Assembly: GCF_022565775.1 (NCBI RefSeq)
Contig: NZ_JAIUMC010000007.1
Coordinates: 1-64,000, forward strand
Source: Natronospirillum sp.
Lineage (GTDB): Bacteria > Pseudomonadota > Gammaproteobacteria > Pseudomonadales > Natronospirillaceae
Direction: 5' to 3'
DNA: 64,000 nt
Shown: positions 1-64,000 of the stretch, piece by piece
Layout of the letters: each line of letters opens with the position of its first letter
Position numbering within the stretch: position 1 is the stretch's first letter
Position numbers and translations under genes: made by a program
Notes under the pieces: generated by a model
What the model saw: the letters and a program-made list of their open reading frames with translations, nothing else
Database searches by the model: none
Told to the model about the DNA's origin: nothing

Positions 1-100
1 TGGCCCGCCCGACCGGGACCAGTGAGCGGCGGAAACAAGGCACCACTGTTCGCGGTCTGCTGGCCCGGTTTGGCCTCAGGCAACAAGTCCAATGCAGAGT

Positions 101-225
101 ATCGCCCACGGGGTGGGCTCCTACGGAGGGGGTGCAGGGCCTGGAGCCGCGCATGGGGTACGGTTCCGGGCGCCGCCGAGCGCGGCCAAGGCCGGCGCCT
201 ACAATGGAGGTGGCCTCATCGGCCT
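101..225. repeat. REP/BIME-like intergenic repeat cluster
   Basis: GC-rich non-coding DNA downstream of the nitrilase gene. It contains GCCCACGGGGTGGGC followed by TCCTACGGAGG, the same words (in inverse orientation) as the element near 33.6 kb. Further right, a CTTGGCC/GGCC stretch bordered by CCTACA resembles the elements at 32.0, 50.1 and 51.0 kb. The remainder of bases 1-223 holds no ORF with coding character. Boundaries are approximate; membership of the family is judged by eye. Confidence 0.5.
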
Positions 226-1093
226 ACAGGCGGTGGTGTTGGTGGGTGGGGAGTTGGGTGCGGATGCGTTTGAGGTAGTCGCGGCTGATGCGGCCGATGA
301 GCACGTCGGGTTCGGAGGCCAGGGCGGCCCGGGCGTCGCCCCAGGGGTCTATCAACTGGCTGTGGCCCCAGGTGCGGCGCTTGCTGTCATGCCAGCCGCA
401 CTGATTGACGCCCAGCACATAGCAGCCCTGCTCCACCGCTCGGGCACGCAGCAGCAAACCCCAGTGCGCCTGGCCGGTGCTGTGGGTAAAGGCGGAAGGC
501 ACCAGTATCAGCTCGGCACCCTGCTGGCGCAGGGCATCATAGAGTTCCGGAAAACGCAGGTCATAGCAGACCGTCAGGCCGACGCGAAGCGGCTCTCCAT
601 CATCGGCCGGAATATCCCAGGTTACCACCGAAGACCCCGGCGCGTAATGGTCCGACTCCCGGTAGCTGCCATAGGCGTCGCCCACATCCACGTCGAACAG
701 ATGAATCTTGTCATAGCGCGCGATCTGACGGCCGTCGGGCCCAAACACCCGACTGGCGGCCAGGCTTTTACCGGTCTTCTCATCGTGAATCGGCACCGTG
801 CCGGCCACCAGATAGATGCCATGTTCTCTGGCCTGTTGGCTGGCCCAGTCACTGATCGAGCCTGCATCGCCGGCCGCTTCCTGCTGCGCCACCGTGTCGA
901 AAGCGCCTGTACCCAGAGTGCCAAAATTCTCCGGCAGCACCACCAGACGGGCCTGCTGGGCCACAGCCTGCTCTATGCCCTGCGCGGCGTCCGCCAGGCT
1001 GTCTTCAACGGTGCCGCCACTGGTCATCTGCACACCGGCAACGGTCAGTATCGGGTTCTGCTCCGCCGTCGGGCTGGCAGATTTATCGGGCAT
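224..1093 (-). CDS. Carbon-nitrogen hydrolase (nitrilase superfamily, Nit-type amidase)
   Basis: A 289-residue cytosolic hydrolase of the nitrilase superfamily. The Glu-Lys-Cys triad is intact: E55 in LPENFG, K129 in RYDKIHLFD and C176 in LTVCYDLRFPELY. Family members of this Nit1/YbeM type are thought to be omega-amidases or deaminated-glutathione repair amidases; which substrate applies here cannot be read from sequence. The ORF track extends to 1258, but the ATG at 1093 begins a protein whose core strand LTVAGVQM falls at the expected place, and the longer N-terminus lies inside yhdP in another frame. It overlaps the yhdP stop by 11 bp, so it is the last gene of the minus-strand yhdP-nit unit, an order conserved in Pseudomonas. 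Confidence 0.9.
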   Translation of the reverse strand: MPDKSASPTAEQNPILTVAGVQMTSGGTVEDSLADAAQGIEQAVAQQARLVVLPENFGTLGTGAFDTVAQQEAAGDAGSISDWASQQAREHGIYLVAGTVPIHDEKTGKSLAASRVFGPDGRQIARYDKIHLFDVDVGDAYGSYRESDHYAPGSSVVTWDIPADDGEPLRVGLTVCYDLRFPELYDALRQQGAELILVPSAFTHSTGQAHWGLLLRARAVEQGCYVLGVNQCGWHDSKRRTWGHSQLIDPWGDARAALASEPDVLIGRISRDYLKRIRTQLPTHQHHRL

Positions 1094-4000
1094 CAGGTCC
1101 GAAGAGCTCACGCATTCTCTCCTCCAGGGTTGCTTCATTGCCCCTGATATCACTGTCAAAGAGCCGGCTGGCTCTGACGTCCGGCCGGGCAAGCGGCCCG
1201 CTGATCTCGGTGCGCACGCTGAACAGGCGCTCCAGTTCGCGCTCGAAAGCCCGCTCACCGAATATGACCATCAATGCCACGGGTGGCGAGAAGCCGGCCC
1301 CCAGCGCCAGCAGACCTGCAGTATTGCTGACCCGGGCGATGACGACGCCCTCGGCATCCAGTTCATCCTGCAGCATATCGTAATCACCACCGAAGAACAT
1401 GCGGGCACCACTGCCATCCAGCGACAAGCGCTCGCCCACACTGACCAGACCCTCTTCTACCAGCAGATCACCGCGAATACGATCGTAGGAAATACCAGCC
1501 GAGAACACGTCCCGAAAATCCAGGGCCAGGCGACGGAAAATGCGGGTGACATTGAGCAGACCGATCACCCGGATGGCATCAAAATCTTCCAGTTCGCGCA
1601 GGTTGCCGTCACGCACATCGAAGCCAACCTGGCCCCGCACACCACGGCCGTCAAAGGCCAGCGGACTGCCCTGCCAACTCAGTTCTGCCGAGCCCTGGGC
1701 ACGGTTGCTGGTGATCACCGGTGTCAGACCCGAGGCCACCAATACATCCGCCAGGTCACCGGTCGAGGCACGTAAATTCATGCTGGAGCTATGCTGCCCG
1801 GTAAGGGGGGTCTGCCATTCCATGTAGCCGTTAAGATTGACACCCCGGACGTCTCCGTTGATCCGGTCCACACGCAACCCTTCGGCGCGCGGACTCAGGG
1901 CAAACGCCCACTCGCCGAAAGATTCCGCATTGTAAGTCAGATTGTCGATCTCGATTTCCATGTGGGGCAACCAGGTCGGGTCAAGCTGTGCCAGCCAGTC
2001 CTGGTCCGGGTCATACTGGTATGGATCACGACGACGGCGCACGTCGGCGAGTAACAGTGGCTCGTCGTCCAATGCAGTGGCATCTTCCACAACCGCAGGA
2101 AGAATGACCCGGACCAGGTCGCCCAGGTGCAAAAAATCCAGAGCCAGCAGGGTTGGTTCACCCTGCTGGTCAGGCACTGACAGTGTGCCACCGACACGCC
2201 GTGAATCGACACGGGCGACCCATTGCTCTGCCTCTCTCTCCAGCGTCATGGTGCCACCGTCGGCTTGATAATCGCCAAGGAGCAGACTGTCCGTCTGCGC
2301 CCGTATCTCATGCAGACGGGTATCTGCAAGTGCATCAAGCAGGGCACGAAGGCCAGAGGGCGCGAGTAACTCTGGAGCGAGATCGACAATCTCGACTGGC
2401 ACTGGAGGCCCCTCAACTTCGGGCTCGATACCCTCCCCTTCTGCCTGCGGCAAAGTGGCCGCAGCCAGCGGGCCGGGCAGCGCATACAGGGGCTGTATCT
2501 GCGCCCAGGCCTCGGCCCAGGCCTGTACATTGATTTCGGGGAGTTGAGCGCCAAGTTGAATATGATTGTCGGGCACAGACCCCGGCTCCCCATCACCCAA
2601 CTGAATGGCGCCGGCTCTCGGAATCCAGTCAGCGCCGGCGCGCAAGTCGATATCAAGCGCGTCGTCATAGTTTGCGCGGATACGATGATCGCCCTCTCTC
2701 AGGGTCAATTGCAGGTCCAGCGGCCGACCCTCAGCGGCCTGCTTGCCCAGGGGCTCCGGAAAGTCGAGTGCCAGGCCGCGCAGGTCAGAGCTGGCCTGCA
2801 AATCTATGCTCCCTTCCTGCACCGACAATTCACCCTGATAGTCGATACTGGCCGACTGGCTGGCCAGCCAGGGGTCCTGCAGCCAGAGGCCCAGTTCAGC
2901 CAGTGGTATCAACCCTTGACCGGGAAAATAAAGTCGCCAGGCGCCATCTGGCAGTACTTCAGTCTGCATGGACGCTGCCAGTGGCCCGCCGAACAGCTCA
3001 GCCTGCAGGCCAGGTGAGCGCAGTCCACGCTGGGTGGACAGAAACAGAGGGCCATTGATCTCGTTGAAGCGAAGATTCTGCGTCGGCATGACCAGTTCGC
3101 TGTCCTGAACCGTCATGGCCAGCTCCAGTTCCACCGGCGCGTCAAAGAGGGGGATGCGCAGATCCAAATCACCGGAAACCCGGCCATCCAATTGCCAGTT
3201 CAGTATTTCCGGCGGCACCATGTCGCGCACTGGAGAATCCGTGACCAGTTGCCAGGCATCGCGACCCTCTGCTTCGCTGTAACCGGAAACAAAAACCGAG
3301 GTGTTTTCGACGAAGGGCAAACGAAGGCGGCCCTGATCCAGGGTCAGTTCCGCATACTGGCCGGTGTCCAGGCGCGCATTGATGCCATTGTGGTCAAGAA
3401 AGAAATTACCTCCAACCTGCTCGAACTCGGGCCAGTTTTCATCGATTTCGATGGTGGCCGAGGCGACGTCAGCGCCAATCTTGCCGATACGCGTACGCAG
3501 GTCATCGGCAAAGATGTTGGGCATGGCGATTGCCCAGGGGCCGCCTTCAACATCCTGCAAACGAGTGTGCATCCAGTCGAGAATATTGGCCGGCAATTGA
3601 ATCGGCAGGCCACTGAACAGGCTTTCGGTGTGCAGCCGTTCTCCGGCCAGGGCCAAGGACAGAATGGTCTCAGCAGCCGACTCTCGTTCCGGGTCCATGG
3701 CCGTGGAAAAGGCAAACCGCCCCAGTACCCGACCACTGTCCCGCCAGTCGAAATCAACTTCGGAGCTGGCGATCTGAAGTTTCAGATCTTCTGACAGATG
3801 CCAGGCGACGGAGCCTGCACGGACGTCCATCAAAATGGGTTCGGGCAGCGAATTGGGCAACCTGACCTGCAGCGGGCCCGGCTCCACAGACACCACCCCC
3901 TGGCGCAGCCCGGCGCTGAATCGGGCATCGACCTGATCAAAACCCGGGATCTGCCCGAGATGCCCAAACTCGCCATTGCGAATAAGACCAGAGGCGCTCA

Positions 4001-5168
4001 GGCCCTCCAGGTCCCAGTCACCCTCTATGCGCGGTATATGGAGGGCCAGATCATTGACCTGCCCTCGGATACTGTGCCGCGTGAACAGGTCCACCGGCAG
4101 CCAGGGCTCCACCATGGCACCCAGAGTCACCACGGACAGTTGGCTGGTGTCCACGGTCAGGCCGTCCGGGCTCAGTGCAATATCATGACTGGACGGCAAC
4201 CAGGTCTGATCGTTGTAGCTGAAACTGATGTCACGCAACCGGACTCGGTGCTCGTCTTCGCCACCCGGCTCCCAGTGCAATGCGGCAGACAAGTCCTGCA
4301 GGCTCTGCTCGGCCTCATCATTGGGCGCCCGGAACCGCAGATTGGCCTGCTGAAGGTCAGCCTGCAGATATTGCAGGCGACCATCACGCCAGCGCAGCCA
4401 CCAGTTGGCCGCCAGCTCGAGCTGATTCAGTTCAAAGTCGGGGAGATCCGGCAGGGCTCCACGGAAAGGGGAAAGATCGAGCGTGTCATGGCGTAGATAG
4501 GCATACACATCCGGGTTGTTGCGAGTGTCGCGGGCTTCTATCTGCAAGCCGGCAGTGACTGCCTGACCTTCAGGATCGAAAATCAGCTCGCCACTGAGCT
4601 CGTGGTATTCGTGAGTGCCAATGATAAGGGCGTCCGCCAGCAGAATATCAAGGCTCTCATCGTCACTGGTCAGCGTGAGCACCATGTCACGCAGACGAAT
4701 GGCGTCCTGCTCCAGCAACTGATTGTAGGCGGTTTCGAATACCTCTCGCAATTGTACATCCCGCTCCAGGATGGCGAAGGCAGGCACCTGCCACCGGTCA
4801 CCGTCCTGAACGGCCTCGACGCGGCCGCCATTGACCTGAAAACGGTTGAAAATGACATTCTGCTTGGCCAGCGACGTCAGCAGTGCCGGCTCCAGCGTCA
4901 CGCTGGTCAGCTCAAACGAATCACCAATCGACAGCCCTCGCACTGTGAATACCGGCCCGAACCCGCGCCACTCGCCCTGAATACCGGCAATGGACACGGG
5001 CTGTTCAAGCAGCTCGGAAAAATAGCTCTCGAGGGTAGGTGTGGTACGCTCGACCATGGGCGCAAGCTGCCGCCCGGCAATCACATAGACCACCATCAGC
5101 AGCGCCAAAAGCGCCATCGAACGCCACACGGCGCGGCGCAGGTTGAACAGCGTGGTGCGGGCGCTCAT
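1083..5168 (-). CDS. yhdP: YhdP family AsmA-like envelope protein
   Basis: A 1361-residue protein with one N-terminal membrane anchor (about residues 13-35) followed by a long periplasmic beta-rich part with DUF3971 and a C-terminal AsmA-like domain. YhdP belongs to the TamB/AsmA-like bridge proteins that carry phospholipids from the inner to the outer membrane. The repeated short amphipathic strand pattern (for example VSGDLDLRIPLFDAPVELEL) fits the groove-shaped fold. I chose the ATG at 5168, which has GGAGG upstream; the ORF track's GTG at 5186 is an alternative six residues longer. It lies 27 bp after rng and overlaps nit, so it is part of a mre-maf-rng-yhdP-nit minus-strand cluster. Family assignment is firm; lipid transport is known for E. 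coli, inferred here. Confidence 0.9.
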   Translation of the reverse strand: MSARTTLFNLRRAVWRSMALLALLMVVYVIAGRQLAPMVERTTPTLESYFSELLEQPVSIAGIQGEWRGFGPVFTVRGLSIGDSFELTSVTLEPALLTSLAKQNVIFNRFQVNGGRVEAVQDGDRWQVPAFAILERDVQLREVFETAYNQLLEQDAIRLRDMVLTLTSDDESLDILLADALIIGTHEYHELSGELIFDPEGQAVTAGLQIEARDTRNNPDVYAYLRHDTLDLSPFRGALPDLPDFELNQLELAANWWLRWRDGRLQYLQADLQQANLRFRAPNDEAEQSLQDLSAALHWEPGGEDEHRVRLRDISFSYNDQTWLPSSHDIALSPDGLTVDTSQLSVVTLGAMVEPWLPVDLFTRHSIRGQVNDLALHIPRIEGDWDLEGLSASGLIRNGEFGHLGQIPGFDQVDARFSAGLRQGVVSVEPGPLQVRLPNSLPEPILMDVRAGSVAWHLSEDLKLQIASSEVDFDWRDSGRVLGRFAFSTAMDPERESAAETILSLALAGERLHTESLFSGLPIQLPANILDWMHTRLQDVEGGPWAIAMPNIFADDLRTRIGKIGADVASATIEIDENWPEFEQVGGNFFLDHNGINARLDTGQYAELTLDQGRLRLPFVENTSVFVSGYSEAEGRDAWQLVTDSPVRDMVPPEILNWQLDGRVSGDLDLRIPLFDAPVELELAMTVQDSELVMPTQNLRFNEINGPLFLSTQRGLRSPGLQAELFGGPLAASMQTEVLPDGAWRLYFPGQGLIPLAELGLWLQDPWLASQSASIDYQGELSVQEGSIDLQASSDLRGLALDFPEPLGKQAAEGRPLDLQLTLREGDHRIRANYDDALDIDLRAGADWIPRAGAIQLGDGEPGSVPDNHIQLGAQLPEINVQAWAEAWAQIQPLYALPGPLAAATLPQAEGEGIEPEVEGPPVPVEIVDLAPELLAPSGLRALLDALADTRLHEIRAQTDSLLLGDYQADGGTMTLEREAEQWVARVDSRRVGGTLSVPDQQGEPTLLALDFLHLGDLVRVILPAVVEDATALDDEPLLLADVRRRRDPYQYDPDQDWLAQLDPTWLPHMEIEIDNLTYNAESFGEWAFALSPRAEGLRVDRINGDVRGVNLNGYMEWQTPLTGQHSSSMNLRASTGDLADVLVASGLTPVITSNRAQGSAELSWQGSPLAFDGRGVRGQVGFDVRDGNLRELEDFDAIRVIGLLNVTRIFRRLALDFRDVFSAGISYDRIRGDLLVEEGLVSVGERLSLDGSGARMFFGGDYDMLQDELDAEGVVIARVSNTAGLLALGAGFSPPVALMVIFGERAFERELERLFSVRTEISGPLARPDVRASRLFDSDIRGNEATLEERMRELFGPDAR

Positions 5169-5195
5169 ACTGACTCGGCCCTCCACCCGCGTGGA

Positions 5196-6647
5196 TCAAA
5201 GCAGAACCACATCAAACTGGTCAGTCTGATACAGTGATTCCACTTGAAATTTGAGCGGTTTGCCAATGAATTCCTCCAGATCGGCTACTGCGGCAGATTC
5301 CTCATCCAGCAGTCGATCAACCACAGACTGTGACGCCAACACCATATAGCTGCGGTTATCGTATGCGCGTTCCTCGCGCATGATTTCGCGGAATATCTCG
5401 TAACACACCGTCTGCGCCGTTTTCATCCTGCCCCGCCCGCCGCAAGCGGGGCAGATGTCGGTGAGCAGATGTTCGAGACTCTCGCGTGTTCGTTTGCGGG
5501 TCATTTCCACCAGGCCCAACTCGGACACGCCGGTCACCTTGGTTTTTGCATGATCCCGCTCCAGTGTTTTCTCCAGCATCCGCAGTACCTGGCGACGATG
5601 TTCCGGATCTGCCATATCGATAAAATCAATGATGATGATCCCGCCCAGGTTGCGCAGCCTCAGTTGCCGCACGATGGTGGCAACGGCTTCCAGGTTGGTC
5701 TTGAAAATCGTTTCTTCCAGGTTGCGGTGCCCGACATAGCCGCCCGTATTGACGTCAATGGTCGACATGGCCTCTGTCTGATCGAAGATGACATAGCCTC
5801 CGCTTTTGAGGTCCACCTTGCGCGACAGGGCCCGTTCCAGTTCTTCTTCTACGCCGAACAGATCGAAAATCGGTCGTTCGCCAGGATAATATTCGAAAAC
5901 CGGCTCGACTTCCGGGTTGTACTTGCGCACAAACTCAATCGTTCGAGCATAGGTCTCGCGCGAGTCAACGCGGATTTTCTCCACATCAGTGCGCACCATG
6001 TCTCTGGCGACGCGCAGAAACAACGGCAGGTCTTCATAAACGATGTGCGGGGGCGTCCGATCACGGGTCTTTTCCTGCAGGGCAGCCCACAAACGCTTCA
6101 AGTAGGCCATATCGGCCCGCAATTCCGCCTCGCCGGCCCCTTCGGCCGCGGTGCGCAGAATGAACCCGCCGCTGTTGATGTCCAGTTCCTGCTGCAAACT
6201 GCTGACCAGATGGCGCAATCGCTCCCGCTCTTCCTCCCCTTCGATGCGCTGGCTGATGCCGACATGGTCGGCATCCGGCATATACACCAGATAACGTGAG
6301 GGCACTGAAAACTGGGTAGTCAGGCGAGCGCCTTTGGTGCCGATAGGGTCTTTCACCACCTGCACCATCAGTGGCTGGCCTTCCCGCACCAGCTCAGCGA
6401 TACCGGGAATGGTCTCACTGCCTGGGGCAATGTCACCGGCATGGATGAAGGCCGCCCGTTCGAGCCCGACATCAACAAACGCCGCCTGCATGCCCGGTAG
6501 CACACGCACCACCTTGCCCTGATAGATGTTGCCGACAATGCCACGTGACTGGGTCCGTTCGATGAACACTTCCTGGGCTACCCCGTTTTCCACCAGGGCG
6601 ACACGGGCTTCCATCGGTGTCACATTGACCAGTATCTCAGCATTCAT
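5196..6647 (-). CDS. rng: Ribonuclease G
   Basis: A 483-residue RNase E/G family endoribonuclease, the usual length of RNase G (no C-terminal degradosome scaffold as in RNase E). An S1-like RNA-binding domain occupies about residues 37-120. The catalytic metal aspartates are D298 (STIDVNTG) and D341 (IIIDFIDM), and the zinc-link motif CPACGGRG carries C399 and C402. The family matures the 5' end of 16S rRNA and turns over some mRNAs, preferring 5'-monophosphate ends. Its ATG overlaps the stop of maf in an ATGA, so the two are translationally coupled. Placement between maf and yhdP matches the cafA locus of Pseudomonas. Confidence 0.97.
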   Translation of the reverse strand: MNAEILVNVTPMEARVALVENGVAQEVFIERTQSRGIVGNIYQGKVVRVLPGMQAAFVDVGLERAAFIHAGDIAPGSETIPGIAELVREGQPLMVQVVKDPIGTKGARLTTQFSVPSRYLVYMPDADHVGISQRIEGEEERERLRHLVSSLQQELDINSGGFILRTAAEGAGEAELRADMAYLKRLWAALQEKTRDRTPPHIVYEDLPLFLRVARDMVRTDVEKIRVDSRETYARTIEFVRKYNPEVEPVFEYYPGERPIFDLFGVEEELERALSRKVDLKSGGYVIFDQTEAMSTIDVNTGGYVGHRNLEETIFKTNLEAVATIVRQLRLRNLGGIIIIDFIDMADPEHRRQVLRMLEKTLERDHAKTKVTGVSELGLVEMTRKRTRESLEHLLTDICPACGGRGRMKTAQTVCYEIFREIMREERAYDNRSYMVLASQSVVDRLLDEESAAVADLEEFIGKPLKFQVESLYQTDQFDVVLL

Positions 6648-7282
6648 GTCAGGCGTTGTCCTTTGTGTGATCCATTGTCGTGAGTGTTCCGGGGTGAACC
6701 GGCGGACAGCAGATCGAAACCGGCTTCCTGCAGCAACTGTGCGGTCAGATCAATCGGCAATCCCATGACTGCATGATAATTGCCATCGATGCGCTGCACA
6801 AAGCGGGCACCTGCACCCTGTATACCATAAGCCCCTGCCTTGTCGGCCGGTTCGCCGGTCGCCCAGTAGGCCGCAATGTCATCAACACTGAGAGGGTGAA
6901 ACCAGACCCGGGTAGCGCTTTGCCGGTGGCGCACCAAGCCATCCGGGCTGCACAGGGCAACGGCAGTCAGCACGTCATGCTCAGCGCCCGACAGGGCCCG
7001 CAGCATACGGTGCGCATCCGCCTGATCCAGGGGCTTGCCAAGAATCTGCCCGTCCTTGACCACGGTGGTATCGGCGCCCAGTACCCAGGTATCGTGCGGT
7101 GCATCGAGCAATTGCTGTACGTGCCGCGCCTTCTCGATGGCCATGCGGTCAACATAAATGGCAGGGCTTTCTGCCGCCAGCGGCGTCTCATCAATATGAC
7201 CTGCCTGGACGGCAAAAGGTATTCCCAAGAGTTCCAGCAGCTCTTTACGCCGGGGAGAGGCAGAACCCAGAATCAGTGTCAT
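6644..7282 (-). CDS. maf: Maf family nucleoside triphosphate pyrophosphatase
   Basis: A 212-residue Maf/HAM1-fold protein. The signature LGSASPRRKELLELLG at the N-terminus binds the triphosphate, and GADTTVV plus KPLDQADAHRML are conserved family blocks. Proteins of this subfamily (YhdE type) hydrolyse dTTP and UTP or modified pyrimidine nucleotides to monophosphates, a house-cleaning activity, and have been linked to septum inhibition. The C-terminal 20 residues (SAGSPRNTHDNG) are a non-conserved tail. It sits 4 bp downstream of mreD and overlaps rng by 4 bp, so it is transcribed with the cell-shape genes. Exact nucleotide preference is inferred from the subfamily. Confidence 0.93.
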   Translation of the reverse strand: MTLILGSASPRRKELLELLGIPFAVQAGHIDETPLAAESPAIYVDRMAIEKARHVQQLLDAPHDTWVLGADTTVVKDGQILGKPLDQADAHRMLRALSGAEHDVLTAVALCSPDGLVRHRQSATRVWFHPLSVDDIAAYWATGEPADKAGAYGIQGAGARFVQRIDGNYHAVMGLPIDLTAQLLQEAGFDLLSAGSPRNTHDNGSHKGQRLT

Positions 7283-7286
7283 CTTT

Positions 7287-7778
7287 CTATTTTACCCGGT
7301 ATCGGATACGCAGACCACGAAGGGTCAGGTAAATCAAAGGCCACAGCAGCGCACTGCTGAGGGCTGGCAGAAGATAAAGACCACCGGGCGCAAACCCAGC
7401 CCCGAACAGCGCCCGCAGCGCCTGCTTGATAACCAGATAGGCACCAATGATCAGCAGTATCATGCCCGCCTGCTGCACCGGTGGGTAGATCCGTATCCGC
7501 TGGTGCAGTGCCAGTGCCGTGAAGGCGACAAAAGCCATGGCAACGCCCTGCATGCCCAGTGGCTTGCCACCATGAACATCCATGACCACACCGACCAGAA
7601 AGGCAAACAAGATACCGAACCGATAGGGAATGGCGAGCACCCAGTAGATCACCACCAGAGCCACCCACTCAGGGGCTGCATAGGCCGCCCAGCCGGGTAA
7701 GCCAAAGGTACTCAGCAGGATGGCCAGTACAAGGGTGGCATAAGGCACCCAGAGGTTATTCGCCTTGGGTATCTCCAC
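7287..7778 (-). CDS. mreD: Rod shape-determining protein MreD
   Basis: A 163-residue inner-membrane protein with about five transmembrane helices, the size of E. coli MreD. It is a partner of MreC, MreB, RodA and PBP2 in the elongasome. The ORF track starts at 7877, but the first 33 residues there are only the mreC reading region in another frame. A GTG at 7778 has AGGA 7 nt upstream and gives the normal length, so I use it; this start overlaps mreC by 23 bp. The residues KPLGMQGVAMAF and a basic C-terminus (RIRYRVK) are typical. Sequence conservation of MreD is low, so position in the mreBCD operon is a major part of the call. Confidence 0.93.
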   Translation of the reverse strand: MEIPKANNLWVPYATLVLAILLSTFGLPGWAAYAAPEWVALVVIYWVLAIPYRFGILFAFLVGVVMDVHGGKPLGMQGVAMAFVAFTALALHQRIRIYPPVQQAGMILLIIGAYLVIKQALRALFGAGFAPGGLYLLPALSSALLWPLIYLTLRGLRIRYRVK

Positions 7779-8616
7779 GCCGATTCCTGTTGTTGTTCTG
7801 AGTATCAACGAGCAGCACATGTCGAGTCCGATCCAGTTCCGCAAGCGGCCTGGCCCGAACTTCGGAGAACTGTGCACCCGGAATGCGTTCTACCCGGCTG
7901 ACTTCCGCCACCGGATAACCCATCGGGAAGCGCCCGCCCAGCCCGCTGGTGACCAACAGATCACCCTCCTGAATATCGGCGGTTTCGGGGACGAACATCA
8001 GGCTGAGCTCTGTCAGGTCACCGGTTCCAGTGACCGTAGTACGCACACCATTGCGGTTCACCTGAACCGGCACCGCATGGTTGGCATCACCAATCAGCAA
8101 GACCCGTGAGGTAAAGGGGTCCACCTCTATCACCTGCCCGACCAGCCCGTTGGCATCGATCACCGGCTGGCCGACATACACATTGTCGCGTGTACCGCGG
8201 TTCAGAATGACATGATGCGTAAAGGGATCAGGGTCGACACCGATCAGTTCCGCAGAAATAAACCGGTCTTCGAGCACTTCAGTGGCATTCAGCAACTGAC
8301 GCAGGCGTCGGTTTTCGATTTCCAGGGAGATCATCTGCTGTGAGCGCCGTTCGAGCACGAACAGCTGTGCCCTCAATTGCGCATTCTCTTCAATCAGCGA
8401 AGCACGGCTGGCGACTGAGCGTGAGGCCCAGTCGGCAATGGAAGAAGGAATACTGGCGACCAGACGAATAGGCGCCAGAGTCGCCGAAACGCCTTGCCGC
8501 ACATACTCAAGCTGGGCAAACCGCCAATCGGCGAGCAATAGCGCGCCTGCAAGCAGCAGAATCCAGAGAAACCGCTTACCGTATACACGCCTTTCCTGAA
8601 ACAGGGAGGTGCTCAT
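7756..8616 (-). CDS. mreC: Rod shape-determining protein MreC
   Basis: A 286-residue bitopic inner-membrane protein. A short cytoplasmic head, one membrane helix (about residues 14-30), a coiled coil (about 65-110, ENAQLRAQLFVLERR onward) and a periplasmic double beta-barrel with VNRNGVRTTVTGTG are all present in family order. MreC activates PBP2/RodA for lateral wall synthesis and dimerises through the coiled coil. It follows mreB after 69 bp, and its 3' end overlaps the GTG start of mreD. Nothing unusual is seen. Confidence 0.96.
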   Translation of the reverse strand: MSTSLFQERRVYGKRFLWILLLAGALLLADWRFAQLEYVRQGVSATLAPIRLVASIPSSIADWASRSVASRASLIEENAQLRAQLFVLERRSQQMISLEIENRRLRQLLNATEVLEDRFISAELIGVDPDPFTHHVILNRGTRDNVYVGQPVIDANGLVGQVIEVDPFTSRVLLIGDANHAVPVQVNRNGVRTTVTGTGDLTELSLMFVPETADIQEGDLLVTSGLGGRFPMGYPVAEVSRVERIPGAQFSEVRARPLAELDRTRHVLLVDTQNNNRNRRGDTQGE

Positions 8617-8685
8617 GAATGACCAGTGCCTGCGGCAACGAAGGACTCACGGTCAACCACTCCGGAGTTCAGTAATAACTCCACT

Positions 8686-9786
<1,101 letters not shown>

Positions 9787-9919
9787 TCAGGCTGCAATGT
9801 ATCAGTGGCGGGGATTTTGAGCAAGGCACAAATATGGTACCTTAGCGCCTTTCTGATCCTGCCCGTGTTCGGTTTTTGCCGGTTACGGGCCCGCCCGATA
9901 GTCAACCTTGGAGAAGCGC

Positions 9920-10207
9920 ATGAGCCTTGACCGCTCGGAAGTGGAGAATATTGCCATGCTGGCACGCCTGAAAATCGACGAGCAGGATGTTCCGCGCTAT
10001 GTCGATGCCCTGTCCAGCATCCTGGATCTGGTCGATGAAATGCAGGCCATCGATACATCTGGCGTCACGCCCCTTGCCAATCCGCTCGATTCGGTGCAGC
10101 GTCTGCGCGCCGACAATGTCACTGAAGACAACCAGCGCGAACATTTTCAGAGCATAGCTCCGGCCACCGATGCTGGCCTGTATCTCGTTCCCAAAGTCAT
10201 TGAATGA
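9920..10207 (+). CDS. gatC: Aspartyl/glutamyl-tRNA amidotransferase subunit C
   Basis: A 95-residue GatC subunit of the GatCAB complex that converts Asp-tRNA(Asn) and/or Glu-tRNA(Gln) to the amide. The N-terminal helix with [13 protein letters not shown] and the C-terminal LYLVPKVIE are family features; GatC clamps A to B. The ATG at 9920 has GGAG 7 nt upstream, so I prefer it to the TTG at 9908 used in the ORF track. Its TGA overlaps the gatA ATG. It is divergent from mreB, the arrangement found in Pseudomonas. Confidence 0.96.
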
Positions 10208-11673
10208 ACACGGATTCCCTGATGATCAACAGTACGCTCAAGCAGTTATCCGAAGGACTGGCCAAGGCAGAGTTCACCAGCGCTGAACTGACCGACGCTT
10301 ATCTGCAACGCATTGCCGCTACCGACGGTGACCTGAATGCCTTCATTACCGTCACCGCCGACCAGGCGCGCGCCGAGGCCAAAGAGGCCGACGCGCTGCG
10401 CGCTCAGGGCAAGGCGGGCCCGCTGACCGGCATTCCGATTGCACACAAGGACATTTTCTGCACCCAGGGAGTGAGAACCTCCTGCGGGTCAAAAATGCTC
10501 GACAATTTTACGGCGCCCTACGAGTCGACCGTTACGGATAAATTACGCACCGCCGGAATGGTCATGCTGGGCAAGACCAATCTGGATGAGTTCGCCATGG
10601 GCTCCTCTACCGAGAGCTCCTTCTATGGTCCGACACGCAACCCCTGGAACACCGAGGTGATTCCCGGGGGGTCGTCAGGGGGCTCGGCAGCAGCCGTTGC
10701 CGCCGGCCAGGCCCCGGTCGCCACTGGCACCGACACCGGCGGCTCCATTCGCCAGCCTGCGGCCCTGTGCAACCTGACCGGCCTCAAGCCGACTTATGGC
10801 CGGGTGTCGCGCTGGGGCATGATTGCCTATGGTTCCTCGCTCGACCAGGGTGGACCCATTGCCCGCACAGCGGAAGACGCGGCCCTGCTGCTCAACGGCA
10901 TGGCCGGGTTCGATCACAAGGACTCCACCAGCAAGGACATTGCAGTTCCGGACTATACCGCCGATCTCGACAAGCCACTCGACGGTTTGCGCATCGGTCT
11001 GCCCGAGGAATACTTCGGCGAAGGCCTGAACAGCGACATCGCTGCCCGGGTCGAGGCTGGCGTGAAAGAGCTGGAAAAACTCGGTGCCACCGTCAAGCGC
11101 ATCAGCCTGCCGCGCACCCGGCTGTCCATTCCGGCCTACTACATCATTGCGCCGGCAGAAGCCTCCACCAACCTCTCGCGCTATGATGGCGTGCGCTACG
11201 GCTATCGTTGCGAGGCCCCCAAGGACCTCCTGGACATGTATACCCGCACCCGGGCCGAAGGCTTTGGCGAAGAGGTCAAGCGCCGCATCATGATCGGCAC
11301 CTACGCCCTGAGCGCCGGCTACTATGACGCCTACTACAACAAGGCGCAGCAGTTGCGGCGTCTGATCAAGGACGACTTCCAGAGTGCGTTCGCAGAAGTC
11401 GACGTCATTGCCGGTCCCACCACGCCTTCACCGGCCTGGAAACTGGGCGACAAGAGCAATGACCCGGTCTCCATGTATCTGGAAGACATCTACACCCTGT
11501 CGGTCAATCTGGCCGGCCTGCCGGGCATGTCCGTGCCCTGCGGTCAGGTCGACGGCCTGCCCGTCGGCCTGCAACTGATCGGCAACTACTTTGCCGAGGC
11601 GCAACTGCTCAATGTGGCACACCAGTACCAGCAGGTCACTGACTGGCATCAACAGACTCCGGCATTCGGTTAA
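10204..11673 (+). CDS. gatA: Aspartyl/glutamyl-tRNA amidotransferase subunit A
   Basis: A 489-residue amidase-signature enzyme that releases ammonia from glutamine for transfer to misacylated tRNA in the GatCAB complex. The Ser-cisSer-Lys triad is present: K82 in AHKDIF, S157 in [10 protein letters not shown] and S181 in TGGSIRQPA. Length and block order match the family. It overlaps gatC by 4 bp (ATGA) and is followed by gatB after 15 bp, so the three subunits are one transcription unit. Confidence 0.97.
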
Positions 11674-11688
11674 GAGGTAGCGACGAAC

Positions 11689-13116
11689 ATGGAATGGGAA
11701 ACCGTGATCGGGCTGGAGGTACACGTCCAGCTCTCGACCAACACCAAGATATTCTCTGGTGCCAGCACCCGCTTTGGTGCGGCACCCAATACACAGGCCT
11801 GCGGCATTGATCTGGGCATGCCCGGGACGCTGCCGGTATTCAATGAAAACGCCCTGCGCAAGGCCGTCTCTTTCGGTCTGGCGATAGATGCTAATATCGG
11901 GCAGCATTCGGCTTTTGACCGGAAGAACTACTTCTATCCTGACCTGCCCAAAGGCTATCAGATCACCCAGATGGACCACCCCATCGTGGGCAAGGGTCAG
12001 GTCGAGATCATGATGGATGACGGCACCACCAAGCTGGTGGGCGTCACCCGGGCGCACCTCGAGGAAGATGCCGGCAAGTCACTGCATGAAGATTTCCATG
12101 GCATGACCGGCATCGACCTGAATCGCGCCGGCACACCGTTGCTTGAGATCGTTTCCGAGCCGGATATCCGCAGCGCCAAAGAGGCGGTGGCCTACCTGAA
12201 AAAAATTCACAGTATTGTCACCTACATCGGCGTTTCAGACGGTAATATGGCCGAAGGCTCGATGCGCTGTGATGCCAACGTCTCTATTCGCCCCAAGGGG
12301 CAGAAAGAGTTCGGCATGCGCTGTGAAATCAAGAACGTCAACTCGTTCCGCTTTGTGGAGCGCGCGATCAATCACGAAGTAGAACGCCAGATTGCCTTGA
12401 TCGAAGATGGCGGCACCGTAGTGCAGGAGACCCGACTGTATGATGCGGAGCTGGATGAAACCCGCAGCATGCGCTCCAAGGAAGTGGCCAACGACTACCG
12501 TTACTTCCCGGAGCCCGATTTGCTGCCGGTGGAGATAGACGACAGCTACATCGAAGCAGTGCGCAGCGAGTTGCCCGAGCTGCCGGATGCCAAGAAGGCC
12601 AGATTCCAGTCCGAGTACGGGCTGAGTGAATATGATGCCGCCGTGTTGGCAAGCACTCAGGACATGGCCTACTTTTTCGAAGCTGTGGCCAGCAAGAGCC
12701 AGGAACCCAAGCTGTCGGCGAACTGGGTCATGGTGGAACTGGCAGCGGTGCTGAACAAGTCCAACACGCCGATCAGCGAAAGCCCGGTATCCGCAGAGAA
12801 TCTGGGACAGCTGATTGTTCGTATAACCGACAATACAATCTCATCGAAGATGGCCAAGGCCGTGTTTGAGGGCATGGTGGAGGACGGCAGTGATCCGGAC
12901 ACCATCATAGAAAAGAAAGGCCTCAAGCAGGTCAGTGATACGTCCGCTATAGAAGCCATGATCGATGAGGTCATCGCCAACAACCCCGGGCAGGTAGAAC
13001 AGTACCGGGGTGGCAAAGACAAGCTGTTCGGCTTTTTTGTCGGCCAGGTCATGAAAGCCTCCAAGGGGCAGGCAAACCCCGGTGTGGTCAACGATCTGCT
13101 GAAGAAGAAACTATAA
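11689..13116 (+). CDS. gatB: Aspartyl/glutamyl-tRNA amidotransferase subunit B
   Basis: A 475-residue GatB. The N-terminal cradle domain starts [13 protein letters not shown] and contains [15 protein letters not shown] and [10 protein letters not shown], which form the kinase-like site that activates the tRNA-bound acid with ATP. The C-terminal helical and YqeY-like tail (from about residue 330) binds tRNA and ends [13 protein letters not shown]. It is the last gene of gatCAB and is followed by a strong hairpin terminator. Confidence 0.97.
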
Positions 13117-13155
13117 CGACGACAGGACCCTCGGTTCACTGTAGACTGAAACCAC

Positions 13156-13184
13156 AACCCGGCCTGGAAGTGGCCGGGTTATTT
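13156..13184 (+). terminator. Intrinsic terminator after gatCAB
   Basis: A perfect 9-bp stem AACCCGGCC/GGCCGGGTT with a 7-nt loop, followed by ATTT. It lies 40 bp after the gatB stop and closes the operon. The U-run is short, so termination efficiency is uncertain. Confidence 0.75.
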
Positions 13185-13255
13185 CACAGTGAATCAGGGA
13201 TAGTAGTCACACCAGACGGTGCAAGCCGTCCACAATGGACTGCCGGTGGGACAGC

Positions 13256-14128
13256 ATGGATGATAGACGAGCATTCAGGAAGGCGAATGTGCTGCAACGA
13301 TTCGGGTTAGCTCTGATCCTGCTTCTGTTTGTGACCGGGTGCGCGACATTCCGCATTCCTTCAAATCTGTCTGCCGAGATCCTCAGCAGTGACGACCTTG
13401 AACTGGTCGAAGACGGCCTTCCGACCTATCTGCTCACCATGGATGGCCTGGTCCGAACCTACCCTCGAAACGTCCGGGTATTGAGCACTGCAGCGGAACT
13501 CAACAGTGCCTATGCCGGTGTCTTCATGGAAAGCGAAGAGCGCCAGAAGCGCTACAGCGCCAAGGCGCTCGACCTGGCAACCCGCGCAGCGTGTCGGGAA
13601 ATCAGGTCATTGTGCGACATTCGCGAACAACGGGTCAGTGTCGCCGAGCAGACAATTGACGGCATAGACCGCGAACGTGATGCCCCGATGCTTTATTTGC
13701 TGGGCTCCATCTGGGCCGGCTATATCCAGGCGCACAGCGATGACTGGAATGCGGTGGCGCAGTTGCCCAAGGCACAGCGTCTGCTGGAACAGCAGGTCAA
13801 ACTCTACCCTGGCTATAATCATGCCATGGGAGAACTCTACCTGGGCGTAATTGCCAGCATTCTGCCACCGGCTCTGGGCGGGCAGCCGGAAGTGGCACGC
13901 GAATACTTCGAAAGAGCCATCACATTGTCACGCGGACGCAACCTGATCGTCAAAGTGTTCTATGCTCAGGAGTACGCCCGCCTGATGTTTGATCAGGAGC
14001 TGCATGACGACCTGCTGGAGCAGGTTCTGGCGGCAGACCCCAGTCAGGGCCAATTGACACTGCAAAACGCTTATGCGCAATCGCTGGCCAGGGAGCTGCT
14101 GGCGACCAGTAATGATTATTTCTTCTGA
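13256..14128 (+). CDS. TRAP transporter TatT-type (TPR) lipoprotein
   Basis: A 290-residue exported lipoprotein with a hydrophobic segment ending in lipobox FVTGC (C29). The rest is helical and TPR-like (for example LLEQQVKLYPGYNHAMGELYLGVIAS, split by a proline-rich turn), as in the TatT family of TRAP-associated TPR proteins, in which the trimeric lipoprotein docks with the substrate-binding subunit. ATG 13256 is preferred because GTGGGA precedes it; 13235 in the ORF track has no ribosome-binding site. It opens a four-gene TRAP operon, 22 bp before the binding protein. Substrate unknown. TatT members are uncommon outside TRAP systems handling hydrophobic or aromatic ligands, which is only a hint. 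Confidence 0.8.
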   Translation: MDDRRAFRKANVLQRFGLALILLLFVTGCATFRIPSNLSAEILSSDDLELVEDGLPTYLLTMDGLVRTYPRNVRVLSTAAELNSAYAGVFMESEERQKRYSAKALDLATRAACREIRSLCDIREQRVSVAEQTIDGIDRERDAPMLYLLGSIWAGYIQAHSDDWNAVAQLPKAQRLLEQQVKLYPGYNHAMGELYLGVIASILPPALGGQPEVAREYFERAITLSRGRNLIVKVFYAQEYARLMFDQELHDDLLEQVLAADPSQGQLTLQNAYAQSLARELLATSNDYFF

Positions 14129-14150
14129 CCATGGACGAGGAGACTCCGGC

Positions 14151-15167
14151 ATGAAAAAGAATCTACCGACCTTTGTTGCAAGTACGGCACTGTTCATCAG
14201 CCTGCTCCTGACGTCCGCTGGCCTGCTGGCCATGGAGTTGCGCATATCGACCCTGCTGCCTGACGGCACCAGCGAAGTGCGGGCACTGCGTCAGGCCAGC
14301 GAACAGCTCAGCGCCGAAACCGACGGGCGCGTCTCTCTGCGCCTGTTCCCGGGTGGTGTCATGGGCGATGATCTGGCGGTCGAGCGGCGCATACGGGCCG
14401 GCCAGGTGCATGGTGCACTGGTGCAGACTGGCGCGCTGGCGAGCTCTTTCCAGGATGTTCAGATTCTGAATGTACCGTTTATCATCGAGAGTTATGAAGA
14501 AGTCGACCACCTGCGCGACGTTTTCGAAGACGACATGGCACAGGGTCTGCGTGACCAGGGGCTGCATACCTTCGGCTTTATCGACGGTGGTTTTGCCTAT
14601 GTCATGAGCAAGCAGCCCATGCGCTCAGTAGAAGATCTGCGGCAGGCCCGGGTGTGGCTGCCGGCAAACGACGACTTTTCCATCCAGGTGGCACGTTCCT
14701 TTGGCGTATCGCCCACAACCCTGAACATTTCGGAAGTGCTGACCTCGCTGCAAACCGGGGTGGTTGACACCATTATGGCTCCTCCTACCGCAGCCTTGAC
14801 ACTACAGTGGTTCTCCCGCGTCGATTATGTCACCGACATGCCGCTGATCTATACCTTTGCCACCCTCTACATCCATGATCGCTATATGTCTCGCCTGTCT
14901 GCCGAAGACCAGGAAGTCGTCAATCGTGTGCTGGGCGAAACCACACGGCGCATAGATGACAATGCCCGCCAGAACAACCGAGCCGCCTTCGATGCGCTGC
15001 TCAACCAGGGCCTCGAAAAAGTGGAACTGTCCGATGATGAAAGAGCGGCGGTGCGAGATAAGGCTGACGAAGCGCACACGGCGCTGATTCGCGAGGGGCA
15101 GTTCAGCCGTGAATGGCATGACCGGCTGATCGAGGCATTGGAAGACTTCCGCCAGAACAGTCGATGA
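14151..15167 (+). CDS. dctP: TRAP transporter substrate-binding protein (DctP family)
   Basis: A 338-residue periplasmic binding protein. A signal peptide (MKKNLPTF, hydrophobic core, cleavage near LLAME) precedes a DctP fold starting LRISTLLPDGTSEVRALRQ. It delivers an organic-acid-like ligand to the DctQM membrane subunits driven by a sodium gradient. The start at 14151 has GAGGAG 8 nt upstream; the ORF track's 14073 would place the signal peptide internally. The usual carboxylate-binding Arg cannot be placed with certainty. The TGA overlaps the next ATG. Ligand not predictable from sequence. Confidence 0.92.
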   Translation: MKKNLPTFVASTALFISLLLTSAGLLAMELRISTLLPDGTSEVRALRQASEQLSAETDGRVSLRLFPGGVMGDDLAVERRIRAGQVHGALVQTGALASSFQDVQILNVPFIIESYEEVDHLRDVFEDDMAQGLRDQGLHTFGFIDGGFAYVMSKQPMRSVEDLRQARVWLPANDDFSIQVARSFGVSPTTLNISEVLTSLQTGVVDTIMAPPTAALTLQWFSRVDYVTDMPLIYTFATLYIHDRYMSRLSAEDQEVVNRVLGETTRRIDDNARQNNRAAFDALLNQGLEKVELSDDERAAVRDKADEAHTALIREGQFSREWHDRLIEALEDFRQNSR

Positions 15168-15724
15168 ACTCATCTCACCTGCACACAGCGCGCGCGTTGC
15201 TGCGCATTGTTCAGCGCTGGGTATATCGGTTGGAAGACGGCGCCCTGGTGCTGGTGCTGCTCGGCATGATGGTGCTGGCCGTCTACCAGATTATGTTGCG
15301 CAATGTGATGGGCTATACGTTGCCCTGGATAGATCCGTTAAACCGTGCTGCTGTTCTCTGGATAGCCCTGCTCGGTGCCATGGTAGGCACCCGGCTAGAC
15401 AATCACATCAAGATTGATCTGGCTTCGCAGTTTTTCCCGCTCTGGCTGGGCCGGCTGGTGAAACGCTTTATTGCGCTTTGCAGCAGCGTGCTTCTGGCCC
15501 TGTTGAGCTGGCATACCTGGCGTCTGGTGGAAGACGAGCGTGCCTGGAGTGCGGCCACCGTGGCTTCCATACCGGTTTGGGTGGTACAGATCATCATGCC
15601 GATAGCCTTTGGCATCATGGCGTTGCGCTATGCCTGGATGGTGCTGTTTCCGGTTCTGGTGCCCATTGCCCTGCCCACTGAGGATGCTATTCAGGCCACG
15701 GACAAGAGGAATCCGGCTCCATGA
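15164..15724 (+). CDS. dctQ: TRAP transporter small permease (DctQ family)
   Basis: A 186-residue inner-membrane protein with four predicted helices, the normal architecture of DctQ. The motif QIMLRNVMGYTLPWIDPLNRAAVLWIALLGAMVGTR is the conserved core around helix 2. It forms the transport complex with DctM. Overlaps of 4 bp with both neighbours show tight translational coupling. The cytoplasmic C-terminal tail ALPTEDAIQATDKRNPAP is variable in the family. Confidence 0.92.
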   Translation: MNSSHLHTARALLRIVQRWVYRLEDGALVLVLLGMMVLAVYQIMLRNVMGYTLPWIDPLNRAAVLWIALLGAMVGTRLDNHIKIDLASQFFPLWLGRLVKRFIALCSSVLLALLSWHTWRLVEDERAWSAATVASIPVWVVQIIMPIAFGIMALRYAWMVLFPVLVPIALPTEDAIQATDKRNPAP

Positions 15725-16998
15725 ATATGGCCATCTGGTTCGGCGTTCTGATTATTGCTGTCCTTGGCATGCCGCTGTTTCTTGTTCTGCTGACTGTGGC
15801 CGGTGTCGGTTTTTCGCTGTCTGATCTGGATCTGATCGTCATCGGCATAGAACTGTATCGGCTCACCGACTCAACCGTGCTGGTCGCCCTGCCGCTATTT
15901 GCCTTTGCCGGTTACCTGCTCAGCGAAGCCAATACCGCGCAACGGGTTGTGAGGACCTCCCGCGCCATTCTGGGCTGGATGCCGGGTGGCATGATTCTGA
16001 TTGCGCTGCTGGCCTGTGCCTTTTTCACTATGCTCACCGGGGGCTCAGGGGTCACCATCATCGCTCTGGGTGCACTGCTCTACCCGGCGTTGAAAGAAAG
16101 CCATCATGACGACAGTTTCAGCCTCGGGCTGGTCACAACGTCGGGCAGCCTGGGCATTCTGTTGCCGCCCGCCATTCCGCTGATTCTGTTCGGTATTGTT
16201 GCCCAGCAGATGAACATTCCCGGAGTGGATATCGTCGACCTGTTCCTGGCTGGACTGATTCCCGCATTGCTGATGATATTCGCGCTGTATGGCTATGGTC
16301 TCTGGGCCAATCGGGCACAGCCCATTGAGCTGACGCCCTTTGCGGCCCGCGAGGCCATTCAGGCGCTCAAGGAGTCCTTCTGGGAATTGCTGATTCCAGT
16401 CATCATCCTGGGCGGTATCTTCAGTGGTGTACTGGTGCTATCGGAGGCGGCTGCGATCACCGCCCTGTATGTCCTGATCATCGAGACGCTGGTGTATCGC
16501 GAAGTAGGCTGGAAAGCACTGGTCCGCGCCATGCGGGAAAGCATGATCATGGTCGGCGGCATTCTGCTGATTCTGGGTGCGGCCATGGCCTTTACCAATC
16601 TGCTGATCGACCTGGGCATCCCGGAGATGCTGTTTGAGCTGATCAGCACCCATGTCGACAGCCCACTGCTGTTTCTGCTGCTGCTCAATCTGCTGTTGCT
16701 GGTTCTGGGGGCCTTTCTCGATATCTTTGCCGCCATCGTGATCATGGCCCCGCTGATTCTGCCGATTGCCATGCAGTTCGGTATCGACCCCATTCATCTG
16801 GCCATTATTTTCGTCGCCAATATGCAGATCGGCTACTTTACTCCGCCGGTAGGCATGAACCTGTTTATTGCCAGCTACCGGTTCAAGAAACCCATTACCG
16901 AGCTGTACCGGGCTACCTGGCCGTTCCTGCTGGTTTTGCTGGCTGTAGTGCTCCTGGTTACCTATGTACCCTGGTTCAGTCTCGTTCTGGTACGCTGA
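15721..16998 (+). CDS. dctM: TRAP transporter large permease (DctM family)
   Basis: A 425-residue polytopic permease with about 12 helices. Family elements seen include LFAFAGYLLSEA, the elevator-domain GGSGVTIIALGALLYPALKE and the C-terminal HLAIIFVANMQIGYFTPPVGMNLFIAS. It moves the DctP-bound ligand inward by sodium symport. It is the last TRAP gene; yfbR begins 5 bp after its stop and may be cotranscribed. Confidence 0.94.
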   Translation: MNMAIWFGVLIIAVLGMPLFLVLLTVAGVGFSLSDLDLIVIGIELYRLTDSTVLVALPLFAFAGYLLSEANTAQRVVRTSRAILGWMPGGMILIALLACAFFTMLTGGSGVTIIALGALLYPALKESHHDDSFSLGLVTTSGSLGILLPPAIPLILFGIVAQQMNIPGVDIVDLFLAGLIPALLMIFALYGYGLWANRAQPIELTPFAAREAIQALKESFWELLIPVIILGGIFSGVLVLSEAAAITALYVLIIETLVYREVGWKALVRAMRESMIMVGGILLILGAAMAFTNLLIDLGIPEMLFELISTHVDSPLLFLLLLNLLLLVLGAFLDIFAAIVIMAPLILPIAMQFGIDPIHLAIIFVANMQIGYFTPPVGMNLFIASYRFKKPITELYRATWPFLLVLLAVVLLVTYVPWFSLVLVR

Positions 16999-17003
16999 CG
17001 CTT

Positions 17004-17621
17004 ATGAAACTGAGTCATTTTTTCGCCTACTTGAACCGTTTGCGCTGGATCAGACGCTGGGGCCTGAAACGCAACGTGGTGGAAGAAAACGTGATGGAGC
17101 ACAGTTGGCAGGTGGCCACCATTGCCCACGCGCTTGCGGTGATCAGCAATCGCCATTTTGACGGCAATCTGGATGCCGAGCGTATTGCCGTGCTGGGCCT
17201 GTATCATGATGTCAGTGAAGTGATCACCGGTGATATGCCGACGCCCATCAAGTATCACTCTCCGACCATCACCCAGGCCTACAAGGCCATCGAAGAAGAA
17301 GCCGAACGGGATATTCTCGGCATGCTGCCCGAATCACTGCAGCCCGACTTCAGAAACCTGCTGCTGCACGAAAATATCCCGGAAGAACAGCAGCGCATCG
17401 TCAAGTATGCGGACCTGATCAGTGCCTATCTGAAATGCGAGGCCGAAATCAGGGCCGGCAACACCGAATTTTCGAGTGCCTTCACGCAGATAGAAAACCG
17501 CATCCGGGATACCGGCGCTCCGGAGGTCGACTATTTCATGAGCCATTTCGTGGAAGCCTATACCCTGACCCTGGATGACATGCTCAACTACCATGATCGC
17601 TCCATTGGACTGAAAAAATAG
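17004..17621 (+). CDS. yfbR: 5'-deoxynucleotidase YfbR (HD domain)
   Basis: A 205-residue HD-domain phosphohydrolase that removes the phosphate from deoxynucleoside 5'-monophosphates. The metal site residues fall exactly at the positions of E. coli YfbR: H33 (MEHSWQ), H68-D69 (GLYHDVSE) and D137 (YADLIS). It starts 5 bp after the TRAP permease, an arrangement with no obvious metabolic meaning. A short GCGG/CCGC hairpin follows the stop but is too weak to call a terminator. Confidence 0.92.
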   Translation: MKLSHFFAYLNRLRWIRRWGLKRNVVEENVMEHSWQVATIAHALAVISNRHFDGNLDAERIAVLGLYHDVSEVITGDMPTPIKYHSPTITQAYKAIEEEAERDILGMLPESLQPDFRNLLLHENIPEEQQRIVKYADLISAYLKCEAEIRAGNTEFSSAFTQIENRIRDTGAPEVDYFMSHFVEAYTLTLDDMLNYHDRSIGLKK

Positions 17622-17682
17622 CGGCAATACCGCCACCCAATGCCTACACTGACCCTGACTCACCGAACCGCGAGCTGCACCC

Positions 17683-19341
17683 TTGACTGAAACATTGCCT
17701 GCAGAAAAATCGAAGAAGCTCAAACCGCTCTACAAGATGACTTTTCTGGTGGTGGATGATTTCCCCAGCGCCCGCAAATCCGTGCGCACCATGCTGACCC
17801 AACTCGGCATCGAAAACATCTTTGAAGCCGCCAACGCCGTGCAGGCCAAAAAACTGCTGAAAGACCGCCAGTTCGACATGGTCATCTGTGATTTCAACCT
17901 CGGCCCGGGCCAGGACGGCCAGCAACTGCTTGAGGAAATGCGTACCACCGGCGCCATAACCCGCATGACACAGTGGATCATCATCACGGCAGAAACATCG
18001 CGTGACATGGTGATGGGGGCAGTGGAATACCAGCCTGACGACTACCTCGCCAAGCCGTTTGCTTTCGATACTTTCAAGCTGCGCCTGGAAAAGCTGGTGC
18101 GGCGGATCAACGAACTCGAACCCCTGCTGAGCGCCATGGACACCGATGATCACAGCGCCCTGCTGGCCGCCTGTGAAGGGGTCATCGAAACCCAGCCGCG
18201 TTACCGGGCCTGGGCCAGACGCATACTGATCAATGCCCTTATTCAACAAAAGCAGTTGACGCGCGCCGAACAGTTGCTGGATGAAGTGCTGGAGAAACGC
18301 CAGCAAGACTGGGCCCTGTATGAAAAAGCCCGCATCCAGATGCACCATGGCCGCTACAATCCTGCCATTGCCCTGCTGATGGAGGTGGTCAATACCAACC
18401 CCAACAATGTCGCGGCCTATGACAGTCTGGCCGATTGCTATATGGAACTGGGGCAGACAGAGAAAGCCCAGCAGGCGCTGCTGAATGCGGTCAGAGTGTC
18501 ACCGCGTCGTCTCGAGCGTCAGCGCCGTCTGGCCGAGATCAGCAAGGAGCAGCATGACTATGTGATCTCCACCAAGGCCTATCGGGAAGCACTCACCCTG
18601 GCCAGCAATACCCGCCACGATACACCGGACAACTACATCAACCTCGCCGACACCTTGAACACGGCAGCCCGCCGCGGCGCCGACAAGGATCTGCGCAATG
18701 CCTCGCGACAGGCGCAGCAGGTCGCACAGCGGCTGACCCAGCGGTTTCCGGAAAATGTGCCCCTGCAGATCAAGAGTCGTCTGATTCAGGCGGAATCACT
18801 GGACATTCAGGGCCTCGAAACAGCGCGTGATGTCGAGATCGACAAGGTGTTCGACCTGTCCATGCGTCATATCGAAGACATCAGGCAGCCCTTCGCCCTG
18901 GAAGTCGCCAGTGAATTCTATCGCTTCGAAAAACAGAAACAGGGCGACGATTGGGTCGATGCGCTGCGCAAGCAGCATGAAACCGACCTGCCCTTCCAGC
19001 AGAAACTGCTGATGCTGCAAAGCGAACCGGTGTCGGAAAAATCCCGCAAGCGCGCGGCTACGCACAACAAGGCCGGCAACGAGGCCTACCGGGATGGCAA
19101 GTTCCGGGATGCACTGAAACATTTTACCCGTGCTCTCGAGTATTCACCGCGGCATCCCGGACTCATCCTCAATATCGTGCAGGGTTATTTCAAGCTGTAT
19201 CGCGCCGAGCCGGAAGCCGAGCATATCTACAACATGGAGCATTATCTGCGGCGTCTGACCTATCTGCCGCAGGACCACTATCAGTACGACCGCTACCAGG
19301 CGCTGTGCAAGCGCCTGGACCTGCTCAAGGAGAACAGTTGA
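17683..19341 (+). CDS. Response regulator receiver protein with C-terminal TPR domain
   Basis: A 552-residue cytosolic protein. Residues about 20-140 form a CheY receiver with acidic pocket D25-D26, phospho-acceptor D70 (VICDFNLG), T102 (IIITAET) and K124 (LAKPF). From about 150 to the end there are TPR repeats (for example NNVAAYDSLADCYMELGQTE) and an all-helical C-terminal part; there is no DNA-binding or enzymatic output domain. The TTG at 17683 has a poor ribosome-binding site; ATG 17737 would leave only one residue before the receiver strand, so the longer start is kept with reservation. Its TGA is followed at once, in frame, by the ATG of a histidine kinase, so the two are probable partners. 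Output is likely protein-protein interaction. Confidence 0.88.
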   Translation: MTETLPAEKSKKLKPLYKMTFLVVDDFPSARKSVRTMLTQLGIENIFEAANAVQAKKLLKDRQFDMVICDFNLGPGQDGQQLLEEMRTTGAITRMTQWIIITAETSRDMVMGAVEYQPDDYLAKPFAFDTFKLRLEKLVRRINELEPLLSAMDTDDHSALLAACEGVIETQPRYRAWARRILINALIQQKQLTRAEQLLDEVLEKRQQDWALYEKARIQMHHGRYNPAIALLMEVVNTNPNNVAAYDSLADCYMELGQTEKAQQALLNAVRVSPRRLERQRRLAEISKEQHDYVISTKAYREALTLASNTRHDTPDNYINLADTLNTAARRGADKDLRNASRQAQQVAQRLTQRFPENVPLQIKSRLIQAESLDIQGLETARDVEIDKVFDLSMRHIEDIRQPFALEVASEFYRFEKQKQGDDWVDALRKQHETDLPFQQKLLMLQSEPVSEKSRKRAATHNKAGNEAYRDGKFRDALKHFTRALEYSPRHPGLILNIVQGYFKLYRAEPEAEHIYNMEHYLRRLTYLPQDHYQYDRYQALCKRLDLLKENS

Positions 19342-20046
19342 ATGGCCGACCCACAGAAGCCTGCAGACCCGCTCGACATGACGGCCGTTCTGGCCTCCAC
19401 TGTCCATGATGTCAAAAACTCCCTGGGCCTGATCAGCGCGCAGATTGAAGAAGTTACCGCCACCCTGCGCGATACCGACCCCGGGTCTGCCGACAAGTTG
19501 AACCGCATATTGCTGGAAAGCAACCGCATCAACAGCGGGCTGAGCCATATGCTGGGGGTCTATCGCATCGACAACCAGTTGCTGCACCCCAGTCTGGAAG
19601 AGACGCTGGTCATGGATGTGCTGGAAGAGGCCGCTACCCGCTATGCAGGCAATCTGGAACAGCAGAAGATCACTCTCGACATCGACTGCGAAGACGAAGA
19701 GCTGACCTGGGTCATGGATGCCAGCCTGGCCGATCATGTACTGACCAACATACTGACCAATGCCATCCGCTACACCAAAGACTGGATCGGGCTATCTGCC
19801 CGCGTGGAAAACGATCAGTTGTGCATTGCCATTGACGACAACGGCAGTGGTTATCCCGATGCCCTGCTCAACTGTCTTGAGCCGGATGCCAGTCTGCGTG
19901 TCAGAACCAGCAGCACCGGGCTGGGTATCTATTTTGCCGATGGCATAGCCCGCCTGCACCATAACTCGGACACGGGCGAGACGGGTCGCATCGAACTCGT
20001 CAACAAGGAAGGTGGCGGGGCCCGGTTTGCTCTTTGGCTGCCTTAG
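19342..20046 (+). CDS. Soluble histidine kinase
   Basis: A 234-residue kinase without membrane segments or a sensory domain. The phospho-acceptor H22 lies in the H-box STVHDVKNSLGLI, followed by a HATPase domain with N-box LTNILTNAIRYT, G1 box DDNGSGYP and G2 region STGLGIYF. It should phosphorylate the receiver of the preceding TPR protein. It begins directly after that gene's TGA in the same reading frame with no room for a separate ribosome-binding site, so translation depends on termination-reinitiation or on readthrough. The input signal is unknown and may come through a binding partner. Confidence 0.9.
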   Translation: MADPQKPADPLDMTAVLASTVHDVKNSLGLISAQIEEVTATLRDTDPGSADKLNRILLESNRINSGLSHMLGVYRIDNQLLHPSLEETLVMDVLEEAATRYAGNLEQQKITLDIDCEDEELTWVMDASLADHVLTNILTNAIRYTKDWIGLSARVENDQLCIAIDDNGSGYPDALLNCLEPDASLRVRTSSTGLGIYFADGIARLHHNSDTGETGRIELVNKEGGGARFALWLP

Positions 20047-20068
20047 TGGCTCAGAGCAGTGTCGAATT

Positions 20069-20560
20069 CTAGGATTTGGTTTCCCACAGGTCCTTCCCAT
20101 CGGGTGCACTGGCGGGTTCCCCGGTTTGAACGCCCTGTGTAACCCGGTTCAGCAGTATGGCAATCAGGTTGTCTTTTATTTTTTCCCGCGCGGTGACCGG
20201 CAATCGGTTCATATGCTCGCGCTTCAGACGGAATATTGCCGCCCTGGATTCACAGCGTACCGAGCCGGTACGGGGTATAGGACGCAAGAAGGACACCTCA
20301 CCAAAGCAATGGCCTCGGCCAATATCGGCCACCTTTTCACCTTCGCTCCAGACACTCAGCAGCCCGTTGAGCACCACATACAGAGAAGAGTCCTTGTCGT
20401 CACCCTCCATGATGATCCATTCACCCTCCTTGAACGCCAGCAGCTCAGGGCCATGCATCAGCAGAATCTTCTTCTCGTCATCGGAAAACCGGGAGAAAAA
20501 GTCCGCCTTGGCCAATATCTCCAACTGCTTTTCACGACTCAGGTGATCGACAACCTGCAT
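20069..20560 (-). CDS. Cyclic-nucleotide-binding domain protein
   Basis: A 163-residue single-domain protein with the CRP-type jelly roll. KEGEWIIMEGDDKDSSLYVVLNG and the phosphate-binding cassette FGEVSFLRPIPRTGSV are recognisable; the Arg of the cassette is present. No helix-turn-helix follows, only a short helical tail, so it is not a transcription factor by itself. I use the ATG at 20560; the ORF track's 20635 adds 25 non-conserved residues. It is convergent with the histidine kinase across 22 bp. It might regulate a partner in response to cAMP or c-di-GMP; this is inference. Confidence 0.85.
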   Translation of the reverse strand: MQVVDHLSREKQLEILAKADFFSRFSDDEKKILLMHGPELLAFKEGEWIIMEGDDKDSSLYVVLNGLLSVWSEGEKVADIGRGHCFGEVSFLRPIPRTGSVRCESRAAIFRLKREHMNRLPVTAREKIKDNLIAILLNRVTQGVQTGEPASAPDGKDLWETKS

Positions 20561-20680
20561 GATGATGCGCCTCTTCCCGCTGCTGATTGCCGAAAGTCTA
20601 GCACCTGAATTGCCCGTAAAGCGGACAGTTTTCACAAAATACTGCGATCACCGCAAAAAAAATCCGAAATACGTCAAAAC

Positions 20681-20713
20681 TGTAAGTCATCTGTAAGTCG
20701 CCGGTGCTGTAAT
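20681..20713 (+). promoter_or_regulatory. Tandem 11-bp-period operator and extended -10 (copy 1)
   Basis: Two perfect TGTAAGT heptamers at 20681 and 20692, then 6 nt, TGC, and the -10-like hexamer TGTAAT. Direct repeats at 11 bp placed just upstream of a -10 are typical of OmpR/PhoB-type activators. The hexamer ends 90 nt before the start codon of the 20.8-kb lipoprotein gene. Four further copies with the same layout occur in this window. Confidence 0.7.
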
Positions 20714-20803
20714 CGAATAGCCAAATGACTGATCCCCGCCCGACGTACCGGCGTCGTCGATCATGCGAACCGGCACCTACCTAATGGAACAGAGAACAAA
20801 ACG

Positions 20804-21304
20804 ATGAACATGAAACAGGGTTTACCAATTGGTTTGCTCGGGGCCGCACTGTGTCTGCTGACGGCTTGTGATGACAGCAGCAATGGCAATTCAAGTGGCG
20901 GCGGTGGAGGTGGAGGCGTCAGTGGTGGTGCCACAATCAATGTAAGTGGCAACATCACCAGCCTGAGCGATATCGTCGGCGTCTATGAAGACTTCTATGA
21001 TGAAGGTGGCGGCATTATCGACGAGATCTATATTGAAATCGCCGCCGATGGCACCGTCTGGGAACATGACTACCAGGGCGACAGCTATCATCAGGGGCCA
21101 AACTGCTACGACATTTGGGAATGGGACGAGATAGAACATCGGGGTGGCAACACCTTCTACAGCGATATGTCTTTCGCCGAGTTCGAGGCTCGCTTCGAGA
21201 ACAACCGCCTGATCATGGACTATGGCAACGGTTGGGAAGAGGAATACGGTCCCAAAGTCAACATTGATCCGGCCAACTTCCGTGCCGCGGAGTGTACCGA
21301 CTGA
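20804..21304 (+). CDS. Small acidic lipoprotein of unknown function
   Basis: A 166-residue predicted lipoprotein: signal sequence with lipobox LLTAC (C22), then a Ser/Asn/Gly linker with seven glycines in a row, then an acidic beta-rich domain of about 110 residues containing LSDIVGVYEDFYDEGGGIIDEIYIEI. The residue after Cys is Asp, the inner-membrane retention signal under the E. coli Lol rule, though this rule is not universal. Two cysteines in the mature domain (GPNCYDIW and RAAECTD) may pair. Not recognised as a named family. It stands alone between operator copy 1 and a strong hairpin, so it is probably monocistronic. Confidence 0.85.
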   Translation: MNMKQGLPIGLLGAALCLLTACDDSSNGNSSGGGGGGGVSGGATINVSGNITSLSDIVGVYEDFYDEGGGIIDEIYIEIAADGTVWEHDYQGDSYHQGPNCYDIWEWDEIEHRGGNTFYSDMSFAEFEARFENNRLIMDYGNGWEEEYGPKVNIDPANFRAAECTD

Positions 21305-21310
21305 AACGCA

Positions 21311-21342
21311 TCAGGGCATCAGCACTAGCGCTGATGCCCTGA
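21311..21342 (+). terminator. Hairpin after the 20.8-kb lipoprotein gene
   Basis: A 13-bp perfect stem (TCAGGGCATCAGC with its complement) and a 6-nt loop begins 7 bp after the stop codon. No U-tract follows, so it may act as an mRNA 3' stabiliser or a weak terminator. It separates this gene from the next promoter. Confidence 0.6.
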
Positions 21343-21383
21343 GCAATGAAAACGATGCAAAAAATTACAAATTCACCTTAAAA

Positions 21384-21416
21384 TGTAAGTCAATTGTAAG
21401 CGCTCTGTGCTTAGAT
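21384..21416 (+). promoter_or_regulatory. Tandem 11-bp-period operator and extended -10 (copy 2)
   Basis: TGTAAGT at 21384 and TGTAAGC at 21395, then 6 nt, TGC and hexamer TTAGAT. Layout is identical to copy 1. The hexamer ends 77 nt before the TTG start of the first FecR-domain gene. Confidence 0.68.
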
Positions 21417-21493
21417 ACAGGTATTGCACCCCAAGCCGCAAGGCAGAGCCGCAATAAAAACAGTAAGAATTGTGTTTTCTGGAGGATGTCGTC

Positions 21494-23146
21494 TTGCCGC
21501 TCACCCATCGATCAGGGAGCTCTCCTGTCCCCCAGCCGAGCGGCTGTCGCTCCGGCATGCTGTGCAAAACCCTTCTGCCAATGCTGGTTGTGTTCCTGAT
21601 TCCCCTCGCACAGGCTACCAGCATTGGCACCGTTATCATGAGCCGTGGTGATGTGATCGCTGTCGGCGAAGACGGCACCGAGCGCGAGCTGGCGCGCCGC
21701 AGCGAGGTCATGCTTGGCGACCAGCTGAGCACCGGCCCGGACAGCCGCCTGCAGGTGCGCATGGTAGATGACGCTCTGCTCGACCTGCGCAGCAACACCG
21801 ACATAGTGCTCGAAATCTATCAGGACGATCTGGATGACGAAGAATCCCGCGTACTGATGGAACTGGTTGGCGGCACCCTGAGCACACTGACCGGGCGCTT
21901 TGGGGACAGTGATGAAGACGCCTACCAGCTGCGCACCAGCAATGCCTCCATCGGTATTCGCGGCACCGGCTATGCCGCTCTCTATGAAGAAGGCTCGAAC
22001 ACCACCTACACCTCCATCAATTCCGGTGCGATAAATCTGGGTTCGGATGGCGGCTCTATTCCGCTCGGCACCGATGAAGCCTTTCGCCACGGCCAGGCGC
22101 AGGACAACTTGCCCCCGCAGGGACTGCTGACGCCACCACCACAGCTTCGTCAGGCCCTGCTGGATGAACAACTGGTGCGCGAAGAAGACGACGATGAAGA
22201 GTCTGATGAAGGCACGGCAGACAACGAAGGTGACACCGCCTCGTCCGCACCGGCGCCTTCGACCACCCCGGACGACGAGACTATCACAGGTGATGTCAGC
22301 CTGGCCGATCTGCGCGATGACAGCGTCTCGGAAAGCGATGTCGATGAGAACGGGCTGACCGATGCCCGGCTGCCGGAGGCTATTGTAGAGGCTGCCGTCG
22401 AGTCACAGGTGTTTCTGACGGCAGCTTCTGGCTCTTTCGGTTCCCAGTTCGGTCTATTCGCCAACACTCCGGAAGACGGCATCTATGCCCTGCTCTACCC
22501 CGACTATCCGGACCTGTCTGACGGCTATGAAGAGGCGTTTCAGGTCATTCGATTCTCGGACGACCCAGAGTTGGAAATAGTTTTCTGTGGCGAAGGCTTA
22601 CAAGATCCAGAAATCTTTTGCGACTCTGAAGGCAATACACAGGGTTGGTTCTGGGGTTACTGGGACAGCGGGCTGGAAGTCGCTGTCAGGGATGACTATG
22701 AAGAGCTTGATCAGCTCTGGGTCATGCAGGTGCCGGCGGATACTTCGATTGACGGCTTTACTGAGGAGATATTTTTCAGCTCTCAGTCTGGCGAATTCAT
22801 GGGCACCATGATGGATGGGACACAGTTACTGAGCAATAGCCTTCTGGAGATGGGCATCAGCAGCACAGGAGAAGTGCAATTTGGAACTCTGGAAATCAAT
22901 ACTGGCGATTTGAGCTGGAGCATGACTTCTGGCGGCGGCCAACTTATTGATGCCGGCACGCTGAATATCGACGATTTTGCCGGGACCTGGGAATTAGGAC
23001 CCGAAGAATATGACCTGACAGGAGATGTAAGTGGCGTATTTCGGTTTGACAATGGCTACTACTTTCTCGGGACATTCTCAGCTAGTGCAGATGATCCCGA
23101 CGGACATTCTGCGAGCGGCATTATTATTGCCCCAGAGGGCCCATAA
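21494..23146 (+). CDS. Exported FecR-domain protein (paralogue 1)
   Basis: A 550-residue exported protein. A signal peptide (core LLPMLVVFLIPLAQA) is followed by a FecR-type domain (about residues 45-175 from GTVIMSRGDVIAVG to the signature NASIGIRGTGYA), a proline/acidic linker (LLTPPP, then EEDDDEESDEGT), and a beta-rich C-terminal part of about 270 residues ending GYYFLGTFSA...GIIIAPEGP. TTG 21494 is chosen because GGAGG lies 8 nt upstream; ATG 21557 would give a minimal signal peptide. Unlike true FecR there is no membrane-spanning anti-sigma segment and no sigma factor neighbour. Paralogue of the 27.2-kb gene; both flank two Slam-like barrels. The C-terminal part may be a surface-displayed beta domain; this is inference. 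Confidence 0.82.
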   Translation: MPLTHRSGSSPVPQPSGCRSGMLCKTLLPMLVVFLIPLAQATSIGTVIMSRGDVIAVGEDGTERELARRSEVMLGDQLSTGPDSRLQVRMVDDALLDLRSNTDIVLEIYQDDLDDEESRVLMELVGGTLSTLTGRFGDSDEDAYQLRTSNASIGIRGTGYAALYEEGSNTTYTSINSGAINLGSDGGSIPLGTDEAFRHGQAQDNLPPQGLLTPPPQLRQALLDEQLVREEDDDEESDEGTADNEGDTASSAPAPSTTPDDETITGDVSLADLRDDSVSESDVDENGLTDARLPEAIVEAAVESQVFLTAASGSFGSQFGLFANTPEDGIYALLYPDYPDLSDGYEEAFQVIRFSDDPELEIVFCGEGLQDPEIFCDSEGNTQGWFWGYWDSGLEVAVRDDYEELDQLWVMQVPADTSIDGFTEEIFFSSQSGEFMGTMMDGTQLLSNSLLEMGISSTGEVQFGTLEINTGDLSWSMTSGGGQLIDAGTLNIDDFAGTWELGPEEYDLTGDVSGVFRFDNGYYFLGTFSASADDPDGHSASGIIIAPEGP

Positions 23147-23269
23147 CTCAGTCTCGCCTCACGGCACCAGACTGGACAACACGTTTTATAACGCTATCGA
23201 TCAGGCCTTACGATAGCACCCTATGGAAATCGGGTCGAAGGACCCTGTGCATATCAAGAGGAAGATACA

Positions 23270-24376
23270 ATGAACAAATTGGCGCTAATGTCTCTTTCTG
23301 GGGCCGTTTTAGTAGCCATTGTCGGCTGTAACAGTGACTCCGGCTCCGGCGGTTCAAACTCCCCTGAAAAAAGAACATCGGCACGCAGTGGAATGGAACT
23401 TAATCCCAGTACTGATGCCGCCGAGCTGAGCCAACTTTTTGCCGGGAGTCTTGGCGGTGATCTGCCCGGAGGATCAAGTGTCGGCGACTTACCAATAGTT
23501 GCTACAACACTCGAAGCTCGGAGCAGTCAGCCCTCGAACAACGCAGGCGTCCTTTTCACCGAGCTGATGACGCAGATCGAACTGGTCAATGAGCAACGTC
23601 AACGCAATCTGTATGCACGCAATGGAGAAGAGCCCAATTTTGGGGACATGTTCGAACAGCTATGTGAGACTGGCAGCGCTAGCTACAGCCAAACAGACAC
23701 ATTGGTCAGCCTGGACTTCAGCAACTGTAGGACAGATTTGGGGAGCGAGGGCGAAATTCGGATCACTGGCGGTCTGAGTGTAGCTGCATCCAGCGGCAAC
23801 CTTGATAACGCCATTTCGGACACATGCACGGACGAAAGTATCAGCGCCACATTCAAAGCCGATGACCTCTGGTATAGATTTTACGATGGCAGCGGCAACC
23901 GAGTTGAATCGGTATTTATAGCAGCTGATGTTACCTTCTCTGCCGATGAGGACTGTGCTGCCAAAACAACCAGCAGCTCTGTTTCAGGCCCCTATTTCTT
24001 CGTAAATGTAGAAGGTGACTGGTTCGGTTTCTACAATTTCGGTTTCTCGGTTTCTCTTGATGAGTCGAATGCCAGCAATCCATTGACTGAGGGTTCCGTC
24101 GATTTCACTTTCGACAGTTCCGAGCTGACTGGCAGCCTGACCATCGAAACAACTCAGGACTTTGCCGCTTTTCAGGATCCTGGCTACCCCCATGCGGGAG
24201 AAATGAAAATCCGCAGTGGTAACAATGAGCTGGTGTATACCTTCCCGAATTTGATCGACTCCCCGGACCCAGAGAGTGAACAAGTAACCATCACCGGCCG
24301 GTCCGACCAATCACAGGTATGTCAGGGCCAGAGCTCCTGGGCCCAGATGAACAACGGCCAGGCCAGCTGTAACTGA
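23270..24376 (+). CDS. Lipoprotein of unknown function
   Basis: A 368-residue predicted lipoprotein with lipobox AIVGC (C20) and a short Ser/Gly linker. The mature part is acidic and beta-rich with several Cys (FEQLCETG, DFSNCRTD, SDTCTDES, DEDCAAKT, SQVCQGQS, ASCN), which could form disulfides in the periplasm or on the surface. No family recognised. AGAGGAAG precedes the ATG. It follows FecR paralogue 1 by 124 bp, where I see no copy of the 11-bp operator, so it may be read through from that gene or have its own promoter. AT content is a little higher than in neighbours, which may hint at separate history. Confidence 0.82.
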   Translation: MNKLALMSLSGAVLVAIVGCNSDSGSGGSNSPEKRTSARSGMELNPSTDAAELSQLFAGSLGGDLPGGSSVGDLPIVATTLEARSSQPSNNAGVLFTELMTQIELVNEQRQRNLYARNGEEPNFGDMFEQLCETGSASYSQTDTLVSLDFSNCRTDLGSEGEIRITGGLSVAASSGNLDNAISDTCTDESISATFKADDLWYRFYDGSGNRVESVFIAADVTFSADEDCAAKTTSSSVSGPYFFVNVEGDWFGFYNFGFSVSLDESNASNPLTEGSVDFTFDSSELTGSLTIETTQDFAAFQDPGYPHAGEMKIRSGNNELVYTFPNLIDSPDPESEQVTITGRSDQSQVCQGQSSWAQMNNGQASCN

Positions 24377-24449
24377 TAACTTGCAGTACCCAAGGGAAGA
24401 GACGCGCCCATGGAGGGGCCTGTTATGAACATAAAAAAGAAGCCGTTGC

Positions 24450-25850
24450 ATGAAATTACTCATCACAAATGCACCACCCACCGAGTTTGGCCACCGGCCA
24501 GCGCACGCGCTGGGCCGGTGCGCCCTTTTCGGCCTTGTTTTTCTGGCGCTGCTTTGGGCGGCGCCTGTAATGGGTCAGTCGACCCTGAGCACTGCGCCCA
24601 CCTCCATCAGCGGCGTTGATCCGGAACTGCGCAACCTCGAAGGTCTGCAGCAGCTCACCCGAGAGAACCGCTGGCGTGAGGCGACACTGGTCGCTGAAGA
24701 CCTGCGCGCCGAATACGAAGGCGATCCGGCATTTGACCTTCAATATGGCCTGGTCAACCTGGCCAATAATGACCCTGCCGCCGCAGTTTATCCGCTGGAG
24801 CGTGTGGTCATCATGCAACCCGCCAACAGCCGCGCGCGGCTGGAACTGGGTCGGGCCTATTATGAACTGCGCCGCTGGGACGATGCCCGCAGCCAGTTTC
24901 AGCGCGTCCAGGCCTCCAGTCCGCCCCCCAGTGTCCAGGCCAATATCAATCGCTACCTGACTGCCATCGAACAGCGGGAGCGTGACGAGGCCGGTGCCTG
25001 GCGCGGCACCGCCAGCCTGACGGGCCTCTACCAGAGTCGCAGCTATGGCAATGATGTCGACTTCGGTGGTGGCAGCTTCAGTATTGATGACGCCAGCGAT
25101 TACCGGCTTATCGGTCAGGTGGATGTACGACGCGAATTCCGGCGCAGCAACTTTGTGACCAATGGTGTGGGCATTCGGGTGTCCGGTGGTCTGGAAGCCA
25201 ACGGCGATCTGGATTTCGCCGACCCTGATCTGGGTCTGCGCGCCTTCCGCAACTACACTCGCACCACCTGGGGCTTCAGCACCGGGGTGGAAGTGCGCCT
25301 GCTGAGCCAGTCACTGCGTGGCCGTATCGAGGGCAACCGTGAGCTGGCCGAGTCGGTGCAGGGCTTTCTGCGTTATGAGCCCATTTTCTCGCTGGATGGC
25401 CCGATCAACGAACAGTGGATCAATCGGGTTACGGCCGGTGCCCAGTTCAACGGCGGGCAGATGCGTCACCGGGGCACGATCACCGCGCAGCACTATTACA
25501 ACCTGCGCTCCGGATCAAATGCGGAGAACACTACTGCAGAACGCAGTGACCTGTTCAACACCACTTTGGAATACCGCTTTCAGTATGTACTGGACCCGCA
25601 ATGGACGCTGGGCGTAACGCCGTCCCTGTCCATTACCCAGTGGCTGGAAGACAACCCGTTCAACCAGGTAATTGGTGACGAAGACCGGCGGCGCGATATC
25701 AGCTTCACGGTATTGCCCAATGCGATCTGGCTGCCGGAACCCTGGCTGTACACCCAGGCCAGCGTGGGCTATCGAATTACCCGCAGCAACCTGGATCTTT
25801 ATGATAACAGCGGCCCCGTAGTGCAGTTGACCGCCGCCTATATCTGGTGA
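24450..25850 (+). CDS. Slam/DUF560-like TPR beta-barrel outer-membrane protein (copy 1)
   Basis: A 466-residue exported protein: long signal region (FGLVFLALLWAAPVMGQS), TPR domain at about residues 60-175 (YPLERVVIMQPANSRARLEL, QFQRVQASSPPPSVQANINR), then a C-terminal barrel of alternating strands ending in an aromatic residue (LTAAYIW). The TPR ending PPP-S-V-x-x-N-I followed by a barrel is the layout of surface lipoprotein assembly modifiers (Slam, DUF560, type XI secretion), which flip lipoproteins to the cell surface or release soluble cargo. The GYDTNVN block seen in copy 2 is replaced by LYQSRSYGND. The ribosome-binding site is weak. It lies 40 bp before copy 2. Function by family resemblance, not proven. 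Confidence 0.75.
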   Translation: MKLLITNAPPTEFGHRPAHALGRCALFGLVFLALLWAAPVMGQSTLSTAPTSISGVDPELRNLEGLQQLTRENRWREATLVAEDLRAEYEGDPAFDLQYGLVNLANNDPAAAVYPLERVVIMQPANSRARLELGRAYYELRRWDDARSQFQRVQASSPPPSVQANINRYLTAIEQRERDEAGAWRGTASLTGLYQSRSYGNDVDFGGGSFSIDDASDYRLIGQVDVRREFRRSNFVTNGVGIRVSGGLEANGDLDFADPDLGLRAFRNYTRTTWGFSTGVEVRLLSQSLRGRIEGNRELAESVQGFLRYEPIFSLDGPINEQWINRVTAGAQFNGGQMRHRGTITAQHYYNLRSGSNAENTTAERSDLFNTTLEYRFQYVLDPQWTLGVTPSLSITQWLEDNPFNQVIGDEDRRRDISFTVLPNAIWLPEPWLYTQASVGYRITRSNLDLYDNSGPVVQLTAAYIW

Positions 25851-25890
25851 TTGTTCGGGGCCGTCGCCCCGCCCTGCCGAGGCAGCAAAG

Positions 25891-27222
25891 ATGACAATTC
25901 GAAAGCAGATGCTCTGTCTGTTTCTTTGTGGAGGCCTGCTCGGTTCCTCTGCATTCGCGGTGACCGGCGATCTCGCTCAGTTGGTCAACCAGCAGCGCTT
26001 TGACGAGGCCTGGGCGTTGGCGCTGGACCATCGGTTTGATCGGGAAGGCGAGATAGAGTTCGATCTGTACTATGGCATGGCCGCCATCGAAACCGGCCAT
26101 TTCAGCGAGGGGGTTTTCGCGCTGGAACGGGTGGTCATGCAGAGGCCGGGTTTCGCCCGTGCCCGCCTGGAACTGGCCAGGGGCCACTTTCTCGCCGGAG
26201 ACCTCGACCGCGCTGCCTACCATTTTGAAATGGTGCAGGCGCAGGACCCGCCCCCCACTGTATCCGTGATCATAGACCGCTATCTGCAACGCATCGAGCA
26301 GCGCTCGGCTCGTCGCGAAACGCGATTCAGCGGGTCAGTGGGTATCGGCCTCGGGTATGACACCAATGTGAACAGTGCCACCTCCAGTGACCAGATCAGC
26401 GTGACACTGGGTGGACTCGATGCCGATCTGCAACTGGATGCCGACAGCCAGGCAAAAGACGACCTGTTTCTGACCCTGCGCGGTGATGGCCGTGTGGACC
26501 ATCCGGTCGGCGAGCGCTGGACGGTGTTTGGCCAGATCGAGGCGGCAGCGCGGCGGCAGCCGGATGAATCGGATTTCGATACCCTGCGTCTGGGCACTCG
26601 CGTGGGTGGGCGCTGGCAGGGAGACGGCATCGTGCCACAGGTGGCGCTGCGGGCGCAGCGCTTCTATCTGGATGGCGATGCGTTTCAGGATCTGCTGGGT
26701 ATCTCAGCCAGCCTGAACCAGTCACTGTCGCCGTTCATGCTCGCTACCTATGGCCTGGAACTGGCCAACCTGAGCCATGATGACAGCCCCGACAGTGATG
26801 CCAATCTGGCATCCGGGTCAGTCGGTCTGGTTCATGCCTGGCGAGCCCCGCTGTCTCCTCTGGTCAATGCCTCGGTGTTTGCCGGTGTTGTCGATGCGCG
26901 TCGATCCACCACCGCCGCCGAGGCCAATACGGATCGCTGGCAGACCGGTTTGAATGTGCAGGGTCGGCTGCAGCTCAACCCTTCCTGGCGGCTTTCCAGC
27001 GCTGTGCAGTATCGCCACAGTCGATACAGTGGGCGCAATCCGCTGTTCGACAACGACCGACGGGTGGATGACTTTCTGCAATTCAGCCTGGCAGCCGACT
27101 GGCAGCCCATGCCACGCGTTCAGGTGACGCCGCGCGCGGAGTATCGAACCAACCGCAGCAACCTTGACCTGTATACCTACGACCGCGCAGTGGCTGAGCT
27201 TCAGGCCCAGTACCGGCTCTGA
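25891..27222 (+). CDS. Slam/DUF560-like TPR beta-barrel outer-membrane protein (copy 2)
   Basis: A 443-residue paralogue of the preceding gene: signal peptide (LFLCGGLLGSSAFA), TPR region (about residues 30-145, with FALERVVMQRPGFARARLELARGHF and MVQAQDPPPTVSVIIDRYL) and a barrel beginning FSGSVGIGLGYDTNVNSA, the entry strand typical of DUF560. The C-terminus (VAELQAQYRL) fits a final barrel strand. The two copies also share the C-terminal block TRSNLDLYDNS/NRSNLDLYTYD. Two tandem translocator-like proteins beside two FecR proteins suggest matched pairs. It ends 17 bp before FecR paralogue 2. Confidence 0.77.
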   Translation: MTIRKQMLCLFLCGGLLGSSAFAVTGDLAQLVNQQRFDEAWALALDHRFDREGEIEFDLYYGMAAIETGHFSEGVFALERVVMQRPGFARARLELARGHFLAGDLDRAAYHFEMVQAQDPPPTVSVIIDRYLQRIEQRSARRETRFSGSVGIGLGYDTNVNSATSSDQISVTLGGLDADLQLDADSQAKDDLFLTLRGDGRVDHPVGERWTVFGQIEAAARRQPDESDFDTLRLGTRVGGRWQGDGIVPQVALRAQRFYLDGDAFQDLLGISASLNQSLSPFMLATYGLELANLSHDDSPDSDANLASGSVGLVHAWRAPLSPLVNASVFAGVVDARRSTTAAEANTDRWQTGLNVQGRLQLNPSWRLSSAVQYRHSRYSGRNPLFDNDRRVDDFLQFSLAADWQPMPRVQVTPRAEYRTNRSNLDLYTYDRAVAELQAQYRL

Positions 27223-27239
27223 GTGGAGGATCGACCCTG

Positions 27240-28937
27240 ATGATACCCTATCCTGCTCCGACTCCCGCCAGCGCTGCTACTGCGGCCGCCGGCTATCGAC
27301 GACAACTGCGCCATTGGTTGCTGGTGACCTGGCTGCTGGCCGCCCTGCCGGCCTCCACTGTGGCTGAAGAACTGGTGGGCCGTGTGGTCTCTGTCGTTGG
27401 CGAAGTCATTGCCATCCGCCCCGATGCAACCGAGCGTCGCCTGCAACGGCGCAGTGACGTTCTGGTGGGTGACACCTTGGTCACCGGTGCCAACGGACGC
27501 GCGCAGATCCGCTTTGTGGACGACGGTCTGCTCGATCTGCGCCCCGACTCCGAACTCTATATCGAGGCCTATGCCGAAGCGACCGAGGAGACCCCAGGCA
27601 GTGCGGTGCTGGAGTTCTCCCGCGGTGCGCTGCGCACCATCAGCGGCCGCATCGGTCAGGAAGCCGGTGATCGCTATCAGATGGATACGGCACCGGCCAG
27701 CATCGGTATCCGCGGCACCGACTATGCACTGCAATATTGTGCGGCCGCCTGCATCGAGGCAGGTGGTAGTGAAGGCCTGTATGGCCGCGTCAACGACGGT
27801 GCCATTACGGTTACCAACCTGACGGGCACTGCGGACTTCGAGTCCGGTCAGTTTTTCGGCGTGGCAGATCAGAATACGCCTGCACTGCCAATCCCTCGGC
27901 CTCCACCAGGTGTTCTGAACGGCAGTGAAGGGGGCGAAAATGGCGATGGAGAGGACGACGACCTCGTAGGGCAGGAAGACTTTTCCGAAGCGCCGGATGA
28001 ACTGGAGGATGACCCATCGGAGCTCACTCTCGAGCGCGACCTGCTGATCACGCCGGGCCTCGATACTTCAGGACTGATTGGTGAAGATGACAACGGCGAT
28101 ACGCCAGAGCCGGGCAATGGCGATGATCCTGAGCCGGATGAGCCAGACCCCTCTGAGGTAACGCGAGTCATGTCAGGGCTGTTTGCCTACACCGCCTATG
28201 GCAATACTCAGACAGTCTCCGGCCTGATTCGGGAGAGTGAGGTCAGCGAAGGCAATTTCACGCTTTCAGACAGCAGTGTCACCGAAGCCTTCTTCGACGA
28301 CGATAACAGCGTCATCGTGGATACCGATGCCGACCTGGTAGGTGTAGGCAGTTGGACCTCACTCGATGGCACTTCAACGGTCGACTGGGGTCGCTGGACA
28401 TCTTCCAACAAGGGCCTTTTCGATGTCGTCAGTGAGGGTGGCTCTATCAACTTTAGCGGCAGCCCCAACCAACCCGACTTTGTTTTCTTTTATAGTGAAG
28501 ACCTGACCTCGCCCGAACAACTACAGGCGCTGGATGGCACCGTGACCTATGACCAGTTTCAGGGGCCGGATTTCATCATTAGCACGCAGAACGGTGAACT
28601 GGACCTGATTGAATGGACCATGGTTCTGACCGTAGACTTCGCAGCGATAGAAGCGGGTGTGGAAATGGACATTGTCACGGCCCTGATTTCCTACAATGTC
28701 GACACGGCGCAGACGAGCGTGGACTCGTTGTTCCTGTTCGAACTGCCCCTTGAAGGCACCTGGACGGACGGCACCAACACCGAGGATCTCGAAGGGCTGC
28801 TCAATGGCCAGTTCATCGGTGAAACGGCGGATGGCTTTCTGTTCTACTTCACGCTGGATCAGCTTGAAGATGGCGATGTCATCGATACGCTGCTGGGCAA
28901 CCAGTTGATTACCACCGAAGATGGCCCGGCCAACTGA
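27240..28937 (+). CDS. Exported FecR-domain protein (paralogue 2)
   Basis: A 565-residue exported protein with a signal peptide (WLLVTWLLAALPASTVAEE), a FecR-type domain (about residues 43-190, GRVVSVVGEVIAIRPDAT to PASIGIRGTDYA), a linker PIPRPPPG, an extended Asp/Glu/Pro segment (EPGNGDDPEPDEPDPSE) and a beta-rich C-terminal domain of about 260 residues with LLNGQFIGETADGFLFYFTL near its end. That last pattern, G-x-F-x-G then a long strand, resembles TbpB-like beta domains that are cargo of Slam translocators; this comparison is by eye. GGAGG lies 10 nt before the ATG. It is 17 bp after Slam copy 2 and 2 bp before a glycosyltransferase. Confidence 0.82.
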   Translation: MIPYPAPTPASAATAAAGYRRQLRHWLLVTWLLAALPASTVAEELVGRVVSVVGEVIAIRPDATERRLQRRSDVLVGDTLVTGANGRAQIRFVDDGLLDLRPDSELYIEAYAEATEETPGSAVLEFSRGALRTISGRIGQEAGDRYQMDTAPASIGIRGTDYALQYCAAACIEAGGSEGLYGRVNDGAITVTNLTGTADFESGQFFGVADQNTPALPIPRPPPGVLNGSEGGENGDGEDDDLVGQEDFSEAPDELEDDPSELTLERDLLITPGLDTSGLIGEDDNGDTPEPGNGDDPEPDEPDPSEVTRVMSGLFAYTAYGNTQTVSGLIRESEVSEGNFTLSDSSVTEAFFDDDNSVIVDTDADLVGVGSWTSLDGTSTVDWGRWTSSNKGLFDVVSEGGSINFSGSPNQPDFVFFYSEDLTSPEQLQALDGTVTYDQFQGPDFIISTQNGELDLIEWTMVLTVDFAAIEAGVEMDIVTALISYNVDTAQTSVDSLFLFELPLEGTWTDGTNTEDLEGLLNGQFIGETADGFLFYFTLDQLEDGDVIDTLLGNQLITTEDGPAN

Positions 28938-28939
28938 CC

Positions 28940-30139
28940 ATGCCCACGGTCCTGCTGGTCTGGGAACTGGGTCTGAATCTGGGCCATGTGCGTCGCCTGG
29001 AGTCTCTGGCAGAGGCACTGATGGCGCGCGGTTGTCGAGTGATGATCAGCGCTCGGGAACCAAAGGTAGCAAACGCCATGGCCTGCCAGTGGACGGTAAA
29101 GCCGGCCCCGAAAACACCGGCCCGTCCTGACCGTGACCCGCCCAAAGCACCACAGTACAACTATGCAGATCTGCTGCGCGGCCTGGGCTACGACGATCAC
29201 ACTGCCTTGCCGGCTGCGGTACAACCCTGGCTGGACCAAATCGGCGAGATCAAACCGGATTGCCTGATTGCCGACCACGCCCCGACGGCCATGCTGGCTG
29301 CTCGCCTGGCCGGACTGCCCGCCTGCCCGATCGGGGTTGGGTTTCATGTGCCTCCGCTGTCCCGACCCATGCCACCGTTCAAGTGGTGGCGCCCCTCGCC
29401 GCCGCGGGTGCGTTTACGCGAGGTTGAACGGGCGGTATTGAGCAGTGTCAATCACCTGCTGGCAGATCATCAGAAGCCGGCGCTGGACAGTGTCTCGGCG
29501 CTGCTGGAAGGGCCACGGCGTTTTCTGACCACAATGCCCGAGCTGGATGAATATCCTGAACGACCGCAGGGTGAACACTATACCGGGTTTCCTCTCAGTC
29601 CCGGGACAGGCTACTGGCCCGACTGGCCAGCGGGCGACGGTCCTAAAATTCTGGGCTATCTGCGCGCCGACTATCCGGCCGTGTATACCGTGCTGCAAAG
29701 CCTGTCCGCTTTGCCGGTGCGGGCACTGGTCTATGTCGGAGGCAGCACGGCAGCTCAGTGCAAAAGCTGGACATCGGAGCGGGTCCGGATTGTGGACCAG
29801 CCACTTGATTTGGAGAGGGGCGCCGAGACCTGTGATATCGGCCTGAACTATGCCAGCAACGCCTTTGTCGCCCAGGTGTTGCGCGCCGGCAAACCGCTGT
29901 TGCTGTTGCCACCATTCGACCAGCAGATGATGCTGGCCCAGCGTCTGGTGCAACAGCGCTGTGGTCGGCTGATCAATCCTGCCTGGACCAGCGAACAGTG
30001 GTTCACGGTGCTGCAGGAAATGCTGGAAGACGCTCCTTGGCAGCAGGGAGCACAGCGCATGGCGCAGATCATCAGCGAGTATCCGGATGGGGTTGCCATC
30101 ATGGCCGAGATAGCCGACGAGATCTGTGCCTTGATGTGA
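28940..30139 (+). CDS. GT1/GT28 (MurG/UGT-like) glycosyltransferase
   Basis: A 399-residue cytosolic GT-B fold enzyme. The N-terminal acceptor domain begins TVLLVWELGLNLGHVRRL (a UGT/MurG-like first Rossmann strand with a G-H), and the C-terminal donor domain carries YVGGSTAAQ and the nucleotide-sugar region PFDQQMMLAQRLVQQRCGRLI. The usual E-x-x-x-P-x-x-x-x-Q is partly represented by AGKPLLLLPPFDQQ. It starts 2 bp after FecR paralogue 2, so it is very likely cotranslated with it. Acceptor unknown; modification of the cluster's exported proteins or synthesis of a lipid glycoside are both possible. Family is clear, role is inference. Confidence 0.82.
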   Translation: MPTVLLVWELGLNLGHVRRLESLAEALMARGCRVMISAREPKVANAMACQWTVKPAPKTPARPDRDPPKAPQYNYADLLRGLGYDDHTALPAAVQPWLDQIGEIKPDCLIADHAPTAMLAARLAGLPACPIGVGFHVPPLSRPMPPFKWWRPSPPRVRLREVERAVLSSVNHLLADHQKPALDSVSALLEGPRRFLTTMPELDEYPERPQGEHYTGFPLSPGTGYWPDWPAGDGPKILGYLRADYPAVYTVLQSLSALPVRALVYVGGSTAAQCKSWTSERVRIVDQPLDLERGAETCDIGLNYASNAFVAQVLRAGKPLLLLPPFDQQMMLAQRLVQQRCGRLINPAWTSEQWFTVLQEMLEDAPWQQGAQRMAQIISEYPDGVAIMAEIADEICALM

Positions 30140-30140
30140 G

Positions 30141-30180
30141 AGGCGGCTGCGCCGCCGAGCATGGCTTACGCCGAAACGTC
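30141..30180. repeat. GGCGGCTGCGCCGCC hairpin element (left of VWA gene)
   Basis: A 15-nt hairpin word GGCGGC-TGC-GCCGCC at 30142 followed by a degenerate CGGCTTACG-type stretch. The same word in the same orientation, with similar right-hand sequence (GACTTACGTCG), occurs at 31981, so the pair brackets the VWA lipoprotein gene. Confidence 0.6.
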
Positions 30181-30204
30181 GGACTCAGGGCTGCACCCAG
30201 AGAC

Positions 30205-30228
30205 AAAAAAGGGCGCCCGAAGGCGCCC
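30205..30228 (-). terminator. Intrinsic terminator of the VWA lipoprotein gene
   Basis: GGGCGCC/GGCGCCC, 7-bp stem with a 4-nt loop; on the minus strand it is followed by six T. It lies 34 bp downstream of the VWA gene stop and also faces the end of the plus-strand glycosyltransferase. Confidence 0.85.
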
Positions 30229-30261
30229 CATTCATAACGATGCTGCTATCGACCGAAAGAA

Positions 30262-31791
30262 TCAGTCGTCATCATCATCGTCATCACCGTTGCTATCGAT
30301 TGTAGGTACAGTGAAAGCACGCTCGGCTTCGAGGTCGTTGTACTCAAGCTTCAGTACAACCTGATCCCCGGCCTGGATATCGTCATTGTCGGCCAGAGTT
30401 GCCAGGTACTGGTAGACCAGCCCGATCTGGATGCTTTCGAAGGCATTCAGGAGCTCAGTCTCGGCACCGTCATCTTCGACATGGACGAAATCACCACCGG
30501 TCTCTTCGGCCAGAGCTTTCAGGTCATTGTAACCACCCGACCCCTCTGTCACACCCAGAGCTATCGAGTAAACCGGGATCCCTTTGCTGCTGGCATTGTC
30601 AATGGGGATCTGGGAACTATGCGGTGCCCGATTATTCTCCCCATCACCCATTGTCACTACAGCCTTGCGGCTGTTGGAACGAGCAGCAACCGCATCCACC
30701 GCCTGATCCACAGCGCCGAACAGGGCGGTAGCACCGTCCCAGTTGTATGAGCTCGCAATGGAAATATCAGGTGTTGCCGGATGTGGCTCGGGTTGGTAGT
30801 CAGTGCCGTTGGTAAACGGACTGTGATAGAGGCTGCTGTAGGGAAGATAAAGATCAACAGCGAATCTCAGTGCCTCTTCCTGACTGGTGAACCCTGACTC
30901 AGAGAAAGTGTATTCTGTCTCCTCGTCATCGCTGTCCCTGAGATCCATTCCCTCAAGGAGGCTATCATTAACAATGTCAACCTCATTGTCGAATATCATG
31001 ACAGCCGCTTCATCACCTGAGCTCTTTTCATTCAGGAAGAGATGCGACGCCTCATGCGCGACGTGATAACGAGTGTAGTCGTTGCCGTCATCATCTTCGA
31101 AAACAATGCCGGATATTGGTGGCTTCATTGAACCGCTGGCATCCAGCACCAGCATGATCGATGCATCCTCGCGGCTCTGTCGGGCCGAAGTCACATTAGC
31201 CAGCCGGACATCAGTCGACTCATGAGTCAGCGTAAACGCATCTCTCGGCAAGCCGATCACCGGACGCCCGGTTTCGGTATCCGATACAGTGAAGCCAAGA
31301 CGGCCATCACTCTGCCGGAAAAGAGAACGTATTTCGTACTCCGCATCTTCCGATATGGTGCTGACGATGGCCATGTCGTCATCGCTGTCTCCACTTGAGC
31401 GACGGAACATATTGACATCAGTGCTGATCGGACGACGGCCTTCGGGCTCGGCAACCAGACGGGATGCATCCGGCCTGTTTTCAGTGCGGAATATGCCACA
31501 GTCATCAGAGGCTATGTCTTCACCAACCTGCGACCCTCCATCATCCAGAAAGCTGATATCTGTGTTGGCAATACGTTCGTAGCCAGAGGGCACGCTGCCG
31601 TCACACGAGTCATCCGAACGACCCATGAGCCGGGCTCGCTCAAGGAGGTTTGCGTCGGCGTCAGCCGATTGTTCAGGCGCGATCAGAATACCGCCGATTT
31701 CATCCGCGTCGTCCGAAGAAGAACCGGAACTGTTGCAGCCTGCGACGACTGCAGCCCCGGCGAGTATAAGAGCCAGTTTGCTGATATTCAT
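30262..31791 (-). CDS. von Willebrand factor A domain lipoprotein
   Basis: A 509-residue lipoprotein with lipobox AVVAGC (C19) and a Ser/Asp linker. After a region of about 170 residues comes a VWA domain (about residues 195-450) with a canonical MIDAS DxSxS motif in LVLDASGSMKPP, the threonine/aspartate elements AVVTMGDGENN, and an insert between them. The last seven residues are all Asp, an unusual acidic tail. The start 31791 has GGGAAGG 7 nt upstream, better than 31809 of the ORF track. It is transcribed alone from operator copy 3 to the terminator at 30.2 kb. VWA domains bind protein partners through a metal ion; partner unknown. Confidence 0.87.
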   Translation of the reverse strand: MNISKLALILAGAAVVAGCNSSGSSSDDADEIGGILIAPEQSADADANLLERARLMGRSDDSCDGSVPSGYERIANTDISFLDDGGSQVGEDIASDDCGIFRTENRPDASRLVAEPEGRRPISTDVNMFRRSSGDSDDDMAIVSTISEDAEYEIRSLFRQSDGRLGFTVSDTETGRPVIGLPRDAFTLTHESTDVRLANVTSARQSREDASIMLVLDASGSMKPPISGIVFEDDDGNDYTRYHVAHEASHLFLNEKSSGDEAAVMIFDNEVDIVNDSLLEGMDLRDSDDEETEYTFSESGFTSQEEALRFAVDLYLPYSSLYHSPFTNGTDYQPEPHPATPDISIASSYNWDGATALFGAVDQAVDAVAARSNSRKAVVTMGDGENNRAPHSSQIPIDNASSKGIPVYSIALGVTEGSGGYNDLKALAEETGGDFVHVEDDGAETELLNAFESIQIGLVYQYLATLADNDDIQAGDQVVLKLEYNDLEAERAFTVPTIDSNGDDDDDDD

Positions 31792-31867
31792 GGGATTACC
31801 TTCCCTCATTTTTGTTGCTGCTTGAATGTCCCCTTGCGCAGAAGGTTTCTGGAAGGGTCAGTAACCC

Positions 31868-31900
31868 ACCCTAGCAGGTCTGGCTTACAGATCACTTACA
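31868..31900 (-). promoter_or_regulatory. Tandem 11-bp-period operator and extended -10 (copy 3)
   Basis: On the minus strand TGTAAGT (31900-31894) and TGTAAGC (31889-31883), then 6 nt, TGC and hexamer TAGGGT. Same spacing as copies 1 and 2. The hexamer ends 76 nt before the VWA lipoprotein ATG. The non-coding stretch 31792-32161 otherwise contains only the repeats listed next. Confidence 0.68.
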
Positions 31901-31977
31901 AAAGGCAGTATCGAGGAAGAAACTTCTGAATTGAATCAAGGTGCCGCTGACGTGCAGGGATGCGCAGGTCCCTTGGT

Positions 31978-32148
31978 GAAGGCGGCTGCGCCGCCGGGGC
32001 ACGACTTACGTCGTTGGCCTACAACGGAGGCACATTTGTAGGCTGTGGCCCTTGGCCACGCATGGGGCTTGGGCCAAAATGCGTGAGCAAGGCTCACAGC
32101 CTACAGCGGAGGCACATTTGTAGGCTGTGGCCCTTGGCCACGCATGGG
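31978..32148. repeat. REP-like array with a 49-bp direct repeat
   Basis: Starts with the GGCGGCTGCGCCGCC hairpin word (31981-31995). A 49-bp unit occurs at 32018-32066 and again at 32100-32148 with a single mismatch (CCTACAACGG versus CCTACAGCGG), an 82-bp period. Each unit contains GTAGGCTGTGGCCCTTGGCC; between them is the inverse word GTGAGCAAGGCTCAC. The elements at 50.1 and 51.0 kb belong to the same family. Confidence 0.8.
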
Positions 32149-32161
32149 AACGCAGGCGCCG

Positions 32162-33526
32162 TCAGGCGCGCAGAATCTTGATGATGGCGTCGGTCTTTTC
32201 CTTCATCAGCGCCTTGTCGCCGCGTGTTTCCAGGTTCAGCCGCACCACCGGCTCGGTATTGGATTTGCGCAGGTTGAAGCGCCACTCGGGAAATTCCAGC
32301 GACACGCCGTCGAGCTCATCCACACCGATCGCTTCAGCCTTGAAGGCATCATGAACACGCTGAATGGCCACATCCGCGTCATCCACCTTGCTGTTGATCT
32401 CGCCCGGAGACGGGAACTGCTCCATGCGCTCGCTGACCAGCTCGGACAGGCTCTGCTTCTTCTTGCTCAACAGGTCGACCACCAGCAGCCAGGGGATCAT
32501 GCCGCTGTCGCAGTAGGCGAAATCGCGGAAATAGTGGTGAGCGCTCATTTCGCCGCCATAGACGGCGTCTTCCTGCGCCATCACTTCCTTGATATAGGCA
32601 TGGCCGGTGCGCGACTGGATGGCCTTGCCGTCATGCTTGGCGCAGACGTCTTGTGTATTCCAGATCAGACGCGGGTCATGGATGATGTTGGAGCCCGGGT
32701 TCTTGACCAGAAACGCTTCCGCCAGCAGGCCGACCACATAATAGCCTTCGATAAAGCGGCCGTCGTGGTCCCACAGGAAACAGCGGTCGAAGTCGCCATC
32801 CCAGGCAATACCCATGTCGGCCTTGTGCTCGCGCACGGCATTGCCGGTGACCGGCTGCTGCTCGGCCAGAATCGGGTTGGGGATACCATTGGGGAAGGCA
32901 CCGTCCGGGGTATTGTGGATTTTCACCAACTCGATCGGAATACCCCGCTCCTGCATGGCCGCTTCGATGCGGTTGATGGTGTCGCAGGCAGCGCCATTAC
33001 CGGCGTTCATCACCAGCTTGAAGGGTTGCAGGTCTTCGGTGTCCAGATAGCTCAGCAGGTGATCGACATAGGCCTGTGAGTTGTCCATCTGGGTCATGAC
33101 GCCGCGCCGCGCCGGTGACGGAAATTCATTGGCTTCGGCCAGCTTGCGAATGTCCTGCAGGCCGGTGTCATTGGAGATGGGGCGGCTTTCTTCACGCACC
33201 ATCTTCATGCCGTTGTAGTCGATGGGGTTGTGGCTGGCGGTGACCATGATGCCGCCATCCAGGCCATGAAACTTGGTGGCGAAATAGACTTCTTCGGTAC
33301 CGATCAGGCCCAGGTCGACCACGTCCACGCCGGAATCCATCAGGCCGCGCGCCAGTGCCTGTTTGAGCGCCTCGGAGGTTTCGCGCACGTCACCACCGAC
33401 GCAGACCTTCTTCGGCTGCAGAAACTGGGCATAGGCGCGGCCGATGCGGTAGACGATCTCTTCATTGAGCTCCGTGCCCAATTGGCCGCGGATGTCGTAG
33501 GCCTTGAAACAGGTGAGTGTGGTCAT
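32162..33526 (-). CDS. manB: Phosphomannomutase/phosphoglucomutase
   Basis: A 454-residue alpha-D-phosphohexomutase. The catalytic phosphoserine is in [13 protein letters not shown], the magnesium loop is DGDFDRC, the sugar-specificity loop is [10 protein letters not shown] and the phosphate-binding loop is [12 protein letters not shown]. The GEMSAHH loop is typical of PMM/PGM and CpsG/ManB proteins. It interconverts mannose-1-P and mannose-6-P (and possibly the glucose pair), feeding GDP-mannose and exopolysaccharide synthesis. GGGAG lies 6 nt before the ATG. It stands alone between REP-like elements. The last bases touch the repeat array at 32.15 kb. Confidence 0.94.
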
Positions 33527-33600
33527 GGTGACTCCCTTTTGACTCTATCAAATGGCGCGATAACTGCGACTAGTCTAACCGTAATTTTCTTTCAGACCTA

Positions 33601-33679
33601 GTAGGAGCGCACCCCGTGCGCGATGGGGCCGCAGGCCCCTTGAATAATCGGCCAGGGGGCTGGCCTCCTACGGAGGCAA
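33601..33679. repeat. REP-like element between manB and the SMC operon
   Basis: Begins GTAGGAGCGCACCCCGTGCG, close to the GTAGGAGCG(A/C)... REP words of Pseudomonas relatives, and ends GGCCTCCTACGGAGG; arms are inversely repeated around GGGGCC. It lies in the 220-bp gap where a jetD/mksG nuclease gene might have been expected. Confidence 0.7.
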
Positions 33680-33746
33680 TTATGGTGCTGCCGCCAGGCG
33701 GCAAGTCTCCTGCGCAACGTATACAAACGTGCGCGGTAGTTTCAAG

Positions 33747-36700
33747 TCAGGCAAACGCATCCATAAAGTCGAGCTCGGCCTGATGGCGGATGATGCGGCG
33801 GTGGTTGGCCCACAGTTCCTTCACCTGGTCCTGGTTGCACGCCTGGCGGTCCACCAGCACGCGCGAGTTCAGCTCGCCGATACGCTGCCCGCTGAGCAGC
33901 GGTATCTTGGAGAACACGAACTGATTGGAAATCAGGTCCATGAAGGGGCCTGACTTGCTGGTCGGCATGATGAACAGCAACTGCAACCCGAGACTCTCGG
34001 TCAGGTACTGAATCACCTCGCGTGAACGCGCCTCGTCCATCTTGGAGAAGGCTTCGTCCACCAGCACCATGCGCAGGTGGGTGTCGCCCTCGTTGAAGTG
34101 GAAGGCGCTGGTAATGGCTGCCGAGCGGATGATATAGGCCGGTGTCTCCAACTGCCCGCCGGAACCGGTGCCATACTGGCTGAGCGCGATCGGCTCCTTG
34201 CCTTCCGGCTGCTTGTAGATGTCGTAGCTGCGGTAGTTCCGGTAGTCGGAAATACGCTCCAGCTCGCGCATCGCCTTGTGCTCGTCGTCATCCAGCAGCA
34301 TGGACAGAATGCGGTCGCGCACCTTTTCCGAACGCGCGCTGAGCTGCAGCGTGAACAGGGTCTGCTTCTCACCCAGCCCAGGTGCCTGCGTCACCTCTTC
34401 GAAGAACTGCCAGTACTCCTGGAATTCCGGCACCCAGGCCCAGTCGAACCAGTAGCGCTCACGATCAGCACCGAAGCGGTGGTGCTCCAGTTCCCGGTTC
34501 AGGTCTTCCAGAACCCGCTTGCCGTCATTGATGGCGTGGTAGATGGCATGGCACAGGTTGGTGACAAAGGTATCGTTGAAGCTGTCGCGCAGACGACCCA
34601 ACTGACCCATCTTCTCCACCAGCACATTGTTTTTCAGGCGGTTGTGAATGCGCTGAATTTCATGGCTCAGCCCGGCAATCTGGCTGAAGAAGTCCAGGCT
34701 GTGGGCATCGCCGAAATCGGCCGCAAACACCATGGCATCACCTGGCTGGCTGTGCTGATTGTGCTCGACAACCGTCTGCTCCAGATCATGAGCCAGCCGG
34801 TTCAGTTCATTAAGGCCATTGGCATGACGCTGCTCCAGCGCCATGGGGTCGGCGGTGCGGGCCTCTTCATCAGCCGCCTGCAACTGCTCCTGCAGGTCGA
34901 ATTCCGGCCAGATATGAGTCAGGTCTTCCAGGTGGTTCTCATGGTCTTCAACAGCCGCCTGGGTGACTTCCTGAGCCTCGCTGAGACGATTGCACAGTTG
35001 ATCACACTGGGCGAGCTGTTCTTCGATGCGCCCCAGCTCGGCGTCGAGCTGCCGGATCTGGTTGTCCAGTTCATCGGCTCTGACGCGCAGTCTCTCGTGT
35101 TCTTCGTCGAGCGACCGGTACTGCTCGATGTCGAGCCCGGCCAGGGCCCGTTCGGCACTCTGCAGGTCACGCTGGGCCTGCAGCAGCGCCCGGTAGGGTT
35201 CGGTAACGATCAGTCCGCTCAGGCCATCCACCGCCTGCCACAGGGCATGCAGGGTCTGCACGGCCTGCGTCAGCGCCACGAGCTTGTCGCGCTGCTGCTG
35301 CAGATCGCCCTGGCGGGCCTGGGCGGCACGTTCGCGGGCGCCCTGACCAAAGACCAGATCCGCTTCCGGCAGCTCGCAGCGGTACAGTGCGTAGCCGCCA
35401 CTGCCCACGCCTTCGAGACAGATGCCGCGCCGTGTGCGACGCAGTTCATCCACCGAGCCCACACGCTCGACCGCGCCGAAACTGGCGCTGACATAGGCCC
35501 GCGCGGTGGCATGGGTGAAGTCCAGCACGCTGACCAGCGAGCTGGCTTTCAGGGTCTGCCGTTCGGCATCCTCGGCCGCCCGAGCACCCTGTATCACCCG
35601 GGCTCTGGCGCCCTGGCCCGGCAGGCTGCGCACCAGTCGGGCGGCATCTGCCTCATACTCGGGGGCCACGATGATGCCGAAACGCGCCAGCCCCATATAG
35701 GCTTCAATGGCATTCTGCCATTCGGGTTCGGTGACGGTGACATGTTCGCAGAGCACCTGCGGTTCCGCGTGCGGAAAGGCCTCGGCAATCGCGTGCAGTG
35801 CTTCGCGTACAAAACCGGGATAGGACACCTGGGCCTGCGCCAGCGCCTTGACCTCCTGCTCCTGCTGCGCCAGTTGGCGCTCCAGTTGCCGAGCTTTCTG
35901 CTGACGCCGGTCCAGCAAACGGGCCAGCCAGTCACGCAGGCTCAGTTCGGGTACGTAGCGCCCTGGCTCCTGCCAGTGTCTGACCCACTGGTTGATGCGG
36001 TTTTCCAGCCCCAGGGTCTGCTGCAGGCTGTTTTCCATGGCCTCCAGATCCACCCAGTCGCGATTGAGCAGACGGGCCAGTTCATCGCCCAGGCTGTCCA
36101 GTGCCTTGCGCGCATCGGGCAGTTCCGCCAGCGCCGTCTGCAGTGACTTGGCGCCTTCCGGATCATCGGCCAGCAGCGCGGTCGCTTCCGGTGCCTCGTT
36201 GGCGATCCGGTCCAGATGGTCCGCCAGGCTGACGCGAGACTTGTCCAAGGCCAGCAACTGTTGGGTCTGCTGCTGCAGTGCGGTGCTGGCCGAAGCCTGT
36301 TGCTGTTCCAGTTCCGCCTTGTCTTTCAGCTCATGGATACCCATGCGGCGCGCTTCCAGCGTCACCTGCTCCTGGCGCACCTGCTGGCGCTGGCTCTCTG
36401 CCAGTTCGCGGCTGCGGGTGCGTTCGGCCAGTTGGTCCCGCAGGTCGGTCTGTGCCTGCTTGGCCGTGACATAGGCCTGCTGGTCGCGCTGATAGCGCGC
36501 CTGCGCCAGTGTGTAGGCAAGTATGTGCCGTTCAATCCAGTGCTCGACATAGCCATCGGCCAGCCCCTGGCCTTGGCGCAACCGCTCGATGCCACCATGC
36601 AGACGACTGGCCTCCCCTTCCATGGCATGAATGGTTTTCATCAGGTCGGACACACTGCGGATGGCCTCACCGAGATCACGCGGCTCCAGTATCTCGCCAG

Positions 36701-37409
36701 CGACAAACTCATGGATACTGCGCACCGGCTTATAGGCCATGAAGCGAGAAAAGGCGCGCGCGGCGTTCATGGCTTCGCGCTCGGAGACGGCATCGTCCCG
36801 ACCTTTCAGGGCCGCATAGAGGCGGCGCAGGTACTGCTTCTTGGTGTCGTATTTCTCGGCCACCGTGTGGCCCAGCTTTTTCTGCAGCTGCTTGCCCAGC
36901 GCCTTCAGCGGCAAAATCTCTTCGTGACCGGCCTTGGCGCCCACCTTCTGCTGGGTAAAGTCGTTCAGACTCAGCGCATGACCGGGGACAATCCAGTATT
37001 GCTGATCGTGCAAGCGCGCTGTTTGCTGCTGGCCGTTCTTTTCGATGCGGGCCGACAGGGCAATAATCGCAGTGAAGGGTTCACCGCCCTCTCCCTGGGT
37101 GGGGTGGAACACCGCCGCCAGATAGCCCACTGATGGCTCGGGGCGCGCATAGCTACCGTCATCACACCCCAGCACATAGGAGGCCAGGGTACGCACCTGC
37201 TTGCCGCGCCCGCGCTGGGTGGCCTCTTCCTGCCCCGGATTGAACTGGAACAGGGTATCGTGCGCCGCAGTCATGATGGTCTGGATGGCATCGGCCGCTG
37301 TGGTCTTGCCCGACCCATTGCCCCCGCTGAACAGGTTGATCGGGCCGAATTCGAATTCCTGCGCCGGAATATTGCCCCAGTTGATGAAGATGAATTTTTT
37401 CAGAAACAT
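33747..37409 (-). CDS. jetC: SMC-like ATPase (MksB/JetC family)
   Basis: A 1220-residue SMC-type ATPase. The Walker A GGNGSGKTT is at residues 29-37; long coiled coils (about 300-450 and 640-850) rich in Gln, Glu, Arg and Leu frame a hinge-like region; the signature SQYGTGSGGQ and Walker B MVLVDEAFSKMDEARS lie near the C-terminus. This is the layout of the MukB-like ATPases of MksBEF condensins and Wadjet JetABC. It loops or extrudes DNA with the kleisin and KITE subunits encoded directly upstream; it starts 3 bp after the KITE gene. Known systems carry a fourth gene (jetD/mksG, a Toprim nuclease) downstream; none is here. Confidence 0.9.
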   Translation of the reverse strand: MFLKKFIFINWGNIPAQEFEFGPINLFSGGNGSGKTTAADAIQTIMTAAHDTLFQFNPGQEEATQRGRGKQVRTLASYVLGCDDGSYARPEPSVGYLAAVFHPTQGEGGEPFTAIIALSARIEKNGQQQTARLHDQQYWIVPGHALSLNDFTQQKVGAKAGHEEILPLKALGKQLQKKLGHTVAEKYDTKKQYLRRLYAALKGRDDAVSEREAMNAARAFSRFMAYKPVRSIHEFVAGEILEPRDLGEAIRSVSDLMKTIHAMEGEASRLHGGIERLRQGQGLADGYVEHWIERHILAYTLAQARYQRDQQAYVTAKQAQTDLRDQLAERTRSRELAESQRQQVRQEQVTLEARRMGIHELKDKAELEQQQASASTALQQQTQQLLALDKSRVSLADHLDRIANEAPEATALLADDPEGAKSLQTALAELPDARKALDSLGDELARLLNRDWVDLEAMENSLQQTLGLENRINQWVRHWQEPGRYVPELSLRDWLARLLDRRQQKARQLERQLAQQEQEVKALAQAQVSYPGFVREALHAIAEAFPHAEPQVLCEHVTVTEPEWQNAIEAYMGLARFGIIVAPEYEADAARLVRSLPGQGARARVIQGARAAEDAERQTLKASSLVSVLDFTHATARAYVSASFGAVERVGSVDELRRTRRGICLEGVGSGGYALYRCELPEADLVFGQGARERAAQARQGDLQQQRDKLVALTQAVQTLHALWQAVDGLSGLIVTEPYRALLQAQRDLQSAERALAGLDIEQYRSLDEEHERLRVRADELDNQIRQLDAELGRIEEQLAQCDQLCNRLSEAQEVTQAAVEDHENHLEDLTHIWPEFDLQEQLQAADEEARTADPMALEQRHANGLNELNRLAHDLEQTVVEHNQHSQPGDAMVFAADFGDAHSLDFFSQIAGLSHEIQRIHNRLKNNVLVEKMGQLGRLRDSFNDTFVTNLCHAIYHAINDGKRVLEDLNRELEHHRFGADRERYWFDWAWVPEFQEYWQFFEEVTQAPGLGEKQTLFTLQLSARSEKVRDRILSMLLDDDEHKAMRELERISDYRNYRSYDIYKQPEGKEPIALSQYGTGSGGQLETPAYIIRSAAITSAFHFNEGDTHLRMVLVDEAFSKMDEARSREVIQYLTESLGLQLLFIMPTSKSGPFMDLISNQFVFSKIPLLSGQRIGELNSRVLVDRQACNQDQVKELWANHRRIIRHQAELDFMDAFA

Positions 37410-37412
37410 GGA

Positions 37413-38138
37413 TCAGGGGGTCTCCGTGACGGACTCGGTCTGCGGCAGAGGTTCGATGGTGTCGGTATCAGTGGCGTCTGCTACTTCTGTACCGGCCTTG
37501 GCTGTCTGCTCGGGCTGCTCCAGTTGCTGCAGAACCGTGTCGCTGACCAGACTGACAATGGCCGGTCTGATCTGCACCAGACGATCGGCAGCGCTGGCCT
37601 CTGCATCTTCGCTGTCATTGTGGCGAATCAGGCGCCACTGGCGCAGGCGTCGCCACAGGGCGCGACGCTCAGTCAGGTTCTCGGGCAGACTGCGCCCGAG
37701 CAGATTGCGCATGGAAATGCCGATGTCTTCTACCGTGGTGCTGACAGCACCCTGCTCATCCACCCGGGCTTCGCGCACACCCTGGTCATACAGGGTGCGC
37801 AGCACCAGAACCACGGCCACTTCCTGCTGGTTGAGGCGCTGACGCAGGGGGGTGCCCACGGTCAGGTCGGTATCGCTGGCCTGGCCAGGCACCTCGGCAC
37901 CGGGCGGATAGACGCGGATAAACTGAAACTGCGTGTCATGCAAAAGACGGATATGCAGCACAGACAGATAATCACGGACCTCGGCTTCGCAGCGCACATA
38001 CCGGTCATACAGGTGCTGCTCGACCTGGCTGTCTTCCCGGCTCAGCACACTGTAATCCAGCAGCCTGAGGCACAGGTCGGAAAACTCGGCCAGGGTGACA
38101 TCTTTGGCAGCCAACTGCTGCTCCAACTCATGCAACAT
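37413..38138 (-). CDS. jetB: KITE subunit of SMC complex (MksE/JetB, DUF4194-type)
   Basis: A 241-residue winged-helix protein of the MukE/MksE/JetB type. LLDYSVLSREDSQVEQHLYDR and the long block QFQFIRVYPPGAEVPGQ...RLNQQEVAVVLVLRTLYDQ are typical of DUF4194 proteins. The ORF track begins at 38270, but ATG 38138 starts 4 bp after the upstream stop and gives the normal N-terminus (MLHELEQQL). The C-terminal 45 residues are a Thr/Glu/Pro-rich unstructured tail. It bridges kleisin and ATPase in the complex. Confidence 0.87.
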   Translation of the reverse strand: MLHELEQQLAAKDVTLAEFSDLCLRLLDYSVLSREDSQVEQHLYDRYVRCEAEVRDYLSVLHIRLLHDTQFQFIRVYPPGAEVPGQASDTDLTVGTPLRQRLNQQEVAVVLVLRTLYDQGVREARVDEQGAVSTTVEDIGISMRNLLGRSLPENLTERRALWRRLRQWRLIRHNDSEDAEASAADRLVQIRPAIVSLVSDTVLQQLEQPEQTAKAGTEVADATDTDTIEPLPQTESVTETP

Positions 38139-38142
38139 GGGG

Positions 38143-39588
38143 TTACTCTCCTGCCCGCATCGGGTCAGCCTGACGGCGGGACAATACAAATTCATCACGC
38201 TGACTGAAATAGGTATCACTGAGCACACGCCCGGTCGGGGCCACTGTCCAATCATCAAGTTGGCCGGCACTGATCAGGTGTGCCACGGCCATGAAATCTT
38301 CCGCCGAGTCAATCGGCAGTTCGGCCGACGACAGTTCATCATGGCCGGCCAGGCGCTGCAGGATATATTGTTGCAGCTTCTGCTGACTGATGTAGAACGC
38401 CTGTGCCTCGACCTGGTCGATATAGACGCTGCGCCGGGAGCCCATATCGTCTTCGACATCTTCACCCAGGCTGTAATCCGTGACTTCCACCGCTCGCCGC
38501 TCGTGCAAACGAATCTGTTCCGGGTCGGGCAGCCCGACCTGCACCGCCGCCATGGCGTCGGCGGCCAGCGCCAGTCGGCGGCTTTGCTCTGCCTCAGGCA
38601 ATGCGCCAAGTCGACGTGCCACGGCAGCTACATCGGCATGGCGTCGTGATGACAGATAGTTCATCTGGCGGATGATGATATCCGCCCGCTTGGTGAAGTG
38701 CTGGAGCGAGCGGCGCAGTGCCGGCAGCATGATCTCGGCGGCGTTAAGCACCCGGCGATCAATGCCATCGAGGAAACTCCAGAGCAGCGACTGCCCGGGT
38801 TCTATCTCATCAGGCAGCAGCTCGCGTAGCCGCTGCTCTGCCTCGGCCTTGAAGGCTTTCGGCTGTCGGCGGATGCGGGCGATGACATCACTGATCTGTT
38901 CGCGGTATTTTTCCACACTGTCTGCCGACAGGCGGATGGCGATATCGGGCTGAAATCGCTGCTCCATGAAATCGAAAAACTCGGCACTGGCGCGGTCGAC
39001 ATTGAAGGCACCTTCCATCTCTCGCACCAGCGCGCGGCGGCGCTCGTTCAGCTCTTCGATTACATCGGTAAAGTCGGTCAGAATGCGCTCGGAGTAATCC
39101 CAGGCATCAAGCAGGTCATAGACCTCGCCATGGTCGCAGAAACTGCTCAGGGCATTGCGCACATTGCGTGTATTGCGATGACGCGAGCGATGCGCACTGC
39201 CCTGCCGCCGCTGCTCATCGGCGAAGGCCTCGGTAAAGCGGCGTCCGGCACGGGTAAAACTGAGTGAGACTTCAAGCGTGGCTTCGTCCACCTGCCGATC
39301 CAGCCAGCCGGCGTCCAGCAACTGGTTCAGCAGGTAGCCGGCCTGCTCACGACTGTCACGAAAGCGGCCGTGTTCTCCCGGGTCCTGATCCACGCTGTCC
39401 TGCAGCTCAGGGGCACGCACCAGGGCTTCCTGAAAGGTTTCAACCACCTGCTGTCGCGTAACCGCCTGACCATAGTCGGCTTCGGCACCATAAAGCCGCT
39501 GATAGAGTGCGGTCAGGCACTCGACCAGTTGTGCCCTGTACTTGCTGACCAAGGGCCGGAAGAACTGATTGTGGCGGTCGAAAAACAT
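38143..39588 (-). CDS. jetA: Kleisin subunit of SMC complex (MksF/JetA family)
   Basis: A 481-residue MukF/JetA-like protein. An N-terminal winged-helix region (about residues 1-120, starting MFFDRHNQFFRPL), a helical middle (RRRALVREMEGAFNV, RADIIIRQMNYLSSRRHADV) and a C-terminal winged helix match kleisins of Mks/Wadjet systems. It is the first gene of a three-gene operon in the order kleisin-KITE-SMC, as in mksFEB and jetABC. GGAGG is present but 14 nt before the ATG. The complex is known either to help chromosome segregation or, with JetD, to cut plasmids; the first is more likely without a nuclease. Confidence 0.85.
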   Translation of the reverse strand: MFFDRHNQFFRPLVSKYRAQLVECLTALYQRLYGAEADYGQAVTRQQVVETFQEALVRAPELQDSVDQDPGEHGRFRDSREQAGYLLNQLLDAGWLDRQVDEATLEVSLSFTRAGRRFTEAFADEQRRQGSAHRSRHRNTRNVRNALSSFCDHGEVYDLLDAWDYSERILTDFTDVIEELNERRRALVREMEGAFNVDRASAEFFDFMEQRFQPDIAIRLSADSVEKYREQISDVIARIRRQPKAFKAEAEQRLRELLPDEIEPGQSLLWSFLDGIDRRVLNAAEIMLPALRRSLQHFTKRADIIIRQMNYLSSRRHADVAAVARRLGALPEAEQSRRLALAADAMAAVQVGLPDPEQIRLHERRAVEVTDYSLGEDVEDDMGSRRSVYIDQVEAQAFYISQQKLQQYILQRLAGHDELSSAELPIDSAEDFMAVAHLISAGQLDDWTVAPTGRVLSDTYFSQRDEFVLSRRQADPMRAGE

Positions 39589-39775
39589 CGTGATTCAGGC
39601 ACCTCCCTGGAGCAGATCCGAGCAAGCGGGGAAGTTTATCACAGGCGCAGGCTGAACCTGAATCGCGGTGAGCCGCAAACCAGTCTGATGCGTATTCAAT
39701 ACACAGCATAGACGTCGCCGGGCGAAGCTTTTACCATCCCGCCCGATTCAGGACAACTCAACAAGGAGACAATCG

Positions 39776-40249
39776 ATGGGTGTAAAACTGCTTGAGCCGG
39801 GCACGCCGGCCCCTGATTTTTCAGCACTGAATCAACAGGGTGAAACGGTTTCGCTGAAAGACTTTTCAGGCAAGAAGGTAGTGCTGTATTTCTATCCCAA
39901 GGCCATGACACCAGGATGCACGACCCAAGCCTGCGGACTGCGTGACAGCAAGAAAGAGCTGGCCGATCGCAACACGGTTGCACTGGGTGTCAGCCCGGAT
40001 GCGCCCAAGCGGCTGATCAAGTTCATTGAGAAGGAAAACCTGAATTTCGACCTGCTGAGCGATGAAGACCTCACCCTGTGTAACGCCTTCGGTGTCTGGG
40101 GCCTGAAAAAATTCATGGGCAAGGAATACGACGGTGTGCACCGGGTCACCTACATTATTGATGAACAGGGAGTGATCCGACACGTGATGCCGAAAGTAAA
40201 AACCAAGACACATCATGACGATGTCCTGGCTGCCCTGGATGGTCTCTGA
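39776..40249 (+). CDS. bcp: Thiol peroxidase, Bcp-type peroxiredoxin
   Basis: A 157-residue thioredoxin-fold peroxiredoxin of the BCP/PrxQ class. The peroxidatic cysteine is C48 in MTPGCTTQACGLRD and the resolving cysteine C53 follows in the same helix, the typical five-residue spacing. It reduces hydrogen and organic peroxides using thioredoxin. AAGGAG lies 6 nt before the ATG. It is divergent from the SMC operon across 187 bp, and folE follows after 69 bp. Confidence 0.95.
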   Translation: MGVKLLEPGTPAPDFSALNQQGETVSLKDFSGKKVVLYFYPKAMTPGCTTQACGLRDSKKELADRNTVALGVSPDAPKRLIKFIEKENLNFDLLSDEDLTLCNAFGVWGLKKFMGKEYDGVHRVTYIIDEQGVIRHVMPKVKTKTHHDDVLAALDGL

Positions 40250-40318
40250 CCAGCACCGGTAACGCGAGCCGCCAGGTCGGACTCACTATCCTTTGGCCCT
40301 CTGAAAGAGAGACGATTG

Positions 40319-40897
40319 ATGACAATACCCTTGAGTGAGCAGTACGAGGCTATTCTGCGCGGCGTGGGCGAAAACCCGGAGCGCGAAGGCTTGGTCGGCA
40401 CCCCCGATCGAGCGGCGAAAGCCATGCAGTTTCTGACCGAAGGCTATACAAAGGATCTCGACACCATTATCAATGGGGCCATTTTCGAGTCTGACATGGA
40501 TGAAATGGTCGTGGTGCAGGACATCGAATTCTATTCAATGTGCGAGCACCACATGCTCCCCTTTATCGGCCGCGCACATATTGCCTATTTGCCGGCCGGC
40601 AAGGTTCTGGGCCTGTCCAAGTTTGCGCGCATCGTGGATATGTTTGCGCGTCGTCTGCAAATCCAGGAAAACCTGACCCGACAGGTGGCGCAGACTATCG
40701 AGTCGGTGACCGGAGCGCGGGGCGTGGGGGTTATCATGGAGGCCAAGCACATGTGCATGATGATGCGCGGTGTGCAGAAGCAGAACAGCAGCATGATGAC
40801 CTCAGTCATGCTGGGGAGCTTTCGCGAATCCCAAGCCACCCGCGCCGAATTCCTGAACCTGGCGCGTGGTAATGGCGGTCTTTTTGGCCGGGACTGA
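40319..40897 (+). CDS. folE: GTP cyclohydrolase I (FolE)
   Basis: A 192-residue GTP cyclohydrolase I making dihydroneopterin triphosphate, the first step of folate and tetrahydromonapterin synthesis. The zinc ligands lie in [12 protein letters not shown] and in [14 protein letters not shown], and the homodecamer core [18 protein letters not shown] is intact. I take ATG 40319 in place of the TTG at 40316. The gene is followed by a hairpin shared with the convergent folK. Confidence 0.96.
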
Positions 40898-40899
40898 CT

Positions 40900-40920
40900 G
40901 GCTGGCCTGAGCGGCCAGCC
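40900..40920. terminator. Hairpin between convergent folE and folK
   Basis: GGCTGGCC/GGCCAGCC, an 8-bp perfect stem with a TGAGC loop between two convergent genes. No clear U-tract on either side, so it is a probable but weak bidirectional terminator. Confidence 0.5.
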
Positions 40921-40933
40921 AACGTGGTGTCAG

Positions 40934-41488
40934 TTACCAGAGAAAGCGGATGCTCTGCTGCTGTTTGAAATGCAACGGCTGCAGGCCGGTTTCAAGATGG
41001 ACGGAGTTCTCCTCCAGCAAGTTATCGGCGTTGGTGAGTCCCGAGGGAACCTCCCCCTCGAAGTGATTCAACAGGCGATCCAGGTCCAGGCTGCTGTAGA
41101 CTTCCAGTTCCCTGGCCTGCGCCTGATAGGCATCTGCGCTGCTGAAGAGGTAATCTATATCCACGGTGCGGCTGCTGTGCCGCCGGTCTGGCTGGTCCAG
41201 TGGACGGCCGTGCTGAATTTCCATTACCTTGCCCAGAGTAACGCACCAGTCCCGCGTCAACTCGATCTCATCTACGGTCACGGCAAAACAGGCGTTGAGA
41301 AAGCGCGAACTGACCGGCTCGCTCACCGCTGCGCCCTTCTCCAACACCACGCCTACCGGCTCCGTGCGAAATAGCCGGCCCAGCACCACTTCTCCAAACA
41401 CCCCGGCAAAGGCGTCTATTACCGGGGGGACATGCTGTTCAGGCGCAATGTTGGAACCAATGGCGAAATAGTAGTGGCGCTGGGTCAT
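40934..41488 (-). CDS. folK: HPPK-like pterin pyrophosphokinase (FolK)
   Basis: A 184-residue protein of the 6-hydroxymethyl-7,8-dihydropterin pyrophosphokinase family. YFAIGSN at the N-terminus and SSRTVDIDYLFSSAD (the HPPK motif RTxDxD) carry the metal-binding aspartates. It is more divergent and slightly longer than the standard folK product, so it may be a second-copy HPPK. It catalyses pyrophosphate transfer from ATP to the pterin before DHPS. Its ATG overlaps the rmuC stop by 4 bp, so it is expressed with rmuC. folE next door and folM nearby support a pterin role. Confidence 0.82.
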   Translation of the reverse strand: MTQRHYYFAIGSNIAPEQHVPPVIDAFAGVFGEVVLGRLFRTEPVGVVLEKGAAVSEPVSSRFLNACFAVTVDEIELTRDWCVTLGKVMEIQHGRPLDQPDRRHSSRTVDIDYLFSSADAYQAQARELEVYSSLDLDRLLNHFEGEVPSGLTNADNLLEENSVHLETGLQPLHFKQQQSIRFLW

Positions 41489-42870
41489 GACAAATCATCC
41501 AGTGAAAGCTGCTTCTTGTTCTTTGCACCCAGTTCGCGCAGTTTTTCCACCCGACGTACCGCGTTGCCGCGGCCTTCAGACAATTGCTTGATCGACTTGT
41601 CCAGGCTTTCCTGCGATTTGCCCAGATGTTTCTGTACGTCTTTAAGCGATTCGGTAAACAACACAAACTGGTCATAGAGTTTCCCCGCCTCGTCCGCTAT
41701 CTGGACTGCGTTGCGGTTCTGTTGTTCATTACGCCAGATATTGTGAATGGTTTTCAAAACGGCGAGTAAAGTACTCGGACTGACCAGAATAATGTTGCGC
41801 TCGAAGGCATCCCGGAACAGCATGGTGTCCTGTTCCACCGCCACCAGAAAGGCCGCCTCGACGGGGACGAACATCAGCACGAAATCCAGCGTGCGCAGAC
41901 TGTCGATCTGTTCGTAATTCTTGGCCGACAGGTTTTTCATTTGGGTTCTGACGGCATCGACATGCGCTTTCAGGGCCGCGCTGCGCTCCACATCGTCTTC
42001 CGCATTGACGTAACGCTCGAAGTCCACCAATGACACCTTTGCATCGACAATGATGTCCTTCTCATCCGGCAGATGGATGATGGCATCCGGCTGCAATCGT
42101 TGCCCGTGCTCCCCTTTGGCGCTGAACTGAACATCGTATTCATGCCCCTTGCGCAGCCCGCTTTCTTCCAGAATGCGCTCCAGCAGCATCTCGCCCCAGT
42201 TGCCCTGGGTCTTCTTCTCGCCCTTCAATGCATTGGACAGGCGTCTGGCCTCTTCGGTCAGGTTGTCATTCATGCCCTTCAACTGTTCCAGTTGAAAGCG
42301 CAGATTACGCCGGTCTTCCGTGTCCTTTTCATAGACGGTTTCCACGCGCTGGCGGAAATCCTTCAGCTGCTCGCGCATGGGAGCGATCAGGTTCTGCAAA
42401 GATTCCTGACTGGTGCGCGAGAAATGCTGCTGCTTCTGATCGAAAATGCGATTGGCCAGATTCTCGAACTGGGACTGCAGGCGTTTTTCGGTATCTTCGA
42501 GCAGTTTCTTCTTCTCATCCCACTGCTGTCGTTCTGAAGACAGCCGCTGGCGCTCCAGTTCCAGCGCGCGTTCTGCGTCAAGCCGACCCTGCTGCTCCTG
42601 ATGCCATTGCTGACGCAAACTGTCCTGCGTCTCGCTTTGCTGCTGCAGTTGCCGCGCCTGTTGATTGACGGTTTCTTCCTGGCGGGCAAGCTGCAGCGCC
42701 TGCTCCTGGCGAGCTTCATCCAGCTCAGCCAATTGCACCTGAAGATCCTGCTGCCGTCTGACCTGGCGCCATAGCAGAGTGGCCAGTATCAGTGTCAAAA
42801 CAATGAACAATGCCAGGGCGGCCAGAAACAGCGGCGGATTGGTCAGAACAAGTTCGGTTACAGAATTCAC
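41485..42870 (-). CDS. rmuC: DNA recombination protein RmuC
   Basis: A 461-residue RmuC family protein. One N-terminal membrane helix (FLAALALFIVLTLILATLLW) leads into a long coiled coil (about residues 35-165) and a PD-(D/E)XK-like nuclease-fold domain with KGEKKTQGNWGEMLLERILEESGL and LPDEKDIIVDAKVSL. RmuC limits recombination between inverted repeats in E. coli; the biochemical activity is still unclear. It starts with GTG at 42870, with GGAG about 11 nt upstream. Confidence 0.93.
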   Translation of the reverse strand: MNSVTELVLTNPPLFLAALALFIVLTLILATLLWRQVRRQQDLQVQLAELDEARQEQALQLARQEETVNQQARQLQQQSETQDSLRQQWHQEQQGRLDAERALELERQRLSSERQQWDEKKKLLEDTEKRLQSQFENLANRIFDQKQQHFSRTSQESLQNLIAPMREQLKDFRQRVETVYEKDTEDRRNLRFQLEQLKGMNDNLTEEARRLSNALKGEKKTQGNWGEMLLERILEESGLRKGHEYDVQFSAKGEHGQRLQPDAIIHLPDEKDIIVDAKVSLVDFERYVNAEDDVERSAALKAHVDAVRTQMKNLSAKNYEQIDSLRTLDFVLMFVPVEAAFLVAVEQDTMLFRDAFERNIILVSPSTLLAVLKTIHNIWRNEQQNRNAVQIADEAGKLYDQFVLFTESLKDVQKHLGKSQESLDKSIKQLSEGRGNAVRRVEKLRELGAKNKKQLSLDDLS

Positions 42871-42984
42871 GCCCGGAAAGTCTCCCTATTGGTCGGCGCT
42901 GTGCTATCTTTTCTGATCACAGCAGAACGCTTGACGGCTTTTGCCGTGGCACGTCCACAACCCGATAAACGCAGGACCCTGATC

Positions 42985-43311
42985 ATGTCGAGTACCACTC
43001 TTTTGATGGCCACAGAGACTCTGGACCAGTTTATTCGCGCTCTGGACGATGTGTACTGGGAAGCCAGCGACATTGCGGACAAAGATGTCATTTTCAACAT
43101 CAGCCGCGTGCTGACCAACGAATTGATCGAGTTGCACAAGGTGAGTATACAGGACGGCCACTACAAGTATGAACCGGTGGGCGAAAACCTGCGCACGATC
43201 ATTCCGCAACTGTCCTGGCTGAACGACAACCTCAGTCGGGTCACCAGAAGGACGGACACCACAACGGAAATTCAACCTCTGCTGCGCACCATTCATCAGT
43301 TGATTTCATGA
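42985..43311 (+). CDS. Conserved hypothetical protein
   Basis: A 108-residue acidic cytosolic protein, mostly helical (TLDQFIRALDDVYWEASDIADKD), with no signal peptide or membrane segment. I do not recognise a family. The ATG at 42985 has AGGA upstream; the ORF track's longer start at 42889 lies in the rmuC promoter. Its TGA overlaps the ATG of the asparaginase, so the two are translationally coupled. Function unknown. Confidence 0.75.
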   Translation: MSSTTLLMATETLDQFIRALDDVYWEASDIADKDVIFNISRVLTNELIELHKVSIQDGHYKYEPVGENLRTIIPQLSWLNDNLSRVTRRTDTTTEIQPLLRTIHQLIS

Positions 43312-44279
43312 AGCTGCTAATCATTTACACCGGCGGCACCATCGGCATGGTGCCATCCGGGACAGGCTGGCGCCCCCAGCCCGGATATCTGGAAGGCCGC
43401 ATACGAGAGCATTTGCGTCGTATGGAGTTTCCTCACGAGGTCACCTGGCAGGAATATGACCCACTGCTGGACTCCTCGCAGTTGTCCTGCCAGCACTGGA
43501 ATCAGCTCGCCAGAGATATCATTGAGCATTATGCGGATTATGACGGCTTTGTCGTGCTGCATGGCACCGACACCATGGCCTATACCAGTTCTGCGCTGGC
43601 GTTCATGCTGCGCGGCACGCGCAAGCCTGTGGTGCTGACAGGCAGCCAGATTCCAGTCTGGGAGCAAACCACGGACGGTCTCGACAACGTCATGCTGGCC
43701 TTGCAGTCGGCAGCCCGGGAGGACCTGCAGGATGTCTACCTGGCCTTTGATCACAAGCTGTATCACGGGGCTCATGTCACCAAGACCAACACCGACCGGT
43801 TGAAAGCCTTTTCCGCGCCACATGGCGTGCATTTGGGCAATGAACTGCCTGAACCCGAATCGGAACCACGCATGATCCCGGTCAGTGAAGCGGCCGTAGA
43901 GCTCTATCATTATCTGCCCGGCACTCCGCTGCGCGGCCTGCGCGCTCTGATCGAGACCCGGCCAAGAGTATTGATTCTGCTGACCTATGGCAGCGGCAAT
44001 GCGCCTGACACCCAGGAACTGCGCGACCTGCTGGGCTATGCCACCGATCAGGGCACGCTGCTGATCAATCGCAGCCAGTGCTTTCGCGCCAATGTGGATA
44101 TGCACCGCTACGAGGCCGCCTCTGCCTTGCGGGAAGGGGGGCTGGTCGGCGCCGGAACCATGACCCTGGAAGCGCTGACGGGCAAGCTGCATGTGCTGCT
44201 GACGTTGTTCGAGGACAATGTGGATCTGGCACAGCACCTGTTAACACCCTGGACAGAAGAACTGCCGGCCCCCAAGTGA
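43308..44279 (+). CDS. ansA: Type I (cytoplasmic) L-asparaginase
   Basis: A 323-residue asparaginase/glutaminase family enzyme. The two catalytic threonine motifs are present: YTGGTIGM near the N-terminus and LHGTDTMAYT at about residue 85, followed by the conserved VVLTGSQIP. There is no signal peptide, consistent with the low-affinity cytoplasmic AnsA type. It hydrolyses Asn to Asp and ammonia. It overlaps the small upstream gene by 4 bp. Confidence 0.93.
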   Translation: MKLLIIYTGGTIGMVPSGTGWRPQPGYLEGRIREHLRRMEFPHEVTWQEYDPLLDSSQLSCQHWNQLARDIIEHYADYDGFVVLHGTDTMAYTSSALAFMLRGTRKPVVLTGSQIPVWEQTTDGLDNVMLALQSAAREDLQDVYLAFDHKLYHGAHVTKTNTDRLKAFSAPHGVHLGNELPEPESEPRMIPVSEAAVELYHYLPGTPLRGLRALIETRPRVLILLTYGSGNAPDTQELRDLLGYATDQGTLLINRSQCFRANVDMHRYEAASALREGGLVGAGTMTLEALTGKLHVLLTLFEDNVDLAQHLLTPWTEELPAPK

Positions 44280-44356
44280 AGCCTTGTCTCTGCTGCGTCC
44301 GGGCAGTAGACTATCGCGCCCCTGTCCAAACGCCCAAATTTTGACCAAGAGACCCT

Positions 44357-45595
44357 ATGGCTTCACCTGATCAGCACTCGTCGTCGTCTTCCTGGGAACA
44401 GGATGAAAGCGCTTACTCCGAGACCGATGCCCGCGCCGGCTCCTGGACCACCTTCTGGTTCGAGCCGCAGCGCCTGCGCCTGCTCACACTGGCCCTGTTG
44501 CTGGGGCTGGCCGGTGCCGGTGTCTTTCCGGTTCTGAGTACACACCTGGCCATCGGCCTGGGTATTTCGCCGCTGTGGATCGGGGTCTTTTTTGCGGTCA
44601 ATACGGCGGCTGGGGTGCTGGTCAGCCACAGTCTGGCCAAAGCCTCGGACCAGGGCCTGCGGCGCATACTGATCCTTTGGGTGTCCACTGCCGTGGGTAT
44701 GGTGGGCTCACTGGCCTTGGGCTACATCACTCAATATGGCTGGCTGCTGGTGGCCGGGATGATCTGGTTCGGGCTGTCTTCGGCCGCCCAGCCGCAGATT
44801 TTCGCCATGGCCCGCGAGGCAGTGGCGGAGGAAGAGGCTGCCCTCTTTCAGTCGGTACTGCGCGCCTGTTTTTCCGCCAGTTGGATTGTCGGGCCACCCC
44901 TGGCCTATCTGCTGTTCGAATTGATCGGCTTTACCCGCCTGATGTGGCTGGTCGCCATCATGTTTGGCCTCTGCCTGCTGTTGCTGCCCGGTTTGCCGGA
45001 CGGCAAGGTGCAGGCCACCCGCGGTGCCAGCCTGCCCACCAACCGCCGCATCAAGTGGCTGGCCCTGATGATTCTGGCAGTATTCGCCGCCAATACCATG
45101 TACATCGTCTATATGCCGCTGTATGTGCGCGAAACGCTGGGCATTGGCGGCATCGTGCCCGGTCTGCTGATGGGACTGGCCGCCGGCCTGGAGATTCCCA
45201 TCATGGTGGCCGGCGGGGCCATGGCGCATCGCTGGCCATTGCTGCGCCCGCTGTGGATTGCGGTTGCCGGGGGTACGGCCTTTTATCTGGGCATTTTCCT
45301 GTTCTCCGGAGTCACCATGCTGGCCGTGCTGCAGATCTTCAATGGCGTGCTGATCGGGCTGGCCGCCGGTGTCGGCATCAGTGTATTCCAGAAGCTGATG
45401 CCTGATCGACTTGGCATGGCGTCGACGCTGTATACCAATGCCATCAAGGTGGGCAGCCTGCTGGGCGCCGGGCTGGGCGGCGTAGTGGCAGAGTTTGGCG
45501 GCTATGGCTCGGTGTTTCTGGTCAATGTCCTGTTGATGACGGTGGCTGCACTGGCCTTGTGGCAATGCGGACATGAACGCCACCAGCGGACCTGA
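44357..45595 (+). CDS. MFS transporter, sugar-efflux (SetA/SotA-like)
   Basis: A 412-residue major facilitator with 12 predicted helices after a hydrophilic Ser/acidic N-terminal tail of about 35 residues. The pattern FEPQRLRLLTLALLLGLAGAGVFPVLSTHLA and LYVRETLGIGG resembles the SET family of sugar-efflux carriers. Those proteins export lactose, glucose analogues or thio-galactosides; the substrate here is not predictable. It begins 77 bp after the asparaginase stop. Confidence 0.82.
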   Translation: MASPDQHSSSSSWEQDESAYSETDARAGSWTTFWFEPQRLRLLTLALLLGLAGAGVFPVLSTHLAIGLGISPLWIGVFFAVNTAAGVLVSHSLAKASDQGLRRILILWVSTAVGMVGSLALGYITQYGWLLVAGMIWFGLSSAAQPQIFAMAREAVAEEEAALFQSVLRACFSASWIVGPPLAYLLFELIGFTRLMWLVAIMFGLCLLLLPGLPDGKVQATRGASLPTNRRIKWLALMILAVFAANTMYIVYMPLYVRETLGIGGIVPGLLMGLAAGLEIPIMVAGGAMAHRWPLLRPLWIAVAGGTAFYLGIFLFSGVTMLAVLQIFNGVLIGLAAGVGISVFQKLMPDRLGMASTLYTNAIKVGSLLGAGLGGVVAEFGGYGSVFLVNVLLMTVAALALWQCGHERHQRT

Positions 45596-45716
45596 AACCA
45601 ACAGACAGTTCGGACCGCCACCCTGCCTTTCCGGCAACAAAAGCGCAAAGACACTTCAAGTATCGACTCTCGGTGCAGATAATAGACACAGAGGCTTTAC
45701 CCAATTGGCGGTATCC

Positions 45717-46142
45717 ATGATCTACCCGCGCGTCCTTGTGCTGATGACAACCCTGCTGTTGCCTCTGGGAGCAGTGGCCTGGGAAACCAGCGACCACGAC
45801 TTCCCGCTGGCCTCGAGACAAACCCCGCTGGGGCTGGTCTGGACCGATGACAGCGCCATGACGTTGTATACCTACAGCCGTGACCGTCCCGAATCCTCGG
45901 CATGCACCGGCGAATGCGCCGTTCAGTTCCCGCCGCATGTCGCCGAAGCACGCCACCGGCAGTTTCCGCCTGAAGGTTTTTCCGTGATCACGCGCCCGGA
46001 CGGCCGTCTGCAATGGGCCTATGAAAGCCGCCCGCTGTATCGCTACAGCGGCGATCGTGAACCCGGCGAACTGACCGGCCATGGACGGGATGACCGCTGG
46101 TGGGTGGCACAACCGGTGCGCGGCTACGGGGAGGAAGACTGA
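45717..46142 (+). CDS. Exported COG4315-like protein with YxYxxD repeats
   Basis: A 141-residue protein with a signal peptide (VLVLMTTLLLPLGAVAWE) and two copies of the secreted-repeat motif: LYTYSRDRPESSACTGEC and LYRYSGDREPGELTGHG. This repeat (Pfam 'secreted repeat of unknown function') occurs in bacterial exported lipoproteins; here no lipobox Cys is seen. Two Cys four residues apart may bind or bridge. ATG 45717 is taken since the ORF track start at 45573 lies inside the MFS gene. Unknown function. Confidence 0.8.
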   Translation: MIYPRVLVLMTTLLLPLGAVAWETSDHDFPLASRQTPLGLVWTDDSAMTLYTYSRDRPESSACTGECAVQFPPHVAEARHRQFPPEGFSVITRPDGRLQWAYESRPLYRYSGDREPGELTGHGRDDRWWVAQPVRGYGEED

Positions 46143-46173
46143 CCGCAGGCTGGTCAGGCGATGTGGACACAAC

Positions 46174-46878
46174 TTAGAGCGAACGCCCGCCATCGACCGG
46201 AATACTGGCCCCGGTCAGATAATCATTGGCCAGAATATAGTCTACCGTCTGCACCACCGGACCAAACCCACCCATGCGTTGCAACGGCGTTTCCTGCAAT
46301 ACCTGAACACGGGCCTCCTCGCTGTGCTCGGGCAGAAACTCCAGAGGCCCCGGTTGGATGGTGTTGACCCGTATCTCGGGGGCCAGCAACCTGGCATAGG
46401 CGTGACTCATGTTGCCCAGTCCCGCCTTGGTGGCACAGTAGGTGCGAAAGCGTGGTGACGGTCGATCGGTAAAGATATCCGTGATATGGATGATGTTGCC
46501 CTTGCTGTCAGGACAGGCTCGCAATGCATCGGCACACCGTTCATTGAGCAAAAAGGGTACCTGCATGTGCACCTGAAAGTACTCTGCAAAGGCTTTCAAC
46601 TCCGCTTTCGGGTCGTCGCCGACAGGCCGAAAGGCAGAGGCGTTGTGCAGCAACAGGCTGATATGGGGATAACGGGTGACAACTCCCTGAATCCAGCTAT
46701 CCACTGCCTCCAGGTCTGTCAGTTCAACCTGCGTCAGATCGGCGCCACGCTGACGCAGATCGTCCACCTCGGTATAATGCGTGCGATAGCAGCCAACCAC
46801 CGTGTGGCCTGCTGAAAGAAAATGGCTGGCCAGTTCATATCCCAGCCGACGCCCGGCACCGGTGATGACCACAATCAT
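46174..46878 (-). CDS. folM: FolM-like dihydromonapterin/dihydrofolate reductase (SDR)
   Basis: A 234-residue short-chain dehydrogenase/reductase. The cofactor motif is ITGAGRRLGYELA (TGxxxxxG), with YRTHYTEVD consistent with NADPH preference, and the catalytic Tyr-Lys pair is in TYCATKAG. The ending VNTIQPGPLEF and TGASIPVDGGRSL is typical of FolM/pteridine reductases. FolM reduces dihydromonapterin to tetrahydromonapterin, the cofactor of phenylalanine hydroxylase in related species. folE and folK lie within 6 kb. Upstream, 46879-47005 contains its promoter region, where I see no certain boxes. Confidence 0.86.
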   Translation of the reverse strand: MIVVITGAGRRLGYELASHFLSAGHTVVGCYRTHYTEVDDLRQRGADLTQVELTDLEAVDSWIQGVVTRYPHISLLLHNASAFRPVGDDPKAELKAFAEYFQVHMQVPFLLNERCADALRACPDSKGNIIHITDIFTDRPSPRFRTYCATKAGLGNMSHAYARLLAPEIRVNTIQPGPLEFLPEHSEEARVQVLQETPLQRMGGFGPVVQTVDYILANDYLTGASIPVDGGRSL

Positions 46879-47005
46879 GACGCACTCCTGATAGATTCTA
46901 TGCGCACAGCATACGACTGAAAGTGGCTCACAGACCAGACAGGTAGCGAATAATTCATTGCAGTGAATTCAGGCTGCCCGAGAGCCTGGCGACAGGAGGC
47001 GCTGC

Positions 47006-47165
47006 AAAAAAAGAACCCGATGGCTGCAATGCAGCCATCGGGTAAAGATTGCCCAGCAAATGATTATCCGTAATCAGAACCGGCTTCTATCCTGAATCCG
47101 GTGAGTGCACCTACTGTAATGCAGGTGGCGTGCCAGTTAGCTACCCAGGCTGAAAAAATTTGTTT
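47006..47165 (-). ncRNA. Candidate Csr/Rsm-type small RNA
   Basis: The 507-bp gap between folM and the mgtE operon contains four consecutive hairpins read on the minus strand: 47127-47108 (7 bp), 47102-47079 (ACCGG/CCGGT), 47075-47062 (GATTA-CGGA-TAATC) and a 13-bp perfect terminator stem 47043-47015, followed by seven T. No minus-strand ORF precedes the terminator. Two loops expose GGA (TTCAGGATAG and ACGGATAA), the core of CsrA/RsmA sites. An AT-rich stretch at 47160-47215 could hold the promoter. The 5' end is uncertain. It could alternatively be a leader structure of the plus-strand operon. Confidence 0.45.
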
Positions 47166-47385
47166 TTCTATTGTTTTCAATGACTTATAAACTTATACCA
47201 CTTTTGAGGTATTTTTGCTGCCCAGGTAAGTTCCCTATCCGGGTCGTACGCTGTTTCAAACTGGTGCTGTCTGCCCCAAAACGCAGCAGACCCGGACCGG
47301 CAGACGCAGTCGATGACTGGCCGACTCTTCACCACCTGTGGTTTAATGCAGAGCAGGTATGGGGAACAAAAGGATAATAAAAGCA

Positions 47386-47577
47386 ATGAAATTGTGGCTG
47401 GTAGTCCTGCTCACGGCGCTGTCTTCTCTGGTCGCCTGGATGTATGTGCAATTCGAGTTTCATGTCTCCTATCTGATTATCGCGGTTTCGTTTTTCGTCA
47501 CCGTCTACTATGGCCTGAACAAGGTCCTCGACAAACCAGAGGCCTCCGACAACTCCAGGCCCGGCCACAAGGACTGA
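47386..47577 (+). CDS. Small membrane protein upstream of mgtE
   Basis: A 63-residue protein with two hydrophobic segments (LWLVVLLTALSSLVAWMYV and VSYLIIAVSFFVTVYYGL) and a hydrophilic C-terminus. Of the two starts, ATG 47386 follows AGGA at 11 nt, and ATG 47359 (nine residues longer) follows AGAG at 5 nt; the first fits a membrane N-terminus better. It ends 6 bp before the mgtE ATG, so it is probably cotranscribed and may assist or regulate MgtE. No family recognised. Upstream, 47166-47385 holds an AT-rich promoter region and no magnesium riboswitch I can recognise. Confidence 0.7.
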   Translation: MKLWLVVLLTALSSLVAWMYVQFEFHVSYLIIAVSFFVTVYYGLNKVLDKPEASDNSRPGHKD

Positions 47578-47583
47578 TCCCTG

Positions 47584-48957
47584 ATGACTGATGGCGCTGA
47601 AGCTGCGTTCGACCAGCATGGAGCCCAGTTGCTCAGCGCCATTGATTCCAGTGACGGCGAGCGCATGGCGGAACTGGCCAATGAGATGCCGGCGCCCGAC
47701 TTTGCAGAGTTTGTGCGTGAGCACTCTCTGGACGTTACCGAGAAACTGCTGGCCTATCTCCCGATCGAACAGCGCGCCCGGGCGATAGGCTACTTCGGTC
47801 TTGAGGCACAGCAAGAACTGGCCCTGAACATGGCAGAGCCCATGCTGGCCGAGTTGCTTTCTCACATGAATGCCGATGAACGGGCTGACCTTTTCAACCT
47901 GCTGGACGACAGCCTGAAAGCCAGGGTTATGCGCCTGATGGCCCGCAACGAGCGGGAGGACCTGCGCCTGCTGGCCAGCTATGCCTCTGGGACAGCCGGT
48001 GCCTTGATGACCAGCGACTATGTTGCCGTGCCCGCCCGGTCCACGGTTGCCCAGGCTTTTGACATCATCCGCGCCACGGCGCCTTCAGCTGAAACTGTCT
48101 ACGACATCTATTGCATTGACCACATGGGCCGCCTGGTCGGTACTGTATCTCTGCGCCGACTGATGCTGGCGCGCAAGGAAGGTCGTCTGGAAAAAGTCAT
48201 GACCACGGATCTGGTCACCGCCACGGTCGATGAGCATCAGGAAGAAGTGGCCGATCAGATTGCCCGCTATGACTTGCTGGCCCTGCCAATCATTGATCTT
48301 GGCGGTCGTCTCGTGGGTATCGTGACCTACGATGACGCCATGGACGTGGCCGAGATGGAAGCCACAGAGGACATGCACCGAGGTGCCTCCGTGCAGCCCA
48401 TGGAGCAGAATCTCAGCTCTGCCAGCCTGTTCGCTGTCTACAAAAGCCGCGTTGTGTGGCTGGTTCTGCTGGTATTTGGCAATATCTTTTCCGGGGCAGG
48501 CATCGCTCATTTCGAGGACACGATTGCCGCCGAGGTCGCCCTGGTGTTCTTCCTTCCACTGCTGATCGGCAGCGGTGGCAACGCGGGCTCCCAATCCGCG
48601 ACACTGATCATTCGTGGTCTGGCAACCCGTGAAGTGCGTAGTGCAGACTGGTTGAAACTGTTCGGTCGTGAAGTGCTGATCGCCGCAGCACTCGGGCTGA
48701 CCATGGCCGTTGCGATCGCGCCCATCGGCGCCATCCGTGGTGGCGAGGTGATTGCCCTGATCGTCGGCATGACCATGGTGACTGTGGTCGTCTTCGGCAG
48801 CCTGGCCGGCCTGACGCTGCCCTTTTTGCTGCGTCGAGTTGGCTGGGACCCGGCCACAGCCAGCGCACCACTGGTTACAACGCTGATTGATGCTTGTGGT
48901 GTACTGATCTATTTCGGTATTGCGACCTGGCTGCTGGATCTGCCAGCGGCCCTATGA
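47584..48957 (+). CDS. mgtE: Magnesium transporter MgtE
   Basis: A 457-residue MgtE channel. The N domain (helical superhelix, about residues 20-130), two CBS domains (about 140-260, VYDIYCIDHMGRLVGTVSLRR and GRLVGIVTYDDAMD) and five C-terminal helices with the selectivity region GSGGNAGSQSATLIIRGLA are all present. The CBS and N domains sense cytosolic magnesium and close the pore. It is preceded by a coupled small membrane gene and followed by hemH after 15 bp. Confidence 0.94.
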   Translation: MTDGAEAAFDQHGAQLLSAIDSSDGERMAELANEMPAPDFAEFVREHSLDVTEKLLAYLPIEQRARAIGYFGLEAQQELALNMAEPMLAELLSHMNADERADLFNLLDDSLKARVMRLMARNEREDLRLLASYASGTAGALMTSDYVAVPARSTVAQAFDIIRATAPSAETVYDIYCIDHMGRLVGTVSLRRLMLARKEGRLEKVMTTDLVTATVDEHQEEVADQIARYDLLALPIIDLGGRLVGIVTYDDAMDVAEMEATEDMHRGASVQPMEQNLSSASLFAVYKSRVVWLVLLVFGNIFSGAGIAHFEDTIAAEVALVFFLPLLIGSGGNAGSQSATLIIRGLATREVRSADWLKLFGREVLIAAALGLTMAVAIAPIGAIRGGEVIALIVGMTMVTVVVFGSLAGLTLPFLLRRVGWDPATASAPLVTTLIDACGVLIYFGIATWLLDLPAAL

Positions 48958-48972
48958 TTGTCAGGAGATTTT

Positions 48973-50055
48973 GTGTTCAAGGGTATTGAAAATTACCGGC
49001 ACGACTCAGCTGCCAGGACCGGCATATTGCTGACCAACCTGGGCACCCCGGACGCCCCCGAACCGGGCGCCCTGCGCCGGTATCTCAAAGAGTTTTTATG
49101 GGACCCCCGCGTGGTCGAAGTGCCGCGCCCTGTCTGGTGGCTGATCCTGAACGGCATCATTCTGAATATTCGCCCGCGCCGCTCCGCCAAAGCCTATCAG
49201 ACGGTCTGGACGGAGCGCGGCTCACCCCTGCTGTTTCATACCCAGGATCAGTGCGATGCCATCCGCGCCTATATGAAGGGCCGCTATGGCGACCAGGTGG
49301 TGGTCGAATTCGCCATGCGCTACGGCAACCCGTCCATCGCGTCCGGACTGCAGAAGCTGGAGGACCAGGGTGTGCGCAAGCTGCTGGTGTTGCCGCTGTA
49401 TCCCCAGTACAGCGGTGCAACCACTGCCTCGACCTTTGATGCCATTGCACAGGATTTCAGCAGACGCCGCTGGCTGCCTGAGATGCGCTTTATCAATCAC
49501 TATCACGACTTTCCGCCCTTTATTGAAGCAATGGCACGGCATATTGAAGCCTACTGGAAAGAGCACGGCCGGGCAGACCGCCTGCTGATGTCCTACCACG
49601 GCGTGCCGAAAAAGTATCTGTTGCGCGGTGACCCCTACCACTGCGAGTGCCACAAGACCTCCCGACTGCTGGCCGAAAGACTGGGCCTGGGCAAGGATGA
49701 CTACATGACCACCTTCCAGTCCCGCTTCGGGCGCGAGGAATGGCTGAAGCCCTACACGGACCATACCCTGCAGGCACTGCCTGGCCAGGGCGTCAAATCG
49801 GTACAGGTCATCTGCCCCGGCTTTGCCGCTGACTGCCTGGAGACCATCGAAGAAATCGGCGAGGAAAACCGGGAGTATTTCATGGAAGCTGGCGGTCAGG
49901 ACTATCAGTACATTCCCTGCATGAACGCAGAGCAGGGCCATGTTGATGCGCTGACCGCCCTGCTGGAACAGCACCTGAAAGGCTGGGAGCCGCTGGCTGA
50001 GCTGGATCGGTCGGCGACCAGGGAAGAAGCCATGCAGATGGGCGCCGAGGTTTAG
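48973..50055 (+). CDS. hemH: Ferrochelatase
   Basis: A 360-residue ferrochelatase that inserts ferrous iron into protoporphyrin IX, the last step of haem synthesis. GILLTNLGTPDAP, the catalytic His motif SYHGVPKKY and VQVICPGFAADCLETIEEI are intact. AGGAG lies 5 nt before the GTG at 48973; the TTG at 48958 of the ORF track would overlap this Shine-Dalgarno, so the GTG start is used. The gene is followed by REP-like DNA. Confidence 0.94.
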   Translation: MFKGIENYRHDSAARTGILLTNLGTPDAPEPGALRRYLKEFLWDPRVVEVPRPVWWLILNGIILNIRPRRSAKAYQTVWTERGSPLLFHTQDQCDAIRAYMKGRYGDQVVVEFAMRYGNPSIASGLQKLEDQGVRKLLVLPLYPQYSGATTASTFDAIAQDFSRRRWLPEMRFINHYHDFPPFIEAMARHIEAYWKEHGRADRLLMSYHGVPKKYLLRGDPYHCECHKTSRLLAERLGLGKDDYMTTFQSRFGREEWLKPYTDHTLQALPGQGVKSVQVICPGFAADCLETIEEIGEENREYFMEAGGQDYQYIPCMNAEQGHVDALTALLEQHLKGWEPLAELDRSATREEAMQMGAEV

Positions 50056-50056
50056 G

Positions 50057-50140
50057 CTGTGCGGTCCGACATTTCGGGGCTTGCTCACGCATTCGGGCCC
50101 AGGCACCGTGCGTGGCCGAGGGCCACAGCCTACTCGCCTA
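50057..50140. repeat. REP-like element after hemH
   Basis: Contains GCTTGCTCACGCATTC and GTGGCCGAGGGCCACAGCCTAC, the two halves found in inverse orientation in the arrays at 32.0 and 51.0 kb. It fills most of the 184-bp gap before the enoyl-CoA hydratase gene. Confidence 0.7.
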
Positions 50141-50239
50141 TTCTTGCCTCAGGGTCATCAATACCCTTTCCTGCCCTTCCCGCCCGCGTCGCACCCGATT
50201 AAGCTCAACTGATCATCCGAGAAAGGCTGCAGAACCACT

Positions 50240-50983
50240 ATGACCGATCCCATACTTGCCTCGCGCGACGGCGCCGTATTGACGCTGCGTTTCAATCGCC
50301 CCGACAAGAAAAACGCCATCACCCAGGCCATGTACTCAACACTGGCGGATGAACTGGAAGCTGCGGCAACAGACGATAAAGTCCGCGTCGTGGTGTTTGC
50401 CGGCCAGGCCGATTGTTTCACGGCGGGCAACGACCTCAAGGACTTCATGACCGGGGTGAAGGATTTTGCCAATGCACCGGTATTGCGTTTTCTCCGCACT
50501 GCGGCTGTTTTTCCCAAGCCCATGCTCGCCAGCGTCAACGGCCATGCAGTGGGAATAGGCACCACGCTGCTGCTGCACTGTGATCTGGTATGCCTGGGCA
50601 CAGAGGCCAAACTGCAACTCCCCTTTGTCAGCCTCGGTTTGGTGCCGGAGTTTGCCTCGTCACTGATACTGCCGCGCCTGGTCGGTTACCCGAAAGCCGC
50701 CGAATGGCTACTCACCGGCCAGCCTTTCGGCGCAGAGGAAGCCCTGCAGGCCGGTATGGTCAATCGGGTAACCGCACCTGAGGATGTTGATACTGTGGTC
50801 ACGGAGTGGGCGCAGAGCATGGCCGAACAGCCCCCACAGGCCCTGCAGGCGGCGCGTCGTCTGATGCGGGCACCGACACAGGCAGAAACCCTGCAGGCCA
50901 TCGAGAATGAAGCCGAGGTGTTCGCCGAACGACTGCAGAGCCGCGAATTCCAGCAGCGCGTCGCCGCGTTCTTCAAGCGATAG
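50240..50983 (+). CDS. Enoyl-CoA hydratase/isomerase family protein
   Basis: A 247-residue crotonase-fold enzyme. The oxyanion-hole elements are FTAGNDLKDF and AVGIGTTLLLHCDLV; the second catalytic region is LGLVPEFASSLILPRLVG, with one glutamate, while the usual first glutamate is not present at its normal place. This suggests an isomerase or a non-hydratase function in the superfamily. A position opposite mmsA, across a repeat, hints at branched-chain or fatty-acid breakdown. It has its own start with GAGAAAGG-like Shine-Dalgarno upstream. Confidence 0.87.
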   Translation: MTDPILASRDGAVLTLRFNRPDKKNAITQAMYSTLADELEAAATDDKVRVVVFAGQADCFTAGNDLKDFMTGVKDFANAPVLRFLRTAAVFPKPMLASVNGHAVGIGTTLLLHCDLVCLGTEAKLQLPFVSLGLVPEFASSLILPRLVGYPKAAEWLLTGQPFGAEEALQAGMVNRVTAPEDVDTVVTEWAQSMAEQPPQALQAARRLMRAPTQAETLQAIENEAEVFAERLQSREFQQRVAAFFKR

Positions 50984-50987
50984 GCAA

Positions 50988-51140
50988 CGCAAGCGTGGCC
51001 AAGGGCCACGGCCTGCAAATGTGGCGGCGTCTGTAGGCTGTGAGCCTTGCTCACGCATTCTGGCCGAAGCACCCTACGTGGCCAAGGGCCACAGCCTACA
51101 GATTTTTGCGAGGCCAAGGCCCACGGCCTACAGGTGGGCC
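50988..51140. repeat. REP-like array between convergent genes
   Basis: Three related units in 150 bp: GTGGCCAAGGGCCACGGCCT, then GTAGGCTGTGAGCCTTGCTCAC, then CGTGGCCAAGGGCCACAGCC and a degenerate fourth. Units alternate between the GGCC-type and the CTTGCTCAC-type halves as in the 32-kb array. It lies between the convergent ECH and mmsA genes, a position where such elements can attenuate transcription. Confidence 0.75.
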
Positions 51141-51145
51141 GCAGC

Positions 51146-52648
<1,503 letters not shown>

Positions 52649-52758
52649 CAGTTTCACCTGTCTGGCTGTCGCGAAGGCTGCAAGCCTGAAAGATCTGAAA
52701 ATCAGGCTGCATCTAAATACTCAAAATATTTTACACAATGTCTGATTTATAGAACACC

Positions 52759-52777
52759 CGTATCTGCAACAGATGCG
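52759..52777 (-). terminator. Possible hairpin downstream of the TSUP gene
   Basis: CGTATCTG/CAGATGCG, 8 pairs with one G-U and a CAA loop, 12 bp past the stop of the minus-strand TSUP gene. No clear U-tract follows, so this is tentative. Confidence 0.3.
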
Positions 52778-52788
52778 TTCAGGCTATT

Positions 52789-53550
52789 TCAAAACCAGAG
52801 ATTCGTCACGCCCTGGTACAAGAGCCGTCCGCCGGTAATCAGCAGAAACGCGTAGCAAATACGGTAGAAGACAAAGATGGAGATGCGCTTGTGCAGCCAG
52901 TAACCACTGTAAACCCCGAAAATGGCCAGAGGTCCCAGCACCAGCGCTGTCATCAGGTTGGTGGTATCGAACTGACCCAGAAGCGCATAGGGCACCAACT
53001 TGACGTAATTGACCACAGTAAAGAACATCACGGTGGTACCCACAAACAGGGTCTTGTCCAGTCGCTGGGGCAGCAGATACATATTCATTGGCGGGCCGCC
53101 GGCATGGGCAGAGAAACTGGTAAAGCCGGCGACTGTTGACCAGAAGGTGCCCCTGGTCCAACTCGGGAGTGCGGGGGTGCTGCCCTCAGGTGCCCGATTC
53201 AGGTAATAGTTCAACGCGAAGACGACCGCGATCACGCCGATCAGGATGCGCAGGTGGTCGTCACTGACCCAACGGTAGGTCAAAAAGGCGATCAGGATAC
53301 CCAGTACCGAGCCGGGAATCATGATCAGGATATTGCGGTTGTCCCATTTCTTCCAGAAGGCCTTCAGGCCGGCCAGATCCATGATGCACAGAATGGGCAG
53401 CATGATGGCCGCAGCCTGGAACGGCGGTATTACCAGGGCCATCAGTGGTACCGCCATCACTCCCACCCCACCTCCAAAGCCGCCCTTGGAAATACCGGCA
53501 ATCATGACGGCAAAAAAGGCAGAGAGGTAAAACAGCGGCTCCTGGATCAT
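52789..53550 (-). CDS. TSUP (TauE/SafE) family anion transporter
   Basis: A 253-residue inner-membrane protein with about eight helices and two internally repeated TauE/SafE halves (GISKGGFGGGVGVMAVPLMAL and GFTSFSAHAGGPPMNMYLLPQ). The family exports or imports sulfite, sulfoacetate or related organosulfur anions. AGGAAG lies 7 nt before the ATG at 53550, so I prefer it to the ORF track's 53574. It is divergent from the flavoprotein gene; no sulfur-metabolism gene is adjacent. Confidence 0.87.
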   Translation of the reverse strand: MIQEPLFYLSAFFAVMIAGISKGGFGGGVGVMAVPLMALVIPPFQAAAIMLPILCIMDLAGLKAFWKKWDNRNILIMIPGSVLGILIAFLTYRWVSDDHLRILIGVIAVVFALNYYLNRAPEGSTPALPSWTRGTFWSTVAGFTSFSAHAGGPPMNMYLLPQRLDKTLFVGTTVMFFTVVNYVKLVPYALLGQFDTTNLMTALVLGPLAIFGVYSGYWLHKRISIFVFYRICYAFLLITGGRLLYQGVTNLWF

Positions 53551-53716
53551 CGGCACTTCCTGCAGTGACAGCACGCGAAAGCGCCGACTATAACAAAGCC
53601 AATCCGGCTTTTGGGATCATTTTATGATGACTGTTCAGGTGGCATCCGAAAGCCAGAGAGGTGACAATAGGCGCCATAATCAGAAACGACCGACCTGTCA
53701 GCGGAGGACCCAGCAA

Positions 53717-54952
53717 ATGAAATCAGGCATGGTGATTGTAGGAGCCGGCGAAGCCGGTGTTCGCGCAGCCGTTACCTTGCGCCAGCAGGGCTGGGACGGC
53801 CCTGTAACCCTTTTGGGTGAAGAGCCCCATACCCCCTATGAGCGCCCTCCCCTGTCCAAGGACTATCTCACCGGTGCGGATCGAAAACTCACAAGTATTG
53901 GCGGAACCAACCAGTTTGAGGCCCTGGAAATCAATTTCCGGCCCAGCGTCACGGTGGAGGCCATTCGCCGCGAAGACCGGACACTGATCACCCGGGATGG
54001 TGAAACGCTGCAGTATGAAAAATTGCTGCTGGCCACCGGCGCCAGTGCGCGCAGAGTCCGTATCCCCAAGGTCCCGGACCCCTCCATACTGCTACTGCGC
54101 TCGGTGAACGATTCTGACCGTATCCGGGAACGCATGCGCGAAGGACTGAATGTGGTAATGGTCGGCGGTGGGTTTATCGGCCTCGAAGTGGCCGCCTCGC
54201 TGCGCAGCCACGGTGCCATCGTGCATGTGCTGGAGTTGCAGGATGAACTGATGAAACGGGCGGTACCGGCATCCATCGCGCAGATCATTCGCCAGGAACA
54301 TCAGAACCAGGGGGTTCATATCCACCTGTCCACCCGGGTCTCGGACGTCAACACGCGTCATGACCGGCGCATGCTGACCCTGTCGAACGGTCAGACCATC
54401 CAGGCCGACATGATTATCGCGGGCGTCGGCGCGGCACCCAGCACCGGCCTGGCTGAGTCGGCCGGACTCAGGATCGAAAATGGCATCGCAGTCGATGCCG
54501 GCATGGCGACGGAAGACCCGCATATATTTGCCGCCGGAGACTGCTGTTCCTTCCCTCACCCTCTGTATGACAACAATCGTATGCGGCTTGAGTCCTGGCG
54601 TTGTGCGCAGGAACAGGGCGAAGTCGCGGCACTGAATATGCTGGGCAAGGGCGAGACCTACATGAAAGCGCCCTGGTTCTGGTCCAACCAGTTTGATCTG
54701 GGCCTGCAGATTGCCGGCTTGCCGGATCAGGGCAGCGAAGAGGTCGTGCGACAGATTGATGACCGGTCGCTGCTGCACTTCAGTCTGCGCGCGGATGGCA
54801 CCTTGGCCGGCGCTGCCGGCGTGGCGCCGGGCAATGCCATCGCACGGGACATCAAGATATGCGAACGCCTGATCAATGGTGGCAGCAAGCCGGATCCGGC
54901 GGTACTGTCTGACCCCGGTGCGCCCCTGAAGCCGCTGTTGCAGGCGGGCTGA
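53717..54952 (+). CDS. FAD-dependent ferredoxin/rubredoxin reductase-like oxidoreductase
   Basis: A 411-residue two-dinucleotide-binding flavoprotein. The FAD motif is VIVGAGEAGVRAA, the NAD(P) motif MVGGGFIGLEVAASL, and the second FAD site HIFAAGDCCSFPHP. The C-terminal reductase-interface domain is complete. Members transfer electrons from NAD(P)H to ferredoxins or rubredoxins that serve P450s or dioxygenases; no partner gene is near. ATG 53717 is preceded by GGAGG at 9 nt. The AT-rich satD operator region begins 48 bp after the stop. Confidence 0.9.
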   Translation: MKSGMVIVGAGEAGVRAAVTLRQQGWDGPVTLLGEEPHTPYERPPLSKDYLTGADRKLTSIGGTNQFEALEINFRPSVTVEAIRREDRTLITRDGETLQYEKLLLATGASARRVRIPKVPDPSILLLRSVNDSDRIRERMREGLNVVMVGGGFIGLEVAASLRSHGAIVHVLELQDELMKRAVPASIAQIIRQEHQNQGVHIHLSTRVSDVNTRHDRRMLTLSNGQTIQADMIIAGVGAAPSTGLAESAGLRIENGIAVDAGMATEDPHIFAAGDCCSFPHPLYDNNRMRLESWRCAQEQGEVAALNMLGKGETYMKAPWFWSNQFDLGLQIAGLPDQGSEEVVRQIDDRSLLHFSLRADGTLAGAAGVAPGNAIARDIKICERLINGGSKPDPAVLSDPGAPLKPLLQAG

Positions 54953-55000
54953 CGGCAGACCAAGAGCTGCTTCCTGCACGGTGCGGTGCGGTGCGTCGAT

Positions 55001-55073
55001 TAAACCAAAATAGTTTACTTTCTTTTTTTAAACCATTATTGTTTAATTTCTGAAGGTAAACCATAGTGATTTA
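55001..55073 (+). promoter_or_regulatory. Three phased 17-bp operators upstream of satD-like gene
   Basis: Three imperfect palindromes start at 55001, 55029 and 55057, exactly 28 bp apart. Each has the perfect left arm TAAACCA and a right arm one base away from its complement (TAGTTTA, TTGTTTA, TGATTTA), separated by 3 bp. The third ends 2 bp before the ATG and covers the region where a ribosome-binding site should be, so binding there could block translation or transcription. The arms are A+T-rich against a GC-rich background. Confidence 0.75.
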
Positions 55074-55075
55074 AT

Positions 55076-55720
55076 ATGGCCCAGCAACGCTATCTGGTCG
55101 TGATTGGCGATCTGATCAGTTCCCGGGACGCCGCAGATCGGGGCGAGCTGCAGCGTCGCTTGGCGCAGTGCCTGCTGACGCTGAACAAACCTGCTCCGGA
55201 AGGGCTGGCATCACCCTATACCATTACCCTGGGTGATGAGTTTCAGGCCGTGCGCACCCGCTCGGACAGGCTGTGGTTCGAACTGATGCACATTCAGAAA
55301 GCACTGCTGCCGGCGCGGGTTCGCTTTTCGCTGGGTCTGGGCGAGATAGCCACACCCATCAATCGGGAGCAGGCGCTGGGCATGGATGGCAAAGCCTTTT
55401 ACCACGCCCGGGACGGCATGGAGCGGCTCAAGGGACAGGCTCGAACGCTGGCCATCACCGGACTGGCTGACGCAGACCAGCGCTGGGCCGACGCGCTGCT
55501 GCAGGTGATCGGCAGCATGAGCGCAAAGTGGCGGGCCAACCGCTACGAGATTCTGTGCCGCCTGCTGATGGACCAGACGCCAGCGGATATCGCCGCGGCA
55601 CTGGAAATCAGTATTCAGGCGGTGTATCAGAATATCCGGGATGGTGAGCTGGAGCTGATCATGGCGTTGTTCGCCCTGCTGGATACACTGCTTGAACCCA
55701 GTTTCGACCACAAGGATTGA
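55076..55720 (+). CDS. SatD family protein with C-terminal helix-turn-helix
   Basis: A 214-residue SatD-family protein. The N-terminal YLVVIGDLISSRD and TLGDEFQAV and the middle RVRFSLGLGEIATPINREQALGMDG match the SatD domain, named from a streptococcal acid-tolerance locus but of unknown activity. The last 60 residues contain a sigma-factor-region-4-like helix-turn-helix (TPADIAAALEISIQAVYQNIRDGELE), so the protein may bind DNA, possibly the three operators in front of its own gene. It is followed after 7 bp by a membrane-protein gene. Confidence 0.83.
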   Translation: MAQQRYLVVIGDLISSRDAADRGELQRRLAQCLLTLNKPAPEGLASPYTITLGDEFQAVRTRSDRLWFELMHIQKALLPARVRFSLGLGEIATPINREQALGMDGKAFYHARDGMERLKGQARTLAITGLADADQRWADALLQVIGSMSAKWRANRYEILCRLLMDQTPADIAAALEISIQAVYQNIRDGELELIMALFALLDTLLEPSFDHKD

Positions 55721-55727
55721 ACCGCAT

Positions 55728-56435
55728 ATGGGCGCTCTGCTGTTTTTCACACTGCTGGTCATGATCCGCTGGGGCCTGCCCGACAAACCGGCCTCGGTCA
55801 GGCGGCTGGCCGTGCTGGCGGTACTCACCCTGCTGGCAGCGCTGGCAACACTGCAGCTGTCGGCAGGCTGGGTGTTGCTGACCCTGTGCATTCTTGCCCT
55901 GCATGCGCTGCCGGAACGCCTGCTGGCTGCCCGCCACCTCAACCTGAGTCGACTGCTGGCACTGCTGATGTCGGCCCTGCTGCTGATCCTGTTCTACTAT
56001 ATCCCGGGGACTGCAATCGGCATTGCCAGCACGGAGCCACTGGCTGCCCTGCCCGACCTGGCAACCAAATATCTGGCCATGGTTCTGGGCGGGCTGCTGC
56101 TCGCCAACGAAGCCAACTATCTGATTCGCGTTGTCTTTCAGCGCTTTCATCTGGAGCCCATGCAGGCCTCCTCGGACCAGAACGAGCCAGCGACCATTGA
56201 CCAGCAGGAATACAACGCAGGTCGCATCATCGGTATTCTGGAGCGCTGGATCATCTATCTGGTGGTGGTCACTGCCCAGTACTACACCATCATTGCCCTG
56301 ATCATTGCGGCCAAGGGCTTCGCCCGTTTCCGCCAGATGGATGAAAGACCCTTTGCCGAATACGTGCTGATTGGCACCCTGCTCTCCACTCTGCTGACCA
56401 TCGTGATTGCAGAGGTGGTACTGCGGCTACATTGA
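55728..56435 (+). CDS. Polytopic membrane protein associated with SatD
   Basis: A 235-residue inner-membrane protein with about six hydrophobic segments, e.g. LAVLAVLTLLAALATLQLSA, LLALLMSALLLILFYYIPG and the C-terminal LLSTLLTIVIAEVVLRLH. A membrane gene following satD is common in other bacteria. ATG 55728 is used as the ORF track's earlier start lies inside satD. No enzymatic motif or named family is recognised; a role as transporter or regulator partner of SatD is open. Confidence 0.78.
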   Translation: MGALLFFTLLVMIRWGLPDKPASVRRLAVLAVLTLLAALATLQLSAGWVLLTLCILALHALPERLLAARHLNLSRLLALLMSALLLILFYYIPGTAIGIASTEPLAALPDLATKYLAMVLGGLLLANEANYLIRVVFQRFHLEPMQASSDQNEPATIDQQEYNAGRIIGILERWIIYLVVVTAQYYTIIALIIAAKGFARFRQMDERPFAEYVLIGTLLSTLLTIVIAEVVLRLH

Positions 56436-56450
56436 ATTGAATTGAACTGA
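56431..56450 (+). repeat. ATTGA tandem repeat at the stop of the membrane gene
   Basis: ATTGA three times followed by ACTGA, spanning the TGA stop of the membrane-protein gene and ending 18 bp before the GNAT ATG. A slippage-prone 5-nt unit, but outside coding sequence except for the stop. Confidence 0.5.
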
Positions 56451-56468
56451 AAGGAAACCCGATCTCCC

Positions 56469-56954
56469 ATGTCTGAACTGACCATTGTCCCCGCCCGTCC
56501 CGACCAGGTCCCTGTTATTATGGGCTTTATTCGCGCTCTGGCCATTTATGAGAACGCGGAGGATCAGGTTGAAGCCACCGAAGAAGACATTCAGCAGGCG
56601 CTGTTTGGCGAAGATGCAACGACCCACGGTGTGATCTGCTTTATGGGTGACCAGCCGGTGGGCTTTGCCATCTATTTTTTCAACTTCTCAACCTGGACCG
56701 GCAAGCGGGGCATCTATCTCGAGGATCTTTTCGTGGACCCGGAGTACCGGGGACACGGGGCCGGGAAAGCACTGCTGCAGTACCTGGCCAAACTGGCGCT
56801 CGACAAGGACTGCCGCCGTTTCGAGTGGAGCGTACTGGACTGGAACACGCCGTCGATCGCCTTCTACGAGTCGCTGGGGGCCCGTCCCATGTCGGAATGG
56901 ATTGGCTATCGAGTGGATGGCGAGGCGCTGGAGCGCCTCGCGCAGGGAGTATAG
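56469..56954 (+). CDS. GNAT family N-acetyltransferase (diamine/SSAT-like)
   Basis: A 161-residue GNAT enzyme. The acetyl-CoA motif is DPEYRGHGAGKALL, preceded by GIYLEDLFV and followed by RFEWSVLDWNTPSIAFYESLGA, the block order of spermidine/spermine and thialysine acetyltransferases. The small-molecule amine acceptor is inferred by family. It closes the satD-membrane protein-GNAT run, with AAGGAAA upstream of its ATG. Confidence 0.9.
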   Translation: MSELTIVPARPDQVPVIMGFIRALAIYENAEDQVEATEEDIQQALFGEDATTHGVICFMGDQPVGFAIYFFNFSTWTGKRGIYLEDLFVDPEYRGHGAGKALLQYLAKLALDKDCRRFEWSVLDWNTPSIAFYESLGARPMSEWIGYRVDGEALERLAQGV

Positions 56955-56978
56955 CGCACCGGTGGGCACTGTGTCCGG

Positions 56979-58754
56979 TCAGAAACCAGGTTGCAGCCGA
57001 TGGGCCTGCCCTTCCTCATTGCGCAGAATGGGCTTCATGGAGTCCTCATGCCGGACATCCAGCCAGTAGAGTGTATTTTCACCACCGGTCATGCTGCGCA
57101 TCGCCAAACGGCCTGGACCAAAACCGTAATCGGCAGAGGACAGCAGGAACGGACCTATAGGTCCTCCGTCTGCTCCATACTTGCCAAGCTCGACGCCATC
57201 AGCATCGGGCTCGCTGGCCGGCACCGCCGTGGCAAAATCCTCTTCAGAGCTGTCGCTGACGTCCTCGTCTCGCGCCACTACCAATATTTCGGAGCGCTCC
57301 TGGCGAGCCAGTCCCACGGCCGGGTGTATGGTCGGGTCTGACAGGGCCAGACGCCAGTTCTGGTCCTCGCGATAATTCAGTGCATCGGGGTCCGCGTCAG
57401 GCTCCAGCCAGTAGGCTCTGAACGTCTCGCCCTCCGGGTCAGGGAAAGACCGGGAGCTTGCGTTGAAAAACACCTTGTTGCCCGACGTGTGCACCCACGG
57501 CTCGCCGATGCTGCCGATGCCGTCTCGAATCACCAGGTTTTCCGGCAACGAATAGTCGGCTACTTGATCGGTATCCGCTTTCTCGATGCTTTCCACCACC
57601 TCGATAATCTGGTCATCGGAATCCTCGATACTATAAGCCCAAACGATATGGTCATCCGTGGTCGTGACGAATTTGGGAAAATCTTCTGCGTCTTCGATGT
57701 CCGAACGCAGTATCTCGATATCAGGCTCTCCCGAGTCAATCGAGAGGCGCGTCAACCGGGCGCCATCGCTGTCATGATCGGCAATGTAGACGTTCTCGCC
57801 ATCATTGGCATACCGCGTCGTCACTACCAGGTTGACAACGCCATCGTCCAGGGCATCAATCGCTACGGGGTCGGACAGCTCCTGCTCTTCTCGATCAAAT
57901 GCGCGGACATAACCGGCGCGGGTCTGGATCAGAAGGTCACCACTGTCCAGTCGGCCCACCTTGAGCACTTGCAAGTTGTCGCTCAGGTCATCAAGCTCTG
58001 TGCCCTCATCATCCAGAGCATCTATATCCCGGAAGACCATAGTGAACTCGGAGGGATCTCCCTGCGGTAGTATCAGTCCCTCAATCGCGCCATCCTCGTC
58101 GCGAACCGCAATCACCGACACTGCACCATCGTCAGGCAGCTCAAGTGCCGCAGGATCTTGGGAAGTGGCCGCATCCACCGGGACCGCATACCAGAATTCT
58201 GTATCCAGTCTGTAGACCACCAGAGCATTATCGCTGTTCTGGTAGTCCGGCTCGACTCGGAGGCTGTCAACGTCCTCTCCTCGGCTTTCGGAGGAAATCT
58301 GCCTTGGTGTCACGCCACCCGCCGACGCATCGGCATCCGCCCACCAGAGATGCTCGTCCATGGCATAGACCACCCCTTCGATGGTCATTTCGCCGCTGGC
58401 GTCGGTAGAGAAATGGGTATCCATCTGCTGAACATCTTCTCCGTTGTCACTGCGCGCGACCTCAAACACGGTGCCCTGTTCGGAATCAAGCGCGCAGACC
58501 CGATCCTGAACAGCAAAGAAACTGAGGCCAGAATGCCCCTCTCGGCTCAAACCGTCATTATTGTCTGCCAGATCCAGGTTGGCCTCACAGTTGACAGTCA
58601 ACTGCCCATTGTCATTGTCGCCGTTGCCGTTGTCTCCATTACCATTGCCATTGTCGCCGTTGCCAGAACTGCTAGAACTTGAACCACTGTCATTGCAGGC
58701 AATCAGCAGTGCCGAGCTCATGATCATCATTGCTTGAAGCGTCTTGTGTCGCAT
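56979..58754 (-). CDS. Acidic surface lipoprotein (amylase-locus paralogue 1)
   Basis: A 591-residue lipoprotein with lipobox LLIAC (C20), a 40-residue Ser and Asn-Gly-Asp repeat linker (DNGNGD units), and a beta-rich mature domain that looks propeller-like (repeated VVTTRYANDGENVYIADHDSDG-type strands). It is a paralogue of the 62.7-kb gene: both share DGL..F...VCA.D near the start, DEHLWWADADASAGG/DDHLWFADSDASAGS, and the C-terminal LDxRHxDSM. ATG 58754 has AGAGGA upstream. Expressed from operator copy 4. No enzymatic motif recognised. Confidence 0.85.
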   Translation of the reverse strand: MRHKTLQAMMIMSSALLIACNDSGSSSSSSGNGDNGNGNGDNGNGDNDNGQLTVNCEANLDLADNNDGLSREGHSGLSFFAVQDRVCALDSEQGTVFEVARSDNGEDVQQMDTHFSTDASGEMTIEGVVYAMDEHLWWADADASAGGVTPRQISSESRGEDVDSLRVEPDYQNSDNALVVYRLDTEFWYAVPVDAATSQDPAALELPDDGAVSVIAVRDEDGAIEGLILPQGDPSEFTMVFRDIDALDDEGTELDDLSDNLQVLKVGRLDSGDLLIQTRAGYVRAFDREEQELSDPVAIDALDDGVVNLVVTTRYANDGENVYIADHDSDGARLTRLSIDSGEPDIEILRSDIEDAEDFPKFVTTTDDHIVWAYSIEDSDDQIIEVVESIEKADTDQVADYSLPENLVIRDGIGSIGEPWVHTSGNKVFFNASSRSFPDPEGETFRAYWLEPDADPDALNYREDQNWRLALSDPTIHPAVGLARQERSEILVVARDEDVSDSSEEDFATAVPASEPDADGVELGKYGADGGPIGPFLLSSADYGFGPGRLAMRSMTGGENTLYWLDVRHEDSMKPILRNEEGQAHRLQPGF

Positions 58755-58841
58755 ACCGTCCTCTTGTTGTTGCTGCGTTGAAGCTTCTCTGGTCCGACCG
58801 GCCTGCACAAGCACACTTGTGAACCGTGACGGATCAGTAAC

Positions 58842-58874
58842 AGGGTGACAGAAAGGCCTTACATACGACTTACA
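58842..58874 (-). promoter_or_regulatory. Tandem 11-bp-period operator and TG-10 (copy 4)
   Basis: On the minus strand TGTAAGT (58874-58868) and TGTAAGG (58863-58857), then 6 nt and TGT at the place of the TGC in copies 1-3. The following hexamer CACCCT is poor as a -10. It lies 87 nt before the lipoprotein ATG and after the amylase terminator. Confidence 0.62.
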
Positions 58875-58937
58875 AATGGTGGAACTGAAGCGATATTTAC
58901 TTGGTGAGAGGACAATTTACAGGGAGGATTCTGCAAC

Positions 58938-58967
58938 AAAAAAGCCGCACTCCGGAAGAGTGCGGCT
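58938..58967 (-). terminator. Intrinsic terminator of the beta-amylase gene
   Basis: A perfect 10-bp stem AGCCGCACTC/GAGTGCGGCT with a 5-nt loop, followed on the minus strand by six T, starting 21 bp past the stop codon. Confidence 0.9.
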
Positions 58968-58988
58968 ATTCAAGGGATCTGAAATGGA

Positions 58989-60785
58989 TCAGAAGCTGCC
59001 GGTGCTGCTGACAGACGAGCCATCGCCGCCTGTCGTCACCTGGTTGTTGCTGCCGGACTGCCATTCGACGCCGGCGCCCGGATTGCTCTCCTCGCGCTTG
59101 ACGCACTTCCACTCGATGCTGGTATTCTTCGGCAGGTCACTGACCGAGCCGCTCCATGTCGGGTAGTTGGTGGCGTCCAGCAGAACACCATTGGCCGGGT
59201 CCCAGTTGCCCAGTTCCGCTGTATTGCCGACTGCGTAGACACTCTGGCCCCAGTAGGTGCTGCCATTGTTGCAGGTAAAGTTGACCGTCGCCCCATCATC
59301 ACCGGTACCGGCATGGAAGTTCTGGATGAACTGTGCATAGCGGTTGCGCCCGGTGTTGTTTTCAGTGACGTTCTGCAGGCGCAGGATGGTCAGGCCGTTG
59401 TAGCTGCTGTGGGTAAAGGCGTTTTCGATCTGATCCCAGCCAAAGTCGGTCATGGCACCGCCGGCCAGTGCATTTTCGCCTTTCAGGTCAACGCCCTGGT
59501 TACCGCCTTCTTCACCCACCCAGAACACCAGGTCTTCGGCCCGCGAGTAGTCCGGGAAGCTGTCCGGGTTGCCCATTTCCAGCGCGGTGAAATGCAGGAC
59601 GACATTACGGTTAGGGTCGCTGCCGGTCTGGGTGGTGTTGATCATGCTCTCATACCCATGACCGGTGGACGGTGAGTAGATATCAATGTCGGACGGAATC
59701 AGGCCGGCGGTCATTTCGGGAACGCGGCGCACACTGTCGCTCGGGTTGCCGATCTGCCAGTGGATACCGGGGATCTTCATGCCCAGTTCGATACCGCTGA
59801 AGGCACCGTCAAAGCCATCCATGGCCGCATTCAGCATGCGGGTACCATGTGCTGTCAGCGATTCGTGGTACCAGCGGATGAAATCTCGCCCGTACTGGCT
59901 GTACAGATGGTCCTGCTGATCAAAGAAGAACTGTGCATCGGACGGCGGATTGACCTGATCGAAGTTGCTCAGACTGGTGCCCCAGGCATTGTTGAGGCTG
60001 GTCAGGTTGCCGTACTTGTCTTCGGCCCAGGCCTGGAAGTCTTCAATGGCCAGGCGACCATAGGCCTGCAGCGCACCGCGCCCCGGATAGGAGGCGATGG
60101 CATGCCCGTCATCATGCTGATTGTAGGATGGGTAGCGCAGTTCACCGGCCGGACCCATGCTGATGTTCAGCTCGATAATGTGGTCCGCCAGATGCTCGTA
60201 CCGGTCCTGGAAGGCCGCCATGAAATCGGCATACTGGTCCAGCACAAAGTCATCGGCCCACAGGGACACGGTTTCCACCGAGTAGTTGCCGAATTCGCTC
60301 TTGTAACGCATGTCGGCATCGCTCAGGCCAGCATGTTGAGCCGGGATATCTTCCCAGATCCACCAGGGAATCGGGATCTCGTTGGTGCCGCTCTGCCCGA
60401 GTTGCCAACTGTTGCCATCCCGGGTGATCACGTCTTCACCGCAGTCGTCACCGACGTTGCCACCACACTGGTGGAAGGACATGATCGGGATAATCTGCAG
60501 GCCGCGGGAAATAATGGTGTCAAAGATGGCGTCATAGTAAGACCAGTCGTACTGACCATCACCATCACCTTCGACCATGCCCCACCAGACATCCACCGAG
60601 ACGCCGTCAAGGCCGTAACTGGCGGCTTCTTCCAACTGCCATTCGAATGCACTCCATTCACTGCTGTTGCGCAGTTCCAGCGGGGCCATCGCATTGGTGG
60701 TTTCAGCGAGATCTGCCCAGGCGGCGGAAGCCATAAGCAACGCCGTGGCACCCAGGGCACCAGCGGCACGTTTCAAGTTCAACAT
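58989..60785 (-). CDS. Exported beta-amylase (GH14) with CBM20 starch-binding domain
   Basis: A 598-residue secreted enzyme that releases maltose from starch non-reducing ends. A signal peptide (LGATALLMASAAWA) is followed by a GH14 barrel with the catalytic acid E215 in MGPAGELRYPSY and catalytic base E438 in LKGENAL, the same spacing as Bacillus enzymes. The last 100 residues form a CBM20-type domain (VNFTCNNGSTYWGQSVYAVGNTAELGNWDP), ending in a Gly/Ser-rich tail. It is transcribed alone between two paralogous lipoproteins, with AAAGGTGA before the ATG. A MalT-like regulator gene lies 2.2 kb away. GH14 is common in plants and Bacillus and sparse in gammaproteobacteria. Confidence 0.95.
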   Translation of the reverse strand: MLNLKRAAGALGATALLMASAAWADLAETTNAMAPLELRNSSEWSAFEWQLEEAASYGLDGVSVDVWWGMVEGDGDGQYDWSYYDAIFDTIISRGLQIIPIMSFHQCGGNVGDDCGEDVITRDGNSWQLGQSGTNEIPIPWWIWEDIPAQHAGLSDADMRYKSEFGNYSVETVSLWADDFVLDQYADFMAAFQDRYEHLADHIIELNISMGPAGELRYPSYNQHDDGHAIASYPGRGALQAYGRLAIEDFQAWAEDKYGNLTSLNNAWGTSLSNFDQVNPPSDAQFFFDQQDHLYSQYGRDFIRWYHESLTAHGTRMLNAAMDGFDGAFSGIELGMKIPGIHWQIGNPSDSVRRVPEMTAGLIPSDIDIYSPSTGHGYESMINTTQTGSDPNRNVVLHFTALEMGNPDSFPDYSRAEDLVFWVGEEGGNQGVDLKGENALAGGAMTDFGWDQIENAFTHSSYNGLTILRLQNVTENNTGRNRYAQFIQNFHAGTGDDGATVNFTCNNGSTYWGQSVYAVGNTAELGNWDPANGVLLDATNYPTWSGSVSDLPKNTSIEWKCVKREESNPGAGVEWQSGSNNQVTTGGDGSSVSSTGSF

Positions 60786-61003
60786 ATCTTCACCTTTTCA
60801 CTTGTTGTTTTTGTCTTGGCCGTTCAAGGATTGACCGGTTGTGATGGTGGGAACAATCGAACTTTAGGGTGGAATTTTGGGGTCTAGTTGACCGGAAACC
60901 TGACCAAAACCTTGGCCAAAGGAGCAGCCATGCTGTTGATTTTATTGATTTTTTCACGCATTGCGATCGGTGTTCAGACGATCGCTGGAGAAGGTGGAAA
61001 CAG

Positions 61004-61030
61004 CCGCCGGGCATCGTCCATGCCCGGCGG
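61004..61030 (-). terminator. GC-rich hairpin after the second amylase-locus lipoprotein
   Basis: A perfect 11-bp stem CCGCCGGGCAT/ATGCCCGGCGG with a 5-nt loop, 12 bp after the stop. On the minus strand it is followed by GGCTGTTTCC with only three T together, so it is a moderate terminator. Confidence 0.6.
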
Positions 61031-61041
61031 GCATTAGGGCG

Positions 61042-62703
61042 TCAGAATCCGCCCTGAATAATGATCGGGTCGGGTTCGACCTCGCCTATCTCCACCATGG
61101 AGTCACTATGCCGCGTGTCCAGGTAGAACAGGATTTCTGCAAGACCTGAACCGTAGGACACCAGCCGTGCCGGCCCAAGTGTGGAGGTTGCCCCCAGCAA
61201 CAGTCTGGGCGGCGCCATGGTATCAGCTGGCGGGCTCTGGGCGGGCAACTTGCCGAGTGTGGTGCTTTCTGACGGATCGTCGGCAGCGCGCGCCTGGATT
61301 TCTTCTTCACCATTGCGGTCGTTCAGCAACACCGTATCCAGCCGGGTATCGGGCACATAGAAAGGCATGGTTGTGGTGCTGACATCAATCAGCCCGCCCT
61401 GCCAGCTTGCGTCGTCCAACTCTGTCACCGTGCCGGGGGTTTCGAGTGCCACATAGCGTGCCGAGTAGTTTGCATCGCCATCAGCTGTATTGAAGAAGAT
61501 CCAATCGCCTATGTGTGCCGGTACCTGAGAGGTGACAATCACGTCTTCACCACCGTTGTAGACCTTGTCTTTGTTGTTGTGGTTTTCGCGCTCAATCACC
61601 ACAACTGCAGATTCGCCCTCCTGGCCCAAGCCATGCGACCAGCCCCAGCCAATATAGTCATCGTTGACCACCAGCAGCACCGGCGTTGTATTGTCGGTTT
61701 CGGCCTCGTCGACAATGTTGATCTCCTGCGATGTCTTGTCGATCTCCGACAAGACGGCTTGGCCGTCGTCGGTCAGGGCCAGGTACATGACGTCATCAAT
61801 TCGGATACCCCGACTGACCAGTGCGCCAAACCCGCTCAGGTTGTTTGCTGTTTCTGCCGCGTCACCAGAGGCTTTTTCGAGCTGCTTAGAGCCAGGGTCC
61901 AGAAAATAGAAGTCACTGCCCACAGCCAGGACTGCGGTGCCGTCGCCAAACATGCCGACATAGTTCGTGAAGCCGGAGATAACGCCTCCATCAAGAAGTT
62001 CTTCAGCTTCGCCACTGAGATCCGAGACTTCCGAGAGCACCAGGCGACTGCCATCCCGGATTATCGCATGTGTCAATTGGTCGCCATCATAAAGCGGACC
62101 AAGCGGCTCCCGATTGTCTCCGAGAGCGACCGGGTCGCTCGATGCACCGAAACCCCGTTGCACAGCAAACCAGCCATCGGCACCTTTGCGGTAAACCAGC
62201 GTCCCATTGTTCGCCGCTGCAAAATCCGGCGCGAAGGACATCATATCAATGGCACTGGCATTGTCTTCGGAAGAAACCTGAGTCGGCGAAACAGACCCTG
62301 CGGACGCGTCGCTGTCGGCAAACCACAGATGGTCATCGGCAACATAAATGACCCCATCAGCTGTCAGGTCCCCGCCGGATCGACTGTAGCTGGTCACCAC
62401 CAGTTCCAGGGCGTCGCCGTCATTATCATCCACACCAAACGCCACACCAGCATCGGCATCAAATGCACAGACCGAATCCGCCACCCGGTAGAATCTGAGT
62501 CCATCATACCCGTCTGATCCGACACCACTGTCATTAGAGGCCACACTGACATTGGCATCACAGACTGCAGAGACATCTGCGCTGCCTCCGGAGTCACCAT
62601 TGTCATCAGATCCATTGGAACTGCTGGAGCTGCTGGAGTTGCAACCGACAAGCAGCAGGGCCGTTCCCAGTGTAACGGCGACTGTATAGAGATTGGCTTT
62701 CAT
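61042..62703 (-). CDS. Acidic surface lipoprotein (amylase-locus paralogue 2)
   Basis: A 553-residue lipoprotein with lipobox LLVGC (C21) and a Ser-rich linker (SSSSSSS, then DDNGDSGGS). The mature part is a likely beta-propeller with alternating acidic strands (ADDHLWFADSDASAGSVSP, VPAHIGDWIFFNTADG). Closely parallel to the 58.8-kb lipoprotein in start, linker type, internal blocks and C-terminus (LDTRHSDSM). AGAGGGA lies upstream of the ATG. It is driven from operator copy 5 and is divergent from the MalT-like gene. Role unknown. Confidence 0.85.
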   Translation of the reverse strand: MKANLYTVAVTLGTALLLVGCNSSSSSSSNGSDDNGDSGGSADVSAVCDANVSVASNDSGVGSDGYDGLRFYRVADSVCAFDADAGVAFGVDDNDGDALELVVTSYSRSGGDLTADGVIYVADDHLWFADSDASAGSVSPTQVSSEDNASAIDMMSFAPDFAAANNGTLVYRKGADGWFAVQRGFGASSDPVALGDNREPLGPLYDGDQLTHAIIRDGSRLVLSEVSDLSGEAEELLDGGVISGFTNYVGMFGDGTAVLAVGSDFYFLDPGSKQLEKASGDAAETANNLSGFGALVSRGIRIDDVMYLALTDDGQAVLSEIDKTSQEINIVDEAETDNTTPVLLVVNDDYIGWGWSHGLGQEGESAVVVIERENHNNKDKVYNGGEDVIVTSQVPAHIGDWIFFNTADGDANYSARYVALETPGTVTELDDASWQGGLIDVSTTTMPFYVPDTRLDTVLLNDRNGEEEIQARAADDPSESTTLGKLPAQSPPADTMAPPRLLLGATSTLGPARLVSYGSGLAEILFYLDTRHSDSMVEIGEVEPDPIIIQGGF

Positions 62704-62761
62704 ACTGTCCCTCTTCTTCTTTATTTTTTGCCGAACCAGCAGCTCGGTCAGTTGATCTTCA

Positions 62762-62795
62762 GGTCTACCATAGAATATCTGACAGCTGTCTTACA
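62762..62795 (-). promoter_or_regulatory. Tandem 11-bp-period operator and TG-10 (copy 5)
   Basis: On the minus strand TGTAAGA (62795-62789) and the weaker TGTCAGA (62784-62778), then 7 nt, TGG and hexamer TAGACC. Spacing is one base longer than in the other copies. The hexamer ends 58 nt before the lipoprotein ATG. The rest of 62704-62979 shows no other feature I can support. Confidence 0.58.
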
Positions 62796-62979
62796 AATTG
62801 GGGACAAGAAGGGGAATAGGTGCAGGTTGTGCGACGGGTCAACTTTTCTGGCTCTTCTCATTGCGACAGTATCTATTTTGTGCTGCCATTGAGGTTTAAT
62901 GGGGCTATGAAACAATGCCGGATAAAACTAATCTGCAAAGCCTCCGGGAAGACAGAACAGTAATCAGGATTACCATCGC

Positions 62980-64000
62980 ATGAATAAGGCAGTAGGAGCG
63001 TCTGCCGAGCAGGTTGAGCGCTGGCTGGTGAGGCCGCGGCTGACTGCAACCCTTGCGCAGAAATCTTCCAGCAGTCTGATCTGGTTGGTGGCAGCGGGGG
63101 GTTATGGCAAAACGACGCTGGCATTGAGTTATGCTGAAGCACAAAAGCGGACGTTGTTGCGTCTGCCTATCCCGCCACATGGTTTCAGTGTAGGAGAATT
63201 TTTCTACGCGCTGCGCCAGCAGGCCATTCAACTGCTGGGGGACGAAGCTCTCGCACTCCCCGTGCTCAACCCGGAATACACGGCAACACCGGAAGTCTTT
63301 GCGACCCAGTTTGGGCAGACACTGCAGCGCAAGTTGCCGGGTCAGATGCTGCTGTTTATCGACGACATGCACCACCTGCCTGCCGACTCGCCTCTGCATG
63401 CCATTATCGCCACCACGCTGGAAGAGCTGTTCAGTGAGCGTGTATCTGTCATCGTGGCCAGTCGACACGAGCCTGCACCGCCCTGGATACGTCTGCGCGG
63501 CAAGGGCCGACTGGCGATTATCGACGAGACACAGCTCAGTTTTACCGCAGAAGAGTCCACAGAACTGCTGCAGCATGAAGGCATCAACAGCGACACCATT
63601 GCCGACCTGACCAAAGGCCGCGACTGGTCGATCACCGGTCTGCCCGGCTGGGCCGCGGGATTGATGCTGCTCATAGAGCACTGGCGGCGGTTTGACGCCC
63701 CGGTGAGCGAGAGTCTGCTGCAGAGGTCACTGGATGACTGGTTTCTGGAAGAGGTGTACAAGCCGCTGTCAGAGGATGACAAGGCGCTGCTGCGCTTTTG
63801 TGCCCGACCCAGACTCATTCCAGCCAGCTTGCTGGAAAGCCTGACCGGCGAAGCCTGCGCACCTGAACGGCTGCGAGATCTGCATGAACACCACGCTTTC
63901 CTGCGCCAGGAAGACGATGCCGAACTCGGTCCCTGTTATCAATTCCACGATCTGTTCCGCGATTTTCTGCTGCAGCAGGCAAAGGCTGAGCTGGACGCTC
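62980..64000 (+). CDS. MalT-like STAND ATPase transcriptional regulator (partial)
   Basis: Open to the right edge of the window and so absent from the ORF track; 340 codons are visible from ATG 62980. The N-terminus AEQVERWLVRPRLTATL is typical of MalT/LuxR-type STAND regulators. Walker A AGGYGKTTL (about residues 39-47) and a Walker B-like MLLFIDDMHHLP (about 125) follow, then the winged-helix part FLEEVYKPLSEDDKALL. The LuxR helix-turn-helix expected at the C-terminus lies beyond the window. By family these proteins bind ATP plus an inducer (maltotriose for MalT). Closeness to beta-amylase suggests control of starch use; I found no MalT box. Confidence 0.87.
   Translation, partial: MNKAVGASAEQVERWLVRPRLTATLAQKSSSSLIWLVAAGGYGKTTLALSYAEAQKRTLLRLPIPPHGFSVGEFFYALRQQAIQLLGDEALALPVLNPEYTATPEVFATQFGQTLQRKLPGQMLLFIDDMHHLPADSPLHAIIATTLEELFSERVSVIVASRHEPAPPWIRLRGKGRLAIIDETQLSFTAEESTELLQHEGINSDTIADLTKGRDWSITGLPGWAAGLMLLIEHWRRFDAPVSESLLQRSLDDWFLEEVYKPLSEDDKALLRFCARPRLIPASLLESLTGEACAPERLRDLHEHHAFLRQEDDAELGPCYQFHDLFRDFLLQQAKAELDA

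What the first reader, a model, noticed from the sequence alone, without database searches (positions are those of the whole stretch)
21494..30139. Two Slam-like translocators between two FecR-domain proteins: a candidate secretion or surface-display system
Order is FecR protein, Cys-rich lipoprotein, Slam-like barrel, Slam-like barrel, FecR protein, glycosyltransferase, all on one strand with gaps of 124 bp or less. The two barrels have the TPR ending in PPP followed by a barrel, as in DUF560/type XI secretion proteins. The flanking exported proteins have large beta-rich C-terminal domains. In known type XI systems cargo genes sit beside the translocator and end in a TbpB-like beta domain. 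A duplicated translocator-cargo set with FecR-type N-domains would be a new cargo class.
Basis: partly seen in the sequence, partly recalled or inferred. Interest (0 to 1): 0.8.

Follow-up and report, generated by a model that had tools for sequence, protein, structure and literature searches.

The report
Slam-type exporters paired with FecR-headed cargo
This marine bacterium carries two distinct sets of an outer-membrane protein exporter and its likely passenger, and the passengers have an unusual FecR front end resembling the part that holds giant adhesins in the cell wall; the pairing is widespread in water-living Gammaproteobacteria and is not described in the papers on this secretion system that I could search.

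Summary
On one strand (21557-30139) lie FecR1, an orphan lipoprotein, barrel 1, barrel 2, FecR2 and a glycosyltransferase, with gaps of 2-123 bp. Barrel 2 passes Pfam's SlipAM (DUF560/T11SS) cut-off; barrel 1 does not, but belongs to the same family. A confident model of the family's FecR C-terminal domain (pLDDT 86) matches solved NHBA, TbpB and HpuA structures, i.e. the T11SS cargo barrel. FecR2's C-domain is clearly homologous; FecR1's is supported more weakly. The pairing is no accident: a FecR gene directly follows the barrel in 37/46 order-level and 17/19 class-level loci with high-scoring barrels (second set chosen by SlipAM alone), against 5/54 for low-scoring barrels. Some barrels carry a FecR domain fused to their periplasmic end. 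The two window pairs are separate lineages, not a local duplication. New points: the FecR head matches the LapA/MpAFP retention module, and a second operon type links FecR and such a barrel to a CHASE2 cyclase. Best reading: a large environmental T11SS branch whose cognate cargo has a FecR head and a TbpB-like tail. Secretion is untested; whether FecR is exported or stays behind as a plug or sensor is open.

The parts
21557..23146 (+). FecR1: 529 aa, Sec/SPI signal peptide, FecR domain, acidic linker, C-terminal beta domain (cargo of pair 1)
21626..21814 (+). FecR1 segment matching the LapA retention module (NF033682, positions 4-66)
   Evidence: structural match 5ix9
21719..22033 (+). FecR1 PF04773 domain
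22340..23146 (+). FecR1 C-terminal domain (TbpB/HpuA-like by homology; weak direct evidence)
23270..24376 (+). Orphan lipoprotein (VGC lipobox), not conserved with the module
24450..25850 (+). Barrel 1: TPR plus outer-membrane barrel, partner of FecR1 by phylogeny
25891..27222 (+). Barrel 2: TPR plus SlipAM/DUF560 barrel (T11SS outer-membrane protein), partner of FecR2
26335..27192 (+). SlipAM (PF04575) match in barrel 2
27240..28937 (+). FecR2: 565 aa, signal peptide, FecR domain, acidic linker, TbpB-like C-terminal domain (cargo of pair 2)
28107..28937 (+). FecR2 C-terminal domain, homologous to the family modelled
28940..30139 (+). Glycosyltransferase, beside FecR2 only in this genus

Best explanation
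The locus holds two cognate translocator-cargo pairs of the type 11 (Slam/DUF560) kind. Each barrel protein has a periplasmic TPR domain and an outer-membrane beta-barrel. Each FecR protein is exported by Sec as a non-lipidated periplasmic intermediate; its TbpB-like C-terminal barrel would be recognised by the partner's TPR/barrel and moved through the outer membrane, as for known T11SS cargo. The FecR head is constant and sits on the periplasmic side in the fused proteins, so it most likely works at the periplasmic face of the translocator. Shown here: family membership of barrel 2, fold of the C-domain family, gene pairing, fusion, matched phylogeny. Inferred: secretion, direction, and which part ends up outside.
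For: SlipAM above cut-off for barrel 2; 17/47 and 13/47 family barrels hit SlipAM and TPR_Slam; barrel-only profile matches canonical SlipAM barrels over 287 columns, E 4e-23, 99.5%. C-domain model pLDDT 86, pTM 0.83, with best PDB matches NHBA C-domain 1.6e-7, TbpB C-lobe 6.9e-7, intact TbpB, HpuA 9.7e-4; FecR1's own model also draws HpuA, weakly. TbpB_B_D above cut-off in the FecR protein beside the third barrel of the same genome, the only such hit in that genome. FecR gene directly downstream of the barrel in 37/46 and 17/19 high-scoring loci against 5/54 low-scoring ones, and 60/65 loci found by FecR motif. Four of five FecR domains of this genome lie at barrels. Partner trees agree, Mantel r 0.69 against a shuffle maximum of 0.11 over 104 pairs.
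Against: No secretion data. 9 of 46 order-level barrels lack a directly downstream FecR gene (one of the nine is barrel 1 of the window, whose partner lies upstream). Partner FecR proteins with tails under 150 aa have no room for the C-domain: 5/37 and 4/17, some possibly cut by contig or frame breaks. Barrel 1 fails Pfam's SlipAM. FecR1's C-domain model has low confidence. Tree agreement partly reflects shared species history. The barrel-only comparison had no non-T11SS barrel as control.
Confidence: 0.72

Rival explanations
1. Threaded surface sensor or anchored display (a refinement of the best explanation rather than its opposite): the barrel passes the C-domain to the surface while the FecR head stays in the periplasm as a plug, as LapA-type retention modules do, and may signal inward.
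For: FecR head matches NF033682 retention_LapA in 34/45 proteins, best 2.2e-8, and MpAFP anchoring domain 5ix9 at 0.8 A over 62 columns. FecR fused to the periplasmic end of 5 of 46 barrels. A second operon type joins FecR, a CHASE2 cyclase, a barrel and a divergent Crp protein. A cNMP-binding protein and a response regulator/ATPase pair lie upstream of the window locus.
Against: Only the first half of the retention module matches, below its curated cut-off in every case shown. FecR domains are common periplasmic modules with other roles. No direct link from the window pairs to a cyclase. The fused FecR may instead be a docking site.
Confidence: 0.3
2. Not secretion: the FecR proteins are periplasmic signalling proteins and the barrel is a passive outer-membrane partner, as in FecA-FecR regulation.
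For: FecR is a signalling domain in anti-sigma factors (established knowledge); FecR-CHASE2 kinase operons are known in Burkholderia (PMC5192318).
Against: No cytoplasmic anti-sigma part in the FecR proteins and no sigma factor or TonB-dependent transducer gene in the cassette. The C-domain is a T11SS-cargo fold, which this reading leaves unexplained.
Confidence: 0.15
3. The barrels are polysaccharide exporters (EpsL/PgaA-like TPR porins) working with the glycosyltransferase.
For: Weak EpsL match for barrel 2, 28.8 bits; adjacent glycosyltransferase.
Against: EpsL cut-off is 275 bits; SlipAM passes its own cut-off; the glycosyltransferase is not conserved with the pair.
Confidence: 0.05

Closest known systems
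Type 11 secretion system, DUF560/Slam family (PF04575, PF24575); PMC8406197, PMC9090332
   Same: Periplasmic TPR plus outer-membrane barrel, cargo gene adjacent, cargo ends in a TbpB-like barrel; non-lipidated SPI cargo as described for subcluster 1B
   Different: Low-scoring branch of the profile; cargo begins with a FecR domain; usual order is barrel then cargo; some barrels carry a fused FecR domain; FecR cargo is not described in the papers searched
Marine T11SS cluster 3 (PMC12282271)
   Same: Environmental T11SS proteins for which TbpB-type cargo was reported as rare
   Different: There the frequent neighbour is DUF1194; here it is FecR. Whether the two are the same cluster was not tested
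FecR anti-sigma regulators (PF04773; PDB 4m0h)
   Same: FecR domain fold
   Different: No inner-membrane helix after the signal peptide, no anti-sigma part, sigma factor or TonB-dependent transducer; has a cargo-type C-domain
LapA/MpAFP retention module (NF033682; PDB 5ix9)
   Same: About 62 residues of the head match in sequence and fold
   Different: The match covers only half of the module and is below its curated cut-off; no type 1 secretion genes in the cassette
FecR-CHASE2 biofilm operon of Burkholderia (PMC5192318)
   Same: Exported FecR protein beside a CHASE2 sensor, as in the second operon type seen here
   Different: LysM-FecR with a histidine kinase, no barrel reported

Membership tests
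T11SS / DUF560 | SlipAM outer-membrane barrel | tested here: met
   Barrel 2: 27.7 bits against 22; family barrel profile matches canonical SlipAM, E 4e-23. Barrel 1 alone gives no SlipAM hit and is included by family homology
T11SS / DUF560 | N-terminal periplasmic TPR domain | tested here: met
   TPR matches in both; TPR_Slam in 13/47 family members, though not reported for either window protein
T11SS / DUF560 | Adjacent cargo with TbpB-like C-terminal barrel | tested here: met
   Fold search of the C-domain family; FecR2 C-domain homologous; FecR1 weaker, through L044
T11SS / DUF560 | Barrel-dependent translocation of cargo | not testable with these tools
   Needs an experiment
FecR anti-sigma regulator | FecR domain | tested here: met
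   PF04773 above cut-off in both
FecR anti-sigma regulator | Cytoplasmic anti-sigma part with partner sigma factor and TonB-dependent receptor | tested here: not met
   Signal peptide leads straight into the FecR region; no such Pfam hits in the cassette
LapA-type retained adhesin | Retention module above curated cut-off | tested here: not met
   22-25 bits against 50 for the window proteins; first half only
EpsL polysaccharide porin | TIGR03014 above cut-off | tested here: not met
   28.8 against 275 bits

The most novel reading that the evidence does not exclude
A T11SS branch that does not release its cargo but leaves it threaded: FecR head locked in the periplasm against the translocator, TbpB-like domain outside, forming a surface sensor or anchored adhesin that in some operons reports to a CHASE2 cyclase.
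Probability: 0.25. Interest if true: 0.88.

Novelty: new variant of a known kind. Interest (0 to 1): 0.72.

Why it matters
Nine of the ten T11SS clusters, mostly from water and soil, had no characterised protein (PMC8406197), and the cargo of the marine cluster studied was largely missing (PMC12282271). This work names a cognate cargo class for a large environmental branch, with matched pairs ready to test in a laboratory strain. The FecR head, fused to some translocators and resembling a retention module, would if confirmed tie protein export to periplasmic anchoring or signalling.

Tried and rejected
Local duplication: rejected, the barrels are about 25% identical and each pair has its own nearest relative. 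Glycosyltransferase and lipoprotein as core parts: rejected. Polysaccharide export: weak. Sequence search of PDB with the full barrel profile gave TPR proteins only; with the FecR profile mainly low-complexity matches plus a weak antifreeze-protein hit. Promoter/terminator scan: no more sites than shuffles. Literature for FecR with DUF560 or T11SS: no paper; exoproteome search not informative.

Full report
The observation. The cassette is real: six genes on the + strand with gaps of 2-123 bp. FecR1 most likely starts at 21557, where a signal peptide without lipobox begins. Both FecR proteins carry PF04773 above cut-off, and barrel 2 carries SlipAM above cut-off; barrel 1 shows only TPR in Pfam. 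The window's genus is that of G001, whose first contig has the same length (1,386,867) as the Natronospirillum operosum contig NZ_SRMF01000001.1, so the window is probably from a Natronospirillum.

The pairing. A search for barrel 2 in 57 relatives brought loci in which a FecR gene follows the barrel again and again. Three sets were then counted with profiles of barrel, FecR head and C-domain. Order set (295 genomes, barrel search): of 46 barrels scoring at least 120 bits, 37 have a FecR gene directly downstream, 26 of these with the C-domain by profile, and 5 barrels have a FecR domain fused at their own N-terminus. Class set (274 genomes, chosen by SlipAM alone): 17 of 19. Low-scoring barrels, including canonical SlipAM proteins: 4 of 39 and 1 of 15. 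Named set, found by a FecR motif only: 60 of 65 loci have the barrel immediately upstream, across Saccharospirillum, Reinekea, Bermanella, Hahella, Thalassolituus, Pseudoalteromonas, Psychrosphaera, Colwellia and others. The named and order sets share genomes and are not independent. The profiles were trained partly on the named set, so the class set is the cleanest test. In the window's own genome four of five FecR domains lie at barrels.

The barrels. Among 47 family barrels, 17 match SlipAM and 13 TPR_Slam. With the TPR cut away, the family barrel profile aligns to ten canonical SlipAM barrels over 287 columns, E 4e-23. Barrel 2 matches the canonical full-length profile at 81 bits; barrel 1 matches it only in the TPR. 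No non-T11SS barrel was used as a control for that comparison.

The C-domain. TbpB_B_D is met above cut-off in two FecR proteins, one being the partner of the third, fused barrel of this same genome on contig 82, and it is the only such hit in the genome. A model of the C-domain from a Saccharospirillaceae relative (L065, 27 sequences) is confident, pLDDT 86 and pTM 0.83. Its best solved matches are the NHBA C-domain, the TbpB C-lobe, intact TbpB proteins and HpuA; TM-scores are only moderate (up to 0.66 by target length). TbpB and HpuA are among the lipoproteins that Slam proteins bring to the surface (PMC8406197). FecR2's C-domain scores 35 bits against a profile made without it (that E-value is for a two-sequence search). 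FecR1 scores weakly and is linked through L044; its own full-length model has a poor C-domain, yet HpuA is its first hit after the FecR-head matches.

The head. The FecR head of FecR1 is modelled with high confidence over most of its length. It matches a Parabacteroides anti-sigma factor and, over 62 columns at 0.8 A, the cell-surface anchoring domain 5ix9, listed as an antifreeze protein. NCBIfam's LapA retention module hits 34 of 45 family members; in the window proteins it scores 22-25 bits against a cut-off of 50. In the fusions the head precedes the TPR and so should be periplasmic.

Two pairs, not one duplicated. Barrel 2 and FecR2 both have N. operosum as nearest relative, then the same class-level loci; barrel 1 and FecR1 both have L044. 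Over 104 pairs, barrel and FecR tree distances correlate at r 0.69, shuffle maximum 0.11; part of this is shared species history.

A second operon type. In nine loci a FecR protein lies about 3 kb upstream of a lower-scoring barrel; in those inspected the gene between is of one size, identified in L209 as a CHASE2-cyclase, with a divergent Crp-type regulator. FecR-CHASE2 operons without a barrel are known in Burkholderia (PMC5192318).

Limits. Secretion is not shown. Partner proteins too short for a C-domain occur in 5/37 and 4/17 loci, some of them at contig ends or broken frames. So the FecR head is the constant part and the cargo-type tail the usual one. That is why a threaded or anchored arrangement is kept as a live rival.

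Literature. T11SS papers in the held library describe ten clusters, nine of them mostly environmental and uncharacterised, and a marine cluster with DUF1194 neighbours and few TbpB-type cargo. No held paper joins FecR with DUF560 or T11SS; subscription papers are not covered.

Noticed in passing
L031 (own genome, contig 82), 2-5915: Third pair in this genome: FecR-TPR-barrel fusion, then a FecR protein with TbpB_B_D above cut-off, then a large lipoprotein with weak Ig/PKD matches.
   Followed up: partly
L209, L201, L188, L185, L203, L195, L198, L200, L207: Second operon type: FecR protein, then a gene identified in L209 as a CHASE2-cyclase, then a SlipAM-like barrel; divergent Crp-type regulator in L209 and similar genes in others; a large uncharacterised protein follows in several.
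   Followed up: partly
window 20069-20635 (-): cNMP-binding protein (PF00027) upstream of the cassette; proteins with similar N-termini lie beside the L030 and L044 loci.
   Followed up: no
window 17683-20046: Response regulator with TPR and a HATPase protein; similar genes recur beside barrel-FecR loci of the family, with the YfbR-like gene at 17004-17621.
   Followed up: no
window 30262-31809 (-): VWA-domain lipoprotein immediately after the cassette, with a weak DUF1194 match, the family reported beside marine T11SS.
   Followed up: no
L165 2-4978, L161 1-3504: Very long FecR proteins (at least 1659 and 1168 aa, cut by contig ends) downstream of barrels, reminiscent of large adhesins; only FecR is recognised by Pfam.
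   Followed up: partly
window 20804-21304: Small Gly-rich lipoprotein with no Pfam or NCBIfam match.
   Followed up: no
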